A stretch of DNA of 64,000 nucleotides from Phaeospirillum sp. (GTDB lineage Bacteria; Pseudomonadota; Alphaproteobacteria; Rhodospirillales; Magnetospirillaceae): assembly GCA_030651575.1 (NCBI GenBank), contig JAUSFB010000068.1:62001-126000 (forward strand). Direction: 5' to 3'. The notes under the pieces were generated by a model, which searched no databases, was not told where the DNA came from, and worked only from the letters and a program-made list of their open reading frames with translations. This document shows, piece after piece, positions 1 through 64,000 of the stretch. Made by a program: the position numbers and the translations under genes. The stretch's first letter is position 1; each line of letters starts with the position of its first letter.

Positions 1-576
1 TTCGGCGGCCGGACGTTCTGTTCCTGGTCGTGCCCCTATCACCTGCTGGCCGAGATCGCCGAGAAAATCCATCTGGCCCTGGCGGCGCGGCGCATGGTGG
101 TCGATTACCCGTTGCATCGCGGCGCCCGGACCGTGCTTTACGTGGTGTTCGCCCTGCTGGCGCTGATCAGCGGCTATACCGTCTTTGAATCCATCTCGCC
201 CACCGGTATCGTGTCGCGCGCCCTGATCTATGGGCCGGGGCTGGCCATGGTCTGGGTGATGGGTCTGCTGGTCTACGAAATTGTCTTCATCCGCCGCATG
301 TGGTGCCGTTATATCTGCCCGATCGGCCTGACCTACGGCTTTGTCGGGGCCATCTCGCCGCTGCGGGTGAAGTACAATCTGGAAAATTGCCTGCACGAGG
401 GCGATTGCCGCAAGGTATGTTTGGTGCCGCATGTGCTGGAATGCACCAAGAAGACCTATGCCGAGGATGTGGAGGTGGCCATCAGTGCCGACTGTACCCG
501 CTGTGGGTTGTGCATCGACGCCTGCCCGACCGGTTCGCTCCGGTTCGAGGTCAAGGGCCTGAACAAGCTGCTGTAG
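1..576 (+). CDS. nosH: NosH/NapH-type membrane ferredoxin (5' end missing)
   Basis: This open frame runs in from the left edge, so the N-terminus is missing. About 190 codons are visible. A C-S-W-S-C-P motif lies near residue 7, two membrane segments follow (about residues 40-60 and 75-95), and then C-R-Y-I-C-P. Near the C-terminus are one irregular cysteine cluster and one classical C-T-R-C-G-L-C-I-D-A-C-P [4Fe-4S] motif. This is the layout of NapH/NosH quinol dehydrogenase subunits, which pass electrons from menaquinol toward periplasmic reductases. The next genes are nosF, nosL and nosY, which favours NosH over NapH. NosR also carries related C-terminal ferredoxin motifs and cannot be excluded while the 5' part is missing. 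Confidence 0.8.
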   Translation, partial: FGGRTFCSWSCPYHLLAEIAEKIHLALAARRMVVDYPLHRGARTVLYVVFALLALISGYTVFESISPTGIVSRALIYGPGLAMVWVMGLLVYEIVFIRRMWCRYICPIGLTYGFVGAISPLRVKYNLENCLHEGDCRKVCLVPHVLECTKKTYAEDVEVAISADCTRCGLCIDACPTGSLRFEVKGLNKLL

Positions 577-590
577 GTACGGAAACGCGC

Positions 591-1436
591 ATGATCACGT
601 TCGATAACGTTTCAAAGATCTTCAAGCGCCATACGGTTCTCGATGGCGTCAGCCTTGCCATCGAGACTGGCGAGCGGGTGGCGCTGGTCGGTTCCAACGG
701 CGCCGGCAAGACCACCTTGATCCGCTGCCTGCTGGGCGAGTACCTGCACGAGGGCATGGTGCGGGTGGGCGGGCTCGACCCCAGGGCCAACCGCAAGGTG
801 GTGCTGTCGCGGGTCGGTTTCGTGCCGCAGATCCCGCCGCCGCTGAAGATGCCGGTGGGCGAGCTGGTGAACTTTTCCGCCGCCGTCTGCGGTTCGGACC
901 CCGACCGCATCGTCGCCATGGTGCGCGAGCTGGGGCTGGATTGGGACCGGGTGCGTCGACTGCCCTTCGTCAAGCTGTCGGGCGGCATGAAGCAGAAGAT
1001 GCTGATCGGCATCGCGCTTGGCCGCGACGCCGACATCCTGATCATGGACGAGCCCGCCGCCAATCTGGACCCCGAGGCCCGCCACATCTTTTTTCATCAG
1101 TTGCACGAGCGCAAGGACAACGCCGTGATGCTGATCACCAGCCATCGCCTGGACGAGGTGGCGGCCCTGGTCAACCGGGTGATCGAGATGGATCAGGGCA
1201 AGGTTGCGCTGGACGACCGGGTCGCCGACGATGTGGAGATGACGGCGCGGCTGGATTGCGCCATCCGTCTGACGCGGGCCGAATCGGCTTTCGCCAAGGC
1301 AATGGCGGAGTGGCGCTTTGCCTCCGACGACGGCGGCATCAACTGGCGGGGTGTGGTCAACGGCCCCGACCGGCTGCGCTTTCTCGGCGTTCTGGCCCGT
1401 TATGCCGGCCTGATCGCCGGTATCGAGATGAAATAG
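591..1436 (+). CDS. nosF: NosF, ABC transporter ATPase for N2O reductase maturation
   Basis: This is a 281-residue ABC ATPase. Walker A G-S-N-G-A-G-K-T lies at residues 34-41, the signature L-S-G-G-M-K-Q at 129-135 and Walker B I-L-I-M-D-E-P at 149-155. A longer frame extends upstream, but the ATG at 591 fits the conserved ABC N-terminus and lies just after the stop of the ferredoxin gene. The partner permease is nosY, two genes downstream. NosF and NosY with periplasmic NosD are thought to export a sulfur species for the CuZ centre of N2O reductase. NosD and NosZ would be expected to the left of the window. Confidence 0.9.
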   Translation: MITFDNVSKIFKRHTVLDGVSLAIETGERVALVGSNGAGKTTLIRCLLGEYLHEGMVRVGGLDPRANRKVVLSRVGFVPQIPPPLKMPVGELVNFSAAVCGSDPDRIVAMVRELGLDWDRVRRLPFVKLSGGMKQKMLIGIALGRDADILIMDEPAANLDPEARHIFFHQLHERKDNAVMLITSHRLDEVAALVNRVIEMDQGKVALDDRVADDVEMTARLDCAIRLTRAESAFAKAMAEWRFASDDGGINWRGVVNGPDRLRFLGVLARYAGLIAGIEMK

Positions 1437-1447
1437 GAGGACGGACC

Positions 1448-1948
1448 ATGTGCGATCATCGGATGAGCCGCCGTCACTTCATCGGTCTGGTTCCGGGGTT
1501 CGCCCTGGCCGCCTCCGGCTGTGGCCAGCAGACCACGGGGCCGGTCGAGGTCAAATGGGGCCGCGACACCTGCGACTATTGCGGCATGATCGTCGACGAT
1601 CCCCATTACGCCGCCCAGGTGCGGGGCGGGGCCAATCGCAAGGTCTATAAGTTCGACGACCTCGGCGACGGCATCCTGTTCCTGGCCAAGCAGAGTTGGG
1701 TGGCCGATTCCGCCACCGAATTCTGGGTCGGCGGGCTGGAAACCGGCCAGTGGTTGGACGGGACCAAGGCTTTTTACGTGGGCGGGTTGCGGACGCCCAT
1801 GGCCCACGGTTTTGGGGCGGTGGCCACGCCGCGCGACGGCGCGCTGGACTTCGCCGGTCTCAAGGCCGCCATCCTGGCCAAGGGTTCGACCAGCCGGTGC
1901 GAGCCGGTCGGCTCCAACCCCGTCGTCCCGGCCGGAGAGCCGACATGA
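1448..1948 (+). CDS. nosL: NosL, copper-binding lipoprotein
   Basis: This is a 166-residue exported protein. It has an N-terminal S-R-R-H-F start reminiscent of a Tat signal, followed by the lipobox L-A-A-S-G-C with the lipidated Cys at residue 25. A conserved C-D-Y-C-G-M-I motif (residues 42-48) is followed by A-A-Q, which is characteristic of NosL. NosL binds Cu(I) and delivers it for assembly of the copper sites of N2O reductase in the periplasm. The ribosome site AGGAGG at 1435-1440 lies 7 bases before the ATG and overlaps the end of nosF. The gene's last bases overlap the nosY start (ATGA), so translation is probably coupled. Confidence 0.9.
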   Translation: MCDHRMSRRHFIGLVPGFALAASGCGQQTTGPVEVKWGRDTCDYCGMIVDDPHYAAQVRGGANRKVYKFDDLGDGILFLAKQSWVADSATEFWVGGLETGQWLDGTKAFYVGGLRTPMAHGFGAVATPRDGALDFAGLKAAILAKGSTSRCEPVGSNPVVPAGEPT

Positions 1949-2772
1949 ATGCCTTGTGGTTGACTGCCCGCCTCGATATCGCCGAGTCCCTTCGCGCCCG
2001 TTGGTTCATGTTCTACTCGCTGGTGTTCGGCGGCATCGTGGTGCTGTTGTTCGTGTTCGGCCTGACCGAGTCGCGCATCCTGGGCTTTACCGGCCTGTCG
2101 CGCCTGCTGGTGACCTATATCCAGCTCTGCGTCGCCATCTTGCCCATCTTCATCCTGATCACCACCGTCCGGTCGGTGGCGGGCGACCGCGACGCCGGGG
2201 TGTTCGAATACATGCTGTCGCTGCCGGTGCCGCTGCATGCCTGGTTCTGGGGCAAGATGATCGGGCGCTTCGTGGTGGTGTTCCTGCCGGTGTTCGGCGC
2301 CATGGCGCTGGCGGCGGTCTATGCCACCGTGCGCCAGATCGGCGTCGATTGGAGCCTGTTCGTGCTTTATACCGCCCTGCTGGTGGCGCTGGCCTGGGCC
2401 TTCCTCGGGATCGGAATGCTGATCTCGACCGTGGCGCGTTCGCCCGACGTGGCCCAGACCGGGGCCTTCCTGATCTGGCTGGGGCTGTTGCTGTTCCTCG
2501 ATCTTGTCCTGCTGGGGGTGATGATCCGCGAGCAATTGCCGCTGGAGCTGGTGGTGGGCATCGCGGTGGCCAATCCGCTGCAAAGCTTCCGAACCGCCGC
2601 CATTTTGCTGTTCGATCCGCAGATGCTGGTGGTGGGGCCGGCGGCCTATGTCATCCTCGACGGGTTTGGGCGGGCCGGTTATCTGGCCTTCGCCATCGCT
2701 TATCCGGTGGCCTTGGGCACCGTCTGTGCCGGGATCGGTTATCACCTGTTCCGCCGGGGCGACTTGCCGTGA
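1945..2772 (+). CDS. nosY: NosY, ABC-2 type permease
   Basis: This 275-residue polytopic protein has about six hydrophobic segments and the layout of ABC-2 permeases. It is the membrane partner of the NosF ATPase encoded at 591. Its ATG overlaps the nosL stop, and its own stop overlaps the GTG start of the methyltransferase gene. The order F-L-Y differs from the classical D-F-Y-L order. Assignment rests on the hydrophobic pattern and on the neighbours nosF and nosL. Confidence 0.87.
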   Translation: MNALWLTARLDIAESLRARWFMFYSLVFGGIVVLLFVFGLTESRILGFTGLSRLLVTYIQLCVAILPIFILITTVRSVAGDRDAGVFEYMLSLPVPLHAWFWGKMIGRFVVVFLPVFGAMALAAVYATVRQIGVDWSLFVLYTALLVALAWAFLGIGMLISTVARSPDVAQTGAFLIWLGLLLFLDLVLLGVMIREQLPLELVVGIAVANPLQSFRTAAILLFDPQMLVVGPAAYVILDGFGRAGYLAFAIAYPVALGTVCAGIGYHLFRRGDLP

Positions 2773-3494
2773 CCCCGACGCTGTCGCGGACCTTTGGCTC
2801 AGAACTGGTGTCCGAGGCGGAGCGCGAGCGCCGCATCCGCGCCGTGTTCAACGCGGTGGCGCCGCGCTATGACCTGATGAACGACGTCATGAGCTTTGGC
2901 ATCCATCGCCTGTGGAAACGGGGGATGGCCAAGGCGGCGGCGTTGCGGCCGGGGCAGTTCGCGGTGGACTTGGCCGGCGGCACCGGCGATGTGGCGCGGC
3001 TGCTGGCGGGCGAGGGCCGCCGCGTCGTGGTCTGCGATCCGTCGGTGGAGATGATGGCGGTGGGCCGGCTCCGTTCGCCGGGGATCGAGTTCGTCGAAGG
3101 CAAGGCCGAGGCCATGCCGTTCTCCGATAATTCGGTCGATCTGGTCACCATCGCCTTTGGCCTGCGCAACGCCACCAGCCCGGAAGCGGGTCTGGCCGAG
3201 ATATTCCGGGTGCTGAAGCCGGGCGGGCGGTTCCTCTGCCTGGAGTTCTCGCGGCCCTGGGCGCTGATCCGGCCATTTTACGACGCCTATTCCTTCGCGG
3301 TGATTCCTCGGCTGGGGGCTTGGATTGCCCGCCAGCCCATGGCCTATTCCTATCTGGTGGAATCCATTCGCCGCTTTCCCGATCAGCGCGAGCTGGCCGG
3401 GTTGATGCGGGCGGCCGGCTTCACCGGGGTCGAGTGGCGCAATCTTTCGGCCGGCATCGCCTGCCTGCATTCCGGAGCCAAGTTCGCGTCATGA
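2769..3494 (+). CDS. menG: Demethylmenaquinone/ubiquinone C-methyltransferase (MenG/UbiE)
   Basis: This 241-residue class I SAM methyltransferase shows the UbiE/MenG hallmarks: Y-D-L-M-N-D at residues 34-39, the SAM loop D-L-A-G-G-T-G-D at 67-74, and the later blocks F-G-L-R-N and L-K-P-G-G. It methylates demethylmenaquinol, and often also the ubiquinone precursor. The GTG start at 2769 overlaps the nosY stop as GTGA. The next gene is menA, so menaquinone is the likelier product here. UbiE-type enzymes commonly serve both quinones and sequence alone does not separate the roles. Confidence 0.88.
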   Translation: MTPTLSRTFGSELVSEAERERRIRAVFNAVAPRYDLMNDVMSFGIHRLWKRGMAKAAALRPGQFAVDLAGGTGDVARLLAGEGRRVVVCDPSVEMMAVGRLRSPGIEFVEGKAEAMPFSDNSVDLVTIAFGLRNATSPEAGLAEIFRVLKPGGRFLCLEFSRPWALIRPFYDAYSFAVIPRLGAWIARQPMAYSYLVESIRRFPDQRELAGLMRAAGFTGVEWRNLSAGIACLHSGAKFAS

Positions 3495-4444
3495 AGGTGG
3501 AAACCGGCCTATCCGAAACCCCCGTGGGGGACATTCCCAGCCAGGAAGCCAGCCGCGCCGATCAGCCGCCGGACGGGTGGCGGCTGTGGTGGCTGGCCAT
3601 CCGGCCGCGCACCTTGACCATTTCGGTGGCACCGGTGGTGGCGGGAACCGCCCTGGCCTGGCACGATAGCGGCCATCTCGATCCCCGGCCGCTCTTGGCT
3701 TCGCTGGCCGGAGCCCTGGCGATCCAGGCCGGAACCAATCTGTTCAACGATGTGGGCGACGCCCTGCGGGGCGGCGATCAGCCCATGCGTCAGGGGCCGC
3801 CGCGCGTCACCGCCCTGGGCTGGGCCTCGCCGGAGCGGGTGCGCCGCGCCGCGCTGACCTGCTTCGCCCTGGCGGCGCTGGTGGGGTTGTACCTCGTCTG
3901 GCTGGGCGGTTGGCCGATTCTGGCGCTGGGGGTTGCCTCGCTGGTGGCTGGCTGGGGCTATTCCGGCGGTCCGCGTCCCATCGCCTATACGGCCCTGGGG
4001 GAGATTTTCGTCGTCGCCTTTTTCGGCGTCGGCGCGGTGGGGGGGGCCTATTATCTCCAGACCCTGACGTTGACCCCGGCGGCGGTAGTGGCCGGAATCG
4101 CCATCGGTCTGGCGGCGGCGGCGGTGCTGATGGCCAACAACTACCGCGACATGGAGCCCGACCGTCTGGCCGGCCGCCGAACCTTGGCGATCCTGGCGGG
4201 GGCTGAATCCAGCAAGCTGATTTATGGAATGCTGTTGATGGCGCCCATGGCGCTGCTGGCGGGGCCGTGGGGCGTGCCGGGCGGCCTGATCACCCTGGGA
4301 GCCGCGCCGCTGGCGCTGTTCTTGTTCCGCCGTTTCGTGTCCGAGCCGCGCGGCCCGGCGTTCAATTCCATCCTTGCCGCCACCGCACGGTTGCAGCTGG
4401 TCGTGGCCGGATTGCTGGCGGTGGGTCTGGTGATGGTGAAATGA
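3491..4444 (+). CDS. menA: MenA, 1,4-dihydroxy-2-naphthoate prenyltransferase
   Basis: This 317-residue UbiA-superfamily membrane protein has about eight transmembrane segments. The first Asp-rich motif is N-L-F-N-D-V-G-D (residues 83-90) with R-G-G-D just after. The second region, N-N-Y-R-D-M-E-P-D (216-224), is followed by G-R-R-T-L-A, as in MenA rather than UbiA. MenA attaches the polyprenyl tail to dihydroxynaphthoate. The ATG overlaps the methyltransferase stop. About 30 polar residues precede the first helix, which is longer than usual. Confidence 0.88.
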   Translation: MKVETGLSETPVGDIPSQEASRADQPPDGWRLWWLAIRPRTLTISVAPVVAGTALAWHDSGHLDPRPLLASLAGALAIQAGTNLFNDVGDALRGGDQPMRQGPPRVTALGWASPERVRRAALTCFALAALVGLYLVWLGGWPILALGVASLVAGWGYSGGPRPIAYTALGEIFVVAFFGVGAVGGAYYLQTLTLTPAAVVAGIAIGLAAAAVLMANNYRDMEPDRLAGRRTLAILAGAESSKLIYGMLLMAPMALLAGPWGVPGGLITLGAAPLALFLFRRFVSEPRGPAFNSILAATARLQLVVAGLLAVGLVMVK

Positions 4445-5307
4445 TCACCCAGGCGGCCCTGCCGGCGGCGCTGGCCTTCATCATGTTCGCCATGGGCCTG
4501 ACCATGAATCCCGGCGATATCAGGCTGGTCTTCACCCATCCCAAGGCCATGGCGGCGGGGCTGGCGGCTAAACTGCTGCTGGTGCCGCTGGCCGGGCTGG
4601 CGGTGGTGGCCGTGTGGCAGCCCCAGCCTGATTTCGCCGTTGGGCTGATCTTGTTGGCGGCTTGCCCGGCGGGGGTGACCTCGGCGTTGTTGACCCATAT
4701 GGCCGGCGGGCGGATCGCCCTGGCGGCGTCCATCACCGCCCTGACCAGTCTGGCGGCGACGCTGACCGTGCCGCTGCTGGTCAATTTCGGGCTGGCGATG
4801 TTCGCCGGGTATGACCGGTTGGTCGAGATTCCGGTCGGGCGAATGACCCTGGGGATTTTCCTGGTGGATACGGTGCCGCTGGCCCTGGGGTTGGCGATTC
4901 AGCATTTCTGGCCAAGGTTGGCCGACCGGTCGGGCAAGGTTGCGCGGCCCGTCGCCACCTTGCTGTTCGCCGTCATCGTGGTCGGCGCTTTCGTCAGCCA
5001 GCGTCAGACGTTGATGGACCATGTGGGCGACGTGGTGCCGGCCTCGCTGGCGCTTAACCTGCTGGCCATGGGCGGAGCCTGGGCGCTGGCCGGCGCGATC
5101 CGTCTGGAACTGGCCGACCGGATCGCCGTGGTGATGGAAAACGGATTGCAGAACGGGGCGTTGGGAATCTTCGTGGCGGTGACGCTGCTGGGCAACCACG
5201 CCATGATGGTGCCCAGCATCGTCTATGCCTTCGTCATGAACCTGACCGCGCTGGCCTTCATCTGGTCGGTGAGGCGGCGGACAGCGCCGATCCCGACGGG
5301 GCGCTGA
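4441..5307 (+). CDS. BASS-family (bile acid:sodium symporter-like) transporter
   Basis: This 288-residue protein has about nine or ten hydrophobic helices. Its start (F-M-A-M-G-L-T-M) and its A-C-P-A-G-V-T-S motif are characteristic of the SBF/BASS fold, which couples Na+ to uptake of organic anions or precursors. The substrate cannot be read from the sequence. Its ATG overlaps the menA stop, so it is the last member of the nos-men transcript. Transport of a quinone precursor or another anion is only a guess from position. Confidence 0.8.
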   Translation: MITQAALPAALAFIMFAMGLTMNPGDIRLVFTHPKAMAAGLAAKLLLVPLAGLAVVAVWQPQPDFAVGLILLAACPAGVTSALLTHMAGGRIALAASITALTSLAATLTVPLLVNFGLAMFAGYDRLVEIPVGRMTLGIFLVDTVPLALGLAIQHFWPRLADRSGKVARPVATLLFAVIVVGAFVSQRQTLMDHVGDVVPASLALNLLAMGGAWALAGAIRLELADRIAVVMENGLQNGALGIFVAVTLLGNHAMMVPSIVYAFVMNLTALAFIWSVRRRTAPIPTGR

Positions 5308-5323
5308 AATCCTTCGAGACGGT

Positions 5324-6319
5324 CTATTTGTTCACATCCACCACGACCCGCCCCCTGACCTCGCCCTTCAGGATCTTGGCCCCCAGTTCCGGCAGTTCGG
5401 CCAATCGAGTCTCGGTGGTAAGACTATCCAGCAGATCGACCGGCAGCGATTCGGTCAGGCGCTTCCAGGCTTCCAGCCGGCGCGGCTTGGGGCACATCAC
5501 AGAGTCGATGCCAAGGATCGAGGCGCCGCGCAGCAGGAACGGCAGCACGGTGCCGGTGAACTCGACGCCGCCGGCATTGCCGCACGACGCCACCGCCGAG
5601 CGCATGCGCAGCGAGGCGACGCAGTTGGACAGGGTGGCGCCGCCGACACTGTCGACCACGCCGGCCCAGCGTTCGGACAGCAGCGGCTTGGCGGGGGCGG
5701 AGCCGATCTCGGCCCGATCGACGATGGTGGAAGCCCCCAACGAGCGTAGATAGTCGTGCTGGCTGGCCCGGCCAGTGGAGGCGGCGACGCGGTAGCCCAG
5801 GCGGGACAGCAGCGTGACGGCGATGCCGCCCAGGCCGCCGGCGGCGCCGGTGACCAGAACCTCGCCCTCGTCGGCGGTGCGCAGCCCGTGTTCTTCCAGC
5901 GCCATTACCGCCAGCATGGCGGTGAAGCCGGCGGTGCCGATGGCCATGGCGCGCCGGGTGGTCAGGCCGGCGGGCAGCGGCACCAGCCAGTCCGCCTTGA
6001 CGCGAGCCTTGCCCGCATAGCCGCCCCAATGGGTTTCGCCCACCCGCCAGCCGGTCAGGATGACTTGGTCGCCGGGCTTGTAGGCGGCGGAGTCCGAGGA
6101 CTCCACCGTGCCGGCGAAATCGATGCCCGGCACATGGGGATAGGTCCGCACCAGCCGTCCCAGGCCGTTGAGGACGAGGCCGTCCTTGTAATTCAGCGTG
6201 CTGTAGTCGATCCGGACGGTGACGTCGCCAGCCGGCAGGTCGCTTTCGGACAGGCGGCGGATCGAAGCGCGGACCTTGCCGGCTTCTTCTTCCAGCATCA
6301 GGGCGGGAAAATCGCTCAA
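5324..6319 (-). CDS. acuI: AcuI/YhdH-type acryloyl-CoA reductase (NADPH quinone-reductase family)
   Basis: This is a 331-residue zinc-free MDR-family oxidoreductase. The N-terminal motifs (L-N-Y-K-D-G-L and P-G-I-D-F-A-G-T-V) and the nucleotide-binding V-T-G-A-A-G-G-L-G-G are typical of AcuI/YhdH. These enzymes reduce acryloyl-CoA with NADPH and detoxify acrylate. The start is TTG at 6319, supported by a strong GAGGAGG ribosome site five bases upstream on this strand. The gene converges with the BASS gene and is divergent from the DUF898 gene. Other quinone oxidoreductase roles remain possible. Confidence 0.82.
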   Translation of the reverse strand: MSDFPALMLEEEAGKVRASIRRLSESDLPAGDVTVRIDYSTLNYKDGLVLNGLGRLVRTYPHVPGIDFAGTVESSDSAAYKPGDQVILTGWRVGETHWGGYAGKARVKADWLVPLPAGLTTRRAMAIGTAGFTAMLAVMALEEHGLRTADEGEVLVTGAAGGLGGIAVTLLSRLGYRVAASTGRASQHDYLRSLGASTIVDRAEIGSAPAKPLLSERWAGVVDSVGGATLSNCVASLRMRSAVASCGNAGGVEFTGTVLPFLLRGASILGIDSVMCPKPRRLEAWKRLTESLPVDLLDSLTTETRLAELPELGAKILKGEVRGRVVVDVNK

Positions 6320-6422
6320 GCGGGCCTCCTCGGGAAATTGGAAGGGAAAGTCTAACAGCGTGCGAGCGGTTTATCATCCTGCTAGTGTTGGAGCGCCGAT
6401 CAGTTGAAGAGCGAGTCCTGTC

Positions 6423-7478
6423 GTGACCCCAGAGCCTATCTTTCCCTTTCGCCATCATGGCCGGACCGGTGCCGCCGTTCGGGTCGCCCTGGTCAATCTG
6501 GGGCTGAACATCGTCACCTTGTCGTTCTGGCGGTTCTGGGGACGAACCAATGTGCGCCGTCTGCTGTGGGGCGGAACCAGCGTCTGGGATGATCCGGTGG
6601 AGTATACCGGCCTTGGCGGCGAGCTGTTCAAGGGCTTCCTGCTGGTGCTGCTGGTGGTCTACCTGCCGCTGCTGGGGCTTTACGGCTGGGCGCAGGTCTT
6701 GATCGCGGCAGAGGATCCGCGTGGGGGGCTCATGCTCGCCGGACTTTACCCGCTGACCATCTTCCTGATCGCCGTCGGCGGGTTTCGCGCCCGGCGCTAC
6801 CAGCTGTCGCGCACCTTGTGGCGAGGCATTCGCGGCGGCCAGACCGGCTCGGCGGTGGGGTATGCCCTGCGCAGCATGGCGGTGTGGGTGCTGGTGCCGT
6901 TGACGCTGGGCTGGGCCCTGCCGTGGGGTGAGATGATGCTGGCCCGCTATCGCCTGGGCCATACGACATTCGGCGACCGCACCTTCGCCTGCGACGCCGG
7001 CGTCAAGGGGCTGTACGCTCGCATGGCGGTGATGTGGCTGTGCGGAGCGGTCTACCTGACCCTGGCGGTGGGGTTCGCCGTCCTGCTGGAGCAGTGGGGA
7101 ATCGAAGAGGAAGCCGGTGCGTTTTACTTGGCGATGCTGGCCCTGGGGGCGGTCTTCGTGCTGGTGGTTCCCTGGGCCTGGTACCGCGCCGCCGTGTTCA
7201 CCCGGTTGGCGGCGGGAACTTCGTTCGACGGGCATCGCTTTACCGCCCAGGTCCGGACCTGGCCGTTGATCCGGCTGGTGCTGGGCAATGCGCTGATTTC
7301 GCTATTCAGCCTGGGGGTACTGCGGCCCTGGGCGGCGCAGCGGACTTTTCGGTTCACCTGTTCCGTCATGGCGGTGGACGGCGTGCCCGATTTCGCCGCC
7401 ATCCACCAGAGCGCCGATCATGGGCCAAGCACCGGCGAGGGGTTGGTTTCGGTGCTGGATGGGGCAGGGGAGTTCTGA
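6423..7478 (+). CDS. DUF898 (YjgN-type) polytopic membrane protein
   Basis: This 351-residue membrane protein has the YjgN/DUF898 pattern: an F-x-G/H-x-G-x N-terminal block, then repeated helices each followed by a W-R-x-x-R/F-W-G block. The R-F-W-G-R-T segment and the R-Y-R-L-G-H-T-T-F-G block are typical. The function of the family is unknown. The GTG at 6423 is taken as the start because it begins the conserved domain. The stop overlaps the start of an M48 protease gene, so the two are probably co-translated and act together in the inner membrane. Confidence 0.8.
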   Translation: MTPEPIFPFRHHGRTGAAVRVALVNLGLNIVTLSFWRFWGRTNVRRLLWGGTSVWDDPVEYTGLGGELFKGFLLVLLVVYLPLLGLYGWAQVLIAAEDPRGGLMLAGLYPLTIFLIAVGGFRARRYQLSRTLWRGIRGGQTGSAVGYALRSMAVWVLVPLTLGWALPWGEMMLARYRLGHTTFGDRTFACDAGVKGLYARMAVMWLCGAVYLTLAVGFAVLLEQWGIEEEAGAFYLAMLALGAVFVLVVPWAWYRAAVFTRLAAGTSFDGHRFTAQVRTWPLIRLVLGNALISLFSLGVLRPWAAQRTFRFTCSVMAVDGVPDFAAIHQSADHGPSTGEGLVSVLDGAGEF

Positions 7479-8542
7479 TGCAGTCGGATCGGCCCGGACG
7501 CTTCAACGACGGACGCAGCGCCTCCAGCCGCAAGGTCATGGTGCGAGCCATGGCCACCGGGGTGGAAATCCGGGGCGAGGACGGCTTCCTGATCGCGGTG
7601 TGGAAGACCGACGATCTGGTGGCCGATGGTGAGCTGCCCGACGGCAAGGGGGTGCGGTTGCGCTGCGCCGCCGAGCCCGATGCCCGTCTTGCCATCGCCG
7701 ACGCGGTGTTCGTGCGTGAAGCCCTGTCCGTGCCGCCCAAGCGGTTCCGGCCGGTGCGCTGGGGGCTGGCGGCCGGCCTGATCCTGGGGGCAGGGGTCTT
7801 GATCGGGCTGTATCTCAGTCTGCCCGATTTGTCGCGTCTGGGGGCCGCCATGATGCCGCCCCAGACCGAGCGCGCCTGGGGCAGCCAGATCGCAGCCGGG
7901 TTCGAGCGCCAGATGCGGGCCTGTCGCAGCCCCGCCGGTTCCGAGGCGCTGGCCCGGTTGACCGATCGCCTGACCGCCGGTCTGCCGCCCGAGCGTCGCG
8001 CCGTGACGGTGCGGGTTCTGGATGGCAAGGTGGTCAACGCCCTGGCCTTGCCCGGCGCCGAGATTATCGTGTTTCGCGGCCTGATCGACGAGGCCGGCGG
8101 GCCGGACGAGCTGGCCGGCGTGTTGGCCCATGAATTGACCCATGTGGCCGAGCGCCACCCCGCCGCCGCCCTGATTCGCGGTCTGGGGGTGGGTGTCATT
8201 GCCACCGTGATCACCGGCGACGCTTCCGGTCTGGTGGCCAGCGGTCTCGTCACCGTCATGGCCTCGGCCTATACCCGCGACGACGAAGCCGCCGCCGACC
8301 GGGGGGCGTTGGCGCTGCTGACGCGGGCGGGGATCGGCAAGGACGGCTTTGCCGCCTTCTTTCATCGGCTGGAGGGGCGGGAGGCCTCGGGCGGGTTGCT
8401 GCCGGCCTGGATGAGCACCCACCCCGACTCCAAGGCTCGCGCCGAGGCGGTCGAGACTGCCACCGCCGCCGCCAAGTCCTTGCCACCGTCGCTGCGCGAC
8501 ACGGAGTGGCAGGCGATCAAGGCCATATGCGGCGGCGTTTAA
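7478..8542 (+). CDS. M48-family membrane-anchored metalloprotease
   Basis: This 354-residue protein has a soluble N-terminal region and one membrane helix at about 95-114. The C-terminal M48 peptidase domain carries H-E-L-T-H at residues 218-222, and the third zinc ligand lies in D-D-E-A-A-A-D (E270). The ATG at 7478 overlaps the TGA of the DUF898 gene. Many genomes pair M48 peptidases with DUF898 proteins. A role in envelope quality control is an inference from the family. The substrate is unknown. Confidence 0.85.
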   Translation: MQSDRPGRFNDGRSASSRKVMVRAMATGVEIRGEDGFLIAVWKTDDLVADGELPDGKGVRLRCAAEPDARLAIADAVFVREALSVPPKRFRPVRWGLAAGLILGAGVLIGLYLSLPDLSRLGAAMMPPQTERAWGSQIAAGFERQMRACRSPAGSEALARLTDRLTAGLPPERRAVTVRVLDGKVVNALALPGAEIIVFRGLIDEAGGPDELAGVLAHELTHVAERHPAAALIRGLGVGVIATVITGDASGLVASGLVTVMASAYTRDDEAAADRGALALLTRAGIGKDGFAAFFHRLEGREASGGLLPAWMSTHPDSKARAEAVETATAAAKSLPPSLRDTEWQAIKAICGGV

Positions 8543-8604
8543 ACCGCTCCATGGCGCGAAAGCCAAGCGAACGGAGTTCGCGTCCGGCGACTGAGGGACA
8601 ACAA

Positions 8605-8628
8605 GACAAACCAATTTATTGGTTTGTC
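8605..8628. promoter_or_regulatory. Perfect palindrome upstream of msrP (operator candidate)
   Basis: Two perfect 10-base arms, GACAAACCAA at 8605-8614 and TTGGTTTGTC at 8619-8628, flank the four-base spacer TTTA. The palindrome lies about 58 bases before the msrP ATG and is far more AT-rich than its surroundings. No T-run follows, so a terminator for the preceding protease gene is unlikely. A dimeric repressor or activator site for msrPQ is the simplest reading. Confidence 0.55.
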
Positions 8629-8686
8629 GGGATTCCTCCCCATGTAACCAGTGTCGTGGTTGTCGAGTCTGATGGGAGCCCGAGAC

Positions 8687-9618
<932 letters not shown>

Positions 9619-9619
<1 letters not shown>

Positions 9620-10254
9620 TGCGCCGTATCTGGCTCAAGCCCCTGGTTTTCGCACTCTGCCTGGTTCCGCTGGTCTGGCTGGCGGGCCGCGCCGCCATCG
9701 ACGGGTTGGGGGCCAATCCCATCGAGGCGCTGGTGCGCTTTTTGGGTGATTGGGCGCTGCGTTTTCTGCTGATCGCCCTGGCGGTCACGCCGCTGCGCCG
9801 GATCACCGGCTGGTCCTGGCTGGGGGGGCTGCGCCGCATGTTGGGGCTGTTCGCCTTCTTTTACGTGGTCCTTCATCTGAGTTCGTATATCGGGCTTGAC
9901 CAGTTTTTCGACTGGCCGGCCATCGGCCGCGAAATCGTCAAGCGCCGCTACATCACGATCGGCATGGCGGCGGTGCTGCTGTTGTTGCCGCTGGCGCTGA
10001 CCTCCACCGATTCCATGGTCCGCCGCCTGGGCGGGCGGCGCTGGCGCAAGCTGCACCGGCTGGTTTATCTGATCGCGCCGCTGGGAGTGGCCCATCACTG
10101 GATGATGGTCAAGAAGGATCTGACCGAACCGATGATCCATGCCGCCATCCTGGCGCTGCTGCTGGGCTGGCGAGTGCTGGCGGCGCGTCGGGCGGCCCGG
10201 CATACTGGTCCGGGCAATGTCAAACAGGAGTCAGGATGCGCTGCTCATTCATAA
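9619..10254 (+). CDS. msrQ: MsrQ, haem-binding membrane subunit
   Basis: This is a 211-residue protein with about six hydrophobic helices. It belongs to the ferric-reductase-like transmembrane family, as MsrQ does. Conserved histidines occur in V-L-H-L (helix 3), L-H-R-L and A-H-H-W-M, as expected for haem ligands. MsrQ passes quinol-derived electrons to periplasmic MsrP. The ATG at 9619 overlaps the msrP stop. The last 19 bases overlap the next gene. Confidence 0.92.
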
Positions 10255-10709
10255 TCGTCCTCGCGGCCGCCATCACGCTGTCGGCCGTCCCGGCGGCGGC
10301 GGCCAAGCCCAAACGCTGTTTCTCGGTTCCCGAGATCGCCGCCGAGCGTGAGATCCGTCACGGCATCTATCTGCGCGAGGCGGCGCTACGCTGCAACGGG
10401 CTGTATACCAAGGGGTCATATGAGATGTGGCAGAAATTCGAGTCCGCCAACGGTCCAAAATTCAAGACCGCCAACGACAAGCGCAAGAAGGCCTGGCAGC
10501 GTGAATTTCCTGATGACTGGCAGCACAAGATCAACCACGCCGATGGCCGGCTGGTGACCTATGCCCGCAACCTGCCGCGAACCCAGGGGTTTTGCGACAA
10601 TATCGAGGAGATGCTGCAAGAGGTGACACAGCGCGGCTATGGCGGCTTTTCCGCTCAGGCCAAGATGCTTCAGAATGAAGTGATCGCCGATTACAAAGTC
10701 TGTCAGTGA
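10236..10709 (+). CDS. Small secreted hypothetical protein
   Basis: This 157-residue protein has a clear signal peptide that probably ends after the A-A-A-A run near residue 23. The mature part is hydrophilic and has four cysteines, which could form two disulfides in the periplasm. No known family is recognised. It overlaps the end of msrQ by 19 bases and has the ribosome site CAGGAG upstream. It may therefore be made with msrPQ and could be a periplasmic partner, though that is only positional. It is followed by a hairpin that serves the opposite strand. Confidence 0.7.
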   Translation: MRCSFIIVLAAAITLSAVPAAAAKPKRCFSVPEIAAEREIRHGIYLREAALRCNGLYTKGSYEMWQKFESANGPKFKTANDKRKKAWQREFPDDWQHKINHADGRLVTYARNLPRTQGFCDNIEEMLQEVTQRGYGGFSAQAKMLQNEVIADYKVCQ

Positions 10710-10730
10710 GGCGGGGCCGACAAAATAAAA

Positions 10731-10752
10731 CGCCCCGGTCGATGCCGGGGCG
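10731..10752 (-). terminator. Rho-independent terminator (minus strand)
   Basis: The arms CGCCCCGG (10731-10738) and CCGGGGCG (10745-10752) enclose a six-base loop. On the minus strand the stem is followed by TTTTATTTTG, a typical U-tract. It therefore ends the small membrane protein gene at 10765-10992. There is no U-tract on the plus side. Confidence 0.8.
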
Positions 10753-10764
10753 CTTGAGTCAGTC

Positions 10765-10992
10765 TTAGTTCTGCTGCGAGGAACCGCCGGTCGAAGCCAG
10801 ATACATCACCAGACCACCGAACACCGCAGTCAGCAGCAGGCCGAGATAGACGGTGATGCCGAGCGGGCTGGCGGCCGGGCTGGGGCTGGCGACGCCGCCG
10901 AACAGGGCGCCGAGCACCGGAATGGCCAGGTAGAGTGCGATGACCGTTACGCCGGCCACGGTAAGACCCAGAACCTTCGGAAGGACGCCCAT
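10765..10992 (-). CDS. Small two-helix membrane protein, unknown function
   Basis: This 75-residue protein has two hydrophobic helices (about residues 5-32 and 47-67). They are joined by a short Ser/Pro-rich loop, and a polar Ser/Gln tail follows. The ATG at 10992 is preferred over the one at 11004 because GGAG lies six bases before it. A strong terminator follows, so it is probably its own transcript. I do not recognise the family. Being monocistronic and well terminated suggests a genuine and perhaps well-expressed gene. Confidence 0.6.
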   Translation of the reverse strand: MGVLPKVLGLTVAGVTVIALYLAIPVLGALFGGVASPSPAASPLGITVYLGLLLTAVFGGLVMYLASTGGSSQQN

Positions 10993-11149
10993 TACACGCT
11001 CCATGGTTTAAACTGCCGGCCAGCGGGGCCAGCTGAATTGAACACCCGACCCCTTGCGGAGCCGGTCCCCTCTGGACAATCTACTACCAGATTTAGGGAC
11101 TTTGCGAAAGTCAAATCCCTCCAATTCCAGACTGACGCCGCATCTCTTG

Positions 11150-12118
11150 CTACATGGGCGACAGACCCAGCCGGCCGAACAGGCTTTTGTCCTGGCCCGG
11201 CTTGGCGTTCTTGGCGGTCAGCAGCTTTTCGCCGCAGAACACCGAATTGGCGCCGGCCAGGAAGCACAGCGACTGCATTTCCTCGGTCATGCCTTCCCGT
11301 CCGGCCGACAGGCGGACGAAGGATTTCGGCATGATGATGCGGGCCACCGCGATGGTGCGGATGAAGTCGAACGAATCCGGCCGCGCGGAATCGGCCAGCG
11401 GCGTGCCGGCGATGGGAATCAGCAGGTTGATCGGCACGCTGTCGGGATGCTTGGGCATGTTGGCGAGCGTCATCAGCATCTTGGCGCGGTCGGTGCGGCC
11501 TTCGCCCAGGCCGACGATGCCGCCGGAGCACACATGCAGGCCGGCGTCGCGCACCACGTCCAGGGTATCCAGCCGATCCTGGAAGGTGCGGGTGGTGATG
11601 ACCTCGGGATAGTGTTCCGGGCTGGTGTCGATGTTGTGGTTGTAATAGTCGAGGCCGGCTTCCTTCAGGCGCTGGGCCTGCCACTTGTCCAGCAGGCCGA
11701 AGGTGGCGCAGGTTTCCATGCCCAGCGACTTGACGCCTTCGATCATGGCCACCGCCACCTCGAAGTCCTCGCCCTTGGGGCCGCGCCAGGCGGCGCCCAT
11801 GCAAAAGCGGGACGCTCCCTCTTCCTTGGCCTGACGGGCGGAGGCGACCACCTCTTCGACGGCCAGCAGCTTTTCCTTTTCCAGCCCGGTGGCATAATGG
11901 GCGCTTTGCGGGCAGTAGGAGCAATCCTCGGGACAGGCGCCGGTCTTGATGGAGATCAGGCGCGAGATCTGGACCCGGTTGGGATCGAAATGGGCGCGAT
12001 GAATGGTTTGGGCCTGGAACATCAGATCGTTGAAGGGAAGCGCGAACAGCGCCTCGACCTCATCCGCCGTCCAGTCGTGGCGGAGCCCATCGTCGTTTAT
12101 TGCTGCCTGCATGGTCAC
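11150..12118 (-). CDS. bioB: BioB, biotin synthase
   Basis: This radical-SAM enzyme inserts sulfur into dethiobiotin. The C-x-x-x-C-x-x-C motif (C-P-E-D-C-S-Y-C) lies near residues 62-69. The [18 protein letters not shown] and N-P-I-N-L-L-I-like blocks of BioB follow. The GTG at 12118 is chosen because AGGGG lies seven bases upstream; the ATG at 12112 is an alternative. The gene is divergent from bioF across roughly 95 bases, which should hold both promoters. No BioR-like TTATnnATAA site was seen there. Confidence 0.95.
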
Positions 12119-12213
12119 CGGTGCGCCCCTTTGATGCATTCGAGGGTCCGCAATGTAGTGCCGTGCATCCCCCCTTTGCAACAGGAGCGAAAACCCTCTA
12201 TGACGACCGGGCG

Positions 12214-13392
12214 ATGCAAGGACTGAACGACAGCGTGGGACGTTTTCTCGCCGGCCTGGATCAGGCCGGGCGCAAGCGCGCCTTGCGGCCGGTGGAACCC
12301 ATGCCGGGCGGCCGGGTGCGGATCGGCGGCCGCGAGCTGATCAACTTTTCCTCCAACGATTATCTGGGTCTGACCCGCCACCCGGTGGTGGTCGAGCGTG
12401 CCAGCCGCTGGGCGCGGGAATTCGGTGCCGGCAGCGGTGCGTCGCAGCTGGTCACCGGCCACCTTGCCGCCCTGACCGCCATCGAGGCCAAGATCGCCCG
12501 CGCCAAGCAGAGCGAGGCGGCGCTGGTGCTGGCCAGCGGCTGGCAGTGCAACGCCTCGGTGTTGCCGGCGTTGCTGGACAAGGCGCTGTGGGGGGCCGAG
12601 CCGCTGGTGCTGGCCGATCGCCTGATTCACGCCAGCATGCATGCCGGCCTCAGCCAGGGCCACGGGCGCTGCCTACGCTACCGCCATGACGACCTCGACC
12701 ATCTGGAAGACCTGCTGCGGGCCAATGCCGGGCGTCCGGGGCCGCGCTTCATCGTCGGCGAGACCGTGTTCAGCATGGATGGCGACGCCTGCGACGTGGG
12801 GGCCTTGAAGGCGCTGGCCGAGCGCTGGGACGCTTTTCTCTATCTCGACGAAGCCCATGCCACCGGCGTACTGGGCGATAGCGGCTTTGGTCTGACGCCG
12901 GGCCACGGAATCGATCTGGCCATGGGGACTTTTTCCAAGGGGTTGGGCGGCTTTGGCGCCTATATCGCCTGCTCCGCCGCCCTGCGCGACTACCTGATCA
13001 ATCGCGCCTCCGGCCTGATCTACGCCACCGCCCTGCCGCCCGCCGTGCTGGGGGCTATCGACGCGGCGCTGGATCTGGTGCCCGGCATGGTCGCCGAACG
13101 CACCCATCTTCAGGTAATCGCCCAAAGGTTGCGCACGGGACTGCGCGCCGGGGGGCTCGATACCGGGGCCTCCACCACCCAGATCGTGCCGGTGATCCTG
13201 GGGGACGAGCGCCGGACGCTGGCGGTCGCCCGCGCCCTGGAGAATCGCGGCGTGCTGGGCATCGCCATCCGCCCGCCCACCGTGCCCCAGGGAACCAGCC
13301 GCATCCGCTTTGCCCTGTCCTCGGTTCATTCCGAGGCCGATATCGACCGCCTGATCACGGCGGTGCTGGAAGCCGTCGAGGAGGTTTCGTGA
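12214..13392 (+). CDS. bioF: BioF, 8-amino-7-oxononanoate synthase
   Basis: This 392-residue PLP enzyme condenses pimeloyl-ACP with alanine. [10 protein letters not shown] (44-53), Y-L-D-E-A-H-A-T-G and the PLP lysine in T-F-S-K-G-L-G-G (K242) are all present. The ATG at 12214 aligns with the family N-terminus but lacks a close ribosome site. AGGAG at 12183 is too distant, so translation initiation is uncertain. It starts the bioF-bioH-bioC group, and the next gene overlaps its stop. Confidence 0.94.
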
Positions 13393-14021
13393 CTACTCTT
13401 CTGTGCATCCATGGCTGGGGTTTTGGCGCGGGTTTTTGGGACAGCCTGCTGGACCGGCTGCCCGATCACGAGGTCGAGCGGGTCGATATGGGCTTTTACG
13501 GCGAGGGCCATCTGCCCGTCGTCGCCCGCCCGCTGGTGGTCGCCCATTCCATGGGGCTGGCCTGGGCGCTGGCCAACATCCCCCGGCCATGGGCGGGGCT
13601 GCTCTCCGTCAACGCCTTCGCCCGCTTCACCCGCGCCCAGCATTTCATCGAAGGGGTACCGCCGCGCATGGTCGAGCGCATGCAGGCCCGGTTCGAGGTC
13701 GAGCCCCAGGCGGTTACCGCCGAGTTCCTGACCCGCTGCGGCATCGACCGGCCCGATACCAGCGCCATGGACGCCGCGCCGCTGGGCGAGGCCCTGGCTT
13801 GGCTGGGCAGGTGCGACGAGCGCACCAGCCTGCTGATGCTGTCTTGCCCCCGGCTGGCCCTGGCGGGTCTGAGCGATCCCATCGTTCCCCCCGCCATGAG
13901 TACCGCCAGCTTTCCCCCCGCCGAGCTGATTCTGGCCGAGGGCGGCGGCCATCTGCTGCCGCTTACCCATCCCGACTGGGTGGCCGCCAATCTGCGGCAA
14001 TTGCTGGCGAGGATCGCATGA
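13389..14021 (+). CDS. BioH-like pimeloyl-ACP methyl ester esterase (alpha/beta hydrolase)
   Basis: This is a 210-residue alpha/beta hydrolase. The oxyanion-side H-G-W-G is near residue 8 and the nucleophile elbow A-H-S-M-G puts Ser at 54. A plausible acid lies in L-S-D-P-I-V-P (D163), and His188 lies in G-G-G-H-L-L-P. It sits between bioF and bioC with overlapping starts on both sides. That strongly suggests it removes the methyl group from pimeloyl-ACP methyl ester, the BioH step. It is shorter than E. coli BioH, about the size of BioG. I cannot assign it to either subfamily without alignment. Confidence 0.75.
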   Translation: MTTLLCIHGWGFGAGFWDSLLDRLPDHEVERVDMGFYGEGHLPVVARPLVVAHSMGLAWALANIPRPWAGLLSVNAFARFTRAQHFIEGVPPRMVERMQARFEVEPQAVTAEFLTRCGIDRPDTSAMDAAPLGEALAWLGRCDERTSLLMLSCPRLALAGLSDPIVPPAMSTASFPPAELILAEGGGHLLPLTHPDWVAANLRQLLARIA

Positions 14022-14773
14022 GCGGACGCAAGCGGCGAATCGTCGCCGCCTTCTCCGCCGCCGCCGCCACCTATAATGACCATGCCGAGGCCCAGATCCG
14101 CGCCGCCGGGCTGTTGCTCGAGCGGCTGCCGCCCCTGCCCATGGCCGCCCGCGTGCTGGAGTTGGGGTGCGGAACCGGCCTGCTGACCCAACGGTTGTTG
14201 GAGCTGCTTGGCCCCGACGCCGAACTGCTGGCCACCGATCTCAGCCCCGCCATGATCGCCCAGGCCCGGTCCGCCATGGCGGACTCGCGGCTTTGCTTCG
14301 CCGTGGTGGATGCCGAAGCGCCCGCCTTGCCCGATTCCGCGTTCGACCTGATCGTGTCGTCGCTGGCGGCGCAGTGGTTCGCCAATCTCCCCGCCACCTT
14401 GGACCGACTGGTCGGTCTTTTGAAGCCGGGCGGCCGGCTGCTGCTTACCACCCTGGGGGCGGACACCTTCGCCGAGTGGCGCGCCGCCCATGCCGCGACC
14501 GGTCGAACAGCCGGCATCGCCGCCTATCCCAAGGCCGCCGAATTGCAGGCCATGATCGTGGGGGCCACGGTGGAATCGGCGCCCTTCGCCATCGCCTACG
14601 CCGATGCGCGGGCCTTCCTGAAGGGCCTGGAGGCCATCGGCGCCGCTACTCCGAGGCCCGGCCACCGGCCATTGCCAGCCGGCGCCCTGCGGCGCATCAT
14701 GGCCGGCCTGGGAGCGCCCTGCTCCATCACCTGGGACATCCTGATTCTCGGCGTCACCAAGGAATCCCAATGA
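14018..14773 (+). CDS. bioC: BioC, malonyl-ACP O-methyltransferase
   Basis: This 251-residue class I SAM methyltransferase has V-L-E-L-G-C-G-T-G near residue 45 and L-K-P-G-G-R-L further on. The N-terminal F-S-A-A-A-A-T-Y-N-D-H-A is typical of BioC. BioC methylates malonyl-ACP so that fatty acid enzymes can build the pimeloyl chain. The ATG overlaps the upstream esterase stop. The operon position supports the call over a generic methyltransferase. Confidence 0.88.
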   Translation: MSGRKRRIVAAFSAAAATYNDHAEAQIRAAGLLLERLPPLPMAARVLELGCGTGLLTQRLLELLGPDAELLATDLSPAMIAQARSAMADSRLCFAVVDAEAPALPDSAFDLIVSSLAAQWFANLPATLDRLVGLLKPGGRLLLTTLGADTFAEWRAAHAATGRTAGIAAYPKAAELQAMIVGATVESAPFAIAYADARAFLKGLEAIGAATPRPGHRPLPAGALRRIMAGLGAPCSITWDILILGVTKESQ

Positions 14774-14793
14774 GATTGGTCGGCCTTCCCAAC

Positions 14794-14847
14794 CCATCCG
14801 GCAAAGCCGTCCACTTTCCGCCGCAAGCGCGACAGCGCGCCGGATGG
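14794..14847. repeat. Inverted repeat between bioC and bioD
   Basis: CCATCCGGC (14794-14802) and GCCGGATGG (14839-14847) form a perfect 9-bp inverted repeat around 36 bases. It occupies the only sizeable gap inside the bio gene run. It could fold in the mRNA or be a processing or attenuation structure. There is no U-tract. Confidence 0.4.
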
Positions 14848-14876
14848 CCCCGCCCGGCGCTTGAGGGCTTATAACA

Positions 14877-15488
14877 ATGAAAGGCGTGTTCGTTACCGGC
14901 ACCGATACGGGGGTGGGCAAGACTCTGGTTTCGGCTTGGCTGGCCCGCAACTGGGGGGCCGAGTACTGGAAGCCGATCCAGACCGGGGCGACGGAGGATT
15001 CCGATTCCGCCACGGTGGAGCGGCTGGCTCCCAGGATTGTTATCCATCCGCCTTCGGTGGTGCTGCAAGCGCCGCTATCGCCCCATGAGGCGGCCCGGCG
15101 CGAGCGTATCCGTATCGACCTTTCCGCTCTGGAGCCGCCCCGGACCGAGCATCCGCTGGTGGTCGAAGGGGCCGGTGGGGTGATGGTTCCCATCAACGAA
15201 CTGGCCCTGATGATTGACCTGATGGCGCGTCTGCGGCTGCCGGTGGTGGTGGTGACGCGGTCCGGCCTCGGCACCATCAACCACACTCTGATGACCCTGG
15301 AGATCCTACGCCGCCGCCATGTCCCGGTCCTGGGGGTGGTGATGAACGGCCAGCGCAATCCCGCCAACCGTCAGGCCATCGAGCATTTCGGCGGCGCTCC
15401 GGTGTTGGCCGAGATCCAGCCGCTGCCGGCGGTGACCGAGTCCATGCTGGCCAGCCTGCCGCCCCCCGCTTTCCCCTGTCCCGGTTGA
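14877..15488 (+). CDS. bioD: BioD, dethiobiotin synthetase
   Basis: This 203-residue P-loop enzyme has G-T-D-T-G-V-G-K-T near residues 8-16, Y-W-K-P-I-Q-T-G and V-E-G-A-G-G-V-M-V-P, all BioD hallmarks. It closes the ureido ring of biotin using CO2 and ATP. The ATG at 14877 starts the P-loop domain directly. About 100 bases separate it from bioC, and its end lies against bioA. Confidence 0.95.
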   Translation: MKGVFVTGTDTGVGKTLVSAWLARNWGAEYWKPIQTGATEDSDSATVERLAPRIVIHPPSVVLQAPLSPHEAARRERIRIDLSALEPPRTEHPLVVEGAGGVMVPINELALMIDLMARLRLPVVVVTRSGLGTINHTLMTLEILRRRHVPVLGVVMNGQRNPANRQAIEHFGGAPVLAEIQPLPAVTESMLASLPPPAFPCPG

Positions 15489-15493
15489 GATTG

Positions 15494-16822
15494 ATGAGCA
15501 AAGTCCCCTCGACGCTGTCCTATGACGACCTGCGCGCCCTCGACGCCCGCCATGTCTGGCATCCCTTCACCCAGGCCGGCACCGCCCCTCCGGCCATCCT
15601 GGCGCTGGGGGCCAGAGGGGCGACCATCTACGCCGCCGACGGCCGCGAATACCTGGATCTGGTGTCGTCGTGGTGGGTCAACCTGCACGGCCACGGCAAC
15701 CCGGCCATCGCCCAGGCCATCGCCGATCAGGCTCTGCGGTTGGAACAGGTGATCTTCGCCGACTTCACCCACGAGCCGGCGGCGCGGCTGGCGGCGCGGG
15801 TGACCCGGCTGTTGCCGGGTGACCTCGATCGGGTGTTTTATTCCGACAACGGCTCGACCGCCGTGGAGGTCTCGCTGAAGCTGGCTCACCAGTATTGGCG
15901 CAACCGGGGTCAGCATCGCGGCGTCTATGTGGCCTTCGAGGGCGGTTATCACGGCGATACCGCCGGGGCCATGTCGGCGGGTCACTCCTCGGGCTATTTC
16001 GAGCAGTGGCGCGAGATGCTGTTCCCGGTCGAGACCGTGCCCTTTCCCGCCACCTGGGACAACGACCCGGAGGTGGAAGCCAAGGAGCAGGCGGCGCTGG
16101 ATGCGCTGGACCTGATCTTCGCCAGCAATCCCGATCATGTGGCGGCGGTGATCGTCGAGCCGCTGATCCAGGGCGCCGCCGGCATGCGCATGTGCCGGCC
16201 CCAGTTCCTCCAGGCCCTGGAGCAGCGGGTGCGCGAGGCCGGCTCGTTGCTGATCTTCGACGAGGTGATGACCGGCTTTTCCCGCACCGGCGGGTTGTTC
16301 GCCTGCGTCAAGGCGGGGGTGACGCCCGATCTGGTCTGTCTGTCCAAGGGCCTGACCGGCGGCTTCCTGCCGCTATCCATGACGGTGGCCCGCGAAGCGA
16401 TCTTCCAGGAATTTTTGGGCCAGGACCTGTCGCGTGCCTTCCTGCACGGTCATTCCTACACCGCCAATCCGTTGGGCTGCGCCGCCGGTCTGGCCTCGCT
16501 GGACCTGTTGCAGGCGGCCGAATGCCAGGAGCGCGTCCGGACCATCGAAGCCATCCACCGCGCCCGGCTCGACAAGCTGGCCGCACGTCCGAACGTGGCC
16601 CGGACCCGGTTATGTGGTACAATCGCAGCCATGGACGTGATCGGCGACGGCGAAGGCTATGAAGCCGGAGTCGGGCCTCGGCTGAAGGCGGCGTTCCTGG
16701 AGCGCGGCCTGCTGTTGCGGCCGCTGGGCAACGTTTTGTACATGCTGCCGCCCTACTGTATCGCCGAGGCGGATCTGCATCGGGCTTGGGACATCGTCGG
16801 CGAGGTCCTGGAGACGCTGTAA
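15494..16822 (+). CDS. bioA: BioA, adenosylmethionine-8-amino-7-oxononanoate aminotransferase
   Basis: This 442-residue class III aminotransferase carries the PLP lysine in L-S-K-G-L-T-G-G (K285). It also has W-H-P-F-T-Q near the N-terminus, S-S-W-W-V-N-L-H-G-H and D-E-V-M-T-G-F-S-R-T-G, which mark BioA. It converts 8-amino-7-oxononanoate to 7,8-diaminopelargonate. The ATG at 15494 is chosen; a TTG at 15485 overlapping the bioD stop is an alternative. The stop abuts the next ATG with no spacer. Confidence 0.95.
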   Translation: MSKVPSTLSYDDLRALDARHVWHPFTQAGTAPPAILALGARGATIYAADGREYLDLVSSWWVNLHGHGNPAIAQAIADQALRLEQVIFADFTHEPAARLAARVTRLLPGDLDRVFYSDNGSTAVEVSLKLAHQYWRNRGQHRGVYVAFEGGYHGDTAGAMSAGHSSGYFEQWREMLFPVETVPFPATWDNDPEVEAKEQAALDALDLIFASNPDHVAAVIVEPLIQGAAGMRMCRPQFLQALEQRVREAGSLLIFDEVMTGFSRTGGLFACVKAGVTPDLVCLSKGLTGGFLPLSMTVAREAIFQEFLGQDLSRAFLHGHSYTANPLGCAAGLASLDLLQAAECQERVRTIEAIHRARLDKLAARPNVARTRLCGTIAAMDVIGDGEGYEAGVGPRLKAAFLERGLLLRPLGNVLYMLPPYCIAEADLHRAWDIVGEVLETL

Positions 16823-17317
16823 ATGCTTCGCATCGAGGAAATCGTCGGCAATGTGGACGATGACTTTCGCGACCATCTGCTGGAGATGGACGACGGGCGG
16901 TTGCGCGCCCTGCTGGCCGATTCCCAGACCCTGCGCCATCTGCTGCCCATGGGCGTGTCCTATAAGGAAGCGGTGACGGCGATCAACGCCATCCTGGATT
17001 ACCGCGCCCTGCCGCCCGAGGAGCAGGCTCTGCCGTTGCCGCCCAAGAAGAAACGCGCCCCGCGCAAGAAGAAGGCGGCCGTGGTCGAGGCTCCTCTTCC
17101 CCCTTTCCCCGAGGACGAGGGCCGGGACGAGGGGGAGCCGCCGCCCGGGCCTGAGCCCGAGCCTGAGCCCGAGCCTGAGCCGCCGCCCGAGCCCGAAGAG
17201 GCTCCGACGGAACGTCTGACCCTGCCGACGCTCCGTCCCCGCCGCCGTGACCATGTCATCTTGCTGTTACCGGTCATCCTGGCGGCGGTGCTGGTCGTCT
17301 TGCTGTTGACCCGCTGA
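16823..17317 (+). CDS. Tail-anchored protein with Lys- and Pro/Glu-rich linker, unknown function
   Basis: This 164-residue protein has three parts. An acidic helical N-terminal domain covers about residues 1-65. A Lys-rich stretch and then a Pro/Glu repeat (PEPEPE type) lie at about 70-130, and a single C-terminal membrane helix spans about 143-162. The N-terminus therefore faces the cytoplasm and the protein is tail-anchored. The Pro/Glu repeat is encoded by a 12-base tandem repeat at 17150-17181. It starts directly after bioA and runs straight into the adaptor gene. It may be a small accessory of that export system. No family is recognised. Confidence 0.7.
   Translation: MLRIEEIVGNVDDDFRDHLLEMDDGRLRALLADSQTLRHLLPMGVSYKEAVTAINAILDYRALPPEEQALPLPPKKKRAPRKKKAAVVEAPLPPFPEDEGRDEGEPPPGPEPEPEPEPEPPPEPEEAPTERLTLPTLRPRRRDHVILLLPVILAAVLVVLLLTR
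17150..17181 (+). repeat. 12-bp tandem repeat coding Pro-Glu
   Basis: The unit CCTGAGCCCGAG is repeated about 2.7 times in frame within the tail-anchored protein gene. It encodes the Pro-Glu run. Such repeats expand and contract easily, so the linker length may vary among strains. Confidence 0.75.
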
Positions 17318-18325
17318 ATGCTTCACCGCTTGCTGTCCAGGCTGCCGCTGATCCTGATTCTGGCCGCCCTGATCGCCGCCGGGGCCTGGGCTTGGCTGCG
17401 CAACGGCGTGGTCGAGGTGGCAGCCGCCCCACCGCACCGGGGGGCCGCGGTGGAGGCCATCTACGCTACCGGCACGGTCGAGGCCGAAAGGTGGGCGCGC
17501 ATCGCGTCGGTGGTGCCGGGCCGCATTGCCGAGATCCTGGCTTTCGAGGGCGACATGGTGCGCGAAGGCCAGCCGCTGGTCCGGCTGGATGACCGCGAGG
17601 CTCGCGCCAAGGTCTCCGAGTTGGAGGCCAAGGCGGCGTATTGGCGGGAAGAGATGAACCGCTCGCGCACCCTGGCTGAACGGGGCATCCGCAGCAAGGA
17701 AGCCGAGGAAAGGTCCAAAAGCGAATATAATCAGGTCATTGCCGCCATTTCCGCCGCCCGCCAGCGCCGGACCGATCTAGTGGTCACCTCTCCCATGGAC
17801 GGTATGGTGCTGCGCCGTGACGGCGAGGTCGGCGAGTTGGCCGAGTTGAAGGACGCCCTATTCTGGGTCGGCGCTCCCCGGCCCCTGCGCATCACCGCCG
17901 AGGTGGACGAAGAGGACATCGCCCGCGTCCGGGTCGGCCAAAAGGTGCTGATCAAGGCCGATGCCTTCATGGAACGGGTGCTGGAGGCCAAGGTCGATCG
18001 TATCACTCCCAAGGGCGATCCCATCAACAAGACCTTCCGGGTGCGGGTGGTCCTGCCCGACGATACTCCCCTGCTGGTGGGCATGACCACCGAGATCAAT
18101 ATCATCACCCAAGAGCGTTCCGACGTCTTGCTGATCCCCGCCACCGCCCTGCTCGACGGTTCGGTGCTGGTGATCGCGGACGGCGTCGCCCGCCCGGTCC
18201 CGGTCAGGCTGGGCATTCGCGGCCGGACCATGGCCGAAGTGGTGGATGGGCTCTCGACCGACCAGTCGGTCATACTGTCGCCGCCGCCCGGCCTCAAGGC
18301 CGGCGACCGTGTGCGGATGAAATAG
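17318..18325 (+). CDS. HlyD/MacA-type periplasmic adaptor protein
   Basis: This 335-residue membrane-fusion protein has an N-terminal signal-anchor helix (about 8-27) and a lipoyl-like half (G-R-I-A-E-I-L-A-F-E-G-D). It then has a short coiled-coil hairpin (about 85-140) and the second lipoyl and beta-barrel domains. It would link the FtsX permease and ATPase encoded next to an outer-membrane TolC-like channel. Such a channel is encoded at 29804. It starts immediately after the preceding stop. The export substrate is unknown. Confidence 0.85.
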   Translation: MLHRLLSRLPLILILAALIAAGAWAWLRNGVVEVAAAPPHRGAAVEAIYATGTVEAERWARIASVVPGRIAEILAFEGDMVREGQPLVRLDDREARAKVSELEAKAAYWREEMNRSRTLAERGIRSKEAEERSKSEYNQVIAAISAARQRRTDLVVTSPMDGMVLRRDGEVGELAELKDALFWVGAPRPLRITAEVDEEDIARVRVGQKVLIKADAFMERVLEAKVDRITPKGDPINKTFRVRVVLPDDTPLLVGMTTEINIITQERSDVLLIPATALLDGSVLVIADGVARPVPVRLGIRGRTMAEVVDGLSTDQSVILSPPPGLKAGDRVRMK

Positions 18326-18326
18326 C

Positions 18327-19574
18327 ATGGCGTTGCCGCTCGGTCTCGACATCGCGCTGCAACACCTGGTCCATCGCCGCCGCCAGACCCTGGTGTCGCT
18401 GCTGGGAGTGTCGTTGGGCGTTGCGTTTTTCATCGGCATATCGGCCATGATGCAGGGCTTCCAGCGCGACTTCGTCGCCCGCATCATCGATGTGCAGCCC
18501 CATGTCATCATCAAGGACGAGGTGCGCGACGCCCCCCGCCAGCCGGTGGAGCGTGCCTATCCCGGCGGCGCCGTCAGCCTGCGCGGAGTCAAACCGCGCG
18601 AGGAGATTCGCGGCATTCGCGGCGCCCGCAACATGCTGGCGACGCTGGAGGAGTTGCCGGGAGTCCATGTGGCCCCGGCGCTGTCGGGCAATCTGCTGCT
18701 GCGCTTCGGCGGCAAGGATCTGTCGGTCAACGTCACCGGCATCGATCCTCAGCGCGAGCGCAAGGTGACCCATATCGAGAAGGATCTGCTGTCGGGCTCG
18801 CTGGACGCGCTCTACACCACCTCCAACGCCATCATCATCGGCGACGGCGTCGCCAAAAAGGGCGGCATCCGCAAGGATGACCTGATTTCGGCGGTATCGC
18901 CGGTCGGTGTGGTGCTGAAGATGAAGGTGGTCGGAATCTTTAGCAGCGGTATTACCCTGATCGATAATTTCGACACCTACGTCCTGCTGAAGAAGGCCCA
19001 GGTGCTGCAAAATCGGACCAATGTGGTCAACCGCATCAATGTGCGGCTAGACGATGTAGAGCAGGCCGGGCCGCTGGCCGCCCGGATCGAACGGCAGTTC
19101 GGCTATCGCTCCGAGCCATGGCAGGAGCAGTCGCGCAACGTTCTCGGCATTTTTGTCATCCAGAACGCCATTATGTATTCCACGGTCAGCGCCATCCTGA
19201 TCGTTGCGTGTTTCGGTATCTTCAACGTCATTTCCACCGTGGTGTTCGAGAAGACCAAGGATATCGGCATCCTTAAATCCATGGGCTTTCGCGACAAGGA
19301 CGTCCGGCGGATCTTCGTGATGGAGGGCCTGATCGTCGGCGTGATCGGCACCCTGATCGGCTGGGGGATGGGCTGGGGCCTGATCGAGTTCATGGCCTCG
19401 CTGAATTTTCAAATGGAGGGCTTCGTCAAGACGCAAGGATTCATCCTCTATCGCACGCCCCGCCACTACATGATCAGCGCCGCCATGGCCATCGCCTCGG
19501 CCACCCTGGCGGCCTGGGTGCCGGCGCGGCGGGCGTCCATGCTCAACCCGGTCGATATCGTTCGGGGCAGCTGA
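18327..19574 (+). CDS. MacB/LolE-type ABC permease (FtsX family)
   Basis: This 415-residue protein has one N-terminal helix (about 20-42), a large periplasmic domain and three C-terminal helices in an FtsX domain. The end carries the P-A-R-R-A-S-M-L-N-P-V-D-I-V-R-G motif found in MacB/LolC-like permeases. Unlike MacB, the ATPase is a separate gene (19578). Such mechanotransmission systems export substrates from the periplasm side or extract lipoproteins. It lies between the adaptor and ATPase genes in one transcript. Confidence 0.87.
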   Translation: MALPLGLDIALQHLVHRRRQTLVSLLGVSLGVAFFIGISAMMQGFQRDFVARIIDVQPHVIIKDEVRDAPRQPVERAYPGGAVSLRGVKPREEIRGIRGARNMLATLEELPGVHVAPALSGNLLLRFGGKDLSVNVTGIDPQRERKVTHIEKDLLSGSLDALYTTSNAIIIGDGVAKKGGIRKDDLISAVSPVGVVLKMKVVGIFSSGITLIDNFDTYVLLKKAQVLQNRTNVVNRINVRLDDVEQAGPLAARIERQFGYRSEPWQEQSRNVLGIFVIQNAIMYSTVSAILIVACFGIFNVISTVVFEKTKDIGILKSMGFRDKDVRRIFVMEGLIVGVIGTLIGWGMGWGLIEFMASLNFQMEGFVKTQGFILYRTPRHYMISAAMAIASATLAAWVPARRASMLNPVDIVRGS

Positions 19575-19577
19575 GTC

Positions 19578-20249
19578 ATGGCGGCGATCGAAACCCGTTC
19601 CGTCACCCGTGAACTGGCCGGCGAAGTCCCGGTCACGCTGGTGCGCGACATCGACCTTGTCATCGGGGCGGGCGAGTTCGTGGCGATCACCGGCCCATCG
19701 GGGTCGGGCAAGTCGTCCCTGCTTTACCTGCTGGGGCTGTTGGACCAGCCCACCAGCGGCCGGGTGCTGATCCAGGATTCCGAGACCACCGGGCTGTCTG
19801 CCGACCAACTGGCGGCGATCCGGCTGGCTCGGATCGGCTTCGTCTTCCAGTTTCACTTTCTGCTGCCGGAATTCACCTGCATGGCCAATGTGGAGATTCC
19901 AATCCGCCGTCTGGGAGTCTTGACCACAGGTCAGGCCCGCGACCGGGCCGCCATGCTGCTGGACTCGCTGGAACTGGCCGATCACCGCCGCAAGCATCCG
20001 GATCAGTTGTCGGGCGGTCAGCGTCAGCGGGTCGCCATCGCCCGCGCCCTGGCCAACGACCCGCCGCTGATCCTGGCCGACGAGCCCACCGGCAATCTGG
20101 ACACCCGCACCGCCCATCTGGTGTTCGAGCTGTTCCGGACCCTGGCCCGTGACCAGGGCCGCAGCGTCGTGGTGGTGACCCACGACAACGATCTGGCCAA
20201 CATGGCCGACCGCCGCATTCATCTGGTGGATGGGCTGATCGTCGATTAG
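19578..20249 (+). CDS. MacB/LolD-type ABC ATPase
   Basis: This 223-residue ATPase has Walker A G-P-S-G-S-G-K-S at 39-46, the signature L-S-G-G-Q-R-Q-R-V and Walker B L-I-L-A-D-E-P. It belongs to the MacB/LolD branch that works with FtsX permeases. It follows the permease by a few bases. With the adaptor it completes a tripartite export pump. It converges with the MCP gene, and no terminator is evident in the 11-base gap. Confidence 0.9.
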
Positions 20250-20260
20250 ACCATGGCGGT

Positions 20261-22336
20261 CTATCCGCGCACCGTGACCAGGAAGCTGCCGACCTCGTGG
20301 TCCAGGGTGGCGGCGGGGGCGGCCAGGTCCTCGGCCGCCCACATCACTCCGATGGCGGCGCCGCAATAACGCGCCGCCGATTGGGTGACCGAGACCACGC
20401 CCTCGCTCACCACCGTGGTTTCGGCGATGACGTCGCGGACGCAATCGGTGATCCGGCGGGTGACCTCGCTTTGGCGGGTCACCGCCGCCGACACTTGGCC
20501 GGCGATCTCGTCCATGCGGCGGATGGCGGTTCCGATGCCGTCGATGGCCGTGACCGTGTCGGCGGTGGCGCCCTGGATGGCGGCGACCTGCTCGGCGATT
20601 TCGCGGGTCGATTGGGCGGTCTGATGGGCCAGGGTCTTGACCTCGCCCGCCACCACGGCAAAGCCCCTGCCGGCTTCACCCGCCCGTTGGGCCTCGATGG
20701 CGGCGTTGAGCGCCAGCATATTGGTGCGACCCGCGATTTCGGTGATCAGCGCCACCACCCGCCCGATGCGGCCGGCGACATCCGACAGGCTTTGAATGCG
20801 CAAGGTGGTGCGCTCCAACTCCGTCACCGCTTCTCGTACGACGACCGTGGCGTGGCCGGCGCAATCGGTGATGTCGTCCACCGAGACGCCGAGTTCGGCG
20901 GCGGCCTCGGCCACGGTGGCGACGGTCTCGCGGCACTGGCGGGCGGCCTGGGCCACCGCCAGCGAACTGCTTTTGCCGGCATCGGTGCGGGCCGCCATGC
21001 GCTCGGCGGTGTCGCGGATGCCGAGGGAATGGTCGGCGACCAGGGTGGCGGCTTGCTTTACCGCATGTTCGAAGCTGTCGGCCAGGGACAACATATGGGT
21101 TCGGCTGACGGCTTCGGCCTCGGCGCGGATGGAGTGCTGCTCGGCCTGCAACCGCACCATGGCGATGGCGTTTTCCTTGAACACGCCCACGGCGCGGGCC
21201 ATGTCGCCGATTTCGTCCTTGCGGCGGATTCCGGGTATGCCCACGGCATGGTCGCCTCCGGCCAGCCGCTCCATGGCGCCTTGAATCCGGCGAATGGGTT
21301 GGCTGACGCTGCGGGCCAGCACCAGGCAGGCAAGCAGGAACGAGCCGGCCGCCAGCAGGCCGACCAGGGTGACGACGCGGCTGGTGGCGCGCCGCTCGGC
21401 CTCCTGGGCGGCGATGGCGTCGAACATGCCTTGACGGGCATAGCCAAGGATCTGCTGCATGGCGGGTTGTAGGGCCTGGAGGCCGCTTCGCAGTCGGATG
21501 ACCTCGGTCTTCAGCGCCAGGGCGCCGTCGCCAAAGGCCTGCATATCGGCGGCGTAGACGCCAAGCAAGGTGCGGAAGTCGTCACGGGCCGAGTTGGGCA
21601 GGGCGGAGGAGTCCAGGGCCAGATCGAACTGATTGGCGGCGGCCCGGTGCTTGCCCAGCGCGTCCACCAGGCCGTAGAGCATGAAGTCGCGCTCGGCAAG
21701 GCGCATCCGGGTCATGGCGAAGGGCAGGGAGCCGGCGTTGGGCCACATGGCCAACTCGGCCTCGATGGCCTTGGTCGAGGCGTTAAGGCGGGCACGCAGG
21801 CCCTGGCCCTCGGCGAGCCCCAGGCGCTCGGACTCCGCCGCCACCTTGTCGAAGCCCGCGGCGATGGCGTCGGTTCCGGTCCGGGCCTCGGCCACCGCCT
21901 GCGTCATCGGGCCGCCCGCCGATAATTGCGACACCAAGGTCAGGCGCTGGCCCATTTCCTCCAGCTCGCGGCGGAAGTCCCCGGCGGCGGCGGGGTTTCG
22001 TTCGCGCACATAGAGTTCCTGGAGGTTTTGCAGGACCGCCCCACCGGCCCGGATATCGGCCGCCAGGTCGTTGAGCTGGCGGTACGTGTCCTGGGCCTGC
22101 AACATGGATTCGATGCGATGCTCCGCCACTTGAGTGACCGTTCCGAAGGTCACCGCCATCAGCAGCGCCATGGCGACCAGCAGGGAAAAACGGGTCCGGA
22201 TCGGCAAATCGCTCAACAGGGCGATGTCGCCGCCGCGCCAGCCCTCCATCAGTCGCGAGACGACCGCGCCGGCAGAGCGCCGCGCTGTCGGCAACGATGT
22301 CGCGACATCCTCGACGGTAACCGCATCTCGATTCAT
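20261..22336 (-). CDS. Methyl-accepting chemotaxis protein
   Basis: This 691-residue receptor has a first membrane helix near residues 45-68 and a long helical periplasmic sensor of about 265 residues. A second helix near 320-342 is followed by a HAMP domain and the cytoplasmic signalling domain. The signalling hairpin is clear in the [16 protein letters not shown] block. The ATG at 22336 has AAGGGG eight bases upstream. A helical-bundle sensor without PAS or Cache folds suggests small-ligand or redox sensing. The upstream STAS gene on the same strand may be functionally linked. Confidence 0.9.
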
Positions 22337-22427
22337 GTTCGTACCCCTTGTGACCGCGAGACCCGATGGCAAGTCGTACTGTAGGGAGGAAGGGAGACTC
22401 TTCCGTGTCGGTTGGATGACCGTTTGG

Positions 22428-22727
22428 TTACGCCTTGAACAGGTCGCGCATGCGGGCAAGGTCCAGCATACGGTCGACCTGACCGATGGCGGCGTCCAGG
22501 GTCACCACCCCATCGCGTTGGCGCAGGGTGTCGCGGGCGTAGAGCAACATGCCGAGGCCGGCGGAATCGATGAAGTCGACGCCGCCCAGGTCGAACACCA
22601 CCTTGGTCGCCGCGCTGTCGGCGATCCGGCCGAGCACAAGGCGGAACTGGCTGTTTTCGTTGAAGGTCAGGCGTCCGTGCAGCATGACCCGCAGGTCGGC
22701 TCCGGTGGATTGGGTCTGGAAGTCCAT
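22428..22727 (-). CDS. STAS-domain protein (anti-sigma factor antagonist-like)
   Basis: This 99-residue single STAS domain has the conserved phospho-acceptor loop D-S-A-G-L-G-M-L with Ser55. Such proteins switch partner kinases or regulators by phosphorylation of that serine. GAGGA lies just before the ATG. It is followed by the MCP gene after 91 bases on the same strand, which suggests a shared signalling pathway. The partner kinase was not seen in this window. Confidence 0.87.
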
Positions 22728-22880
22728 GGCTGATCCTCAATGTTCTTGGGCAACCAGGGAGGTACCAGAACGCCATGGGGCCGGCCAGTGACAGGTTCGT
22801 GTCATATATTTTGACGATTGCGCCGGAATGTCCGACCGAGCATCATCCGGCCCCAACCACGGCTATCTTCCAGGGGAATC

Positions 22881-23675
22881 ATGCAGTTATTTCTTGAAGC
22901 CTTGCTCCTTGGCGTCGTCGAGGGGCTGACCGAGTTCCTGCCGGTGTCCAGCACCGCCCATCTGATGCTGGTCGGCGACATGCTGGGATTCGATGGTCCA
23001 CCCGGCAAGACCTTCGAGATCGTCATTCAACTGGGCGCGATTCTCGCCGTCTGCGTGGTCTATTGGCACAAGCTGTGGGCGGTCTCGACCAGCCTGACCG
23101 ATTCGCGCTCGTTCGCCTTCGTTCGCAATATCCTGATCGCCTTCCTGCCATCGGCGGTGATCGGCGCGGTCGCCTACAAATACATCAAGCAGATGCTGGA
23201 CTCGCCGCTGGTGGCGGCCGTCGCCCTGGTGGTTGGCGGTTTTGCCATCCTGGCTACGGAAAGGATGGTCAAGCGCGCCCGTGTCCACGAGGTCGAGGAT
23301 CTGTCCCCCGCCATGTCGCTCGCCATTGGATTTTGTCAGGTTCTGGCCATGGTCCCCGGTGTGTCGCGGGCCGGCGCCACCATCATCGGCTCCATGCTGC
23401 TGGGGGTCGAGCGGCGGACCGCCGCAGAGTTCTCGTTCTTTCTCGCCATCCCGACCATGACCGGCGCTACGGTCTATTCGCTGTACAAGAACTGGGCGAC
23501 CCTGTCATTCGACGGCTCGGCCCTGATCGCCGTGGGCTTCGTCGCCGCCTTCCTTTCGGCGCTGGTGGTGGTGAAGACCTTCATCGCCTTCATCAGCCGG
23601 CACGGCTTTGCGCCGTTCGCCTATTACCGCATCGTCTTCGGCGGCGTGATGCTGGTTTTGATTCTGACCCGCTGA
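22881..23675 (+). CDS. uppP: UppP, undecaprenyl-diphosphatase
   Basis: This 264-residue membrane protein has the two UppP/BacA signature motifs. E-G-L-T-E-F-L-P-V-S-S-T-A-H lies at residues 14-27 and P-G-V-S-R-A-G at 159-165. It recycles undecaprenyl pyrophosphate to the lipid carrier used for peptidoglycan and other polymers. The ATG at 22881 follows AGGGG. A longer start exists upstream but would add a non-conserved leader. It converges with actP across a shared hairpin. Confidence 0.95.
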   Translation: MQLFLEALLLGVVEGLTEFLPVSSTAHLMLVGDMLGFDGPPGKTFEIVIQLGAILAVCVVYWHKLWAVSTSLTDSRSFAFVRNILIAFLPSAVIGAVAYKYIKQMLDSPLVAAVALVVGGFAILATERMVKRARVHEVEDLSPAMSLAIGFCQVLAMVPGVSRAGATIIGSMLLGVERRTAAEFSFFLAIPTMTGATVYSLYKNWATLSFDGSALIAVGFVAAFLSALVVVKTFIAFISRHGFAPFAYYRIVFGGVMLVLILTR

Positions 23676-23704
23676 GGGTTGGTGGGCTGTCGGACAAAAT
23701 GAAA

Positions 23705-23728
23705 GGGCCGCCGGTTTCCCGGCGGCCC
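23705..23728 (-). terminator. Rho-independent terminator of actP
   Basis: GGGCCGCCGG (23705-23714) pairs perfectly with CCGGCGGCCC (23719-23728) across a four-base loop. On the minus strand it is followed by TTTCATTTTG, giving a U-rich tail. It ends the yjcH-actP transcript. The stem could also help stop uppP transcripts from the other side. Confidence 0.8.
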
Positions 23729-23759
23729 CAGTCGATACCCTGATTTTTAACGTAAGACC

Positions 23760-25445
23760 TCAGTGCCCGGAGGCGCCTTCGGCACCCAGACCGGTCTCGG
23801 ACCGGATCGCCTGGGCTTCGTAAGCGGCACGTTCCTGCGCGGCACGCGGGCTGTTGTCGAGAACCGAGAACAGCCACGAGAAGAAGAACGCGGCCGGCAC
23901 GGAGAAGATCGCCGGGTAGGCGAAGGGGAAGATCTCGGCCGGGAAGCCGAAGCTCTGCACCCAGACCGCCTTGCTCAGAACCACCATGATGACCGACATC
24001 AGCAGGCCGATGGTGCCGCCGAGGACGGCGCCACGGGTGGTCAGACCACCCCAGAACATGGACAGAACCAGCACGGGGAAGTTGGCCGAAGCCGCCACCG
24101 AGAAGGTGAGCGCCACGATGAACGCCACATTCTGCTTTTCGAAGAGCAGGCCCAGCAGCACGGCAACGACGCCGAGGCAGATGGACGAGATCTTGGAAAC
24201 GGTGATTTCCTTACCTTCAGTCGCCTGACCATGCATGATCACGCTGGCGTACAGGTCATGCGAGATGGCCGACGCGCCGGCCAGGGTCAGACCCGACACC
24301 ACCGCCAGGATGGTGGCGAAAGCCACGGCCGAGATGAAGCCGAGGAACATGTCGCCGCCGATGGCGTGGGCCAGCCACACCGCGGCCATGTTGTTGCCGC
24401 CCTTGAGGTTCAGACCACCCTTGACCGCATCGAGATAGGCCGGATTGGTGGCCACCAGGGTGATGGCGCCAAAGCCGATGATGAAGGTCAGGATGTAGAA
24501 GTAGCCGATGAAACCGGTGGCGTAGAAGACCGACTTGCGGGCTTCCTTGGCATCGGGAACGGTGAAGAAGCGCATCAGGATATGCGGCAGACCGGCGGTG
24601 CCGAACATCAGGGCCATGCCGAGAGAGATGGCGTCGACCGGATTGCTGACCAGCGCGCCCGGAGCCATGATGGCGCCGTGCTTGGGGTGAACTTCGATGG
24701 CCTTGACGAACAGCGCCTCGAACGAGAAGCCGAACCTGCTCATCACGCCGAAGGCGATGAAGGTCGCGCCGCCCAACAGCAGACACGCCTTGATGATCTG
24801 CACCCAGGTGGTGGCGACCATGCCGCCGAAGGTGACGTAGATCATCATCAGCGCACCGACGATCATGACCGCGTAGATGTAGTCCATGCCGAACAGCAGC
24901 TTGATCAGCTGACCCGCGCCGACCATCTGACCGATCAGATAGAAAATCACCACGACCAGCGAACCGGTGGCGGCGAAGGTGCGGACCGGCATGCGGCCCA
25001 GACGATAGCTGGCAACGTCGGCGAAGGTGTACTTGCCCAGGTTGCGCAGACGCTCGGCGATCAGGAACAAAATGATCGGCCAGCCGACCAGCCAACCCAC
25101 CGAGAAGATCAGGCCGTCATAGCCCGAGCCGTAGACCAGGGCGGAAATGCCCAGGAACGACGCCGCCGACATGTAGTCGCCGGCGATGGCCAGACCGTTC
25201 TGGAAGCCAGTGATGCCGCCGCCGGCGGCATAGAAGTCGGCCGCCGTTTTGGTGCGCTTGGCCGCCCAATAGGTGATGCCCAGCGTCATGCCGACGAAAA
25301 TGATGAACATGACGATGGCGTGCCAGTTGGTTTCCTGCTTGGCGGCGTTACCGAGATCGGCACCGGCCGCCAGGGCGGCGGTGCTCATGAGGGCCATGCC
25401 GCCGGTGGCGAGCATGGACGAGACTGCGGTCTTGAACGTCTTCAT
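23760..25445 (-). CDS. actP: ActP, cation/acetate symporter
   Basis: This 561-residue protein has a signal-like N-terminus and about 13 membrane helices, in the solute:sodium symporter family. The blocks [22 protein letters not shown] and [14 protein letters not shown] are characteristic of ActP. It takes up acetate and other short carboxylates. The ATG at 25445 overlaps the stop of the DUF485 gene, the usual yjcH-actP arrangement. Confidence 0.93.
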
Positions 25446-25777
25446 CAGCGGGATTCCTCGATGATCTGGCGATTCATATCGTCGAACTCGCCATTGGCGC
25501 GATAGACGTAGATGCCGGTGAGGATGATGGCGCTGAGAATCACGGCCACGCCGATCGGGAAACCGATCGTGGTGACGGAGCCGGCGAACAGCGGGGTGCC
25601 CAGCCATGCCTTGTTGAAGGCGATGATGGAGATGAAGCCGAAATAGACGACCAGGACGATGATCGACAGTGTCCAGGCGAACACAGTCCGCTTGCGGACC
25701 AGTTCGGTGAACATCGGATTGTTCCGGATGTGATCCACGCTCGCGAGGTGCTGAGCTGATTGTTCAGGTGATTTCAC
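25445..25777 (-). CDS. yjcH: YjcH-type DUF485 membrane protein
   Basis: This 110-residue protein has two membrane helices, as in DUF485/YjcH, the usual companion of ActP. The start is set at a GTG (25777) because GGAGGG lies six bases upstream. A longer GTG start at 25798 would place that ribosome site inside the coding region. It is translationally coupled to actP by a one-base overlap. Its precise role in acetate transport is not established. Confidence 0.85.
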
Positions 25778-26277
25778 TTTGACCCTCCACTTTGTCACCG
25801 CCGCACACCCCCGTAAGGGGGCGGCGAATGATGTTTTCCATTTCCGGTCTTGGCGCCGGTTTAAATAATGCGGAGCGTGCGAACGTGTCTGAGCACCTAT
25901 GCGTACCCGTCATACGCCCACAGCTTGCCTGAGGCTATGTACCTCATTAACATCCGCGATCTTTGCCGTCAACTCCGTCCGAATGCACCCCATTTATTGA
26001 GTAGGTTATTCTAATGAGATTCCAGGTATTCACCATAGGGGGGGTGCCGATTTACTAAAGACTAGCGTCGAGATTGTCATAGTTTCTGCTTAGTTCATCG
26101 AAAGTGACACTTGGCCTTCTCGCTTGCTCCATTCGTCGCCAAGCGGAATGCATCCAGTAAACACCCTATGGTGTTCTCGCATAGCATTTCGGATAATACG
26201 ATCCCGTACTCGGAAACATTCTTCGTGTGGCAGAAATCCGTTGAAAAATCCCAGTTGGGCACTATCGTGATCGCGCC
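25778..26277. other. 500-base AT-richer gap between the divergent yjcH and CBS/DUF294 genes
   Basis: This gap must hold the promoters of both genes. It contains a CCCCC-GTAA-GGGGG hairpin at 25808-25821 just before yjcH and a GCGTA/TACGC inverted repeat at 25901-25917. Base composition is distinctly lower in GC than the genes around it. A 68-codon open frame on the minus strand (26090-26296) looks spurious and overlaps the DUF294 start. No promoter can be called with confidence. Confidence 0.55.
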
Positions 26278-27717
26278 ATGAATGACATTGCCGCACTTGC
26301 TAAGATTGACAGCTTTCCTTATCGCCATCGCCTGCGTGAGGTGATGAGCACTCCTGTTCTCACCGCGTCGGACACGCTTACGCTTGCCGAGGCCGTTCGC
26401 AAGATGTACGAGGCCCGCGTTTCTTCCATCGTCGGTATCGACGATCTGGGGCGGGCCGCCGGTATCTTCACCGAACGCGATCTGTTGCGCGTCCTGTCCA
26501 ATGACGGGCCGTCCGGGCTTGAGGTCACCCTGGCCGAGACCATGACCAAGCCGGTGGCGACCGTGCCGGCCGATGCCTTTGTGTATGTGGCCCTGGCTCG
26601 GATGACCCGCATGGGGTTGCGGCATCTGGTGGTGGTCGATGACGACAAGCGGCCGCTGGGCATGATCACCGGCCGGGCGCTGCTGAAGGTTCGCGCCACC
26701 GAAGCTTTGGTGCTGGGCGATTCGGTCGAAAGCGCGCGGGACGGCCAGGACATGCGCGCCATCATCGACAAGCTGCCCAAACTGGCGCGTGGCCTGCTGG
26801 ACGAGGGGGTCACCGCCCGCAACATCGCCGCCGTCATTTCGCTGGTGCTGCGCGACATGACGGCCAGGGCCGCCGAACTGGCGGAATTGTCCCTGCTGGA
26901 CGACGGCTGGGGGGCTGCCCCGGCCCGCTATTCCGTGCTGATTCTTGGTTCGGGCGGCCGTGGCGAAAGCCTGCTGGCCTTCGACCAGGACAACGCCATC
27001 GTCCATGACGGCAAGTCCAGCGACGACGCCTGGTTCGCCGAACTGGGCAAGCGCCTCAACGACATCCTGCACGCCGCCGGCATCCCGTTCTGCGATGGCG
27101 GCGTCATGGCGCGCGAGCCAAAATGGCGCAAGAGCCTGGAGGAGTGGCGCGACGAGGTGCATCGCTGGGTCTATACGGTCGAGAATCAGACCGTGATGTA
27201 TTGCGACATCTTCTTTGACTTCCAGCCGGTATGGGGCGACCGCGCCCTGGCCGAGGAACTGCGGAGCATGGCCATGGAAAAGGCGGCGCAATCCGCCTTC
27301 TTCCTGCGTTACCTGGCTCAGAACGTCGCCGGCATGGATGGTTCCCTGGGCCTGTTCGGCAACTTCGTCACCAAGCAGGGACGCCTTAACGCCAAGAAGT
27401 TCGGCCTGTTGCCGCTGGTGAGCGCGGCGCGCATGCGCGCCATTCGCAGCCATATCCCGGCCACCAGCACCGACGAGCGCTTTGCCGCCCTAAAGGAAGC
27501 CGGCGTGCTGCACGAGGACGATCTGCGTGATTTCATCGATGTGCGCGAAGTGGTGCTGAAGGTCATGCTGGAGCAACAGCTGGCCGATCTCGCCATGGAT
27601 ATCGCACCGTCCGCCCGCATCGATCCCAAGCGGTTCGACAAGCGGACCCGCTCTCGCTTGCGCTGGGCCTTCAAGCGCCTGAAGACGCTGAAACTCGTCT
27701 GCGGCGTCGGCGGTTAA
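26278..27717 (+). CDS. CBS-domain plus DUF294 nucleotidyltransferase-like protein
   Basis: This 479-residue cytoplasmic protein has two CBS domains (about 20-75 and 85-142). A DUF294 nucleotidyltransferase-like domain follows with G-S-G-G-R-G-E at 224-230 and D-Q-D-N-A at 236-240. A DUF294 C-terminal domain fills about 335-470. The motif resembles GlnD/GlnE-type nucleotidyltransferases that modify signalling proteins. CBS domains usually sense adenine nucleotides. It is divergent from yjcH-actP, a link seen in many Proteobacteria, so it may gate acetate metabolism. No cyclic-nucleotide domain is seen. Confidence 0.85.
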   Translation: MNDIAALAKIDSFPYRHRLREVMSTPVLTASDTLTLAEAVRKMYEARVSSIVGIDDLGRAAGIFTERDLLRVLSNDGPSGLEVTLAETMTKPVATVPADAFVYVALARMTRMGLRHLVVVDDDKRPLGMITGRALLKVRATEALVLGDSVESARDGQDMRAIIDKLPKLARGLLDEGVTARNIAAVISLVLRDMTARAAELAELSLLDDGWGAAPARYSVLILGSGGRGESLLAFDQDNAIVHDGKSSDDAWFAELGKRLNDILHAAGIPFCDGGVMAREPKWRKSLEEWRDEVHRWVYTVENQTVMYCDIFFDFQPVWGDRALAEELRSMAMEKAAQSAFFLRYLAQNVAGMDGSLGLFGNFVTKQGRLNAKKFGLLPLVSAARMRAIRSHIPATSTDERFAALKEAGVLHEDDLRDFIDVREVVLKVMLEQQLADLAMDIAPSARIDPKRFDKRTRSRLRWAFKRLKTLKLVCGVGG

Positions 27718-27728
27718 GTCGTGAGCCC

Positions 27729-27761
27729 CCCGGTTTCCGGGCGGGATTCTCTGACGCCCGG
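27729..27761. terminator. Nested hairpins between convergent DUF294 and GGDEF genes
   Basis: CCCGG-TTT-CCGGG (27729-27741) and CCGGGCG/CGCCCGG (27737-27743, 27755-27761) overlap and are mutually exclusive. They sit between two converging genes. No U-tract follows either, so a termination role is only probable. Confidence 0.4.
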
Positions 27762-27772
27762 ATGAGCAGGCC

Positions 27773-29050
27773 TCACCGGGACGCGGCGTCAGCCGCCGCC
27801 ACCCGGTTGCGGCCATCGGTCTTTGCCCGGTACAGCGCCCGATCCGCTTCGGTCAGCATGTCGTGCAGGGTACCGGGGCCTGTGCCGCAGACTCCGATAC
27901 TGATGGTGACGGGAATTCGGACGCCGCCAAAGCTGAAATTCGCCCTCTCCACCGTTTGCCGCAACTGCTCGAACACCGCCATCGTGTTGGCTTCGGTCCG
28001 GTCCGCGATCAGCAGGCCGAACTCCTCGCCCCCGAACCGGGCCACCACATCCTGATCGCAGGTGAATTCCGTCAAAATCCGCGCCAGTTCGATCAGGACG
28101 GCATCGCCGCCGTCATGGCCGTGGCCGTCGTTGATCCGCTTGAAATGATCGATGTCCAGCATGGCGGCGGCAAAGGGCTCGGCCTGCCGGTTCAGCGTAT
28201 CGAACCGCCGTTGGGCGGCTTCAAAGAACGAGCGTCGATTGCGAAGACCGGTCAGCTGGTCGGTGGCGGCCATGGTCCGCAGAGTCCCGATGTGTTCCAG
28301 GCTCTCCACATTCAGGGCGACGCGGCAGAACAGCTCTTCCGGCAGAAACGGCTTGTTTAGGTAGTCGTTGGCGCCGCCCTTGATGAATTGGGCCGAAATT
28401 GGACCGCGCGTGGACGCGCTGGACGAAATCCCGATGATGGCGAGGCGGTCGCGGGCATAGGTGCCGCGAAGACGGCGAACCAGCTGGACTCCGTCTATGC
28501 CGGGAAGCTCGTAATCGGTGATGACCAGATGCAGTTGGGGCGAGGACAGCGCCAGCGCCAGCCCCGCCTCGGCATCTCCGGCCTCCAATACGGTAAAGCC
28601 GTAGAGATGCAGCAACCCGGCAAGCTGGCTCCGGTAGGCGCGGGAATCGTCGATGACCAGGGCGGTCAGGCCGCGGTTGCGGCGGATGCGCTCCACCAGC
28701 CAGACCAGGTAATCGACGCTGCTGGGATTGTCCTTCAGCACGTAGTCGATGACCGGCCGAGCCAAAATCCGTTCCCGCGTGGCGGTGTCGAAGACGCCGG
28801 AGACCACCACCAGCGGCAGGCGGTTCCGCACGAAAAAGCTGACCAACTCGGCTTCGTCGGCATCGGGCAGGACCAGACCGCTCAGGACCAGCATGATGTC
28901 GTCGCCCCACTGCCGGACCGCCTGTTCCGCCGCCTTCAGGCTGTTGGCCACGGTGACGGCAAGCCCCAGGCGCTCGGTGATGGCGCTGGACACGATGCCG
29001 GCATAGGCGCGGGAGTTGTCGATCAGAAGAACCCGTCCGGTCTGCGGCAT
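27773..29050 (-). CDS. Two-receiver GGDEF response regulator (PleD-like layout)
   Basis: This 425-residue protein has a degenerate receiver (about 5-125), a second receiver (about 128-250) and a GGDEF domain with G-G-E-E-F at 340-344. The second receiver has the phospho-Asp in I-T-D-Y-E-L-P-G (D179) and K233. The first has Ser57 where the Asp should be. The residues before the active site read C-D-Q-D, so the usual RxxD feedback site lacks its arginine. It should make cyclic-di-GMP after phosphorylation of the second receiver. Two ATGs overlap; GAGG is best spaced for 29050. Confidence 0.9.
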   Translation of the reverse strand: MPQTGRVLLIDNSRAYAGIVSSAITERLGLAVTVANSLKAAEQAVRQWGDDIMLVLSGLVLPDADEAELVSFFVRNRLPLVVVSGVFDTATRERILARPVIDYVLKDNPSSVDYLVWLVERIRRNRGLTALVIDDSRAYRSQLAGLLHLYGFTVLEAGDAEAGLALALSSPQLHLVITDYELPGIDGVQLVRRLRGTYARDRLAIIGISSSASTRGPISAQFIKGGANDYLNKPFLPEELFCRVALNVESLEHIGTLRTMAATDQLTGLRNRRSFFEAAQRRFDTLNRQAEPFAAAMLDIDHFKRINDGHGHDGGDAVLIELARILTEFTCDQDVVARFGGEEFGLLIADRTEANTMAVFEQLRQTVERANFSFGGVRIPVTISIGVCGTGPGTLHDMLTEADRALYRAKTDGRNRVAAADAASR

Positions 29051-29158
29051 CATGATCCTCGTTGGGTGACTCCCCCATACTATGGTCCAGATGCCACCGA
29101 AGCGAAACCCCACCTTCCATGTGCTTGCGCGAATCTCAATGTTTGCTAGGGTGCGAGG

Positions 29159-29671
29159 ATGAAAGTATTTGGAATCGCCGGCTGGAGTGGCAGCGGCAAG
29201 ACAACATTGCTGGTGCGTCTGATTCCGGCCCTGACCCGCCTGGGGATTCGGGTCGCCACCATCAAGCACACCCACCACAACCCCGCCGTTGGCGATGCCG
29301 ACAGCCGGGCGCTGGCAGCGGCTGGGGCGACGGAGATCCTGATGGCGTCGCCCCGCCGCTTCGCCCTGATCCATGAACTCGATGATCGCCCGGAACCCCT
29401 GCTGGACGAACTGATCGGACATTGCGTCGATGCCGATCTGGTGCTGATCGAGGGCTTCAAGTGGTCGCCCCACCCCAAGCTGGAGGTCTGGGATCCGGAA
29501 TTGGGCAAGTCCATGCTGGCCCTGACCGAGCCCTCGGTGGTGGCCCTGGCGGCCGACCGGCCGGTGGCGGATCTGGATTTGCCGCACTTTTGCCGCGACG
29601 ACGCGGATGGCATCGCCATGTTCATTGCGGCCTATTGCCGGTTGCCAGCAGAGGCCAGCCGGCCGGTTTGA
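29159..29671 (+). CDS. mobB: MobB, molybdopterin-guanine dinucleotide biosynthesis protein B
   Basis: This 170-residue GTP-binding protein has the P-loop G-W-S-G-S-G-K-T-T near residues 8-16 and I-K-H-T-H-H. A further D-A-D-S block and L-I-E-G-F-K motif are as in MobB. It assists guanylation of molybdopterin for bis-MGD enzymes. AGGG lies seven bases before the ATG. It may support molybdoenzymes such as nitrate reductase, which would be consistent with a denitrifier. Confidence 0.92.
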   Translation: MKVFGIAGWSGSGKTTLLVRLIPALTRLGIRVATIKHTHHNPAVGDADSRALAAAGATEILMASPRRFALIHELDDRPEPLLDELIGHCVDADLVLIEGFKWSPHPKLEVWDPELGKSMLALTEPSVVALAADRPVADLDLPHFCRDDADGIAMFIAAYCRLPAEASRPV

Positions 29672-29746
29672 AGCGCGACATTCAGGAAATTCGGTTGATT
29701 CCGGCCCAGATCGTCTTTCAGCCAGAGATGAATTAGGAGCATCTCC

Positions 29747-29797
29747 ATCTGTGTCCCGCGTAGCGGGAATCTGTGTTTATCTGTGGCCCATTTTTTT
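29747..29797. repeat. ATCTGTG triplet with short hairpin and T-run
   Basis: ATCTGTG occurs at 29747, 29769 and 29779. Between the first two lies TCCCGC-GTA-GCGGGA (29754-29768), and a seven-base T-run follows at 29791. It lies between the 3' ends of mobB and the TolC gene. It looks like a decayed dispersed repeat or a weak terminator. Confidence 0.45.
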
Positions 29798-29803
29798 AGA
29801 CGG

Positions 29804-31417
29804 CTATCGCTGGACGGTCCAGAACTCGTCCTTGGTGGTCATCAGATTGCGAACCCGTTCGGTCATGGCGGTGTTGGCGGCCATCGCCTGATCGGCATGG
29901 TGCTGGCCGACGGCGGCGGGCTCGGTCGGATGGGCGATGGTGGGCGTGGCCGGGCGGACCGCGACGGGCGCCGGTTCGGTCTTGACCGCCTGGGGCGCGG
30001 CGGGGAGCAGGACGCTGCTGGTCCTGGCCAAGGGCCGGGTCAATTCCCTCGACGTGGCGGGAGACAGGACCGGGGCCTGGGCCGGCTTGGCGCGGATCAG
30101 GCCCTCGACCTCCAGCCGGCCCATGCCGGATAGCAACTCGTAGGAGGCCTGATACATGTCGTAGAAGGCGCCGGTATAGCTGATCCGGGCTTCGTTGATT
30201 TTGGTTTCCTCATCCAGCACTTCCTGGACGGTGGCCTTTCCGGCCTCACGCTTTTTCTTTTGCGCCTCCCAGACTTCCTCGGCCAGGGTGGCGGCGTTGT
30301 CCAGCAGGTCGAGGCGCTGGCGAGCGGTCTGAAGCTTGTGCCAGGAGGTCCGCACCGCCTCGGAGACTTTGCGGCTGGTATAGAGGCGGTTGTCCTTGCT
30401 GGCGGCATGGTCCCATGACGCCTGGGCAACCTGGGCATCGGTCTTGAAGCCGGAGAACAGTTCCCAGTTGGCGACCAGCAGGATCGACCAGTCGCGCCGG
30501 GGGCCGATCACGCCGTTCTTGCCGTTCTCGTAGTCGGCCTTGCCTACCACATCCAGGGTCGGCCAATAGCCTGCCTCGGCGGCGCGGCGGCGTTCGTTGC
30601 TCAGGTCGATGGTCTTGGTGGAGGATTCCAGGGACGGATTGCCCTTCTCGGCGATTTCAAGCGAGTCCTCGACGGTCTCCGGGATCAGGTCGAGCGGCAG
30701 CGGCGGATCGCTGAGGGTCGCCACATTGGGGGCATGGCCGAAAACCTGAACGTATTTGGCGACGGCGGTCTGGAAGGCGCCTTCGTAATTGACCCGGCGT
30801 TCCTTGGCGATCTGTAGCCGCTGCTTGGCGGCCAGCACGTCCGAGGCGATGCCCGAGCCCTTTTGGACCCGCTCGTCTTCCAGGTTCAGCTGTTCCGAGA
30901 CCTTGCGCTCGTTCTCGCGCGACAGCGCCACCAGCTTGGTCTGGCGCAGGATGTCGAGATAGGCGGCCGCGCCCTCCAGCAGGGTGCTTTGGCGGGTGGC
31001 GCGCAGGTCCGAAGTGGAAATCTGGTGGGACGTCTTGGCGGCATCGACGGCGGCATCGGTGGCGAAGCCGTCGAAGATCTTCTGGGTGACCGTCAGGCTG
31101 GCGGTGTTGCGCTTATTGCTGAACGGACGGCCCTGGGTCAGACGGCGGTCGGGGCTGTCGATATATTCGTAACCTTCGTCGCCCCCCAGCTTGGCGGTGG
31201 GCAGGAAGCCGGAGCGGGCGCCGCGGATTCCCTGTTCGGCCGAGCTGACGGATTTCGTCTTGGATTGGATCTGCGGATGGCTCTCGATGAGTTCTTGCAT
31301 TTCCTCTTCGAGCGAGGCGGCGGTGGCGACGGCGGAGGGCAGGCAGGCGAACGCCACGACGGCGGCACTGGCCAGATACCATGCCCTGCGTGTCCCCAAG
31401 AGGGAAAAACCCCACAT
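29804..31417 (-). CDS. TolC-type outer membrane efflux protein
   Basis: This protein of about 537 residues has an N-terminal signal sequence ending near A-T-A-A, and two long TolC-like repeats of helical hairpins and beta strands. A Pro/Ala-rich tail of about 80 residues follows the last repeat, which is longer than in E. coli TolC. It would form the outer-membrane channel of an export pump. The ATG at 31417 is used; a GTG six bases earlier also has a plausible ribosome site. No adaptor gene is adjacent. The pump genes at 17318-20249 are candidates to use it. Confidence 0.85.
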   Translation of the reverse strand: MWGFSLLGTRRAWYLASAAVVAFACLPSAVATAASLEEEMQELIESHPQIQSKTKSVSSAEQGIRGARSGFLPTAKLGGDEGYEYIDSPDRRLTQGRPFSNKRNTASLTVTQKIFDGFATDAAVDAAKTSHQISTSDLRATRQSTLLEGAAAYLDILRQTKLVALSRENERKVSEQLNLEDERVQKGSGIASDVLAAKQRLQIAKERRVNYEGAFQTAVAKYVQVFGHAPNVATLSDPPLPLDLIPETVEDSLEIAEKGNPSLESSTKTIDLSNERRRAAEAGYWPTLDVVGKADYENGKNGVIGPRRDWSILLVANWELFSGFKTDAQVAQASWDHAASKDNRLYTSRKVSEAVRTSWHKLQTARQRLDLLDNAATLAEEVWEAQKKKREAGKATVQEVLDEETKINEARISYTGAFYDMYQASYELLSGMGRLEVEGLIRAKPAQAPVLSPATSRELTRPLARTSSVLLPAAPQAVKTEPAPVAVRPATPTIAHPTEPAAVGQHHADQAMAANTAMTERVRNLMTTKDEFWTVQR

Positions 31418-31546
31418 ATGCACTTGGCGAAACCCCCGATATTCCCGCCTGATATACACTGAAAATCCGACTCTGTGAACATATTGCGAAGATGCCGTGT
31501 TGCGGTACTGTGACTTTGGAATAGATGCCCCCTTTCCTGGGGAGTA

Positions 31547-31579
31547 ATGATGTCCGCCATCATCGCAACTTGGTGCTGA
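31547..31579 (+). other. Possible ten-codon leader reading frame before the TPR gene
   Basis: GGGGAG at 31539-31544 lies before tandem ATGs at 31547 and 31550. The frame ends at TGA 31577-31579, two bases before the ATG chosen for the TPR gene. The TPR gene itself lacks a good ribosome site, so coupled re-initiation is possible. It could equally be chance. Confidence 0.35.
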
Positions 31580-31581
31580 AC

Positions 31582-33336
31582 ATGCCGCAATCGAAGGTCA
31601 AGTCCTCGGGCGGAGCCGATCTCTCCGACGAACAGTTCTACACCGAGCTGCTGCAAGCCCATCCCGCCAGCCCCCATATCCTGAGGCGGCTGGCGGAAGT
31701 CCGCCTGAAACTGGGGCGGGTGGAGGCGGCGCACGATGCGGCGCGGCAAGCCGTGGTCGAGGCCCCCGATGATGGCTTTTGTCATGTCGTCCTGGGGCGG
31801 GCGCTGCTGGCCATGCGCCGGGAGGACGAGGCGCGGCGGCACTTTGCGGCCGCGACCGGCCTGATCCCCGGTCAGGCTTCCGCATGGCAGGCGATGGGCG
31901 AGCTGGAGGCTCGGCGGCCCGACGGCTATCAAGCGGCGCTGGAGGCGTTCCAGCGGGCGGCCCGCCTGTCGCCCGGCGATCCCAAGCCGGTGGCCGCCAT
32001 GGCCGCGACGCTGATGTCCCTGGGGCGCAGCGACGAGGCCATCATCGCCTATCGCTCGGCCATCGCGGCGGGGGGTGATCCCAATCCGGCGGATCTCCTG
32101 AATAATATGGGGGTGGCGCTGGAGCGGCTTGGACGGCGGGACGACGCGGTGGTCGTCTTGCGGACCGCCGCCCTGGTGCGGCCCGACGCGCCGGCGATTC
32201 AGGACAATCTCGGCAACTCGCTGCTGGCGACCGGTGACGCCCGGGGCGCCGAGGCCAGCCATCGGCGGGCGCTGGCGCTGGGAGCCCAGGGGGCGGAGAC
32301 CTGGAGCAATCTGGGCAACGCGCTGCATCGCCAAGGCCGGCTCGACGAGGCCGACTCTGCCTATCGCCGCGCCATTCAGGCGTCTCCCAACGCCCCGAAA
32401 TTCCATACCAATCTGGCGCTGAACCTGCTGCTTTCCGGCCGGTTCGCCGAAGGCTGGCGCGAGTATGAATGGCGGTGGCGCGAGCATCCCAATCTCCCCC
32501 CCTACCTGCTGGACAGGGCTTGGGACGGCGGCCCGTTGCCGGCCGATCTGCCGGCGGGTGGAACCTTGCTGTTGCAGGCCGAGCAGGGCTATGGCGACAC
32601 GATCCAGTTCGTCCGCTATGTGCCCATGCTCAGGCGGCGTGGCGTCACGCGGGTGATCCTGGCCTGTCAGCCGGAGCTGGTGCGATTGATCGGCGACAAT
32701 GTCGGACTGGACGCGGTGGTTCCGGAAACCGCGCCGCTGCCGCCGTTCGACCGGGCCATCACCTTGATGTCGCTGGCCGGCCTGTTCCGGGCCGGTGAAG
32801 CCCCGATTCCGACCGATATTCCCTATCTGACCGTTCCCGACCGGGCGGGCGTTCCCTTGCCGGCGGGTGAAGGCGGAGTCAAGGTCGCCATCGCCTGGGC
32901 CGGCCGGCCAACGCATGGGGATGACTGGAACCGCTCGATCCCGGCCCGGCTGCTACAGCCTTTGCTGGATGTTCCGGGCGTGACCTTCTACAGCCTCCAA
33001 CGCGGCGCGATCGCCGAACGGTTGGGCCGCCCCCCTGCCGACAAGGTATTCGAAGTCGCCGACCGCTGCGCCGATTTCGCCGATACCGCGGCGGTGGTCG
33101 CCGCCATGGACCTGATTATTTCGGTCGACACCGCCGTGGTCCATCTGGCCGGGGCATTGGGTAAGCCGGTGTGGCTGCTGTTGCCGCCGGTTCCCGACTT
33201 CAGATGGATGATGCAAGGCGAGACTACCGAATGGTATCCCTCGCTGAGGTTGTTGCGAAAGACGTTCGATGCCGGATGGGAGCCGGTTATTGCCAGAGCA
33301 TCCGCGATGTTGCGCGAGTTTGTCGGTAGCAAATAG
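31582..33336 (+). CDS. TPR-repeat protein with glycosyltransferase-9-like C-terminal domain
   Basis: This 584-residue protein has about nine tetratricopeptide repeats (roughly residues 18-300). The C-terminal domain has a G-E-Q-G-Y-G-D-T-I-Q-F block and a V-D-T-A-V-V-H-L-A-G-A-L-G-K-P-V-W block. Such TPR plus heptosyltransferase-like proteins are common in flagellar or surface glycosylation loci. A start at ATG 31525 in the same frame is an alternative. The gene is flanked by AT-rich spacers (31418-31524 and 33337-33582). No glycosylation partner is adjacent. Confidence 0.78.
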   Translation: MPQSKVKSSGGADLSDEQFYTELLQAHPASPHILRRLAEVRLKLGRVEAAHDAARQAVVEAPDDGFCHVVLGRALLAMRREDEARRHFAAATGLIPGQASAWQAMGELEARRPDGYQAALEAFQRAARLSPGDPKPVAAMAATLMSLGRSDEAIIAYRSAIAAGGDPNPADLLNNMGVALERLGRRDDAVVVLRTAALVRPDAPAIQDNLGNSLLATGDARGAEASHRRALALGAQGAETWSNLGNALHRQGRLDEADSAYRRAIQASPNAPKFHTNLALNLLLSGRFAEGWREYEWRWREHPNLPPYLLDRAWDGGPLPADLPAGGTLLLQAEQGYGDTIQFVRYVPMLRRRGVTRVILACQPELVRLIGDNVGLDAVVPETAPLPPFDRAITLMSLAGLFRAGEAPIPTDIPYLTVPDRAGVPLPAGEGGVKVAIAWAGRPTHGDDWNRSIPARLLQPLLDVPGVTFYSLQRGAIAERLGRPPADKVFEVADRCADFADTAAVVAAMDLIISVDTAVVHLAGALGKPVWLLLPPVPDFRWMMQGETTEWYPSLRLLRKTFDAGWEPVIARASAMLREFVGSK

Positions 33337-33555
33337 TTGTACAGCATGTAAACATATTGATATATACAATCTTAGACTGCATTCTCCAGTCATGCTCTCA
33401 GAGCAGATAAAATATGCGATATGTATTCAATTATTGATTTGCGGGGCCTCGCCTGTAGGGGCGGCGCGGAGTCTGACCGAACAGGCCATAGGTCTGCCTC
33501 AATTGCCTTGATCATGCCGTCTTGAGGCCATGATGGGGGTACATGCTTTCTCCAT

Positions 33556-33569
33556 GGCCGGTTCCGGCC
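33556..33569. repeat. Short perfect hairpin GGCCGG-TT-CCGGCC
   Basis: This 14-base palindrome sits 13 bases before the ATG of the small ORF, within an otherwise AT-richer spacer (33337-33582). No U-tract follows, so it is not a classical terminator. It could influence translation of the small ORF. Confidence 0.4.
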
Positions 33570-33582
33570 GATGGAGGAAAAG

Positions 33583-33783
33583 ATGTCCTACCCCTTGTTC
33601 GACAGCGGCTACACCTTGTGGGCGGCCGATGTGGATGCCCGTTTGAAGGACCGGTTGGGCCAATCGCTCCGTTCGTTGGGCATCGAGCCCAAATTGCTGC
33701 TGCAAAGCTATTACGGCGGCCAGTCGATCACCTCCGCGCTTACCCTGATTTCCGCCCGTTATGGGATCGAGGCGGTGGGATGA
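33583..33783 (+). CDS. Small hypothetical protein upstream of the sensor-exonuclease
   Basis: This 66-residue soluble protein has no signal or membrane helix. The start at ATG 33583 has GGAGG six bases upstream and is preferred over the ATG at 33571, which falls in the ribosome site itself. No family is recognised. The C-terminal half alternates hydrophobic and polar residues as in small helical proteins. It precedes the sensor-exonuclease gene by 88 bases on the same strand and may be its partner. Confidence 0.55.
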   Translation: MSYPLFDSGYTLWAADVDARLKDRLGQSLRSLGIEPKLLLQSYYGGQSITSALTLISARYGIEAVG

Positions 33784-33871
33784 CTCGCGTGGGGGGCATA
33801 TCCGGGGTTGACGTGGAACGCTTCGCACGGCGTGATAACGGGAGAGTGATCATGAACGCGGAGGTGCATCG

Positions 33872-35896
33872 GTGCCGGTCAAGTGGCGGGGTCCTTTTCC
33901 TTGGCTGGCGGCGGCGTTTGCCGTCGACGTGGTCGTCACCATCGCAGCCGCCTATGGCTTGTCGCAAGGGGTGGTCGATCGCGAGGAGCTGACGGCGCTG
34001 GTGATGGTGTCGCTGGCCGGCGCCGCCGTGATGTTCGCGGTTTCGTGGAAGACCATCGACTTCCTGGTGATGCGCAGCGTCCGCCGCATGGCGGCCGAGG
34101 TGCGCGCCATCGCCTATGGCGCCGGTAAGGACGGCGTCGATCCCGAGCGTTATGGCGTGGTGTCGCCGCTGCCCGAGGCGGTGAACGAAGTCTGCGCCCG
34201 CATGGTCAAGGCCAGGATGGAGTTGACCGAGGGCCTGTCGGCCGCCACGCGGAAATCCGAGGAAAATTCGACCCGGCTGGCCGCGATCCTCAACGACCTG
34301 CATGAAGGCGTGATGGTGTGCAATCAGCGGCATCAGCTGGTGCTCTACAATCAGGTCGCCTTCGACATCTTGCGCGAGACCGCCGAACTGGGTCTGGGAC
34401 GCTCGCTGTTCGATACCGTGGCGCGCGGCCCGGTGATCCATATGTTCGACGTCTTGGGCAATCGCCCCGAAATGGCCGGGCGGGGCGTCCCGTTCCTGGC
34501 CGGCAGCGTCGATGACCGGGTGCTGTTGCAGGCGCGCATGACCCTGATCCGCAACGAGGGCGGGGCCGTGACCGGTTATGTGGTGACCCTGGTCGATGCC
34601 GGACCGCAACTGTCGGCACTGGCCAGTCGCGAGGCGCTGCTGCGCGAGGTCGCCGAAGATGTGGAAGCGCCGCTGAGGCGCATCGCCATGTCCGCCGAGG
34701 ACCCCGCCGTGGTTCGCCGTGAAAGCGCCGCCATCGCCCAGGCCATCCGGCGGGTGACCGAGGGCTATCAGAAGATGTTGTCCGGCTGGTGGCCCATGGC
34801 GGACATCAATTCCACCGAATTCCTGTCCTTTGTCGTCGCTCGGCTGGGCGAAGACCTCAAGGGCACGGTGATCGATCTTCCGGTCTGGCTGCACGGCGAT
34901 TCCCATTCGCTGGTGCTGGCGCTGGAATCCCTGATCCGCCGAACCGCCGACCGGGCGGGCGCGACTGAGTTCGACCTGTCGGCCGGCGATGGCGCCGCCG
35001 CCTGGGTCGAGTTCAGCTGGACCGGCGACATGGTCGAGCAAGCCCTGCTGGACCGCTGGCTGGCCCAACCGCTGGTGGCGCTGGGCGGCATGACCGTCCG
35101 CGACGTCTTGCAGCATCACGGCGGCGCCGAGATCATTCGCGAGCGGCGCGGCGCCGGTGGCGCCCTGCGATTGCCCATGCGCCGGGGAATCGAGCAACAC
35201 CGGCCTGATCGTCAGGTTCTGCCCGGCCGTCCCGAGTTCTACGACCTGACCCTGCTGGAACAGGCGCGGGAGACCGGCGCCATGGGGACGCAGCCGTTGA
35301 AATCGCTGACCTTCGTGGTGTTCGACACCGAGACCACCGGGCTGCACCCCTCCCAGGGCGATCAGGTGGTATCCATCGCCGGCGTCCGTATCGTCAATGG
35401 CCGGATTTTGTCGGGGGAGAGCTTTAATCGGATCGTCAATCCCGGCCGGCCGATTCCCGCCGAATCGATCCGTTTCCATGGCATCACCGACGACATGGTC
35501 AAGGACAAGCCGCCGGTTGAAGTGGTGCTGCCGCAATTCCGGACCTATCTGTCCGACGCGGTCATGGTGGCCCATAACGCCGCCTTCGACCTGAAATTCC
35601 TGCGTATGCGCGAGCGGCAGATGGGAATTGCCTTCGACAACCCGGTTCTTGACACCATGATCCTGTCCAACTTCCTGGACGGGCCGGAAGCCGGGCATTC
35701 GCTGGACGATATCTGCGAACGCTATGGCATCGAGATTACCGAGCGTCACACAGCGCTGGGTGATTCCATGGTGACGGCGGCGGTGCTGCTCCGCCAGATC
35801 GAGGCGTTGGAGGCCCGTGGCATCCATACCCTGGACGATGCGGTCAAGACCCTGAACATCGCCATGATCCTGCACGAGCGCCAAAGGGTGCTGTAG
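33872..35896 (+). CDS. Membrane PAS / degenerate kinase / DnaQ-like 3'-5' exonuclease fusion
   Basis: This 674-residue protein has two N-terminal membrane helices (about 8-28 and 42-62), a short linker and a PAS domain (about 130-240). A histidine-kinase-like region follows (about 245-450). A DEDDh exonuclease domain begins at about residue 480. The exonuclease has F-D-T-E-T-T-G (D485, E487), H-N-A-A-F-D (D573) and H-T-A-L-G-D (H626, D631), so it looks active. The kinase part lacks the phospho-accepting His and its ATP-binding boxes are eroded. The GTG at 33872 has GGAGG seven bases upstream. The family often sits near actP and DUF294 genes. Confidence 0.85.
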   Translation: MPVKWRGPFPWLAAAFAVDVVVTIAAAYGLSQGVVDREELTALVMVSLAGAAVMFAVSWKTIDFLVMRSVRRMAAEVRAIAYGAGKDGVDPERYGVVSPLPEAVNEVCARMVKARMELTEGLSAATRKSEENSTRLAAILNDLHEGVMVCNQRHQLVLYNQVAFDILRETAELGLGRSLFDTVARGPVIHMFDVLGNRPEMAGRGVPFLAGSVDDRVLLQARMTLIRNEGGAVTGYVVTLVDAGPQLSALASREALLREVAEDVEAPLRRIAMSAEDPAVVRRESAAIAQAIRRVTEGYQKMLSGWWPMADINSTEFLSFVVARLGEDLKGTVIDLPVWLHGDSHSLVLALESLIRRTADRAGATEFDLSAGDGAAAWVEFSWTGDMVEQALLDRWLAQPLVALGGMTVRDVLQHHGGAEIIRERRGAGGALRLPMRRGIEQHRPDRQVLPGRPEFYDLTLLEQARETGAMGTQPLKSLTFVVFDTETTGLHPSQGDQVVSIAGVRIVNGRILSGESFNRIVNPGRPIPAESIRFHGITDDMVKDKPPVEVVLPQFRTYLSDAVMVAHNAAFDLKFLRMRERQMGIAFDNPVLDTMILSNFLDGPEAGHSLDDICERYGIEITERHTALGDSMVTAAVLLRQIEALEARGIHTLDDAVKTLNIAMILHERQRVL

Positions 35897-35915
35897 GGAG
35901 GGTTTCCGGGCCGGA

Positions 35916-36551
35916 TTACAGCCCCACCTTGGCGGCGAGGATGGCGGCCTGGGTGCGGTTTTCGCAAGCCAGCGAACGCAGGATGGCGGTGACGTGCAGC
36001 TTTACCGTAATCTCGGCCAGACTGAGGTCACGCGCGATTTCCTTGTTGGATTTTCCCTGGCGGAGCATGGCCAGCACGTCGCGCTGGCGGGGGGTCAGCA
36101 GCTTACGCAGGCGCTCGGCATCGAACTCGCATTGGGTCTGAGTGCGGGTTTCGGGCACGACGATGTTGGGGCTGACGAAGGTGTCGCCCTCCAGCACTGA
36201 CCGAATCCCCTTCATCATGGAGGCGCTGCCGGCCGATTTGCAGATATAGCCGTGCGCCCCGCAATCCAGGGCGCGGCGGACCGCCTGCGGGTCTTCCGAG
36301 GCTGACACCACGACCAGATAGATATCGGGAGCGGTCCGCCGGATGGCGTCGATGGCGGAAAATCCGTCCATGCCGGGCATGGAAAGATCAATCAGGGCAA
36401 TATCGATACCCGGATTGGTGCGGATATGGGCCAGGGCCTGCGTGAAGTCGGAGGCCTCGAAGGCCTCCACCGGCTCCTCGGCCAGACTTTCCAGGACCAT
36501 GCGCACGCCCTCGCGGAACAAAGCGTGATCATCAGCAAGAAGGACTCTCAT
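35916..36551 (-). CDS. NarL/LuxR-family response regulator
   Basis: This 211-residue protein has a receiver domain with the phospho-Asp at D55 (A-L-I-D-L-S-M-P-G) and the conserved Lys in Y-I-C-K-S-A. A LuxR-type helix-turn-helix begins with L-T-P-R-Q-R-D-V-L-A. It lacks a partner kinase next door; the converging pseudo-kinase-exonuclease could not phosphorylate it. The ATG at 36551 starts the receiver domain directly. Regulators of this type control acetate uptake (CrbR-like) in other Proteobacteria. That role here is inferred from context only. Confidence 0.88.
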   Translation of the reverse strand: MRVLLADDHALFREGVRMVLESLAEEPVEAFEASDFTQALAHIRTNPGIDIALIDLSMPGMDGFSAIDAIRRTAPDIYLVVVSASEDPQAVRRALDCGAHGYICKSAGSASMMKGIRSVLEGDTFVSPNIVVPETRTQTQCEFDAERLRKLLTPRQRDVLAMLRQGKSNKEIARDLSLAEITVKLHVTAILRSLACENRTQAAILAAKVGL

Positions 36552-36959
36552 CGTGTTCGACCCCAAATCAAACCATCAGCATGCGCCCGACAGACAGGCG
36601 GGCAACACAACGCATGCGCCGCGCGGCACAGCCGGCACATGAGCAGCCTTCCCTCCGAACAGGTTGTTCGACCGCGCCCAAGCGGCCTGCCTGCCCGGCA
36701 ATCCCCGAAACCCACGAAAACTTAATCACGGTTTGGACGATCCAGCAACGAGGGACTTGAGGCTTATACCGACGCGCCATTGAAGGTGCTCGCCTTGTCG
36801 TCCCTCAATCTCCGGGCGGGCACGACCGCGCCCTTCAGGCCGCGAAGCCGCAGGCCGAGACGTCCTGGAACCGGCATTGTTCATGCTTTCCACGAAAACG
36901 GGAATCATGGCGCGGGGCTGACGGGATCAAGGCTGGCTGGGAGAGTTTCCCGCAGCCCG
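36552..36959. other. 408-base gap upstream of the LuxR regulator and downstream of glgP
   Basis: This gap should hold the promoter of the minus-strand response regulator gene and the end of the glycogen transcript. It has no convincing coding frame. A 60-codon minus-strand frame at 36726-36908 lacks a ribosome site and family likeness. No promoter, terminator or tRNA can be called. Confidence 0.5.
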
Positions 36960-39443
36960 TTAAAGCGCTCCCCAGATCTCGCGCGCGTATTCGGCCACCG
37001 TCCGGTCAGAGGAGAACTTGCCCATGCGGGCCACGTTGAGGATCGCCTTGCGGGTCCAGTCGACCGGATCGCGGAAGGTCTGGTCCACCCGCTCCTGCGC
37101 CGCCATATAAAGCGGATAATCCACCGTCAGCAGGTAGTGATCGCCGCCGACCGTCAGGATATCAGTCAACTGGCGATAACGGTCGGGCTGGTCGGGCGAG
37201 AAGAAGCCGGACCCGATCATTTCCAGCGCCGCGTTCAGTTCCTTGTCGGCCTTGGCGGTGGCGACGGCGTCGAAACCGTCGATGCGTCGGCGGGCCACCT
37301 CCTGGGCGGTCAGGCCGAACAGGAACATGTTTTCCTCGCCGACCTCCTCGCAGATTTCCACATTGGCGCCGTCCCAGGTGCCGATGGTCAGCGCCCCGTT
37401 CATGGACATTTTCATATTGCCGGTGCCCGAGGCCTCGGTCCCGGCGGTGGAGATCTGCTCCGACAGGTCGGCGGCCGGCATCACCAACTCGGCGGTGGAG
37501 ACGTTGTAGTTGGGAATGAACACCAGCTTGAGCTTGTTGCCCACCAGCGGGTCGTTGTTGACCACCTCGGAGATGTCGTTGACCAGCTTGATGATCAGCT
37601 TGGCGATGTGATAGCCGGGCGCCGCCTTGCCGCCGATGATGACGGTGCGCGGCACCGGGTCCAGCAGCGGATTGGAGCGGATGCGGGCATAGCGCGTCAC
37701 CACATGCAGCAGGTTGAGCAACTGACGCTTGTATTCGTGGATGCGCTTAACCTGGACGTCGAACAGCGAGTTGATGTCTACATCCACGCCCAGGCGCTGC
37801 GCCATCATGCCGGCCAGGGCTTCCTTGTTGGCGCGCTTGACCGCCGCGAACTCGGCGCAGAATTCGGGATCGACCGCCAGCGGCTCCAGCTTGTGCAACT
37901 GGTCCAGGTCGGTGATCCAGGCGTCGCCGATGCGTGACGTGATCAGGCGGGCCAGCCGGGGATTGGCCGCCAGCAGCCAGCGCCGGGGGGTGACGCCGTT
38001 GGTCTTGTTGGTGATCTTACCCGGCGACAGATGTTCGAAGTCGGAGAAGATGGTGCTTTTCATCAGCCCGGTATGGATGGCGGCGACGCCGTTGACCTTG
38101 TGGCTGCCGATTACCGCCAGATGGGCCATGCGCACGCGCTGGCCGCCATCCTCGCCGATCACCGAAACCCGGCGCAGCAGCTCGGTGTCGCCGGGGTGGC
38201 GATAGCGGACTCCTTGCAGGAATTCGTGGTTGATCTGAAAGACAATTTCCAGGTGACGGGGCAGCACCCGCTGGAACAGATCCACCGGCCAGGTTTCCAG
38301 CGCCTCGGGCAGCAAGGTATGGTTGGTATAGGCGCAGCAGCGCTGGGTGATGTCCCAGGCGCGGGTCCATTCGATCTGGTGTTCGTCCACCAGCACCCGC
38401 ATCAGCTCGGCCACCACCAGCGCCGGATGGGTGTCGTTCAGCTGCATCGCCACCTTGTCCGGCAGCTTGTCCCAGTCGGAATGGCTCTTGCGGAAGCGGC
38501 CCAGGATGTCTTGGATCGAGGCGGCGACGAAGAAGTATTCCTGCTTGAAGCGCAGTTCCTTGCCGCGATCGGTCATGTCCGAGGGGTACAGCACCTTGGA
38601 CAGAGTCTCGGACTCGTTCTTGTCGCGCACCGCCTCGATGTAATTGCCGGCGTTGAAGTAGCGCAGGTCGAATTCACGGGTCGACTTGGCCGACCACAGG
38701 CGCAGATTGTTGACCACCTTGCCGCCATAGCCGGGAACCGGCACGTCGAAGGCCATGGCCATGACCTCCTCGGCATCCACCCATTGCGAGCGGGTGTGGC
38801 CCAGCACGTCGCGGAAATGGATGACCCGGCCGCCGAACCGCACCGGATAGATCACGCCGGGACGGGCGAATTCCCATGGATTGCCGTAGCGTAGCCAGTT
38901 CTCGGGGCTTTCGACCTGCCAGCCGTTTTCCACATGCTGGGTGAACATGCCGTAGTCGTAGCGGATGCCATAGCCGAATCCCGCCACTCCGATGGTCGCC
39001 ATGGAATCCAGCAGACAGGCGGCCAACCGCCCCAGTCCGCCATTGCCCAGCGCGGCTTCCACCTCCCAGGCGGCGACTTCGTCGAAGTCCTGGCCCAATT
39101 CGGCGATGGCGGCGCGAACGTTCTCGTAGATCCCCAGATTGATCAGGCTGTTTACCAGGGTGCGCCCGATCAGGAACTCCATGGACAGGTAATAGACCCG
39201 CTTGCGGTCGTCCTGATAATAGCGGTTGAGGGTCGGCATCCAATGCTCGGTGACCCGATCGCGCACCGCATGGGCGGCGGCCATGAACCAATCGCGCGCG
39301 GTTGCGTTGATCGGCTCCTTGCCGACGGTGTAGAGGAGGTGGCTGCACAGGGCGTATTTGATGCTTTCCACATCATCGCCGAGCAGCCGCACCACTGGAG
39401 GGCCTATCCGCTTCATGAAGTCCTTCCCGCCCGTAACGAGCAT
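36960..39443 (-). CDS. glgP: GlgP, glycogen phosphorylase
   Basis: This 827-residue GT35 enzyme contains the PLP-lysine block E-A-S-G-T-G-N-M-K-M-S-M-N-G and G-N-G-G-L-G-R-L-A-A-C. I-H-E-Y-K-R-Q-L-L-N is also typical. It releases glucose-1-phosphate from glycogen or maltodextrin. The ATG at 39443 follows GGGCGGG; nearby ATGs at 39458 and 39416 are alternatives. It is the last gene of a minus-strand run glgB-glgX-malQ-glgP. Confidence 0.95.
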   Translation of the reverse strand: MLVTGGKDFMKRIGPPVVRLLGDDVESIKYALCSHLLYTVGKEPINATARDWFMAAAHAVRDRVTEHWMPTLNRYYQDDRKRVYYLSMEFLIGRTLVNSLINLGIYENVRAAIAELGQDFDEVAAWEVEAALGNGGLGRLAACLLDSMATIGVAGFGYGIRYDYGMFTQHVENGWQVESPENWLRYGNPWEFARPGVIYPVRFGGRVIHFRDVLGHTRSQWVDAEEVMAMAFDVPVPGYGGKVVNNLRLWSAKSTREFDLRYFNAGNYIEAVRDKNESETLSKVLYPSDMTDRGKELRFKQEYFFVAASIQDILGRFRKSHSDWDKLPDKVAMQLNDTHPALVVAELMRVLVDEHQIEWTRAWDITQRCCAYTNHTLLPEALETWPVDLFQRVLPRHLEIVFQINHEFLQGVRYRHPGDTELLRRVSVIGEDGGQRVRMAHLAVIGSHKVNGVAAIHTGLMKSTIFSDFEHLSPGKITNKTNGVTPRRWLLAANPRLARLITSRIGDAWITDLDQLHKLEPLAVDPEFCAEFAAVKRANKEALAGMMAQRLGVDVDINSLFDVQVKRIHEYKRQLLNLLHVVTRYARIRSNPLLDPVPRTVIIGGKAAPGYHIAKLIIKLVNDISEVVNNDPLVGNKLKLVFIPNYNVSTAELVMPAADLSEQISTAGTEASGTGNMKMSMNGALTIGTWDGANVEICEEVGEENMFLFGLTAQEVARRRIDGFDAVATAKADKELNAALEMIGSGFFSPDQPDRYRQLTDILTVGGDHYLLTVDYPLYMAAQERVDQTFRDPVDWTRKAILNVARMGKFSSDRTVAEYAREIWGAL

Positions 39444-39513
39444 GTCATCCCGCCCCATTCCGCCATGAAACCGGAGGCGCGGCAAGAGACGTCATGGCGA
39501 CAACTGTAATCTT

Positions 39514-41718
39514 CTATGCGTTTCGTCGGGTCGAGCGGTTGTCCAGGCTCTCGGCCAGGGTGGTCATTCGGGGGTCCGTCAGCATTTTGGCGGTGTCTTC
39601 ACTGAAGCGACGCCGCCAATTGGGGTGCTCGACGGTGGTGCCGGGCAGGTTCATCTGAAGATCGAGGCCCATCACGTCTTCCATCTGCACCATCGTCAAC
39701 CGCGCCGTCGAACGCCCCAGATAGGCATGGGCGGCGGCGGCCAGATCCACCGCCTGGGCGTCGCTGAGGGCGCTGGCGGTCGGAAAGCCGCCATCCAGCA
39801 GTCCCTCGCCGGCCAGGGCCGCCACCATGGCGACGCGGTCCTTGTGGCGGGCGTCGCGCTCTTCGCCGGCCTGTTCCGCACGGGGGTAGAGGTTCAGCTT
39901 TTCCCGCTGGTCGATGTCCTTGCCCCCCCACCAGCCTCGCGCCGATGGCAGGTCGTGGGTGGCGAAGATGGCCAGCGCCTGGGCGTCGAACCGCGACGGT
40001 TGCCGCACCCTGCCGTCCTCGGCCTTCTCGAACACCATGACCCGGTAGGCGAAGATCCCCATGCGGTCCATGCGTTCGCGGAAGCCCTCGGGCACGGTGC
40101 CCAGATCCTCGCCGATCACCAGACAGCGGTTGCGGCGGCTTTCCAGCGCCACCAGCCGGAACAGGTCGTCGACCGGATAGCGCACATAGGCGCCCTGATC
40201 CGCCGCCAGACCCGGCGGCACCCAGTACAGCCGCTGCAACGCCATGGCGTGGTCCAGGCGCAGCGCGCCGGCGTGGCGCATATTGGCCGCCATCACTCCG
40301 ATGAAGGGGGCATAGGCCTGCTCTCGCAGGGTAATGGGGTTGAACGGCACCAGCCCCCAGTCCTGGCCCTTCAGCGCCAGCGGATCGGGGGGGGCTCCGA
40401 CCGAGACGCCCAGCGCCAGGGCGTCCTGCTCGGCCCAGGCCTCGCCGCCATCGCCGGCGATGCCCACCGCCAGATCGCGGTACAGGCCCATGACGGCGCC
40501 GGCCTCGGCACCGGCCCGGTGGGCCGCGCCCAACTGCTGGTCGGCGATGAATTGCAGCCACTGGAAGAACTCGACCCGCTCGACAGTCTTGTCGGCGAAA
40601 GCGATCGCTTCCGGCGAGTCCGGACGACGCAGCCCTTCGGGCCACTGCCGCCAATAGCCGTTGCCCTCCTGCTCGAACCGCTCGTGCAGGGCTTCGAACA
40701 CCGCGAAGGACTTCGCCCGCTCGCCGCCCTCGGCCTGGAAGGCGCGGAACGCCTGTCCCCGCTCGGTCTCCGGCCCCAGATGGGTCTTGCGGAACCAGCG
40801 ATAGAGAGCCTCCAGCATGGGCCGCGACAGCTGCGCCACATCCATGTATTCGATCAGGCGATAGCCCCGCACCCGCGCCAGCGACGCCTGGAAGCCGGGC
40901 GAGGCGAACATCCGCCTCGCCTCCTGGCACTCGGCGAATTCGGGGATGGATTCCACGTCGATATAGGTGGTGTTGAGGAAGCGGCGCGACGACGGCGAAT
41001 AGGGGCTGAAACGGTCGGGGTGGCTGGGAAACAGGGCGTGCAGCGGGTTGACGCCGATGCAGGACGCTCCCAACCGGGCGGCGCCGGCCGCCAATTCGGC
41101 CAGGCCGGCATAGCCACCCACGCCCCAGTCGCCGGGCGAGCGCAGGGCGTAGACCTGGGTGGCGATGCCCCAGGCACCGGGGCCGTCGGCCACGATCTCG
41201 GGCACGAAGGCCCGCGCCGGGGTGACGATCAGCATCATTTTGGCCGAGTGCCCGCCCTCGGCGTCGCTCAACACCAGCCGGTGATAGCCGATGGGCGGCA
41301 GTGCCGGCAGATCCAGCCAGCGCCGATGGATCAGCACGCCGTCCAGTTCATGCTCCTCGCCCCAACGCAGTTCACAGGGGCGGAAGCGTCCCCGGTGGAC
41401 GATGCCGATCTCTTCCTCCAGCGCCCACTCGAACTCCTGATGATCGGCCGCATGGGGCAAGGTGATGGAGATGGTCGGCGGGGGCGTGTGCTCCTCGACC
41501 ACCAGGACCGGCTCCAGCCACCGCCGCCACGGTCGCGCCATCAGATCGCGCAACGAGTCGCGGACCTCGTCGTCATCGCCGGCCGGCAGCCCCATGGCGG
41601 CCAGAAACACCCGTTTGGTCTCGGGCGGCACGACCCGCCACTCGCCGAAGAAGTCCCACCAACCGTCCTCGATGCCCGCCAGCCGCGCCAGATGATCCAG
41701 CGCCGGAGTCCCACTCAT
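39514..41718 (-). CDS. malQ: MalQ, 4-alpha-glucanotransferase
   Basis: This 734-residue GH77 amylomaltase has the blocks W-G-V-G-G-Y-A-G-L, G-V-N-P-L-H-A-L-F and A-L-R-L-D-H-A-M-A, which carry the catalytic Asp. It also has I-G-E-D-L-G-T-V-P with the acid/base Glu. The enzyme disproportionates maltodextrins left after phosphorolysis. The extended N-terminal region of about 200 residues matches bacterial MalQ of this size class. Its ATG overlaps the glgX stop. Confidence 0.93.
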   Translation of the reverse strand: MSGTPALDHLARLAGIEDGWWDFFGEWRVVPPETKRVFLAAMGLPAGDDDEVRDSLRDLMARPWRRWLEPVLVVEEHTPPPTISITLPHAADHQEFEWALEEEIGIVHRGRFRPCELRWGEEHELDGVLIHRRWLDLPALPPIGYHRLVLSDAEGGHSAKMMLIVTPARAFVPEIVADGPGAWGIATQVYALRSPGDWGVGGYAGLAELAAGAARLGASCIGVNPLHALFPSHPDRFSPYSPSSRRFLNTTYIDVESIPEFAECQEARRMFASPGFQASLARVRGYRLIEYMDVAQLSRPMLEALYRWFRKTHLGPETERGQAFRAFQAEGGERAKSFAVFEALHERFEQEGNGYWRQWPEGLRRPDSPEAIAFADKTVERVEFFQWLQFIADQQLGAAHRAGAEAGAVMGLYRDLAVGIAGDGGEAWAEQDALALGVSVGAPPDPLALKGQDWGLVPFNPITLREQAYAPFIGVMAANMRHAGALRLDHAMALQRLYWVPPGLAADQGAYVRYPVDDLFRLVALESRRNRCLVIGEDLGTVPEGFRERMDRMGIFAYRVMVFEKAEDGRVRQPSRFDAQALAIFATHDLPSARGWWGGKDIDQREKLNLYPRAEQAGEERDARHKDRVAMVAALAGEGLLDGGFPTASALSDAQAVDLAAAAHAYLGRSTARLTMVQMEDVMGLDLQMNLPGTTVEHPNWRRRFSEDTAKMLTDPRMTTLAESLDNRSTRRNA

Positions 41719-43868
41719 GCCTTGATTCCTTCGCGATGACCGCTTTTGACTCCGCCCGACCGGCGCAACACCGCCAAGGATCTAGGCTTCAGAGGGTATT
41801 TGATTCCGGCGGCCCACTGGATCAGGTCTTCGTCCTGCCGGGCTTCGAACGTATCGATCACCACCTCCCAACTGCGGCCGAAGGTCGGCGGCGGCAAGGT
41901 ATAGGGCACCGTCTCGTGATAGGCGTTGAGCAGCACCAGAAAGGTGTCGTCGGTCTCTTCGCGCCCGGTCAGGTTGTCGACGGCGCAGGACTCGCCGCCC
42001 AGCACGAAGCCCAGTGAGCGCGCATAGGGCAGCGTCCAGTCGGTCTGGCCCATCTCGCGCCCTTCGGGGGTGATCCAGACGATGTCCTTCATGGTTGAAT
42101 TGGGGAGGGGCCGGCCCTCGAAAAAGCGTGGCCGGCGGAATACCGGATGCTTGTGACGCAGTGCGATCAGCCGGCGCACGAAGGCCAGCATCTCGGTATC
42201 CACATCCTCCCAATCGACCCAGCCCAGTTCGTTGTCCTGACAATAGGCGTTGTTGTTGCCCTTTTGGCTGCGTCCCAGCTCGTCGCCGGCCAGCAGCATG
42301 GGCACGCCCTGGGACAACAGCAGCGTCGCCATCAGGTTGCGGGCCTGACGCCGCCGCAGGTCGCGGATTTCGGCATAGGGCGACGGGCCTTCGTGACCGC
42401 AGTTCCAGGAATAGTTGGCGTCGGTGCCGTCCCGGTTCTGCTCGCCATTGGCCTCGTTGTGCTTGCGCTCATAGCTCACCAGATCCTTCATGGTGAAGCC
42501 ATCATGACAGGTGATGAAGTTCAAGGAGGCCCAGGGCCGGCGGCCGGCCCAGCCGAACATGTCGGAAGACCCGGTCAGGCGGCTGGCCAGATCGCCGATC
42601 AGGCCGCCCTCGCCGGTCCAAAAGCGGCGGACCGTGTCGCGGTAGCGGCCGTTCCACTCGGACCAGCCGGCGGGAAATCCGCCCAGGCGATAGCCGTCGC
42701 CGCCCAGATCCCACGGCTCGGCGATCAGCTTGAGCCGCGACAACGCCGGGTCCTGGCGCACCGTGTCCAGGAAGCTGGACCCCCCCTCGAACCCGGTCGG
42801 CCCGCGCGCCAGCGACGCCGCCAGATCGAAGCGGAAGCCGTCGACCCGCATCTCCCCGGCCCAATACCGCAGGCTATCCATCACCATCTGAAGGACGCGG
42901 GGATGGCCCAGATTGAGGGTGTTGCCGCAGCCGGAATAGTTTTCGTACCAGCGTGGATGACCGGGCCGCAGCATGTAGTAGCTAAGATTGTCGATGCCGC
43001 GAAAGCTGAGGGTCGGCCCCAGGTGATTGCCCTCGGCGGTGTGGTTGTAGACCACGTCCAGGATCACCTCGATACCGCTGTCATGCAGGCGCTGCACCAT
43101 GGTCTTGAAATCGCCATGGGCGCTGGACGAGTAATAGCGCGGCTCGGCGGCAAAGAAGCCGATGGGGTTGTAGCCCCAGAAATTGCGCAGGCCCTTGTCC
43201 ACCAGATGGCGTTCGTCAACTATGGCGTGGATCGGCAGCAACTCGATGCTGGTCACTCCCAGCTTGCGCAGATGCTCGATCACGCCGGGCTGGGTCAATC
43301 CCAGGAAGGTGCCGCGATGGATGGCGGGCACGTCGGGATGCTTCATGGTCAGGCCCCGCACATGGGCCTCGTAGACAATGGTCTCGGACCACGGCCGGTT
43401 GGGCCGCCGTTCGTCGCCCCAGGTGAAGGCGGTGTCCAGCACCCGGCATTTGGGCATGAACCGGGCATTGTCGCGCCGGTCCATGATCAGGTCTTGCTTC
43501 AGCGAGCCGGGGCGGAAGCCGAAATGGGTGTCCGACCACTCGAAGGTCCCCGACAGCTCCTTGGCATAGGGATCGATCAGCAGCTTGTGGGAGTTGAAGC
43601 GGTGGCCGGCATTGGGGTCGTAAGGCCCCCAGACCCGGTAGCCGTAAAGCTGACCCGGCCGGATATCCGGCAGATAGCCGTGCCAAACCTCGTCGGAATA
43701 CTCCGGCAGGGGGACGCGCTCGACCTCGCGCAGGCCGTGCCGGTCGAACAGGCACAGCTCGACCCGTTCGGCATGGGCCGAGAACAGGGCGAAATTCACC
43801 CCATTGCCATCCCAGGTGGCCCCCAGCGGATAGGATGATCCCGGCAGAATACGGCGACGAGAGGTCAT
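41715..43868 (-). CDS. glgX: GlgX, glycogen debranching enzyme
   Basis: This 717-residue GH13 protein has an N-terminal carbohydrate-binding domain (P-L-G-A-T-W-D-G-N-G-V-N-F-A-L-F-S) followed by the TIM barrel. D-V-V-Y-N-H-T-A-E-G-N, G-F-R-F-D-L-A and A-E-P-W-D-L-G-G carry the catalytic Asp and Glu. It hydrolyses the short branches left by GlgP. GAGG lies five bases before the ATG. It follows glgB by 36 bases and overlaps malQ. Confidence 0.95.
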   Translation of the reverse strand: MTSRRRILPGSSYPLGATWDGNGVNFALFSAHAERVELCLFDRHGLREVERVPLPEYSDEVWHGYLPDIRPGQLYGYRVWGPYDPNAGHRFNSHKLLIDPYAKELSGTFEWSDTHFGFRPGSLKQDLIMDRRDNARFMPKCRVLDTAFTWGDERRPNRPWSETIVYEAHVRGLTMKHPDVPAIHRGTFLGLTQPGVIEHLRKLGVTSIELLPIHAIVDERHLVDKGLRNFWGYNPIGFFAAEPRYYSSSAHGDFKTMVQRLHDSGIEVILDVVYNHTAEGNHLGPTLSFRGIDNLSYYMLRPGHPRWYENYSGCGNTLNLGHPRVLQMVMDSLRYWAGEMRVDGFRFDLAASLARGPTGFEGGSSFLDTVRQDPALSRLKLIAEPWDLGGDGYRLGGFPAGWSEWNGRYRDTVRRFWTGEGGLIGDLASRLTGSSDMFGWAGRRPWASLNFITCHDGFTMKDLVSYERKHNEANGEQNRDGTDANYSWNCGHEGPSPYAEIRDLRRRQARNLMATLLLSQGVPMLLAGDELGRSQKGNNNAYCQDNELGWVDWEDVDTEMLAFVRRLIALRHKHPVFRRPRFFEGRPLPNSTMKDIVWITPEGREMGQTDWTLPYARSLGFVLGGESCAVDNLTGREETDDTFLVLLNAYHETVPYTLPPPTFGRSWEVVIDTFEARQDEDLIQWAAGIKYPLKPRSLAVLRRSGGVKSGHREGIKA

Positions 43869-43904
43869 TCAATCCTCAAACTACGGTTTTCCAGTTGTAT
43901 CTTA

Positions 43905-46097
43905 TCACCGCTCGCGCTTGAACACGCATGTGGCCAGCGGCGGCAGCCGCAGGCGGATCGACCAGTCGTGACCGTGCCACGGCACCGGCTCGGCCTGGAC
44001 GCCGCCGTCATTATGGACGTTGGAGCCGCCATACCATTCGGAATCGGTGTTCAGCGCCTCGCGGTAGAAGCCGGGCTCGGGCACGCCGACCCGGTAGTCG
44101 TGGCGCACTATCGGAGTATAGCTTCCCACCACCACCACGAAGTCGTGGGGGTCCAGGCCCCGCCGCAACCACGACAGCACCGAATTGTCGCGGTCGTTGC
44201 AGTCGATCCAGGCAAAGCCGCGCTGCTCGTTGTCCAACTGGTGCAGGGCCGGCTCCATGCGGTAAAGCCGGTTGAGGTCGCGGATCAGACGTTGGACGCC
44301 CTCGTGCCGGGAATCGTTCAGCAGATGCCAGTCGAGGCTGTCATCCTCGTTCCACTCGCGCTCCTGGCCGAATTCGCAGCCCATGAACAGCAGCTTCTTG
44401 CCCGGCTGGGTCCACATGAAGCCGTAATAGGCCCGCAGATTGGCGAAACGTTGCCATGGGTCGCCCGGCATGCGCCCCAGGATCGAGCCCTTGCCGTGGA
44501 CCACCTCGTCATGGGACAGCGGCAGCATGAAATTTTCGTGATAGGCGTAAAGCTGGGCAAAGGTCAGGACGTCGTGGTGATGGCGGCGATGGATGGGGTC
44601 CTTGCCGAAATAGTGCAAGGTGTCGTGCATCCAGCCCATGTTCCACTTGAAGCCGAATCCCAGCCCGCCCAGATGGGTCGGCCGCGACACCATGGGCCAG
44701 GCGGTGGATTCCTCGGCGATGGTCATGGCGCCGGGATGCTCGCCATAGACTACCTGATTCATCCGGCGCAGGAATTCGATGGCCTCCAGATTCTCGTTGC
44801 CGCCAAAGCGGTTGGGGTACCAGTCCCCCGGCTCGCGCGAGTAGTCGAGATACAGCATGGAGGCCACCGCATCCACCCTGAGGCCGTCCACATGGTACTG
44901 TTCCAGCCAGTACAGCGCGTTGGCGTAGAGGTAATTCAGCACCTCGTTGCGGCCGTAATTGTAGATCAGGGTGTTCCAGTCGCGATGAACGCCCAGGCGC
45001 GGGTCCTCGTGCTCGTAGAGGTGACTGCCGTCGAACCAGCTGAGGCCGTGGGAATCGTTGGGGAAGTGTCCCGCCACCCAGTCGATGATCACGCCCACGC
45101 CGCGCAGATGCATGGCCTCGACCAGGGCGCGGAACTCCTCCGGGGTGCCGTAGCGGCTGGTGGGCGCGAACAGTCCCACCGGCTGATATCCCCACGAGCC
45201 GCCGAACGGGTGCTCGTGCACCGGCAGCAACTCCACATGGGTAAAGCCCAGATCGGCCACATAGGAGGCCAGTTGGTCAGCCTGCTCCAGATAGGTGAGC
45301 GACCGGTTTCCATCCTCGGGCACCCGACGCCACGAGCCCAGATGGACCTCGTAGATGCTGATGGGCGAGTGGCGGTCGTTGCGCCCCTGCTGGCCGCGCA
45401 TCCACTCCGCGTCGCGCCAGTCGCGCCGGGCCATCTCCCACACCACCGAGGCGGTCTTGGGCGGAACCTCGGCGAAATGGCCGTAGGGGTCGGCCTTCAA
45501 GGGCAGCAACATGCCGCCATGGGCCAGAATCTCGAACTTGTAGACGGCGCCATGCCCCAGGCCGGGGATGAAAATCTCCCACACCCCGGCGTCGTGCCGC
45601 CGTCGCATGGCGTGACGGCGGCCGTCCCAGCCGTTGAAGTCGCCCACCACCGAGACCCGCTCGGCATTGGGAGCCCAGACCGCGAAATGGACGCCGTCGA
45701 TCCCGTCGATGCGGCGCAGATGCGCTCCCAGCGTCTCGAAGGTCCGCAGATGGGTGCCCTCGGCCAGCAGATGGATGTCGAGATCGCCCAGCAGTGGCGC
45801 GAAGCGATAGGGATCGTCAATCTCGAAGATCGCGCCGTCGGGCTGCTCGATCACCAGGCCATAGGGCTCGGACCTGGGCAGCCGCGCCGCGAACAGGCCG
45901 TCGGCATGGACCCGCTCCATCTCGATCTCGCCCGCCGCCAGCCGCAGCGAAACCCGCCGCGCCTGGGGCTGGAAGGTGCGAATAACGGTGCCGTCCTTGA
46001 CCGGGTGCGGCCCCAGCACGGCGAAGGGGTCGCCATGCCGACCAGCGGCGATGGCGACGGCGTCGGCTTGCGCCACCAGATTGACGGACTCGGGCAT
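43905..46097 (-). CDS. glgB: GlgB, 1,4-alpha-glucan branching enzyme
   Basis: This 730-residue GH13 branching enzyme starts with [11 protein letters not shown], the GlgB N-terminal block. It continues with a CBM48 domain and then the catalytic barrel ([17 protein letters not shown] and A-E-E-S-T-A-W-P). The ATG at 46097 has AAGGGGG upstream and gives the usual length of about 730. It is the first gene of the glycogen transcript. Genes for glgA and glgC were not found in this window. Confidence 0.95.
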
Positions 46098-46184
46098 GCG
46101 CCCCCCCTTCGTGAAATTCCACTCCATGAGTTTCTTCGCCTTCGACCAGAAAGACAAAGGGGGATTTCACAAGAATCGGTCCGT

Positions 46185-47243
46185 TTATCGTTTCGCCCGG
46201 ATCACCGTTACCAGCATGGTGACGATGAAGATGATCAGAGCCGCCGCATTGGCCAGCCCGCCCCACTGGCGCACGGCGTGGATTCCGGCCAGATCGCCGG
46301 TCAGACGCAAGGCCAGCGAGGCGTGCAGCAATGCCAGCGGACCATAAAAATACGGCTTGTAAGGCACCGCGACCCGCAGCACCGCCGGCAGGATCACCGG
46401 GGCGTGGCCGAACACCATGGAAAAGACAAAGCCGATAAACAGCGCGTGCAGGGCGGCGTCGGTGCGCACACCACCCTCGCCCAGGGCCAGCCCCAGCATC
46501 AGCGCGCCCGAAAGGGCGGCCCAGGCATAGCCGGACAGCAGGCAGACAGCGACATAGCGGGTAAGGCCCGGCTGGCGGATCGTGCGGCGGACCACGTCGT
46601 TGCGCAGGCTCCACAGGGTCATGACGATCAGTCCCAGGCCGAACAGGCTCCAGGCGACGTCCAGCTTTGCCGCCGCCGCGCCGGCCCCGGCCAGCAGCAG
46701 GACCAGCACCGGCAACAAGGTGGGGATGCGCCAGCGCCAGGGCGGCAGGAAGCGCGACAGCTCCAGCCGCTCGCCGGCGATGGTCAGCACCAGGAAGGCG
46801 GCCCATGGCGGCACCGCCGCCAAAGGCGTTCCAGTGGACAGCCAGACCAGATTTCCGGCCAGCCAGCAGGCGCCGCCCAGACCCAGCACGGCGGTGAAGA
46901 CTTCCAACTGACGCCGCAACACCGCCAAGCTCATCAGGGTAAAGATCAGGCTGCCCAGCGTCAGGGCCAAGGCCCCCGAAACCGGCAGGCCGGCGATCAG
47001 CAAAAGCCCGCCCAGGGCGGTGGCGGCGGGAGAGCCGTAGCCCCAGGGCTTGCCCAGCGCCACGGCCCGTTCCAGCCCGATCACCGTGCCGAAAAAGCCG
47101 CAGATCATCAGCGGGCCGTGAACCGCCATCAGGTCGACGTCGCCGACGGGCCAGCCCAGACGGCCTTCGCCGGCGACGATGCCGCCAAAGAGAGAGACCG
47201 CGCCGGCAGCCAGCAGGGGAAGGCGGTTGAGGGCGATCGCCAT
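46185..47243 (-). CDS. Polytopic membrane protein, NnrS-like (tentative)
   Basis: This 352-residue protein has about ten to twelve membrane helices. Conserved-looking histidines sit in V-H-G-P-L-M near residue 42, A-A-L-H-A-L-F-I-G-F and V-F-G-H-A-P-V-I-L. This His-in-helix pattern resembles NnrS, a haem- and copper-related membrane protein of nitric oxide stress. The similarity is only partial. It lies five bases after the DUF59 gene. A role linked to nitrogen oxides would suit the nos genes elsewhere in the window. Confidence 0.55.
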   Translation of the reverse strand: MAIALNRLPLLAAGAVSLFGGIVAGEGRLGWPVGDVDLMAVHGPLMICGFFGTVIGLERAVALGKPWGYGSPAATALGGLLLIAGLPVSGALALTLGSLIFTLMSLAVLRRQLEVFTAVLGLGGACWLAGNLVWLSTGTPLAAVPPWAAFLVLTIAGERLELSRFLPPWRWRIPTLLPVLVLLLAGAGAAAAKLDVAWSLFGLGLIVMTLWSLRNDVVRRTIRQPGLTRYVAVCLLSGYAWAALSGALMLGLALGEGGVRTDAALHALFIGFVFSMVFGHAPVILPAVLRVAVPYKPYFYGPLALLHASLALRLTGDLAGIHAVRQWGGLANAAALIIFIVTMLVTVIRAKR

Positions 47244-47248
47244 GGCCC

Positions 47249-47554
47249 TTATCCCGGCCAGCCCATGATCTGCTTGGCCGATTCCGACATGCGGTTCGGT
47301 TGCCAGAACGGCGAATCCAGTACGGCGACACTGACCGGATGGGCGTCTTTGCAGGCGGCCCGGACCACGCGCTCCGATTCATCGGCGATATAGGCGCTTT
47401 GGGGGCAGGCCGGCGTGGTCATGATCAGATCGACGTAAATTCCCTCGGGGGCGATCTCCACCCGCTCGACCAGACCGAGTTCGACGATATTGATGCCGAC
47501 ATCCGGGTCGATGACTTGCAGGAGCGCGTCGCGGATTTCAGTCTCGGTGATCAT
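47249..47554 (-). CDS. DUF59/MIP18-family iron-sulfur assembly protein
   Basis: This 101-residue protein has the DUF59 fold signature: I-D-P-D-V-G-I-N-I-V-E-L-G-L near the N-terminus and the conserved Cys50 in T-T-P-A-C-P-Q-S. DUF59 proteins (SufT, PaaD types) help iron-sulfur cluster assembly. It lacks the longer extensions of SufT. AGAGG lies before the ATG. It is nearly fused to the membrane protein gene downstream, so they probably act together. Confidence 0.83.
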   Translation of the reverse strand: MITETEIRDALLQVIDPDVGINIVELGLVERVEIAPEGIYVDLIMTTPACPQSAYIADESERVVRAACKDAHPVSVAVLDSPFWQPNRMSESAKQIMGWPG

Positions 47555-47621
47555 GGAGCGCCTCTTTCTGGTTCCAGGTCATGATCCTAGGGCCATCGTC
47601 GCCTTTGGCGCTTGATGGCGA

Positions 47622-49688
47622 TCAAGCGATCCTGGCGGGAAGAGCGATATGAAAGCGGCTGCCTTGGCCGGCGGTCGATTCCACCCAGATCCGGCCGCCC
47701 ATCTGTTCGACGATCTTTTTGCAGATGGCCAGTCCGATGCCGGTTCCCTCGAACTTGTCGCGGGTGTGCAGGCGCTGGAAGATGCCGAAGATCTTTTCGC
47801 CGTATTGGGGGTCGATGCCGATGCCGTTGTCGGCGATGCTGATGATCCATTCCTCGGCCTCGCGCCGGGCCGAGATCGTCACCGTGGGGATCTGGCTTTG
47901 ATCGCAGTATTTCAGGGCGTTGCTGATCAGATTCTGGAACAGCCGGACCAGATCGTCGCGCACCGCCATGACCGAGGGCAGATCGTTGTCGCGATGGATG
48001 ACGGCCTTGGCATCGGCGATGGCGTTGGAGAGATTGGCGACGGCCTGATCCACCGCCGAGACCAGCGAGACGGCCTTGGCCGGCGCCGTGTGGTGGCCGA
48101 TACGCGAAAATTCCAGCAGATCGATGATCAACTGGTTCATGCGCTTGGCGCCGTCGCGGGCGAAGTGGACGAATTGAAGGCCGTCCTCGTCCAATTTGGC
48201 GCCATAGCGGCGTTCCAGCAGCGAGACATAGCTTGAGACCTGACGCAGCGGCTCGCGCAGGTCATGGGACGCGACATAGGCGAACTGTTCCAGCTCGGAG
48301 TTGGATCGGGCCAGTTCGGCGGCCTGGGTGATCAGGGCGCGCTCGACATTCAGGCGTTCGCTGACATCGCGGAACACCAGCACGGCTCCGGTGACGCAAT
48401 TATCCTCGACGACGCCGCTGACCACGAACTCCACCGGGAAGCTGGCGCCGGTGCTGCGCCAGAAGGTCTCGTCGGTGACCTCGCGGGTTACGCCATCCTT
48501 TACCGTCATGCTGATCGGGCATTGTTCATCGGGGTAGGCCGACCCGTCGGGATGGCTGTGGTGGATGGCGGGATGAATGGCCTGTCCGGTCAGGTCGGCT
48601 TCCTTCCACTCCAGCATCCGACAGGCGGCTGGATTGATGAAACTGACCTTGCCGGCGGAGTCGACGCCGCAGATGCCTTCGCCGGCCGCGTCCAGGATCA
48701 TCTGGGCGTCGCGATGGGCACGTCTGGTTTCTTGTTGAGCCAGCTCCTCCGCCTTCATGGCGCGCAGCAGCCAGGACGCCAGCAGCAGGCTGACGACGGT
48801 GATCAGGGCGGTGATGGAGGTCAGGATGATGGTTTCGCGGCGCCAGGGGTCGAGGATGGCGTCGACCTCGGCGGTGACGGTGACGTAAAGCGGATAGTCC
48901 CGCAGCCGCGCGAAGGAGACCAGCTTGGCCGGTGTTCCGACCGCCGATCCATCGGATCGGTAGACGCCGCGCAGGGCCAGCGAGATATGCTTGTCCCAGG
49001 AGTCGGTTCCCGCGATGGAGCGGCCGATGATGTTGTGGCCGGCGGGGATGCGGAACAGGAAGGTTCCATCGTCGCGCATGATGGAAATGGCGCCGTCAGG
49101 CTTGATGCGCTCGGCCTCGAAGGTTTTTGCGATACGGTCCAGTTCCATGGCGGCGAACAGCACGCCGATATCGCCGCCGGACCGTTCGATCGGGATGGAG
49201 ACCGGGATGCCCCATCGGCTGGTAACCCGGCTGATGACCGGGTCGGCGATGAAGAAGCCACGGGTTTTCTTGTTGGTCTGGGCCTTGAAATAGTCGCGGT
49301 CGGAGACGTCGGCCAGTGGTTTGGCCCCTCGCTTTGGGATGTAGAAAAGGCCGCCGCTTTTGCTGACCATGCGGATGTCCAGCAATCCGCTGGACAGCAG
49401 GCGCAATTCGTCGATCAGGGCGATGAAGCTGGGGTCCTGACCGGGGTCCTGGTCGGGGTGGTCCGCCATCCAGTGCTTGGCCACCACCAGCGACGTTTCG
49501 GCGTGCTTGAACAGCCGCGTCGTCTGCTCCTCGGCGGCGCTGGTGATCTGTTCCAGCAAGATGGTGCTCGACGCGATCACGCCTTGATGCTGCGACCACG
49601 ACCAATAACCGATGAATCCCCAAAGAGCGGGCAGCAGCGCTCCCAATAACCCGATCAGCAGTCGGCGGTTGTTGGGGCGGTACTTCAC
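47622..49688 (-). CDS. Membrane PAS sensor histidine kinase (orphan)
   Basis: This 688-residue kinase has an N-terminal helix (about 10-30) and a long periplasmic sensor region resembling Cache domains. A second helix lies near 285-305 and a PAS domain near 330-440. The HisKA box A-S-H-D-L-R-E-P-L has His475, and the HATPase region carries N-L-I-S-N-A and D-N-G-I-G-I. It starts with GTG at 49688, two bases after the dihydroorotase stop. No response regulator is adjacent, so it is an orphan kinase. Confidence 0.88.
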   Translation of the reverse strand: MKYRPNNRRLLIGLLGALLPALWGFIGYWSWSQHQGVIASSTILLEQITSAAEEQTTRLFKHAETSLVVAKHWMADHPDQDPGQDPSFIALIDELRLLSSGLLDIRMVSKSGGLFYIPKRGAKPLADVSDRDYFKAQTNKKTRGFFIADPVISRVTSRWGIPVSIPIERSGGDIGVLFAAMELDRIAKTFEAERIKPDGAISIMRDDGTFLFRIPAGHNIIGRSIAGTDSWDKHISLALRGVYRSDGSAVGTPAKLVSFARLRDYPLYVTVTAEVDAILDPWRRETIILTSITALITVVSLLLASWLLRAMKAEELAQQETRRAHRDAQMILDAAGEGICGVDSAGKVSFINPAACRMLEWKEADLTGQAIHPAIHHSHPDGSAYPDEQCPISMTVKDGVTREVTDETFWRSTGASFPVEFVVSGVVEDNCVTGAVLVFRDVSERLNVERALITQAAELARSNSELEQFAYVASHDLREPLRQVSSYVSLLERRYGAKLDEDGLQFVHFARDGAKRMNQLIIDLLEFSRIGHHTAPAKAVSLVSAVDQAVANLSNAIADAKAVIHRDNDLPSVMAVRDDLVRLFQNLISNALKYCDQSQIPTVTISARREAEEWIISIADNGIGIDPQYGEKIFGIFQRLHTRDKFEGTGIGLAICKKIVEQMGGRIWVESTAGQGSRFHIALPARIA

Positions 49689-49690
49689 CT

Positions 49691-51022
49691 CTACAGGCTT
49701 TCCTGAAAGCGGATCGGCTCGCCCAAGGGGTTGCCCAGCAATTGACCGTCGCGCATCACGGCGCGACCGCGCACGATGGTGGCGACCGGCCAGCCGGTCA
49801 CCCGCTTGCCGTCGAACGGGGTCCAGCCACAGCGGCTTTCGATCCAGTCATTGGTGATGGTCCGCTCCGCCTTCATGTCGACCACGGTGAAGTCCGCGTC
49901 GTAGCCCACCGCGATCCGGCCCTTGCCGGCGATATTGTAGATGCGGGCCGGGCCGGCGCTGGTGAGGTCGACCAGACGCTCCAGCGTCAGGCGGCCCTGC
50001 TTGACGTGGTCCAGCATGATCGGGACCAGCGTCTGCACCCCGGTCATGCCCGACGGGCTTTGGGGATAGGGCTTGTCCTTTTCCTCACGCGTATGGGGCG
50101 CGTGGTCCGAGCCCAGCACGTCGACCACACCGTTGGAAATGGCGGCCCATAGGGCGTCGCGGTGGTGGATGCCGCGAATCGGCGGGTTCATCTGGGCATA
50201 GGCGCCAAGGCGTTCGTAGCATTCCGGCGCGGCCAGGGTCAGGTGCTGCGGCGTCGTTTCCACCGTCGCCAGATCCTTGTGATTGGCCAGGAACGCCATT
50301 TCCTCGGCGGTAGTGACGTGCAGGATGTGGACGCGGCGATGGGCCTTCTCGGCCAGGGCGACCAGCCGCTTGCTGGCCATCAGCGCCGTCTCGACGTCGC
50401 GCCAGTGGTCGTGCGCTCGGGGGTGGCCGGCTTCGTCGGCCAGGTGCTTGCGCTCGGTCAGGCGGCCCTCGTCCTCGCAATGGACGGCGACGCGGCGCGA
50501 CCCTTGGGCCAGCACGGCGGCCAGGGTCTCGTCGTCGGCCACCAGCAGCGATCCGGTGCTGGACCCCATGAAGATCTTGATGCCGGCGCAGCCGGGCAGG
50601 CGCTCCCACTCGGCCAGACGGGGGATGTTGTCGGCGCTGGCGCCGATGAAGAAGGCGTGGTCCACCCAGGCGCGGCCCCTGGCGCGCGCCAGCTTGTCGT
50701 TGATGGCGTCGGCGGTGGTGGTGGACGGCTTGGTGTTGGGCATCTCGAAGATGGCGACGACACCGCCCTGGGCGGCGCCAGCGGTGCCCGACGCCAAGTC
50801 TTCCTTGTGCTCCAGCCCGGGCTCGCGGAAATGCACCTGGGTATCGATGACGCCCGGCAGGATGGTCAGGCCGCGAAGATCCATCTCCTCGGCGGCGGCG
50901 GCGGAACCCAGGTCGCCGATCACGGCGATTCGCCCGTCGCGCACCGCGATATCCGCCCGTTCCCGGCCATTGGGCGTGACGACGGTGCCGTGGCGCAAGA
51001 TTAGATCATAGGTCTGGGGCAT
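49691..51022 (-). CDS. pyrC: Dihydroorotase-family amidohydrolase
   Basis: This 443-residue amidohydrolase has the family layout. The first metal motif reads D-T-Q-V-H (Q62, H64), where canonical enzymes have H-x-H. K149, H181, H235 and D306 are present in plausible ligand positions. Alphaproteobacterial dihydroorotases of this kind often carry the Gln variant, by recall. ATG 51022 has GGAG seven bases upstream. It could also be a dihydropyrimidinase-like relative; pyrimidine synthesis is the best guess. Confidence 0.82.
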   Translation of the reverse strand: MPQTYDLILRHGTVVTPNGRERADIAVRDGRIAVIGDLGSAAAAEEMDLRGLTILPGVIDTQVHFREPGLEHKEDLASGTAGAAQGGVVAIFEMPNTKPSTTTADAINDKLARARGRAWVDHAFFIGASADNIPRLAEWERLPGCAGIKIFMGSSTGSLLVADDETLAAVLAQGSRRVAVHCEDEGRLTERKHLADEAGHPRAHDHWRDVETALMASKRLVALAEKAHRRVHILHVTTAEEMAFLANHKDLATVETTPQHLTLAAPECYERLGAYAQMNPPIRGIHHRDALWAAISNGVVDVLGSDHAPHTREEKDKPYPQSPSGMTGVQTLVPIMLDHVKQGRLTLERLVDLTSAGPARIYNIAGKGRIAVGYDADFTVVDMKAERTITNDWIESRCGWTPFDGKRVTGWPVATIVRGRAVMRDGQLLGNPLGEPIRFQESL

Positions 51023-51048
51023 GAACACTCTCCACCTGCTTGTCGATA

Positions 51049-52806
51049 CTATACCTCATCCGACAGTTCGGAGAAGACATCCCCTTCCGGCATCTTTCCC
51101 AGGACATGCCGCCGATGCCACAAGGCATAGAACAGCAGGGTCCAGCAGGCGAAGCCGGTTTCCTTCGAGCCGTCCCGGAACAGCATTTCCACCGAACCCG
51201 GGCGGCAGATTTCGGCGATGCCGGGCTGACGCGCCACCATGGCGCCGATATGGGGTGAGCGGGCGATCCACTCGCCCACCGGCACGGTGAAGCCCCGCTT
51301 CTTGTCGAACGGGCGGGCGGCGGGCAGGGCGGTTTCCAGCCATTTGCGCAGCAGCCACTTGCCGAGGCCTTTCCTGACCTTGAGATGGTCGGGCAACCGG
51401 AAGGCGAAGGCGGCGACCACCGGGTCCAGGAAGGGGACGCGGCCCTCGACGCCGTTGGCCATCAGGCAGCGGTCGGCCTTGGTCAGCAGGTCGTTGGGCA
51501 GCCAGTCGGCGCAGTCCACCGCCTGCGCCCGTTGCAGGGCCGAGCGCCCGGAGCGGGCCTCGACCCGTTCCGCCGTCGCGATGCCGTCGCGCCAGCCGTC
51601 GCTGATTCCGGCCCGCAGGACGTCCAGCCCGTCGAAGGTGCCGCTGCGCCGCATGGGTTTGGCGAACGGCCAGGGCCGGGCGGCGTGGCGATAGCGGCCA
51701 TAGCCGGCGAACAGTTCGTCTCCCCCCTCGCCCGACAGGATCACCTTGACCTGCTTGCGGGCTTCGCGGGCCAGCTTGAAGGTGGGCAGGGCGGCATAAT
51801 CGGCGGCGGGGTCGTCCATGCAAGCCGCCACCTGGGGCAGCAATGCCCAGAAATCCGCCTCGGAAAAATCGACCTCCACATGGCGGGCGCCGGTAATGCG
51901 GGCCAGCTCGCGGGCGTGTTCGCGCTCGTCATGGGCCTTGGTGCCGGAGAATCCGGCGGTGAAGGCCAGCACGCCGCGCGGGTTCAGCCGCGCCATCATC
52001 GCCAGCACCACCGAGGAATCGATGCCGCCCGACAGGAACATGCCATAGGGGACGTCGGCCCGCTGGTGCAGATCGACCGATTCGGTCAGAACCTCGTCCA
52101 GCTGGTTGAGCAAATCGCCCAGATCGCCCGGTTCCGGCCCGCCGGCGGGCAGGGCGGGCAGGCGGCGGCTTTCCTGGATGCAGCCGTTTTCCGCCACGAC
52201 GGTCTCGCCCGGAGCCAGGCGGCGGACGCCCTTGAATATGGTGTCGAGGCCGGTGGTGAACTGCATCTGCAACAGTTCGGCGCGGGCCTTGGGGTTCAAG
52301 GCGGGTTGAATCAGCCCGGCGGCGATCAGCGCCTGGGGCTCGGAGGCGAAGGCGAGGCCGGGCTGCATCTCCACCAGATAGAGCGGCTTGATGCCGAACG
52401 GATCGCGCGACAGCACCAGCTGTTGCCGCGCCGGGTCGTGGATGGCCAGGGCGTACATGCCGCGCAAGGATCGGGCGAAGCCCGCGCCCTGGTGGCGGTA
52501 CAGATGCAGCGGCGGCTCGCAGTCCGAGCCGGTGGCGAAGACCTGCCCCGGCATGTCCGATTTCAGTTCCAGGTAGTTGTAGACCTCGCCATTGGCCACG
52601 ATGGCACAGCCGTCGGCATCGGTGATGGGCTGACGGCCACCTTCGATATCGATGATCGACAGGCGGTTCTGCACCAGACCTACGGTGCCGCTGACATGGC
52701 GGCCGCGCCCGTCGGGGCCGCGATGGGCCAGCGCATCGGCCAGCCGGTCGAGCACGCCTTCGTCGGGGGCGGCGTTGACGCTCATCAGGCCGGCGATGCC
52801 ACACAT
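51049..52806 (-). CDS. asnB: AsnB-type glutamine-hydrolysing asparagine synthetase
   Basis: This 585-residue protein starts with M-C-G-I-A-G, giving the N-terminal catalytic Cys of the glutaminase domain. The C-terminal synthetase has the PP-loop S-G-G-I-D-S-S. The S-G-E-G-G-D-E-L-F-A-G-Y block fits this family. It overlaps the upstream glycosyltransferase gene by one base. AsnB-like enzymes in such clusters often amidate sugars or surface polymers, so housekeeping asparagine synthesis is not certain. Confidence 0.88.
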   Translation of the reverse strand: MCGIAGLMSVNAAPDEGVLDRLADALAHRGPDGRGRHVSGTVGLVQNRLSIIDIEGGRQPITDADGCAIVANGEVYNYLELKSDMPGQVFATGSDCEPPLHLYRHQGAGFARSLRGMYALAIHDPARQQLVLSRDPFGIKPLYLVEMQPGLAFASEPQALIAAGLIQPALNPKARAELLQMQFTTGLDTIFKGVRRLAPGETVVAENGCIQESRRLPALPAGGPEPGDLGDLLNQLDEVLTESVDLHQRADVPYGMFLSGGIDSSVVLAMMARLNPRGVLAFTAGFSGTKAHDEREHARELARITGARHVEVDFSEADFWALLPQVAACMDDPAADYAALPTFKLAREARKQVKVILSGEGGDELFAGYGRYRHAARPWPFAKPMRRSGTFDGLDVLRAGISDGWRDGIATAERVEARSGRSALQRAQAVDCADWLPNDLLTKADRCLMANGVEGRVPFLDPVVAAFAFRLPDHLKVRKGLGKWLLRKWLETALPAARPFDKKRGFTVPVGEWIARSPHIGAMVARQPGIAEICRPGSVEMLFRDGSKETGFACWTLLFYALWHRRHVLGKMPEGDVFSELSDEV

Positions 52807-53831
52807 CAGCGTTTGACCTTGTCGAAAAATTCCAGATAGCGGGCCACCACGGCGGCCTCGGTGAAACGGTCCTCATAGGCCTTGCGGCCGGCGGCGGCGA
52901 GGGATCGGGCGGTATCGGGTTCCGCCAGCAGGCGGCGGATGGCGGCGGCCAGGGCCGTGACGTCGTCCACCGGAGTCAGCAGGCCGGTCGCTTCGTCCCC
53001 GATCAGCTGAGACGGCCCCTGCGCGGCGCAGGCGATCACCGGCTTGGCGGCGGCCCAGGCCTCGATCACCACATTGCCCAGGGGCTCGTGCCGCGACGGG
53101 CAGACGAAGATATCGCCACTGGCGTAAAGGGCGGCGACGTCGTCGCGCCAGCCCAGGAAGCGTACGCGCGGCCTGATCCCGAGATGGGCGGCCTGCGCCT
53201 CCAGCTCGGCCCGCAACGGACCTTCGCCGGCGATCCACAGATAGCAGTCGTGAACCTGTTCGATTGCGTTCAGCAGCGCGTCGAACCCCTTATTGGGGTG
53301 CAGGCGTCCCATGGCGATGATCAGCGGCGCCCCCGGCGGCGTATCGAGCGTGGCGCGCGATACCGGCTTGGCGACGGAATCGGCGACGAAGTTGGGGACG
53401 TAATGGGCGCGGTCCGTCGGCCAGCCCTGCCCGACGATCCAGTCGCGGATATGGGGGGTGTTGCCGATCAGGTGGTCGCAGTTGCGGTAGTATTTGAGGT
53501 CGTAATAGCCGCCCAGCCGTCCGACCTGGACATGCGGCCCCTTGGGGACGAATTTGCTGGCCCGGTTCATCCAGCTGAGGACGATGTCGGGCTTGAAGCC
53601 CTTGACCTCCTGGGCGAAGCGCCAGCGGGTGATCAGGTCCAACGCGCCGCCGAACGGCAGTTCCACCACATCGATGCCGGCGGCTTTCAGCAGGGCGGCG
53701 CGCTTGGGGTTGGCGCGGATCAGGATGCGCTGGTCGATGCCGGTCCGCTGAAGGGCGGGGGCCAGCCGTTCGAAGAAGGCCTCGGCCCCGCCATGGGGCG
53801 CGCCGGCCATGGCCTGCATCAGGCGGATCAC
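52806..53831 (-). CDS. Family 4-type glycosyltransferase
   Basis: This 341-residue GT-B glycosyltransferase has the nucleotide-sugar block R-H-E-P-L-G-N-V-V-I-E-A-W near residue 253 and G-R-L-H-P-N-K-G-F. The GTG at 53831 overlaps the stop of the preceding glycosyltransferase as GTGA, with GGAAGG upstream. Together with asnB and the next gene it forms a three-gene coupled unit for polysaccharide or lipopolysaccharide modification. The donor sugar is unknown. Confidence 0.85.
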   Translation of the reverse strand: MIRLMQAMAGAPHGGAEAFFERLAPALQRTGIDQRILIRANPKRAALLKAAGIDVVELPFGGALDLITRWRFAQEVKGFKPDIVLSWMNRASKFVPKGPHVQVGRLGGYYDLKYYRNCDHLIGNTPHIRDWIVGQGWPTDRAHYVPNFVADSVAKPVSRATLDTPPGAPLIIAMGRLHPNKGFDALLNAIEQVHDCYLWIAGEGPLRAELEAQAAHLGIRPRVRFLGWRDDVAALYASGDIFVCPSRHEPLGNVVIEAWAAAKPVIACAAQGPSQLIGDEATGLLTPVDDVTALAAAIRRLLAEPDTARSLAAAGRKAYEDRFTEAAVVARYLEFFDKVKR

Positions 53832-54850
53832 TTCAGCCAGCCTTCCAGCGTCGTCGCCGCGTTCTCCCAAGTCCGGGGCTGGTAGAGGGCGCGGGCCTCG
53901 TCGCCCATGGCGCGGCGGACGGACTCGTTGGTCAGCAGCAGGACGGTCAGATTGGCGAAGGCGTCGTCATCGGGGGCGATATAGGCGGTGCCACCGTCGC
54001 GCACCCGCTCGGACGCCGCGCCCAACGGCCGGATCACGGCGGCGCAGCCGCTGGCCTGGCTTTCCATCAGGGTGAAGCACCCCATGTCGTCGTCATGGCC
54101 GGGAAACAGGTGGACGCTGGCCTCCTGATAGGCCACCGCCATCAGGAAGTCGCCCTGGGGACGGTTGATCACCACGCCATGTTCGCGCGCCGCCAGGGCC
54201 TTGTCGGCCAGCGGCTTCATGGCGGCGTCGATTTCGCCGCCATCGGCGGCGGCGGCCAGGGTGGTGGAGTGGATGTGCAGTTCGGCGGTGGGGGCCTGGG
54301 GCCGGATGCGCCCGACCCACAGGTCCAGCAGCCAGTCCATGCCATGGGCGGGATGGGTGGTGACGATGGCGCGCGGCGGGGTCGCCGGTCGCGGCTCGCC
54401 GCCGAGAAAGTCCGGGCGCACGGCCGGCGGCAGCAGGCCGGCCCGCAATCCGCGCGCCTTGAAGTCGCGGGCCTGGGCCTCGGCGGTCAGGATGATCAGC
54501 GGCTTGTGGCTGGCCAGGGTGTCGCGGGTGGCCTGGCGTTCCAGCAGCCGGCCGGGGCCGGTGAACCACAGCACCCGCTTGTCGGCGTGGCGGATGAATT
54601 CCAGCAGCGACGGCTTGCGGAAGGCGATCAGCACGTCGGTGTGTGGCGGCTTCTTGGCGTCGAAGGTCTCCCACTGGGCGCCCTCCACATACATGCCCCA
54701 GCGACAGCGGTTGAACACCGCGACGGTATGGCCGTGCCGCGCCAGGGCACCGGGCAGCGAGGCGAAAGCCTTCTCCGCCCCCCCCAGGGGGCGGCTGGCG
54801 GCGCTGTAGCCATCGAAGGGAATGGAGTCGTCCACAAGGGTGATATGCAT
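53828..54850 (-). CDS. Glycosyltransferase-like protein
   Basis: This 340-residue protein has a GT-B-like layout. Its C-terminal part shows L-F-P-G-H-D-D-D-M-G and M-E-S-Q-A-S-G-C-A-A-V, akin to GT4 donor-binding blocks. The N-terminus carries an H-I-T-L-V-D-D-S-I-P start and G-G-A-E-K. The ATG at 54850 has AAGGG seven bases upstream. It is the first gene of the glycosyltransferase-asnB unit and diverges from the ygfZ gene. Confidence 0.8.
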   Translation of the reverse strand: MHITLVDDSIPFDGYSAASRPLGGAEKAFASLPGALARHGHTVAVFNRCRWGMYVEGAQWETFDAKKPPHTDVLIAFRKPSLLEFIRHADKRVLWFTGPGRLLERQATRDTLASHKPLIILTAEAQARDFKARGLRAGLLPPAVRPDFLGGEPRPATPPRAIVTTHPAHGMDWLLDLWVGRIRPQAPTAELHIHSTTLAAAADGGEIDAAMKPLADKALAAREHGVVINRPQGDFLMAVAYQEASVHLFPGHDDDMGCFTLMESQASGCAAVIRPLGAASERVRDGGTAYIAPDDDAFANLTVLLLTNESVRRAMGDEARALYQPRTWENAATTLEGWLK

Positions 54851-54945
54851 GGTGCAACCCTTATACGGGGACGAAGATGGCTTGTCATCCCGCCCGCCAT
54901 CCTTCAGCATCTTCCTGCCTTATGGGGAATACGGAGAATAGCGAG

Positions 54946-55848
54946 ATGGCTGGCAAGGTTTTTGTGCGACTCGACCAGCGGGCCGTGATCGAAGTGGGCG
55001 GCGAGGAACGCCGGAGCTTCCTGCAAGGGCTGGTCTCCAACGACATGAACAAGGTCGCGCCCGACCGCGCCGTTCATGCCGCCTTTCTGACACCCCAGGG
55101 CAAGTTCCTGTTCGACCTGTTCGTGGTGGAGCGGGGCGATGTCTTTTGGCTGGACGTGGAAGCCGGCCGGGCGGAAGAGTTTCGCAAGAAGCTCTCCATG
55201 TACAAGCTGCGGGCCAAGGTGACCGTCGCTCTGGCCGGAAATGTCGCGGTGTTCGCCGTCATGGGCGAAGGCGCGGCCGATGGGTTGAGCGTCGGCAAGG
55301 AGGCCGGTTCGGCCGAGGAGTTCGCCGGCGGCGTCGCTTTCGTCGATCCCCGCCTCGCTGAAATCGGCCTTCGGGCCTTGCTGTCGGAAGACGGCGGTCC
55401 TCGGGTGCTGGAAGCCAATGATTTCGCCCCGGCGGGCTTTGCCGTGTGGGACGAGGCCCGCATCCGCCTCGGCCTGCCCGATGGCGGCCGGGATCTGGCG
55501 GTGGACAAGGCGCTGCTGCTGGAAAACGGCTTTGAGGAGTTGAACGGCGTCGATTTCCAGAAGGGTTGCTACATGGGCCAGGAGTTGACGGCGCGGACCA
55601 AGTATCGCGGTCTGGTCAGGAAGCGCCTGATGCCGGTGGAGATCAACGGCCCGACTCCAGAGCCCGGCGCCGAGATTCGGCTGGGCGAGGCGGAGGCCGG
55701 TGAAATGCGCTCGGCCTGCGGGTCCGTGGGGCTGGCGCTGATCCGTCTGGATCAGTTCAAGGCCTCCGGCGGCGTTGGTCTGACCTGCGGTTCCGCCACG
55801 CTTCACGCCGCCAAGCCGAAATGGGCGGTGTTTCCCGAAGGGGAGTAG
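54946..55848 (+). CDS. ygfZ: YgfZ/GcvT-type folate-binding protein
   Basis: This 300-residue protein has the YgfZ signature K-G-C-Y-M-G-Q-E-L. It also has the N-terminal blocks F-L-Q-G-L-V-S-N-D and T-P-Q-G-K-F-L-F-D. YgfZ (IbaG/Iba57-like) uses tetrahydrofolate to assist repair and synthesis of certain iron-sulfur enzymes. ATG 54946 has GGAGA about eight bases upstream. It is transcribed alone between divergent and convergent minus-strand genes. Confidence 0.92.
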   Translation: MAGKVFVRLDQRAVIEVGGEERRSFLQGLVSNDMNKVAPDRAVHAAFLTPQGKFLFDLFVVERGDVFWLDVEAGRAEEFRKKLSMYKLRAKVTVALAGNVAVFAVMGEGAADGLSVGKEAGSAEEFAGGVAFVDPRLAEIGLRALLSEDGGPRVLEANDFAPAGFAVWDEARIRLGLPDGGRDLAVDKALLLENGFEELNGVDFQKGCYMGQELTARTKYRGLVRKRLMPVEINGPTPEPGAEIRLGEAEAGEMRSACGSVGLALIRLDQFKASGGVGLTCGSATLHAAKPKWAVFPEGE

Positions 55849-55866
55849 GGTCGGAGCCTGTTTTAT

Positions 55867-56295
55867 CTACTCCCCGAATTGCTCGGCTCCGACGATGCCG
55901 ATCTTCTTCAGGCCGTGTTGCTGGGCGGTGGCCAAAATCTGGGCGACGTGCTTGTAGGGGGCGCGGCGGTCCGGCAGCAGGTGAAGCTCGGGCTGGGCCG
56001 CCGCCACCTCGGCGAGGCGGGCTTCCAGGGCGGCGCGGTCAGGTACCGGATGACCGTTCCATCGCACGGCGCCGTCGGCCTCCACCGCGATCGCCACGAC
56101 CGGCGGCGGCGGCGACAGGGCGGCGGGCGGCGGTCCCACCGGCAAGTCCAGCTTCACGGCGTGGGTCTGGATCGGGATGGTGATGATCAACATGATCAGC
56201 AAGACCAGCATCACGTCGATCAGCGGCGTGGTGTTGATGTCGACCATGATCTGGGGCTCGTCCGAGCCGTTGCCGTCGTTCAGCTGAATGGCCAT
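55867..56295 (-). CDS. exbD: ExbD/TolR-family proton-channel subunit (first copy)
   Basis: This 142-residue protein has one N-terminal membrane helix containing the functional Asp in N-T-T-P-L-I-D-V-M-L-V. A periplasmic domain follows, as in ExbD. It follows the second ExbD gene by four bases. It is the last gene of a six-gene minus-strand TonB operon and energises TonB together with ExbB. Confidence 0.9.
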   Translation of the reverse strand: MAIQLNDGNGSDEPQIMVDINTTPLIDVMLVLLIMLIITIPIQTHAVKLDLPVGPPPAALSPPPPVVAIAVEADGAVRWNGHPVPDRAALEARLAEVAAAQPELHLLPDRRAPYKHVAQILATAQQHGLKKIGIVGAEQFGE

Positions 56296-56299
56296 GGGA

Positions 56300-56734
56300 T
56301 CAGCCTTCCTGTCCGGGCGGTTCGGTGATGAAGCCCAGCTTGACGATGCCGGCGCGCTGGCAGGCGGCGACCACCTTGCCGACGAACTCGTAAGCGACCT
56401 CGCGGTCGCCCCGCACATGAACCTCGGGCTGCGGGTCCTGGGCCGCCGCTTCGGTCAGCCGCTGGCGCAGGGCGGCGCCGTCGGGCATGAGATCGGCGTT
56501 CCAGAACACCTGACCGGCGGCGTCGACGGCGATGGTGACGTTGCCGGGCTGGGTGTGGGTCGGTCGGTTGGTTTCCCGAGGCAGATTGACCGGCACGGTA
56601 TGGGTCGCCACCGGAATGGTGATCAGGAAGATGATCAGCAGCACCAGCATGATGTCCACCAGTGGTGTGGTGTTGATGCTGGCCATCATCTGGTCCTCGT
56701 CGCCGCGTCCCGAATCGCCGAACGAAATCGCCAT
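56300..56734 (-). CDS. exbD: ExbD/TolR-family proton-channel subunit (second copy)
   Basis: This 144-residue paralogue has the membrane Asp in N-T-T-P-L-V-D-I-M-L-V. Its periplasmic part diverges clearly from its neighbour. Systems with ExbB and two ExbD proteins are known, for example in Xanthomonas. The start lies one base after the ExbB stop, so translation is coupled. Confidence 0.9.
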   Translation of the reverse strand: MAISFGDSGRGDEDQMMASINTTPLVDIMLVLLIIFLITIPVATHTVPVNLPRETNRPTHTQPGNVTIAVDAAGQVFWNADLMPDGAALRQRLTEAAAQDPQPEVHVRGDREVAYEFVGKVVAACQRAGIVKLGFITEPPGQEG

Positions 56735-56735
56735 G

Positions 56736-57530
56736 TCAGACGACCCGGCTGAGGGGCTGGCGGATCGTCGACTGGTCGCCGGTTCCGGCCAGCAGGATCG
56801 AATGCAGGTCGGACCCGAAGGCGCGGACCTTGTCGCTGGCGGCCTTGTTGCGGCGGACCAGCAGGTTGTAGCCCAACACCGCCGGCACCGCGACCGCAAG
56901 GCCCATGGCGGTCATGATCAGGGCTTCGCCCACCGGCCCCGCCACCTTGTCGATGGAGGCCTGACCGGCGACGCCGATGGCGGTCAGGGCGTGGTAGATG
57001 CCCCAGACCGTGCCGAACAGGCCGACGAAGGGCGCGGTGGAGCCGACGGTGGCCAGAACCGCCAGACCACCTTGCAACTGGCTGGTGATCTCGTCCATGG
57101 CGCGCTGGATCGACATGGAGACCCAGGTATGCAGGTCGATCTTTTCCAGCAATGTGTCGCGGTGATGTTCGACCGCTTGCAGGCCGCTGGCGGCCAGGAA
57201 GCGGAACGGGCTGGCCTCGGCCAGGGTGGCGACGCCATCGGCGACCGAGCGGGCCTTCCAGAAGGTGGCTCCGGCGGCCTTGGCCTGGCGCATCAGGCGG
57301 AACTGTTCGATCAGCTTGGCTGCCAGGATGTACCAGGAGGCCATGGACATCAACGCCAGCAGGACCAGCGTCCCGCGTGAGACGAAATCGCCCTGAGCCC
57401 ATAGCGCGTCGAGGCCATAGGGATTGTTGACGTGGACATCGCCGGCGGTGGGGGCGTGGTAGGCCAGGGCGGGCAGCGCCAGCGGCAGCAGCAGCGCGGC
57501 CAGGGCAAGCGTTCGGGTGAAACGGGACAT
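56736..57530 (-). CDS. exbB: ExbB/MotA-family proton-channel protein
   Basis: This 264-residue protein begins with a signal-like sequence (L-A-A-L-L-L-P-L-A-L-P-A-L-A), as in some ExbB proteins, then has three membrane helices. The motif F-V-G-L-F-G-T-V-W-G is highly typical of ExbB and TolQ. It is the stator protein powering TonB by proton flow. ATG 57530 gives the signal sequence directly. It lies between tonB and the exbD genes. Confidence 0.92.
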   Translation of the reverse strand: MSRFTRTLALAALLLPLALPALAYHAPTAGDVHVNNPYGLDALWAQGDFVSRGTLVLLALMSMASWYILAAKLIEQFRLMRQAKAAGATFWKARSVADGVATLAEASPFRFLAASGLQAVEHHRDTLLEKIDLHTWVSMSIQRAMDEITSQLQGGLAVLATVGSTAPFVGLFGTVWGIYHALTAIGVAGQASIDKVAGPVGEALIMTAMGLAVAVPAVLGYNLLVRRNKAASDKVRAFGSDLHSILLAGTGDQSTIRQPLSRVV

Positions 57531-57546
57531 GACGCGTTCTCCGCGG

Positions 57547-58206
57547 CTAATTGAGTTTCCAGACATAGCGCATGCGCGCCCACGAACGTTCCGGCCGTCC
57601 ATCCACGGTTCCCGGCTTGAAATGGCACAGGGCCAGTCCCTTCAGGGCGGCTTCGTCCAGCCGTTCGAAGCCGCTGGAGGTATCGACCCTGCTTTCCAGG
57701 ACCGCGCCGTCGGCGTCGATCAGGAAGCGCAGCACCACGGCTCCGGCCTCGCCGTTGCGGCGGGACGAGGGCGGGTATGGCGGCGGCTTGCACGATCCCT
57801 TGGCGTCCAGAGCCGCCGAGACCCGCACCGCCTCCGCCACCGGACCCGGTCGGGGCTCGGCCGTGCCGGTGGCGGTCGCCGGCTCTGGCGGCGGGGTGGC
57901 GGTCACGGCGGTGATGGCGGCCGGCGGCGGCGCGGCCGAGCGGATAACGGGTGGCGGGACATAGGGCTTTGGCGGCGGCGCCTTCTTGGGCAGGGGCTTG
58001 GCCGGCTCGACCGGCGGCGGCAAGGGCAGCGGCTTGACCTCGACGATGACGCGCGCTTCCAGCGGGTGGCGCACGATATCGATCACATGCTGCCCCAACC
58101 CATTGGCCAGGGCATAGATAATCCCGGCATGCAACGCCACGACCGCCGCCAGACCGCCGAAGCGGCCCGGCGACCACGTCGCCTGCCGGGGATAGGTCTC
58201 GCCCAT
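57547..58206 (-). CDS. tonB: TonB energy-transducing protein
   Basis: This 219-residue protein has one N-terminal membrane helix (about 18-38) and a long Pro-rich spanning region. The C-terminal TonB domain has Y-P-P and R-F-L-I-D-A-D-G-A-V. It couples ExbBD to the outer-membrane receptor encoded directly upstream. No extra extension is seen. The gap to exbB is 16 bases. Confidence 0.92.
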   Translation of the reverse strand: MGETYPRQATWSPGRFGGLAAVVALHAGIIYALANGLGQHVIDIVRHPLEARVIVEVKPLPLPPPVEPAKPLPKKAPPPKPYVPPPVIRSAAPPPAAITAVTATPPPEPATATGTAEPRPGPVAEAVRVSAALDAKGSCKPPPYPPSSRRNGEAGAVVLRFLIDADGAVLESRVDTSSGFERLDEAALKGLALCHFKPGTVDGRPERSWARMRYVWKLN

Positions 58207-58215
58207 ATTCGCCCC

Positions 58216-60504
58216 CTACAGTTTCAGCTTCACTTCGGCGATGAAGGTCCGCTGCGGGAACGGGTGGAACTGCCAGTATCCGGCATCGTTGACGTTGTCG
58301 ATGCCGATGGCGGCTTCCAGGTTCTCGTTGTGGCGGTAGTTGGCGCGGATATCGACCACGAAGAAGGGATCGAACGCGCCATAGACGCCATGGACATAGT
58401 CGGTGTTGTCCAGGGTCGAGGAGATTTTGCCCTGGTACCGGCCGGCGGCGGACAGGGCGACTTGTTCCACGGGGCGGTAGGTGGCCACCAGGGTCGCCTT
58501 CCAATCCGGGACATTGGGGACCCGCTTGCCCTCGACCTGGGTGCCGCCCGTCCAGGTTGGATTGCGCACGATCTCGGCGTCGAGATAGGTCAGGCTGCCG
58601 GAAAACTCCAGATCGCGGATGAGGACGTGGTTCTTTTGCGCCGCCAGCTCCACGCCGCGATTACGGATTTCGTCCACATTGTTGACATAGGTGGTCGAGA
58701 CGCCGTTGAGGAACGAGGCCTGCGAAATCATCGCCTTCTTGACCTGCTCCAGGAACAGCGAGGCGCGCAGCCTGCCGTCATCGATCTGGCCTTCCAGCGA
58801 CAGTTCGTAGCTGGTGACCCGCTCGGGGGCCAGGGTGGCGTTGGGGACGGTCTGGACGCCGCCGGAGGTGACCATCTGGTACAGCTCGGCCACCGTCGGG
58901 AAGCGGATGGCGCGGCCGACCGAGGCGGTGGCGGTCCATTGCGGCACGAACTCCCAGGCCAGCGAGCCCTTGGGCGAGAAGGCGGTGGCGTCCTTGCTGG
59001 GATGAATCGTGCTGGTCCCGGCGGTGGTGGCGTTGAAGCCGTCGAAGGTGTTCCAGTACTCGTAGCGGCCGCCGAGGGTCGCCTTGAAGCCGGGGGCGAA
59101 TTTCCACGAATCCTGCGCCCAGGCCGCCGTGGTCTGGGTGTTGCCCCGGCTGTCGGAGTTCTTGCCGGTGGTGAAGGATTCCGTCCGCCAATTGGGGGTG
59201 TAGTAGGTGGTGTTCACCAGGACGTAGCGGTCGAAATGGGTGCCGAAGCTGACTTCGTGGTCGCCGCCCTTGCCGGTCGGCCGCCAGATGCCCTTGGCGT
59301 CCGCCGTCGACCAGTTGGTTCCCTCCATGGAGGTGAACTTGCCGGCATTGGTGAAGGCGGCGCCGCCGGCGGTGCCGAGCGGCTGCGACTTGAAGTCGCG
59401 GTCGTATTGCAGATGGGTTCCCACCAGTTCGAAATCCCACATTCCCTTGGTGTCGGACTTGAGCGACAGGGCGTGCATGGAATGCATCTGTTCCAAGATG
59501 TAGTTGCCCCCGGCAAAGCCGGTGGCGATGCCCGACGTGGTGCTGGCGGTGCCGTAGGTGGGATTGCCGGCGGCGTCCCTCAGATAGGTCTCGACCGTCG
59601 CGCGGCCGTGATTCTGCCAGAAACCAAAGGTATAGGCGGCCCGCAGCTCGGGCGTCAGGTCATAGGCGACCTTGGCCTTCATGGTCTCCATCTCGGTGCG
59701 GAGCAGGCCGCCGACGCCGACCACGTTGGCGGCGGCGCCCGACTTGTTCAGGGCCGAGATCTGACCGGTGATACCGGCGAGGGCCGCGTTGTTGGTGACC
59801 ACGGTCAGCGGTTGGCTGGCGCTGTTGGCGGTCTCGGCGCTGAGGAAGAACCGCAGGTCGCCGATGCGGTTGCCGATCGTCACATTGGTCTGATCGGTGC
59901 GGTAGGTGTCCTTGGTGTTGTAGAGCGAGACGCTTTGCAGCGACTCGGTCTGTTTGACGGTCGCTTCCAGCTTGTCGGGCATGCGGGTGGTGATCTGAAG
60001 CACACCTCCCATGGCGTTGCCGGCGTGCTGGGCGGCGAAGGGACCATAGGCCATGTCGACCCGCTCGATCTCCTCCGCCGACACCATGCCCCAGCGCGGA
60101 CCACCATTGCTGTTGTCGTTGGCGAGCAGCGCCGAAATCAGCACATCGTCGGCGTAGACCATGCTGCGGGCGCTGGAGCCCGAACCCCAGGTGCGGGTCG
60201 ACATGGTCGACTGGGTGTCGCCGTTGTTGCGCTTGCGGATGAAGATGCTGGGCATGTACTTGACCGCGTCTTGGGTATTGATGACGTTGATCGTGTCGGC
60301 CAGCTTGGCGGCGGTGATGCTTTCGGTGGTGTTGGGAAGCTTGTACTTTTCCGCGACGGTGGGCGTTTCCTTGACCACGATATCGGGCAGGTCCGTCTCG
60401 GCCTCCTCGGCCATGGCGGGCAGGGCAAGCAGGCTGGCCGCGACCATCAGAACAGCGCGGGAGACGGAGGCGCGCAGCAGGGCGCGCGGCGTGTGGACGG
60501 ACAT
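58216..60504 (-). CDS. TonB-dependent outer membrane receptor
   Basis: This 762-residue receptor has a signal peptide (cleaved near A-M-A-E) and a plug domain (about 45-160). A 22-stranded barrel follows and ends in a C-terminal aromatic/leucine signature. No clear N-terminal signalling domain is present. GAGGATC lies nine bases before the ATG at 60504. The ligand is unknown. The DUF2946-like gene immediately upstream suggests copper, because DUF2946 genes often precede copper receptors of the OprC type. Confidence 0.85.
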   Translation of the reverse strand: MSVHTPRALLRASVSRAVLMVAASLLALPAMAEEAETDLPDIVVKETPTVAEKYKLPNTTESITAAKLADTINVINTQDAVKYMPSIFIRKRNNGDTQSTMSTRTWGSGSSARSMVYADDVLISALLANDNSNGGPRWGMVSAEEIERVDMAYGPFAAQHAGNAMGGVLQITTRMPDKLEATVKQTESLQSVSLYNTKDTYRTDQTNVTIGNRIGDLRFFLSAETANSASQPLTVVTNNAALAGITGQISALNKSGAAANVVGVGGLLRTEMETMKAKVAYDLTPELRAAYTFGFWQNHGRATVETYLRDAAGNPTYGTASTTSGIATGFAGGNYILEQMHSMHALSLKSDTKGMWDFELVGTHLQYDRDFKSQPLGTAGGAAFTNAGKFTSMEGTNWSTADAKGIWRPTGKGGDHEVSFGTHFDRYVLVNTTYYTPNWRTESFTTGKNSDSRGNTQTTAAWAQDSWKFAPGFKATLGGRYEYWNTFDGFNATTAGTSTIHPSKDATAFSPKGSLAWEFVPQWTATASVGRAIRFPTVAELYQMVTSGGVQTVPNATLAPERVTSYELSLEGQIDDGRLRASLFLEQVKKAMISQASFLNGVSTTYVNNVDEIRNRGVELAAQKNHVLIRDLEFSGSLTYLDAEIVRNPTWTGGTQVEGKRVPNVPDWKATLVATYRPVEQVALSAAGRYQGKISSTLDNTDYVHGVYGAFDPFFVVDIRANYRHNENLEAAIGIDNVNDAGYWQFHPFPQRTFIAEVKLKL

Positions 60505-60574
60505 GAAAAAGATCCTCGATCGGCGAATACGGACAGATTGGCTGTTCCGCAGACGCTCGGACGAGGTCTGCGGC

Positions 60575-60994
60575 CTAGGCGGAGCCGGATTCGCGCGGAG
60601 GCGCCCTGGAATGAGCCAGGACGTAAGGCGACGACAATGATTGCCGCTGATCGCCGATGGCAAGGGTGGCCACGGCCACGGTCTTGGGCGCGGGAATGGA
60701 GAATTCGGCGGTCTGAGTGGCGTGATCGCCTGTCAGCGGTAGGCAGAACAGGCAGTGCCGGGATTGACGGGAGGTGTCCTGGGCGGGAGCGCCGGGGGTC
60801 TCGACCGAGCCGTCGTGGCACAGCGAGCTGTTCAGATCGGCGGTGAACGAGTCGATCCGGACCGAGGCGAGGCCGTCCACCACGGGCAGCGCGATCTGCA
60901 ACGACAAGGCAAGCAGCAGCAACCGCACGATCCCGAGAGCACCGCTCTGGAACGATTGCAGACTCCAGCCCTTGGCGGATCGTGCATTCAACAT
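60575..60994 (-). CDS. DUF2946-like membrane-anchored protein
   Basis: This 139-residue protein has one N-terminal hydrophobic helix (about 18-40), then a short mature part with C-H-D-G (C59) and H-C-L-F-C (H80, C81, C84). This is the DUF2946 pattern, a family of unknown function frequently linked to copper genes. The Cys/His residues could bind a metal. It is the first gene of the TonB operon and diverges from the Asp-box protein gene. The ribosome site is weak. Confidence 0.7.
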   Translation of the reverse strand: MLNARSAKGWSLQSFQSGALGIVRLLLLALSLQIALPVVDGLASVRIDSFTADLNSSLCHDGSVETPGAPAQDTSRQSRHCLFCLPLTGDHATQTAEFSIPAPKTVAVATLAIGDQRQSLSSPYVLAHSRAPPRESGSA

Positions 60995-61136
60995 ATTTAA
61001 TGTAATCCGGATGTGCCTTTACTTGGGCGCTACCCTTAGGCAGAGTGCCGTCGAGAGTCAATGGATACCGACGGCGCCTGTCTTCAATTATCCCTCGGGG
61101 CGGGACGCCTATCGGCCACCGCCCAAGGATCAAGCC

Positions 61137-62348
61137 ATGAAGCGCCTCGCGCTTGCTTTGACGTTTATGTTCTCGGTTTCGCCGGCCCTGGCCCATGACC
61201 ATGCCCCCAAACCCCGCGTCGCCGTCACCGGCTGCGCCGAACCGATTTTGGCCTGCGCCCGTTCCGCCACGCCCGCTTTCGGTCCGGGCGGCAAGGTCTG
61301 GATCGTCTGGTCGGCGGCGGGGCAGGTCTTCGTCTCGGCCTCCCAGGATCGCGGCGGCAGCTTTGCCGAGCCGGTGGCGGTGTCCGAGCAGCCCCCGGCC
61401 ACCATCGACGACAACGGCGAGGCGCGGCCCAAGCTGCTGGCCCTGGCCGATGGAACCCTGGTGGTGGTCTATGGCGTGCGGGTGGATAAAAGCTATAACG
61501 CGGTCACCATGATCAGCCGTTCCACCGATGGCGGCCAAAGTTTCTCGACTCCGGTCCGTCTGCTCGACGAGGTCGGGCAGCGGTTCGAGACTCTGGTGGC
61601 GGCCCCCGGCGGCCGTCTTTATCTCGCCTGGCTCGACCGGCGCAATCAGCGCGCGGCCAAGGCGGCCGGACAGATCTATAACGATACCGGCGTGGCGGTG
61701 GCGTGGTCGGACGATGGTGGAGTCAGCTTTGCCGGCAAGCGTATCCTGGCCGACTATTCCTGCGACTGCTGCCGGCTGGCGGCCACGATCGATCGTGACG
61801 GGCTGCCGGTCTATGCCTGGCGTCATGTTTACGGCAAGAATCTGCGCGATCATGCCGTGGCCAAGCTCTCCGCCGACGGCGCGGCATTGACGCCGCTCCG
61901 GGTGTCCGAGGACGAGTGGGCCATCGACGCCTGCCCCATGCACGGCCCGTCGCTGTCGGTCGATCCGGCCGGGTCGTGGCATGTGGCGTGGTACACCGCC
62001 GGAAAGCGCCGGCAGGGTTTGTTCTATGCCCGCTCCGACGATGGCGGCGTCACCTTTTCCGAGCCCCAGGGCTTTGGCCACCCCGCCCGGCCGCCGTCAC
62101 GCCCCCAGGTCATGGCCTCGGGCGAGCAGGTCTGGCGGCTGTGGAAGGAGTTCGACGGCGTGACCACCACCGTCATGGCGCAGTCCTCCGCCGATCACGG
62201 GCAGAGTTGGGACGCCCCCCGCCCGGTCGCCGCCACTGCCGACGCCTCCGACCATCCGCTGCTGGTCAATGACGGGGCCGTTCCGTTGCTGTCCTGGCTG
62301 ACCAGGGCGGAGGGCTATCGGCTGCTGCCGCTTGCCCCGAGTCATTGA
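61137..62348 (+). CDS. Secreted Asp-box (BNR) repeat protein with Cys-rich motif
   Basis: This 403-residue exported protein has a signal peptide ending at about residue 19 and a beta-propeller pattern. Five Asp-box repeats of the S-x-D-x-G-x-x-F/W type start near 69, 129, 191, 300 and later. A C-D-C-C motif at 209-212 and A-C-P-M-H-G at 265-270 are not explained by sialidase chemistry; they could bind copper or haem. The mature protein starts with A-H-D-H-A. AAGGA lies seven bases before the ATG. It is divergent from the TonB operon. Confidence 0.75.
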   Translation: MKRLALALTFMFSVSPALAHDHAPKPRVAVTGCAEPILACARSATPAFGPGGKVWIVWSAAGQVFVSASQDRGGSFAEPVAVSEQPPATIDDNGEARPKLLALADGTLVVVYGVRVDKSYNAVTMISRSTDGGQSFSTPVRLLDEVGQRFETLVAAPGGRLYLAWLDRRNQRAAKAAGQIYNDTGVAVAWSDDGGVSFAGKRILADYSCDCCRLAATIDRDGLPVYAWRHVYGKNLRDHAVAKLSADGAALTPLRVSEDEWAIDACPMHGPSLSVDPAGSWHVAWYTAGKRRQGLFYARSDDGGVTFSEPQGFGHPARPPSRPQVMASGEQVWRLWKEFDGVTTTVMAQSSADHGQSWDAPRPVAATADASDHPLLVNDGAVPLLSWLTRAEGYRLLPLAPSH

Positions 62349-62349
62349 C

Positions 62350-62853
62350 GTGACTCGCTTCGTTGTCCCTCGGTCGCTGATCCTGCTGGCCGTTCTGGCC
62401 GTGATGCTGACGGCTCCCGCCTGGGCGGGGGAGTTGAGGCCCTTCGTCCGGGGCTCGCACGCCGCATTGGTGAAGGAGTATGCCGGGCGGCCGCTGGTCA
62501 TCCATTTCTGGTCGCTGACCTGCGCGCCTTGTCTGGTGGAATTGCCGCAATGGCGCGATGTCCAGCGCCGTCATCCCGAGATGGATCTGGTCCTGGTCGC
62601 CACCGATTCCCCCGACGAATCCGCCAAGTTGGAGCGGACCCTGGCGCGGGCCGGTCTGTCCGGGGTGGAGAGTTGGGTCTTTGCCGACAGTTTTGCCGAA
62701 CGTCTGCGCTTCGAGGTCGACAAAAGCTGGCGCGGCGAGCTTCCCATGACCCAACTGGTCGGCCGCGACGGCAAGATCGAGGCGGTGACGGGAAGCGTGA
62801 CCGCCGAGACATTGAAGACCTGGCTGGGAGGTCGGGGCGGCGTGAAGCCCTGA
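62350..62853 (+). CDS. TlpA-like thioredoxin-fold protein
   Basis: This 167-residue protein has a signal peptide and a thioredoxin fold with W-S-L-T-C-A-P-C (C58, C61). It belongs to the TlpA/ResA group, which reduces disulfides in the periplasm, often for cytochrome or copper-site assembly. The GTG at 62350 follows the previous stop by one base. Reduction of the Cys-rich partner encoded just upstream is a plausible task. Confidence 0.85.
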   Translation: MTRFVVPRSLILLAVLAVMLTAPAWAGELRPFVRGSHAALVKEYAGRPLVIHFWSLTCAPCLVELPQWRDVQRRHPEMDLVLVATDSPDESAKLERTLARAGLSGVESWVFADSFAERLRFEVDKSWRGELPMTQLVGRDGKIEAVTGSVTAETLKTWLGGRGGVKP

Positions 62854-62873
62854 ACCTCCCAGGTTCTTATGAT

Positions 62874-64000
62874 TCAGGCTCTTCCAAAGACGCGCTTGAA
62901 GATGGTGTCCACATGTTTGGTGTGGTAGCCGAGGTCGAACAGCTCCTCCAGCGCCTTGGCCGGAATATGGGCGGAAACCTCGGAATCGGTCTTCAGCAGG
63001 TCGAGGAAGTTGGCGCCCTCCTGCCAGACCTTCATGGCGTTGCGCTGGACCGCCTTATAGCTGTCCTCGCGGCTCATGCCGGCTTGGGTCAGGCCCAGCA
63101 GGACACGCTGCGAGAACACCAGCCCCCCCAACTGGTTCAGGTTGCGCTCGACCGCGTCGGGATAGATCACCAGCTTTTCGATCACCCCGGCCAGACGGTT
63201 GAGGGCGAAGTCGAGGGTGACGGTGGCGTCGGGGCCGATCATGCGCTCGACCGAGGAGTGGGAAATATCGCGCTCGTGCCATAGCGCCACGTTCTCCAGG
63301 GCCGGCACCACCATGCCGCGCACCAGACGGGCCAGACCGGTGAGATTTTCGGTCAGCACCGGGTTGCGCTTGTGCGGCATGGCCGAGCTGCCCTTCTGGC
63401 CGGGCGAGAAGTATTCCTCGGCCTCGCGCACTTCGGTGCGTTGCAGGTGGCGGATTTCGATGGCCACATGCTCGATGGAGCTGGCGATGACGCCCAGCGT
63501 CGCGAAGAACTGGGCGTGGCGGTCGCGCGGGATCACCTGGGTGGACACCGGCTCGGGCTTCAGGCCCAGCTTGGCGGCCACATGCTCCTCGACGCGGGGA
63601 TCGATATTGGCGAAGGTGCCGACCGCGCCGGAAATGGCGCAGGTGGCCACATCCTCGCGGGCCGACTTCAGCCGGCGGCGGTTGCGCTGGAACTCGGCGT
63701 GGAAGGTGGCGAACTTCAGGCCCATGGTCACCGGCTCGGCATGGATGCCGTGCGAGCGGCCCATGCAGACCAGATCCTTGTATTCGAAGGCGCGGGTCTC
63801 CAGCGCGGCCAGCAGCCGGTCGATATCGGCCAGCAGCAGGTCGGCGGCCTGGGTCATCTGCACCGCCAGACAGGTGTCGAGTACGTCGGACGAAGTCATG
63901 CCCTGATGGACAAAGCGGGAGTCGGGGCCGATATGCTCGGCCAACTCGGTCAGGAAGGCGATGACGTCATGCTTGGTGACGGCTTCGATCTCGTCGATGC
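62874..64000 (-). CDS. purB: PurB, adenylosuccinate lyase (N-terminus beyond window)
   Basis: This reading frame continues past the right edge, so the N-terminus is missing. About 375 codons are visible. It has the fumarase/lyase signature G-S-S-A-M-P-H-K-R-N-P and H-Q-G-M-T-S-S-D-V-L. PurB acts twice in purine synthesis, cleaving adenylosuccinate and SAICAR. The C-terminal end is complete. It converges with the tlpA-like gene over a 20-base gap. Confidence 0.95.
   Translation of the reverse strand, partial: IDEIEAVTKHDVIAFLTELAEHIGPDSRFVHQGMTSSDVLDTCLAVQMTQAADLLLADIDRLLAALETRAFEYKDLVCMGRSHGIHAEPVTMGLKFATFHAEFQRNRRRLKSAREDVATCAISGAVGTFANIDPRVEEHVAAKLGLKPEPVSTQVIPRDRHAQFFATLGVIASSIEHVAIEIRHLQRTEVREAEEYFSPGQKGSSAMPHKRNPVLTENLTGLARLVRGMVVPALENVALWHERDISHSSVERMIGPDATVTLDFALNRLAGVIEKLVIYPDAVERNLNQLGGLVFSQRVLLGLTQAGMSREDSYKAVQRNAMKVWQEGANFLDLLKTDSEVSAHIPAKALEELFDLGYHTKHVDTIFKRVFGRA

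Follow-up and report, generated by a model that had tools for sequence, protein, structure and literature searches.

The gene at positions 33872-35896 (+) of the 64,000-nucleotide stretch of DNA analysed here (the window) encodes a protein in which two membrane helices and a PAS domain lead through a histidine-kinase core that has lost its H- and N-boxes into an exonuclease domain with a complete set of DEDDh active-site residues. The dead core shows kinship with the corresponding part of SLC5-transporter kinases, and genes for a CBS/DUF294 putative nucleotidyltransferase and a symporter lie nearby. The protein is no isolated oddity, and belongs to a large, widespread and largely unstudied family. 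We give an even chance to the reading that it is a membrane exonuclease controlled by its dead kinase and PAS domain, switched by a receiver in many relatives, and paired with DUF294 in acetate or pyruvate metabolism. The features of the gene and its surroundings are as follows.

23760-25607, minus strand: sodium:solute symporter (SSF), transcribed away from the DUF294 gene; similar to the acetate-type symporters encoded next to the exonuclease genes of relatives
26278-27717, plus strand: putative nucleotidyltransferase, CBS-CBS-DUF294-DUF294_C, from domain matches
33583-33783, plus strand: 66-codon ORF preceding the exonuclease gene, from ORF call and comparison
33872-35896, plus strand: whole gene, TM-TM-PAS-pseudo-histidine-kinase-DEDDh exonuclease, 674 aa, from ORF call, Pfam, AlphaFold2 and Foldseek
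33893-34114, plus strand: two membrane helices, residues 8-32 and 37-81, with a tiny loop between them, from the AlphaFold2 model and Kyte-Doolittle plot
34166-34297, plus strand: long linker helix, residues 99-142, from the AlphaFold2 model
34298-34597, plus strand: PAS domain, about residues 143-242, from a weak Pfam PAS match, fold and conservation
34601-34786, plus strand: pseudo-DHp helical hairpin, residues 244-305, with Glu262 at the phospho-acceptor position, from family profile and model
34811-35185, plus strand: pseudo-CA (ATPase-like) domain, residues 314-438, lacking the N-box Asn, from family profile and model
35309-35815, plus strand: DEDDh exonuclease domain, residues 480-648, with D485, E487, D573, H626 and D631, from Pfam, NCBIfam, fold and alignment
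35916-36566, minus strand: LuxR-type response regulator, convergent with the exonuclease gene, from NCBIfam

The ORF has 674 codons and starts with GTG, closely preceded by GGAGG. An AlphaFold2 model computed from the window protein and 60 homologues (a 61-row alignment, L107 and L124 excluded) has a mean pLDDT of 87.2 and a pTM of 0.57, so single domains are more trustworthy than their mutual placement. The second membrane helix extends past membrane length in the model, and a low-confidence linker (residues 443-457) separates the pseudo-CA domain from the exonuclease; Kyte-Doolittle peaks begin at residues 7-13 and 38-44. In the model the PAS-like fold spans residues 146-242. The Pfam PAS match falls short of its cut-off (E 0.0014; 19 bits, with 22.6 required), and within the domain Cys150 is kept in 89 and Asn160 in 95 of the 96 aligned rows. 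The top PDB matches from Foldseek are PAS-containing histidine kinases (WalK, VicK, LOV-HK) on the one hand and Pol III epsilon, PolC and ExoX on the other. An earlier note on this DNA, made from its letters, had read the protein as two membrane helices, PAS, a kinase-like region and a DEDDh nuclease, and Pfam, AlphaFold2 and Foldseek bear this anatomy out. The note had also supposed that the protein senses a signal at the membrane. This finds no support: the first helix ends at residue 32 and the second starts at 37, which leaves no space for a periplasmic sensor domain in the model, and the PAS domain is taken to be cytoplasmic.

Relatives were collected as the best 80 loci of one scan of genome contigs, which is not a census. 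These loci come from Proteobacteria of the Alpha-, Beta-, Gamma- and delta-type and from one-off metagenome-assembled genomes (MAGs) with the labels Nitrospirota, Acidobacteriota, Flavobacteriales, Vicingus and Syntrophomonadaceae. A first alignment had 34 rows, with re-fetched copies, some near-identical copies from the same genus and fragments excluded, L015 and L025 among these. The larger one used throughout has 96 rows representing 95 distinct proteins, since L031 and L067 are one protein counted twice; 18 of the 80 named loci, whose exonuclease ORF is under 560 aa, were excluded from it.

In Pfam, RNase_T matches residues 482-639 with an E-value of 1.4e-38 (133.5 bits against a cut-off of 24). 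This match, the residues D485, E487, D573, H626 and D631 and the fold place the domain in the DnaQ-like DEDDh superfamily. Among the 25 NCBIfam families listed, only the general TIGR00573 passes its cut-off, and the DnaQ equivalog TIGR01406 is not reached (123 bits against 222.7). By sequence, the nearest solved relatives are PolC-type and Pol III epsilon exonucleases. The genome of the window has a separate epsilon-like gene (L002) of about 230 aa, with 36% identity over the domain. In one genome of the same genus the exonuclease gene is broken by an in-frame TAA (L015:1498-3528, +).

The DEDDh residues, described as intact in the earlier note, are complete in the window protein and in 91 of the 96 rows. 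Five rows depart from this: L055 has Arg instead of the His, L124 is truncated where its stretch ends, and in the three same-genus paralogues L056:6959-9007 (-), L057:6887-8959 (+) and L058:6956-9001 (-) kinase and nuclease are both dead, with AVARK, AQCRR and CVCRK, respectively, in place of DEDHD. These three still lie next to a receiver gene and an SLC5 kinase gene, which suggests that catalysis is not always the output. They also favour the idea that the protein chiefly serves to titrate the receiver, as a scaffold or decoy, its nuclease being incidental. We consider this improbable, given that all five residues persist in 91 of 96 rows, that the invariant columns of the family are concentrated in the exonuclease domain, and that the window lineage retains the nuclease residues without a receiver.

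Judged by its sequence, the kinase core is dead across the whole family. Motif searches found neither an H-box nor an N-box in any of the 96 rows, and the same searches found an H-box in all 37 and an N-box in 33 of the 37 SLC5 kinases of the fetched loci; the loss of the His and ATP-binding boxes claimed in the earlier note is thus upheld on alignment. At the phospho-acceptor column Glu occurs in 45 rows, Asp in 20, Arg in 9 and other residues in 18, with a gap in 4, and no row, the four gapped ones counted among the 96, has His. The window protein itself lacks the phospho-acceptor His, the N-box Asn and the ATP glycine boxes that a histidine kinase should have. It does have the predicted DHp hairpin and CA fold: structure prediction of the kinase region gave the helical hairpin of residues 244-305 and an alpha/beta domain of residues 314-438, with histidine-kinase matches in Foldseek and a profile match to SLC5 kinases.

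Pfam lists no kinase family for the 674-aa protein, and phmmer with residues 1-472 against the PDB gave a single match below 0.001, to VicK over residues 117-274. It was instead a family profile, together with the model, that revealed the kinship. Built from homologues over residues 244-440, this profile can be aligned with genuine kinases along almost its whole length. In the alignments with two SLC5 kinases, the His of THELRTPL falls on Glu and the N-box stretch on a helix without the Asn motif. The kinase G1 stretch DNGPG aligns with WkG (WxG) in the dead core, whose Trp383 is kept in 94 of 96 rows. The profile scores a median of 47.4 bits against SLC5 kinases (n=37, range 24.6-66.8), as compared with 5.5 bits against other kinases (n=19, range -2.8 to 64.2). 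Three of these 19 reach at least 25 bits: L126 and L130, the two top scorers, which both adjoin an exonuclease gene and were kept in the count even with L126 being a frame of a broken SLC5 kinase, and L037, which does not adjoin one. By these scores the dead core resembles SLC5 kinases more closely than other kinases. A tree of kinase cores unites 30 dead cores (97/94) at the end of a long branch and splits the SLC5 kinases over more than one group; this tree, which carries warnings for several long branches and for unusual compositions, does not place the dead cores inside the SLC5 kinases. A separate histidine kinase in the window (47622-49688, -) scores 11.4 bits with the dead-core profile and shows little resemblance to it.

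The gene neighbourhood recurs. The earlier note had looked on the protein as self-contained, whereas 71 of the best 80 loci have one or more of four partners (DUF294, acetate-type symporter, CheY-like receiver, SLC5 kinase) nearby, the window having the DUF294 and symporter genes. A CBS/DUF294 nucleotidyltransferase is encoded in the stretch at 62 of the 80, an SSF symporter at 47, a CheY-like receiver next upstream at 40 and an SLC5-transporter kinase at 24, and BLAST with the reference proteins found none of the four in the stretches around the gene at the remaining 9. An SLC5 kinase is in the stretch at 22 of the 40 receiver-bearing loci and not at the other 18. Three annotated plasmid records were compared (the Cupriavidus record, L038, carries no annotation). 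An Aestuarium plasmid has an acetate--CoA ligase, a cation acetate symporter, a CBS/DUF294-like gene annotated as a histidine kinase, a receiver-like gene and the exonuclease; plasmids of Paracoccus denitrificans and P. aminovorans have DUF294, a small protein, an SLC5 kinase, a receiver and the exonuclease. In each of the three records the receiver gene shares 4 bases with the exonuclease gene.

The pairing with DUF294 was examined across 60 genomes (exonuclease at E < 1e-50, DUF294 at E < 1e-20). Both genes are present in 38 genomes, the exonuclease alone in 1, DUF294 alone in 7 and neither in 14. When the 16 other genomes of the window's genus are left out, the counts are 22, 1, 7 and 14; because the genomes are related, Fisher values for this co-occurrence are merely a guide. 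Of 56 DUF294 genes, at least 25 lie no more than 1.5 kb from a DEDDh gene among the matches listed and at least 32 no more than 8 kb, and 24 have none listed within 8 kb, on a list from which generic epsilon-like rows were excluded and in which weak rows beside DUF294 were kept. In the genus of the window (17 genomes including its own), the DUF294 and exonuclease genes are at most 8 kb apart in 12 genomes and on different contigs in 5; DUF294 is the next gene to the exonuclease in 10 loci of the genus. One locus of this genus (L040:14283-16430, +) has a further kinase gene after the symporter, beyond DUF294. On MAG contigs labelled Vicingus, Flavobacteriales and Syntrophomonadaceae (L106, L118, L142) the DUF294 gene stands directly before the DEDDh gene, and neither a receiver nor an SLC5 kinase was detected on these contigs. 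It is as if this DUF294-DEDDh pair were the older core. The gene pairing would point to a common target of the two enzymes, control coming in through the dead-kinase part.

In the window, the 26278-27717 gene is the only DUF294_C match found in the 4.2-Mb genome and lies 6.2 kb from the exonuclease gene, and the SSF symporter gene lies about 8 kb away. The presence of a putative ActP-type symporter (an SSF family match) and of a CBS/DUF294 gene near the exonuclease fits a CrbS/CrbR-type module. A receiver-GGDEF diguanylate cyclase gene (27773-29587, -) is flanked by the DUF294 gene and a TolC-like one. The LuxR-type regulator at 35916-36566 has ErdR as its best NCBIfam match, with 139.5 bits against a cut-off of 390. 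It was considered and rejected as a fixed partner: among the loci searched, such a regulator adjoins the exonuclease gene only in the window, in L006 (and its re-fetched copy L039) and in L014, and lies 5.5 kb away in L042. The 66-codon ORF recurs, at 60-89% identity, in 11 of the 29 small-flank loci L006-L034, and its longer reading (33571-33783) has no Pfam match.

The hairpin of the pseudo-DHp domain is shorter in the window protein than in most aligned relatives. Its length could be related to the gene upstream in 83 of the 96 rows (L072, L104, L106 and L118 have too little of the region, and nine others have short flanks only; L107, among the 83, has no upstream flank). Of 71 long-hairpin rows, among which the protein shared by L031 and L067 is counted twice, 55 have a CheY-like receiver gene as their next upstream neighbour; of the 12 short-hairpin rows, 11 have enough flank to judge, and none of these has one. 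This association is suggestive only, as the contrast was spotted afterwards, the cut was set then, and the short rows are mostly kin of the window protein, so that one or two events may account for it.

The dead core might instead be a mere dimerisation element or mechanical relay from PAS to nuclease, on which the receiver never docks and beside which it serves another output. The 16 of 71 long-hairpin rows that lack an upstream receiver would fit such a relay, as would the near-invariant PAS residue Asn160 and the window genome, in which no receiver orthologue was found. The contrast between 55/71 and 0/11 rows speaks against it, as does the likeness of the dead core to SLC5 kinases encoded at the same loci, and we regard the relay as possible but doubtful.

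What the window genome holds bears directly on receiver docking. A search for an SLC5 kinase gave 82 kinase-type matches, the lowest query residue of which is 560, and none extends into the SLC5 part. No receiver orthologue was found either: the ten best matches lie in frames of 241-751 codons, and shorter receiver frames come lower among the genome matches, the best being of 132 codons with 32% identity. With neither an orthologous receiver nor an SLC5 kinase found, and with the hairpin shortened, docking of a receiver on the window protein itself is weakened as a proposal, and the docking part of the mechanism is inapplicable to this protein as it stands. Input in the window lineage would then come through the PAS domain or the membrane helices.

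Related genes have been studied in Pseudomonas. PMC9927547 describes P. putida pp_0354 (CBS) and pp_0353 (RNase_T) as an operon tied to MxtR/ErdR, and cites binding of ErdR at the pp_0354 promoter. Deletion of pp_0353 left growth on acetate and succinate unaffected and delayed growth on pyruvate, a delay seen likewise on loss of mxtR, erdR or actP-I; the pp_0354 mutant showed no effect on acetate and no impairment on pyruvate, and the authors speculated about mRNA decay (PMC9927547). In P. fluorescens, PMC5715377 reports that the abundance of Pflu5625 (CBS/nucleotidyltransferase) depends on CrbS, that its mutant has no phenotype, and that it is predicted to act by nucleotidylation. A pyruvate phenotype for pp_0353 and none for pp_0354 argues against the simplest form of the pair, in which both would act as one unit.

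The unaffected growth on acetate, together with the PolC-type and Pol III epsilon enzymes as nearest solved relatives, could be taken to mean that the protein is a membrane-tethered DNA-repair or proofreading exonuclease unconnected with acetate metabolism, its neighbourhood a matter of hitch-hiking. We consider this very improbable: the genome has its own epsilon-like gene, the context of symporter, DUF294 and SLC5 kinase recurs across classes, and the pp_0353 deletion reported in PMC9927547 does harm growth on pyruvate.

The reading that we prefer, a controlled membrane exonuclease paired with DUF294, would work as follows. The protein would be a membrane-anchored DEDDh 3'-5' exonuclease, probably dimeric, whose activity may be controlled by PAS and the catalytically dead histidine-kinase core. 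This core, kin to the SLC5-kinase core of the same gene module, would have become a module that receives and transmits signals in the manner of DivL. In many relatives the SLC5 kinase, where present, would phosphorylate the stand-alone CheY-like receiver encoded upstream, which would dock on the dead DHp hairpin and so switch the nuclease; in the window lineage the PAS domain or the membrane helices would take over the input. The nuclease and the CBS/DUF294 enzyme may cooperate, either with one adding and the other trimming nucleotides or through a common RNA or protein target, and their role would probably lie in acetate/pyruvate-type carbon metabolism. A complete route, in which an SLC5 kinase acts through the receiver on a dead-kinase nuclease that erases nucleotides added by DUF294 to RNA or protein, appears rather unlikely to us in that full form. 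In the window lineage this route would be trimmed, keeping the PAS-dead-kinase-nuclease protein, DUF294 and the symporter.

The output domains of two-component systems are mostly transcriptional or cyclic-nucleotide enzymes. A dead kinase wired to a nuclease is a new arrangement of known parts, and would equip acetate/pyruvate signalling with an arm that acts directly at the post-transcriptional or post-translational level. If the full route were true, a two-component system would have a nucleotide-erasing enzyme, and not transcription, as its output. The arrangement would also hint at a role for the exonuclease in the Pseudomonas CrbS/R regulon and make the role of CBS/DUF294 enzymes testable, and it would add, after DivL, a natural case of a dead kinase serving as a receiver sensor.

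Several known systems share parts with the window protein. The kinase core of the SLC5/STAC kinases CrbS, CbrA and RpuS resembles the dead core, and the symporter context is shared; unlike them, the window protein has no SLC5 transporter domain, phospho-acceptor His or N-box. DnaQ-type DEDDh exonucleases (Pol III epsilon, PolC, ExoX) have the fold and active-site residues in common with it, whereas its own domain is fused to a membrane-PAS-dead-kinase module. DivL of Caulobacter, in which Tyr replaces the His and not Glu as at position 262 of the window protein, acts on the kinase CckA and is not known to carry a nuclease. Like the window protein it combines a His-less histidine-kinase core with PAS, and PMC4211667 describes it as a dead kinase that reads DivK~P at its receiver-docking face. 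DivL has been repurposed as a sensor of a single-domain receiver (PMC4211667); in the window family a receiver adjoins the gene in relatives alone.

The earlier note had called the design seldom described. This holds for the literature searched, which was open-licence PMC full text and in which PMC9927547 was the nearest report found, but not for genomes, where the design is common. The nearest described system is pp_0353/pp_0354 of the MxtR/ErdR (CrbS/CrbR) regulon. In the passages of PMC9927547 that describe it, membrane, PAS and dead-kinase parts are absent from the account of pp_0353, a comparison by description only, and control of the pair is described as transcriptional. The pair shares other traits with the window: a putative RNase_T exonuclease is joined with a CBS gene and tied to an acetate/pyruvate switch, and homologues in P. 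aeruginosa lie near actP/yjcH (PMC9927547), much as the window gene lies near its symporter.
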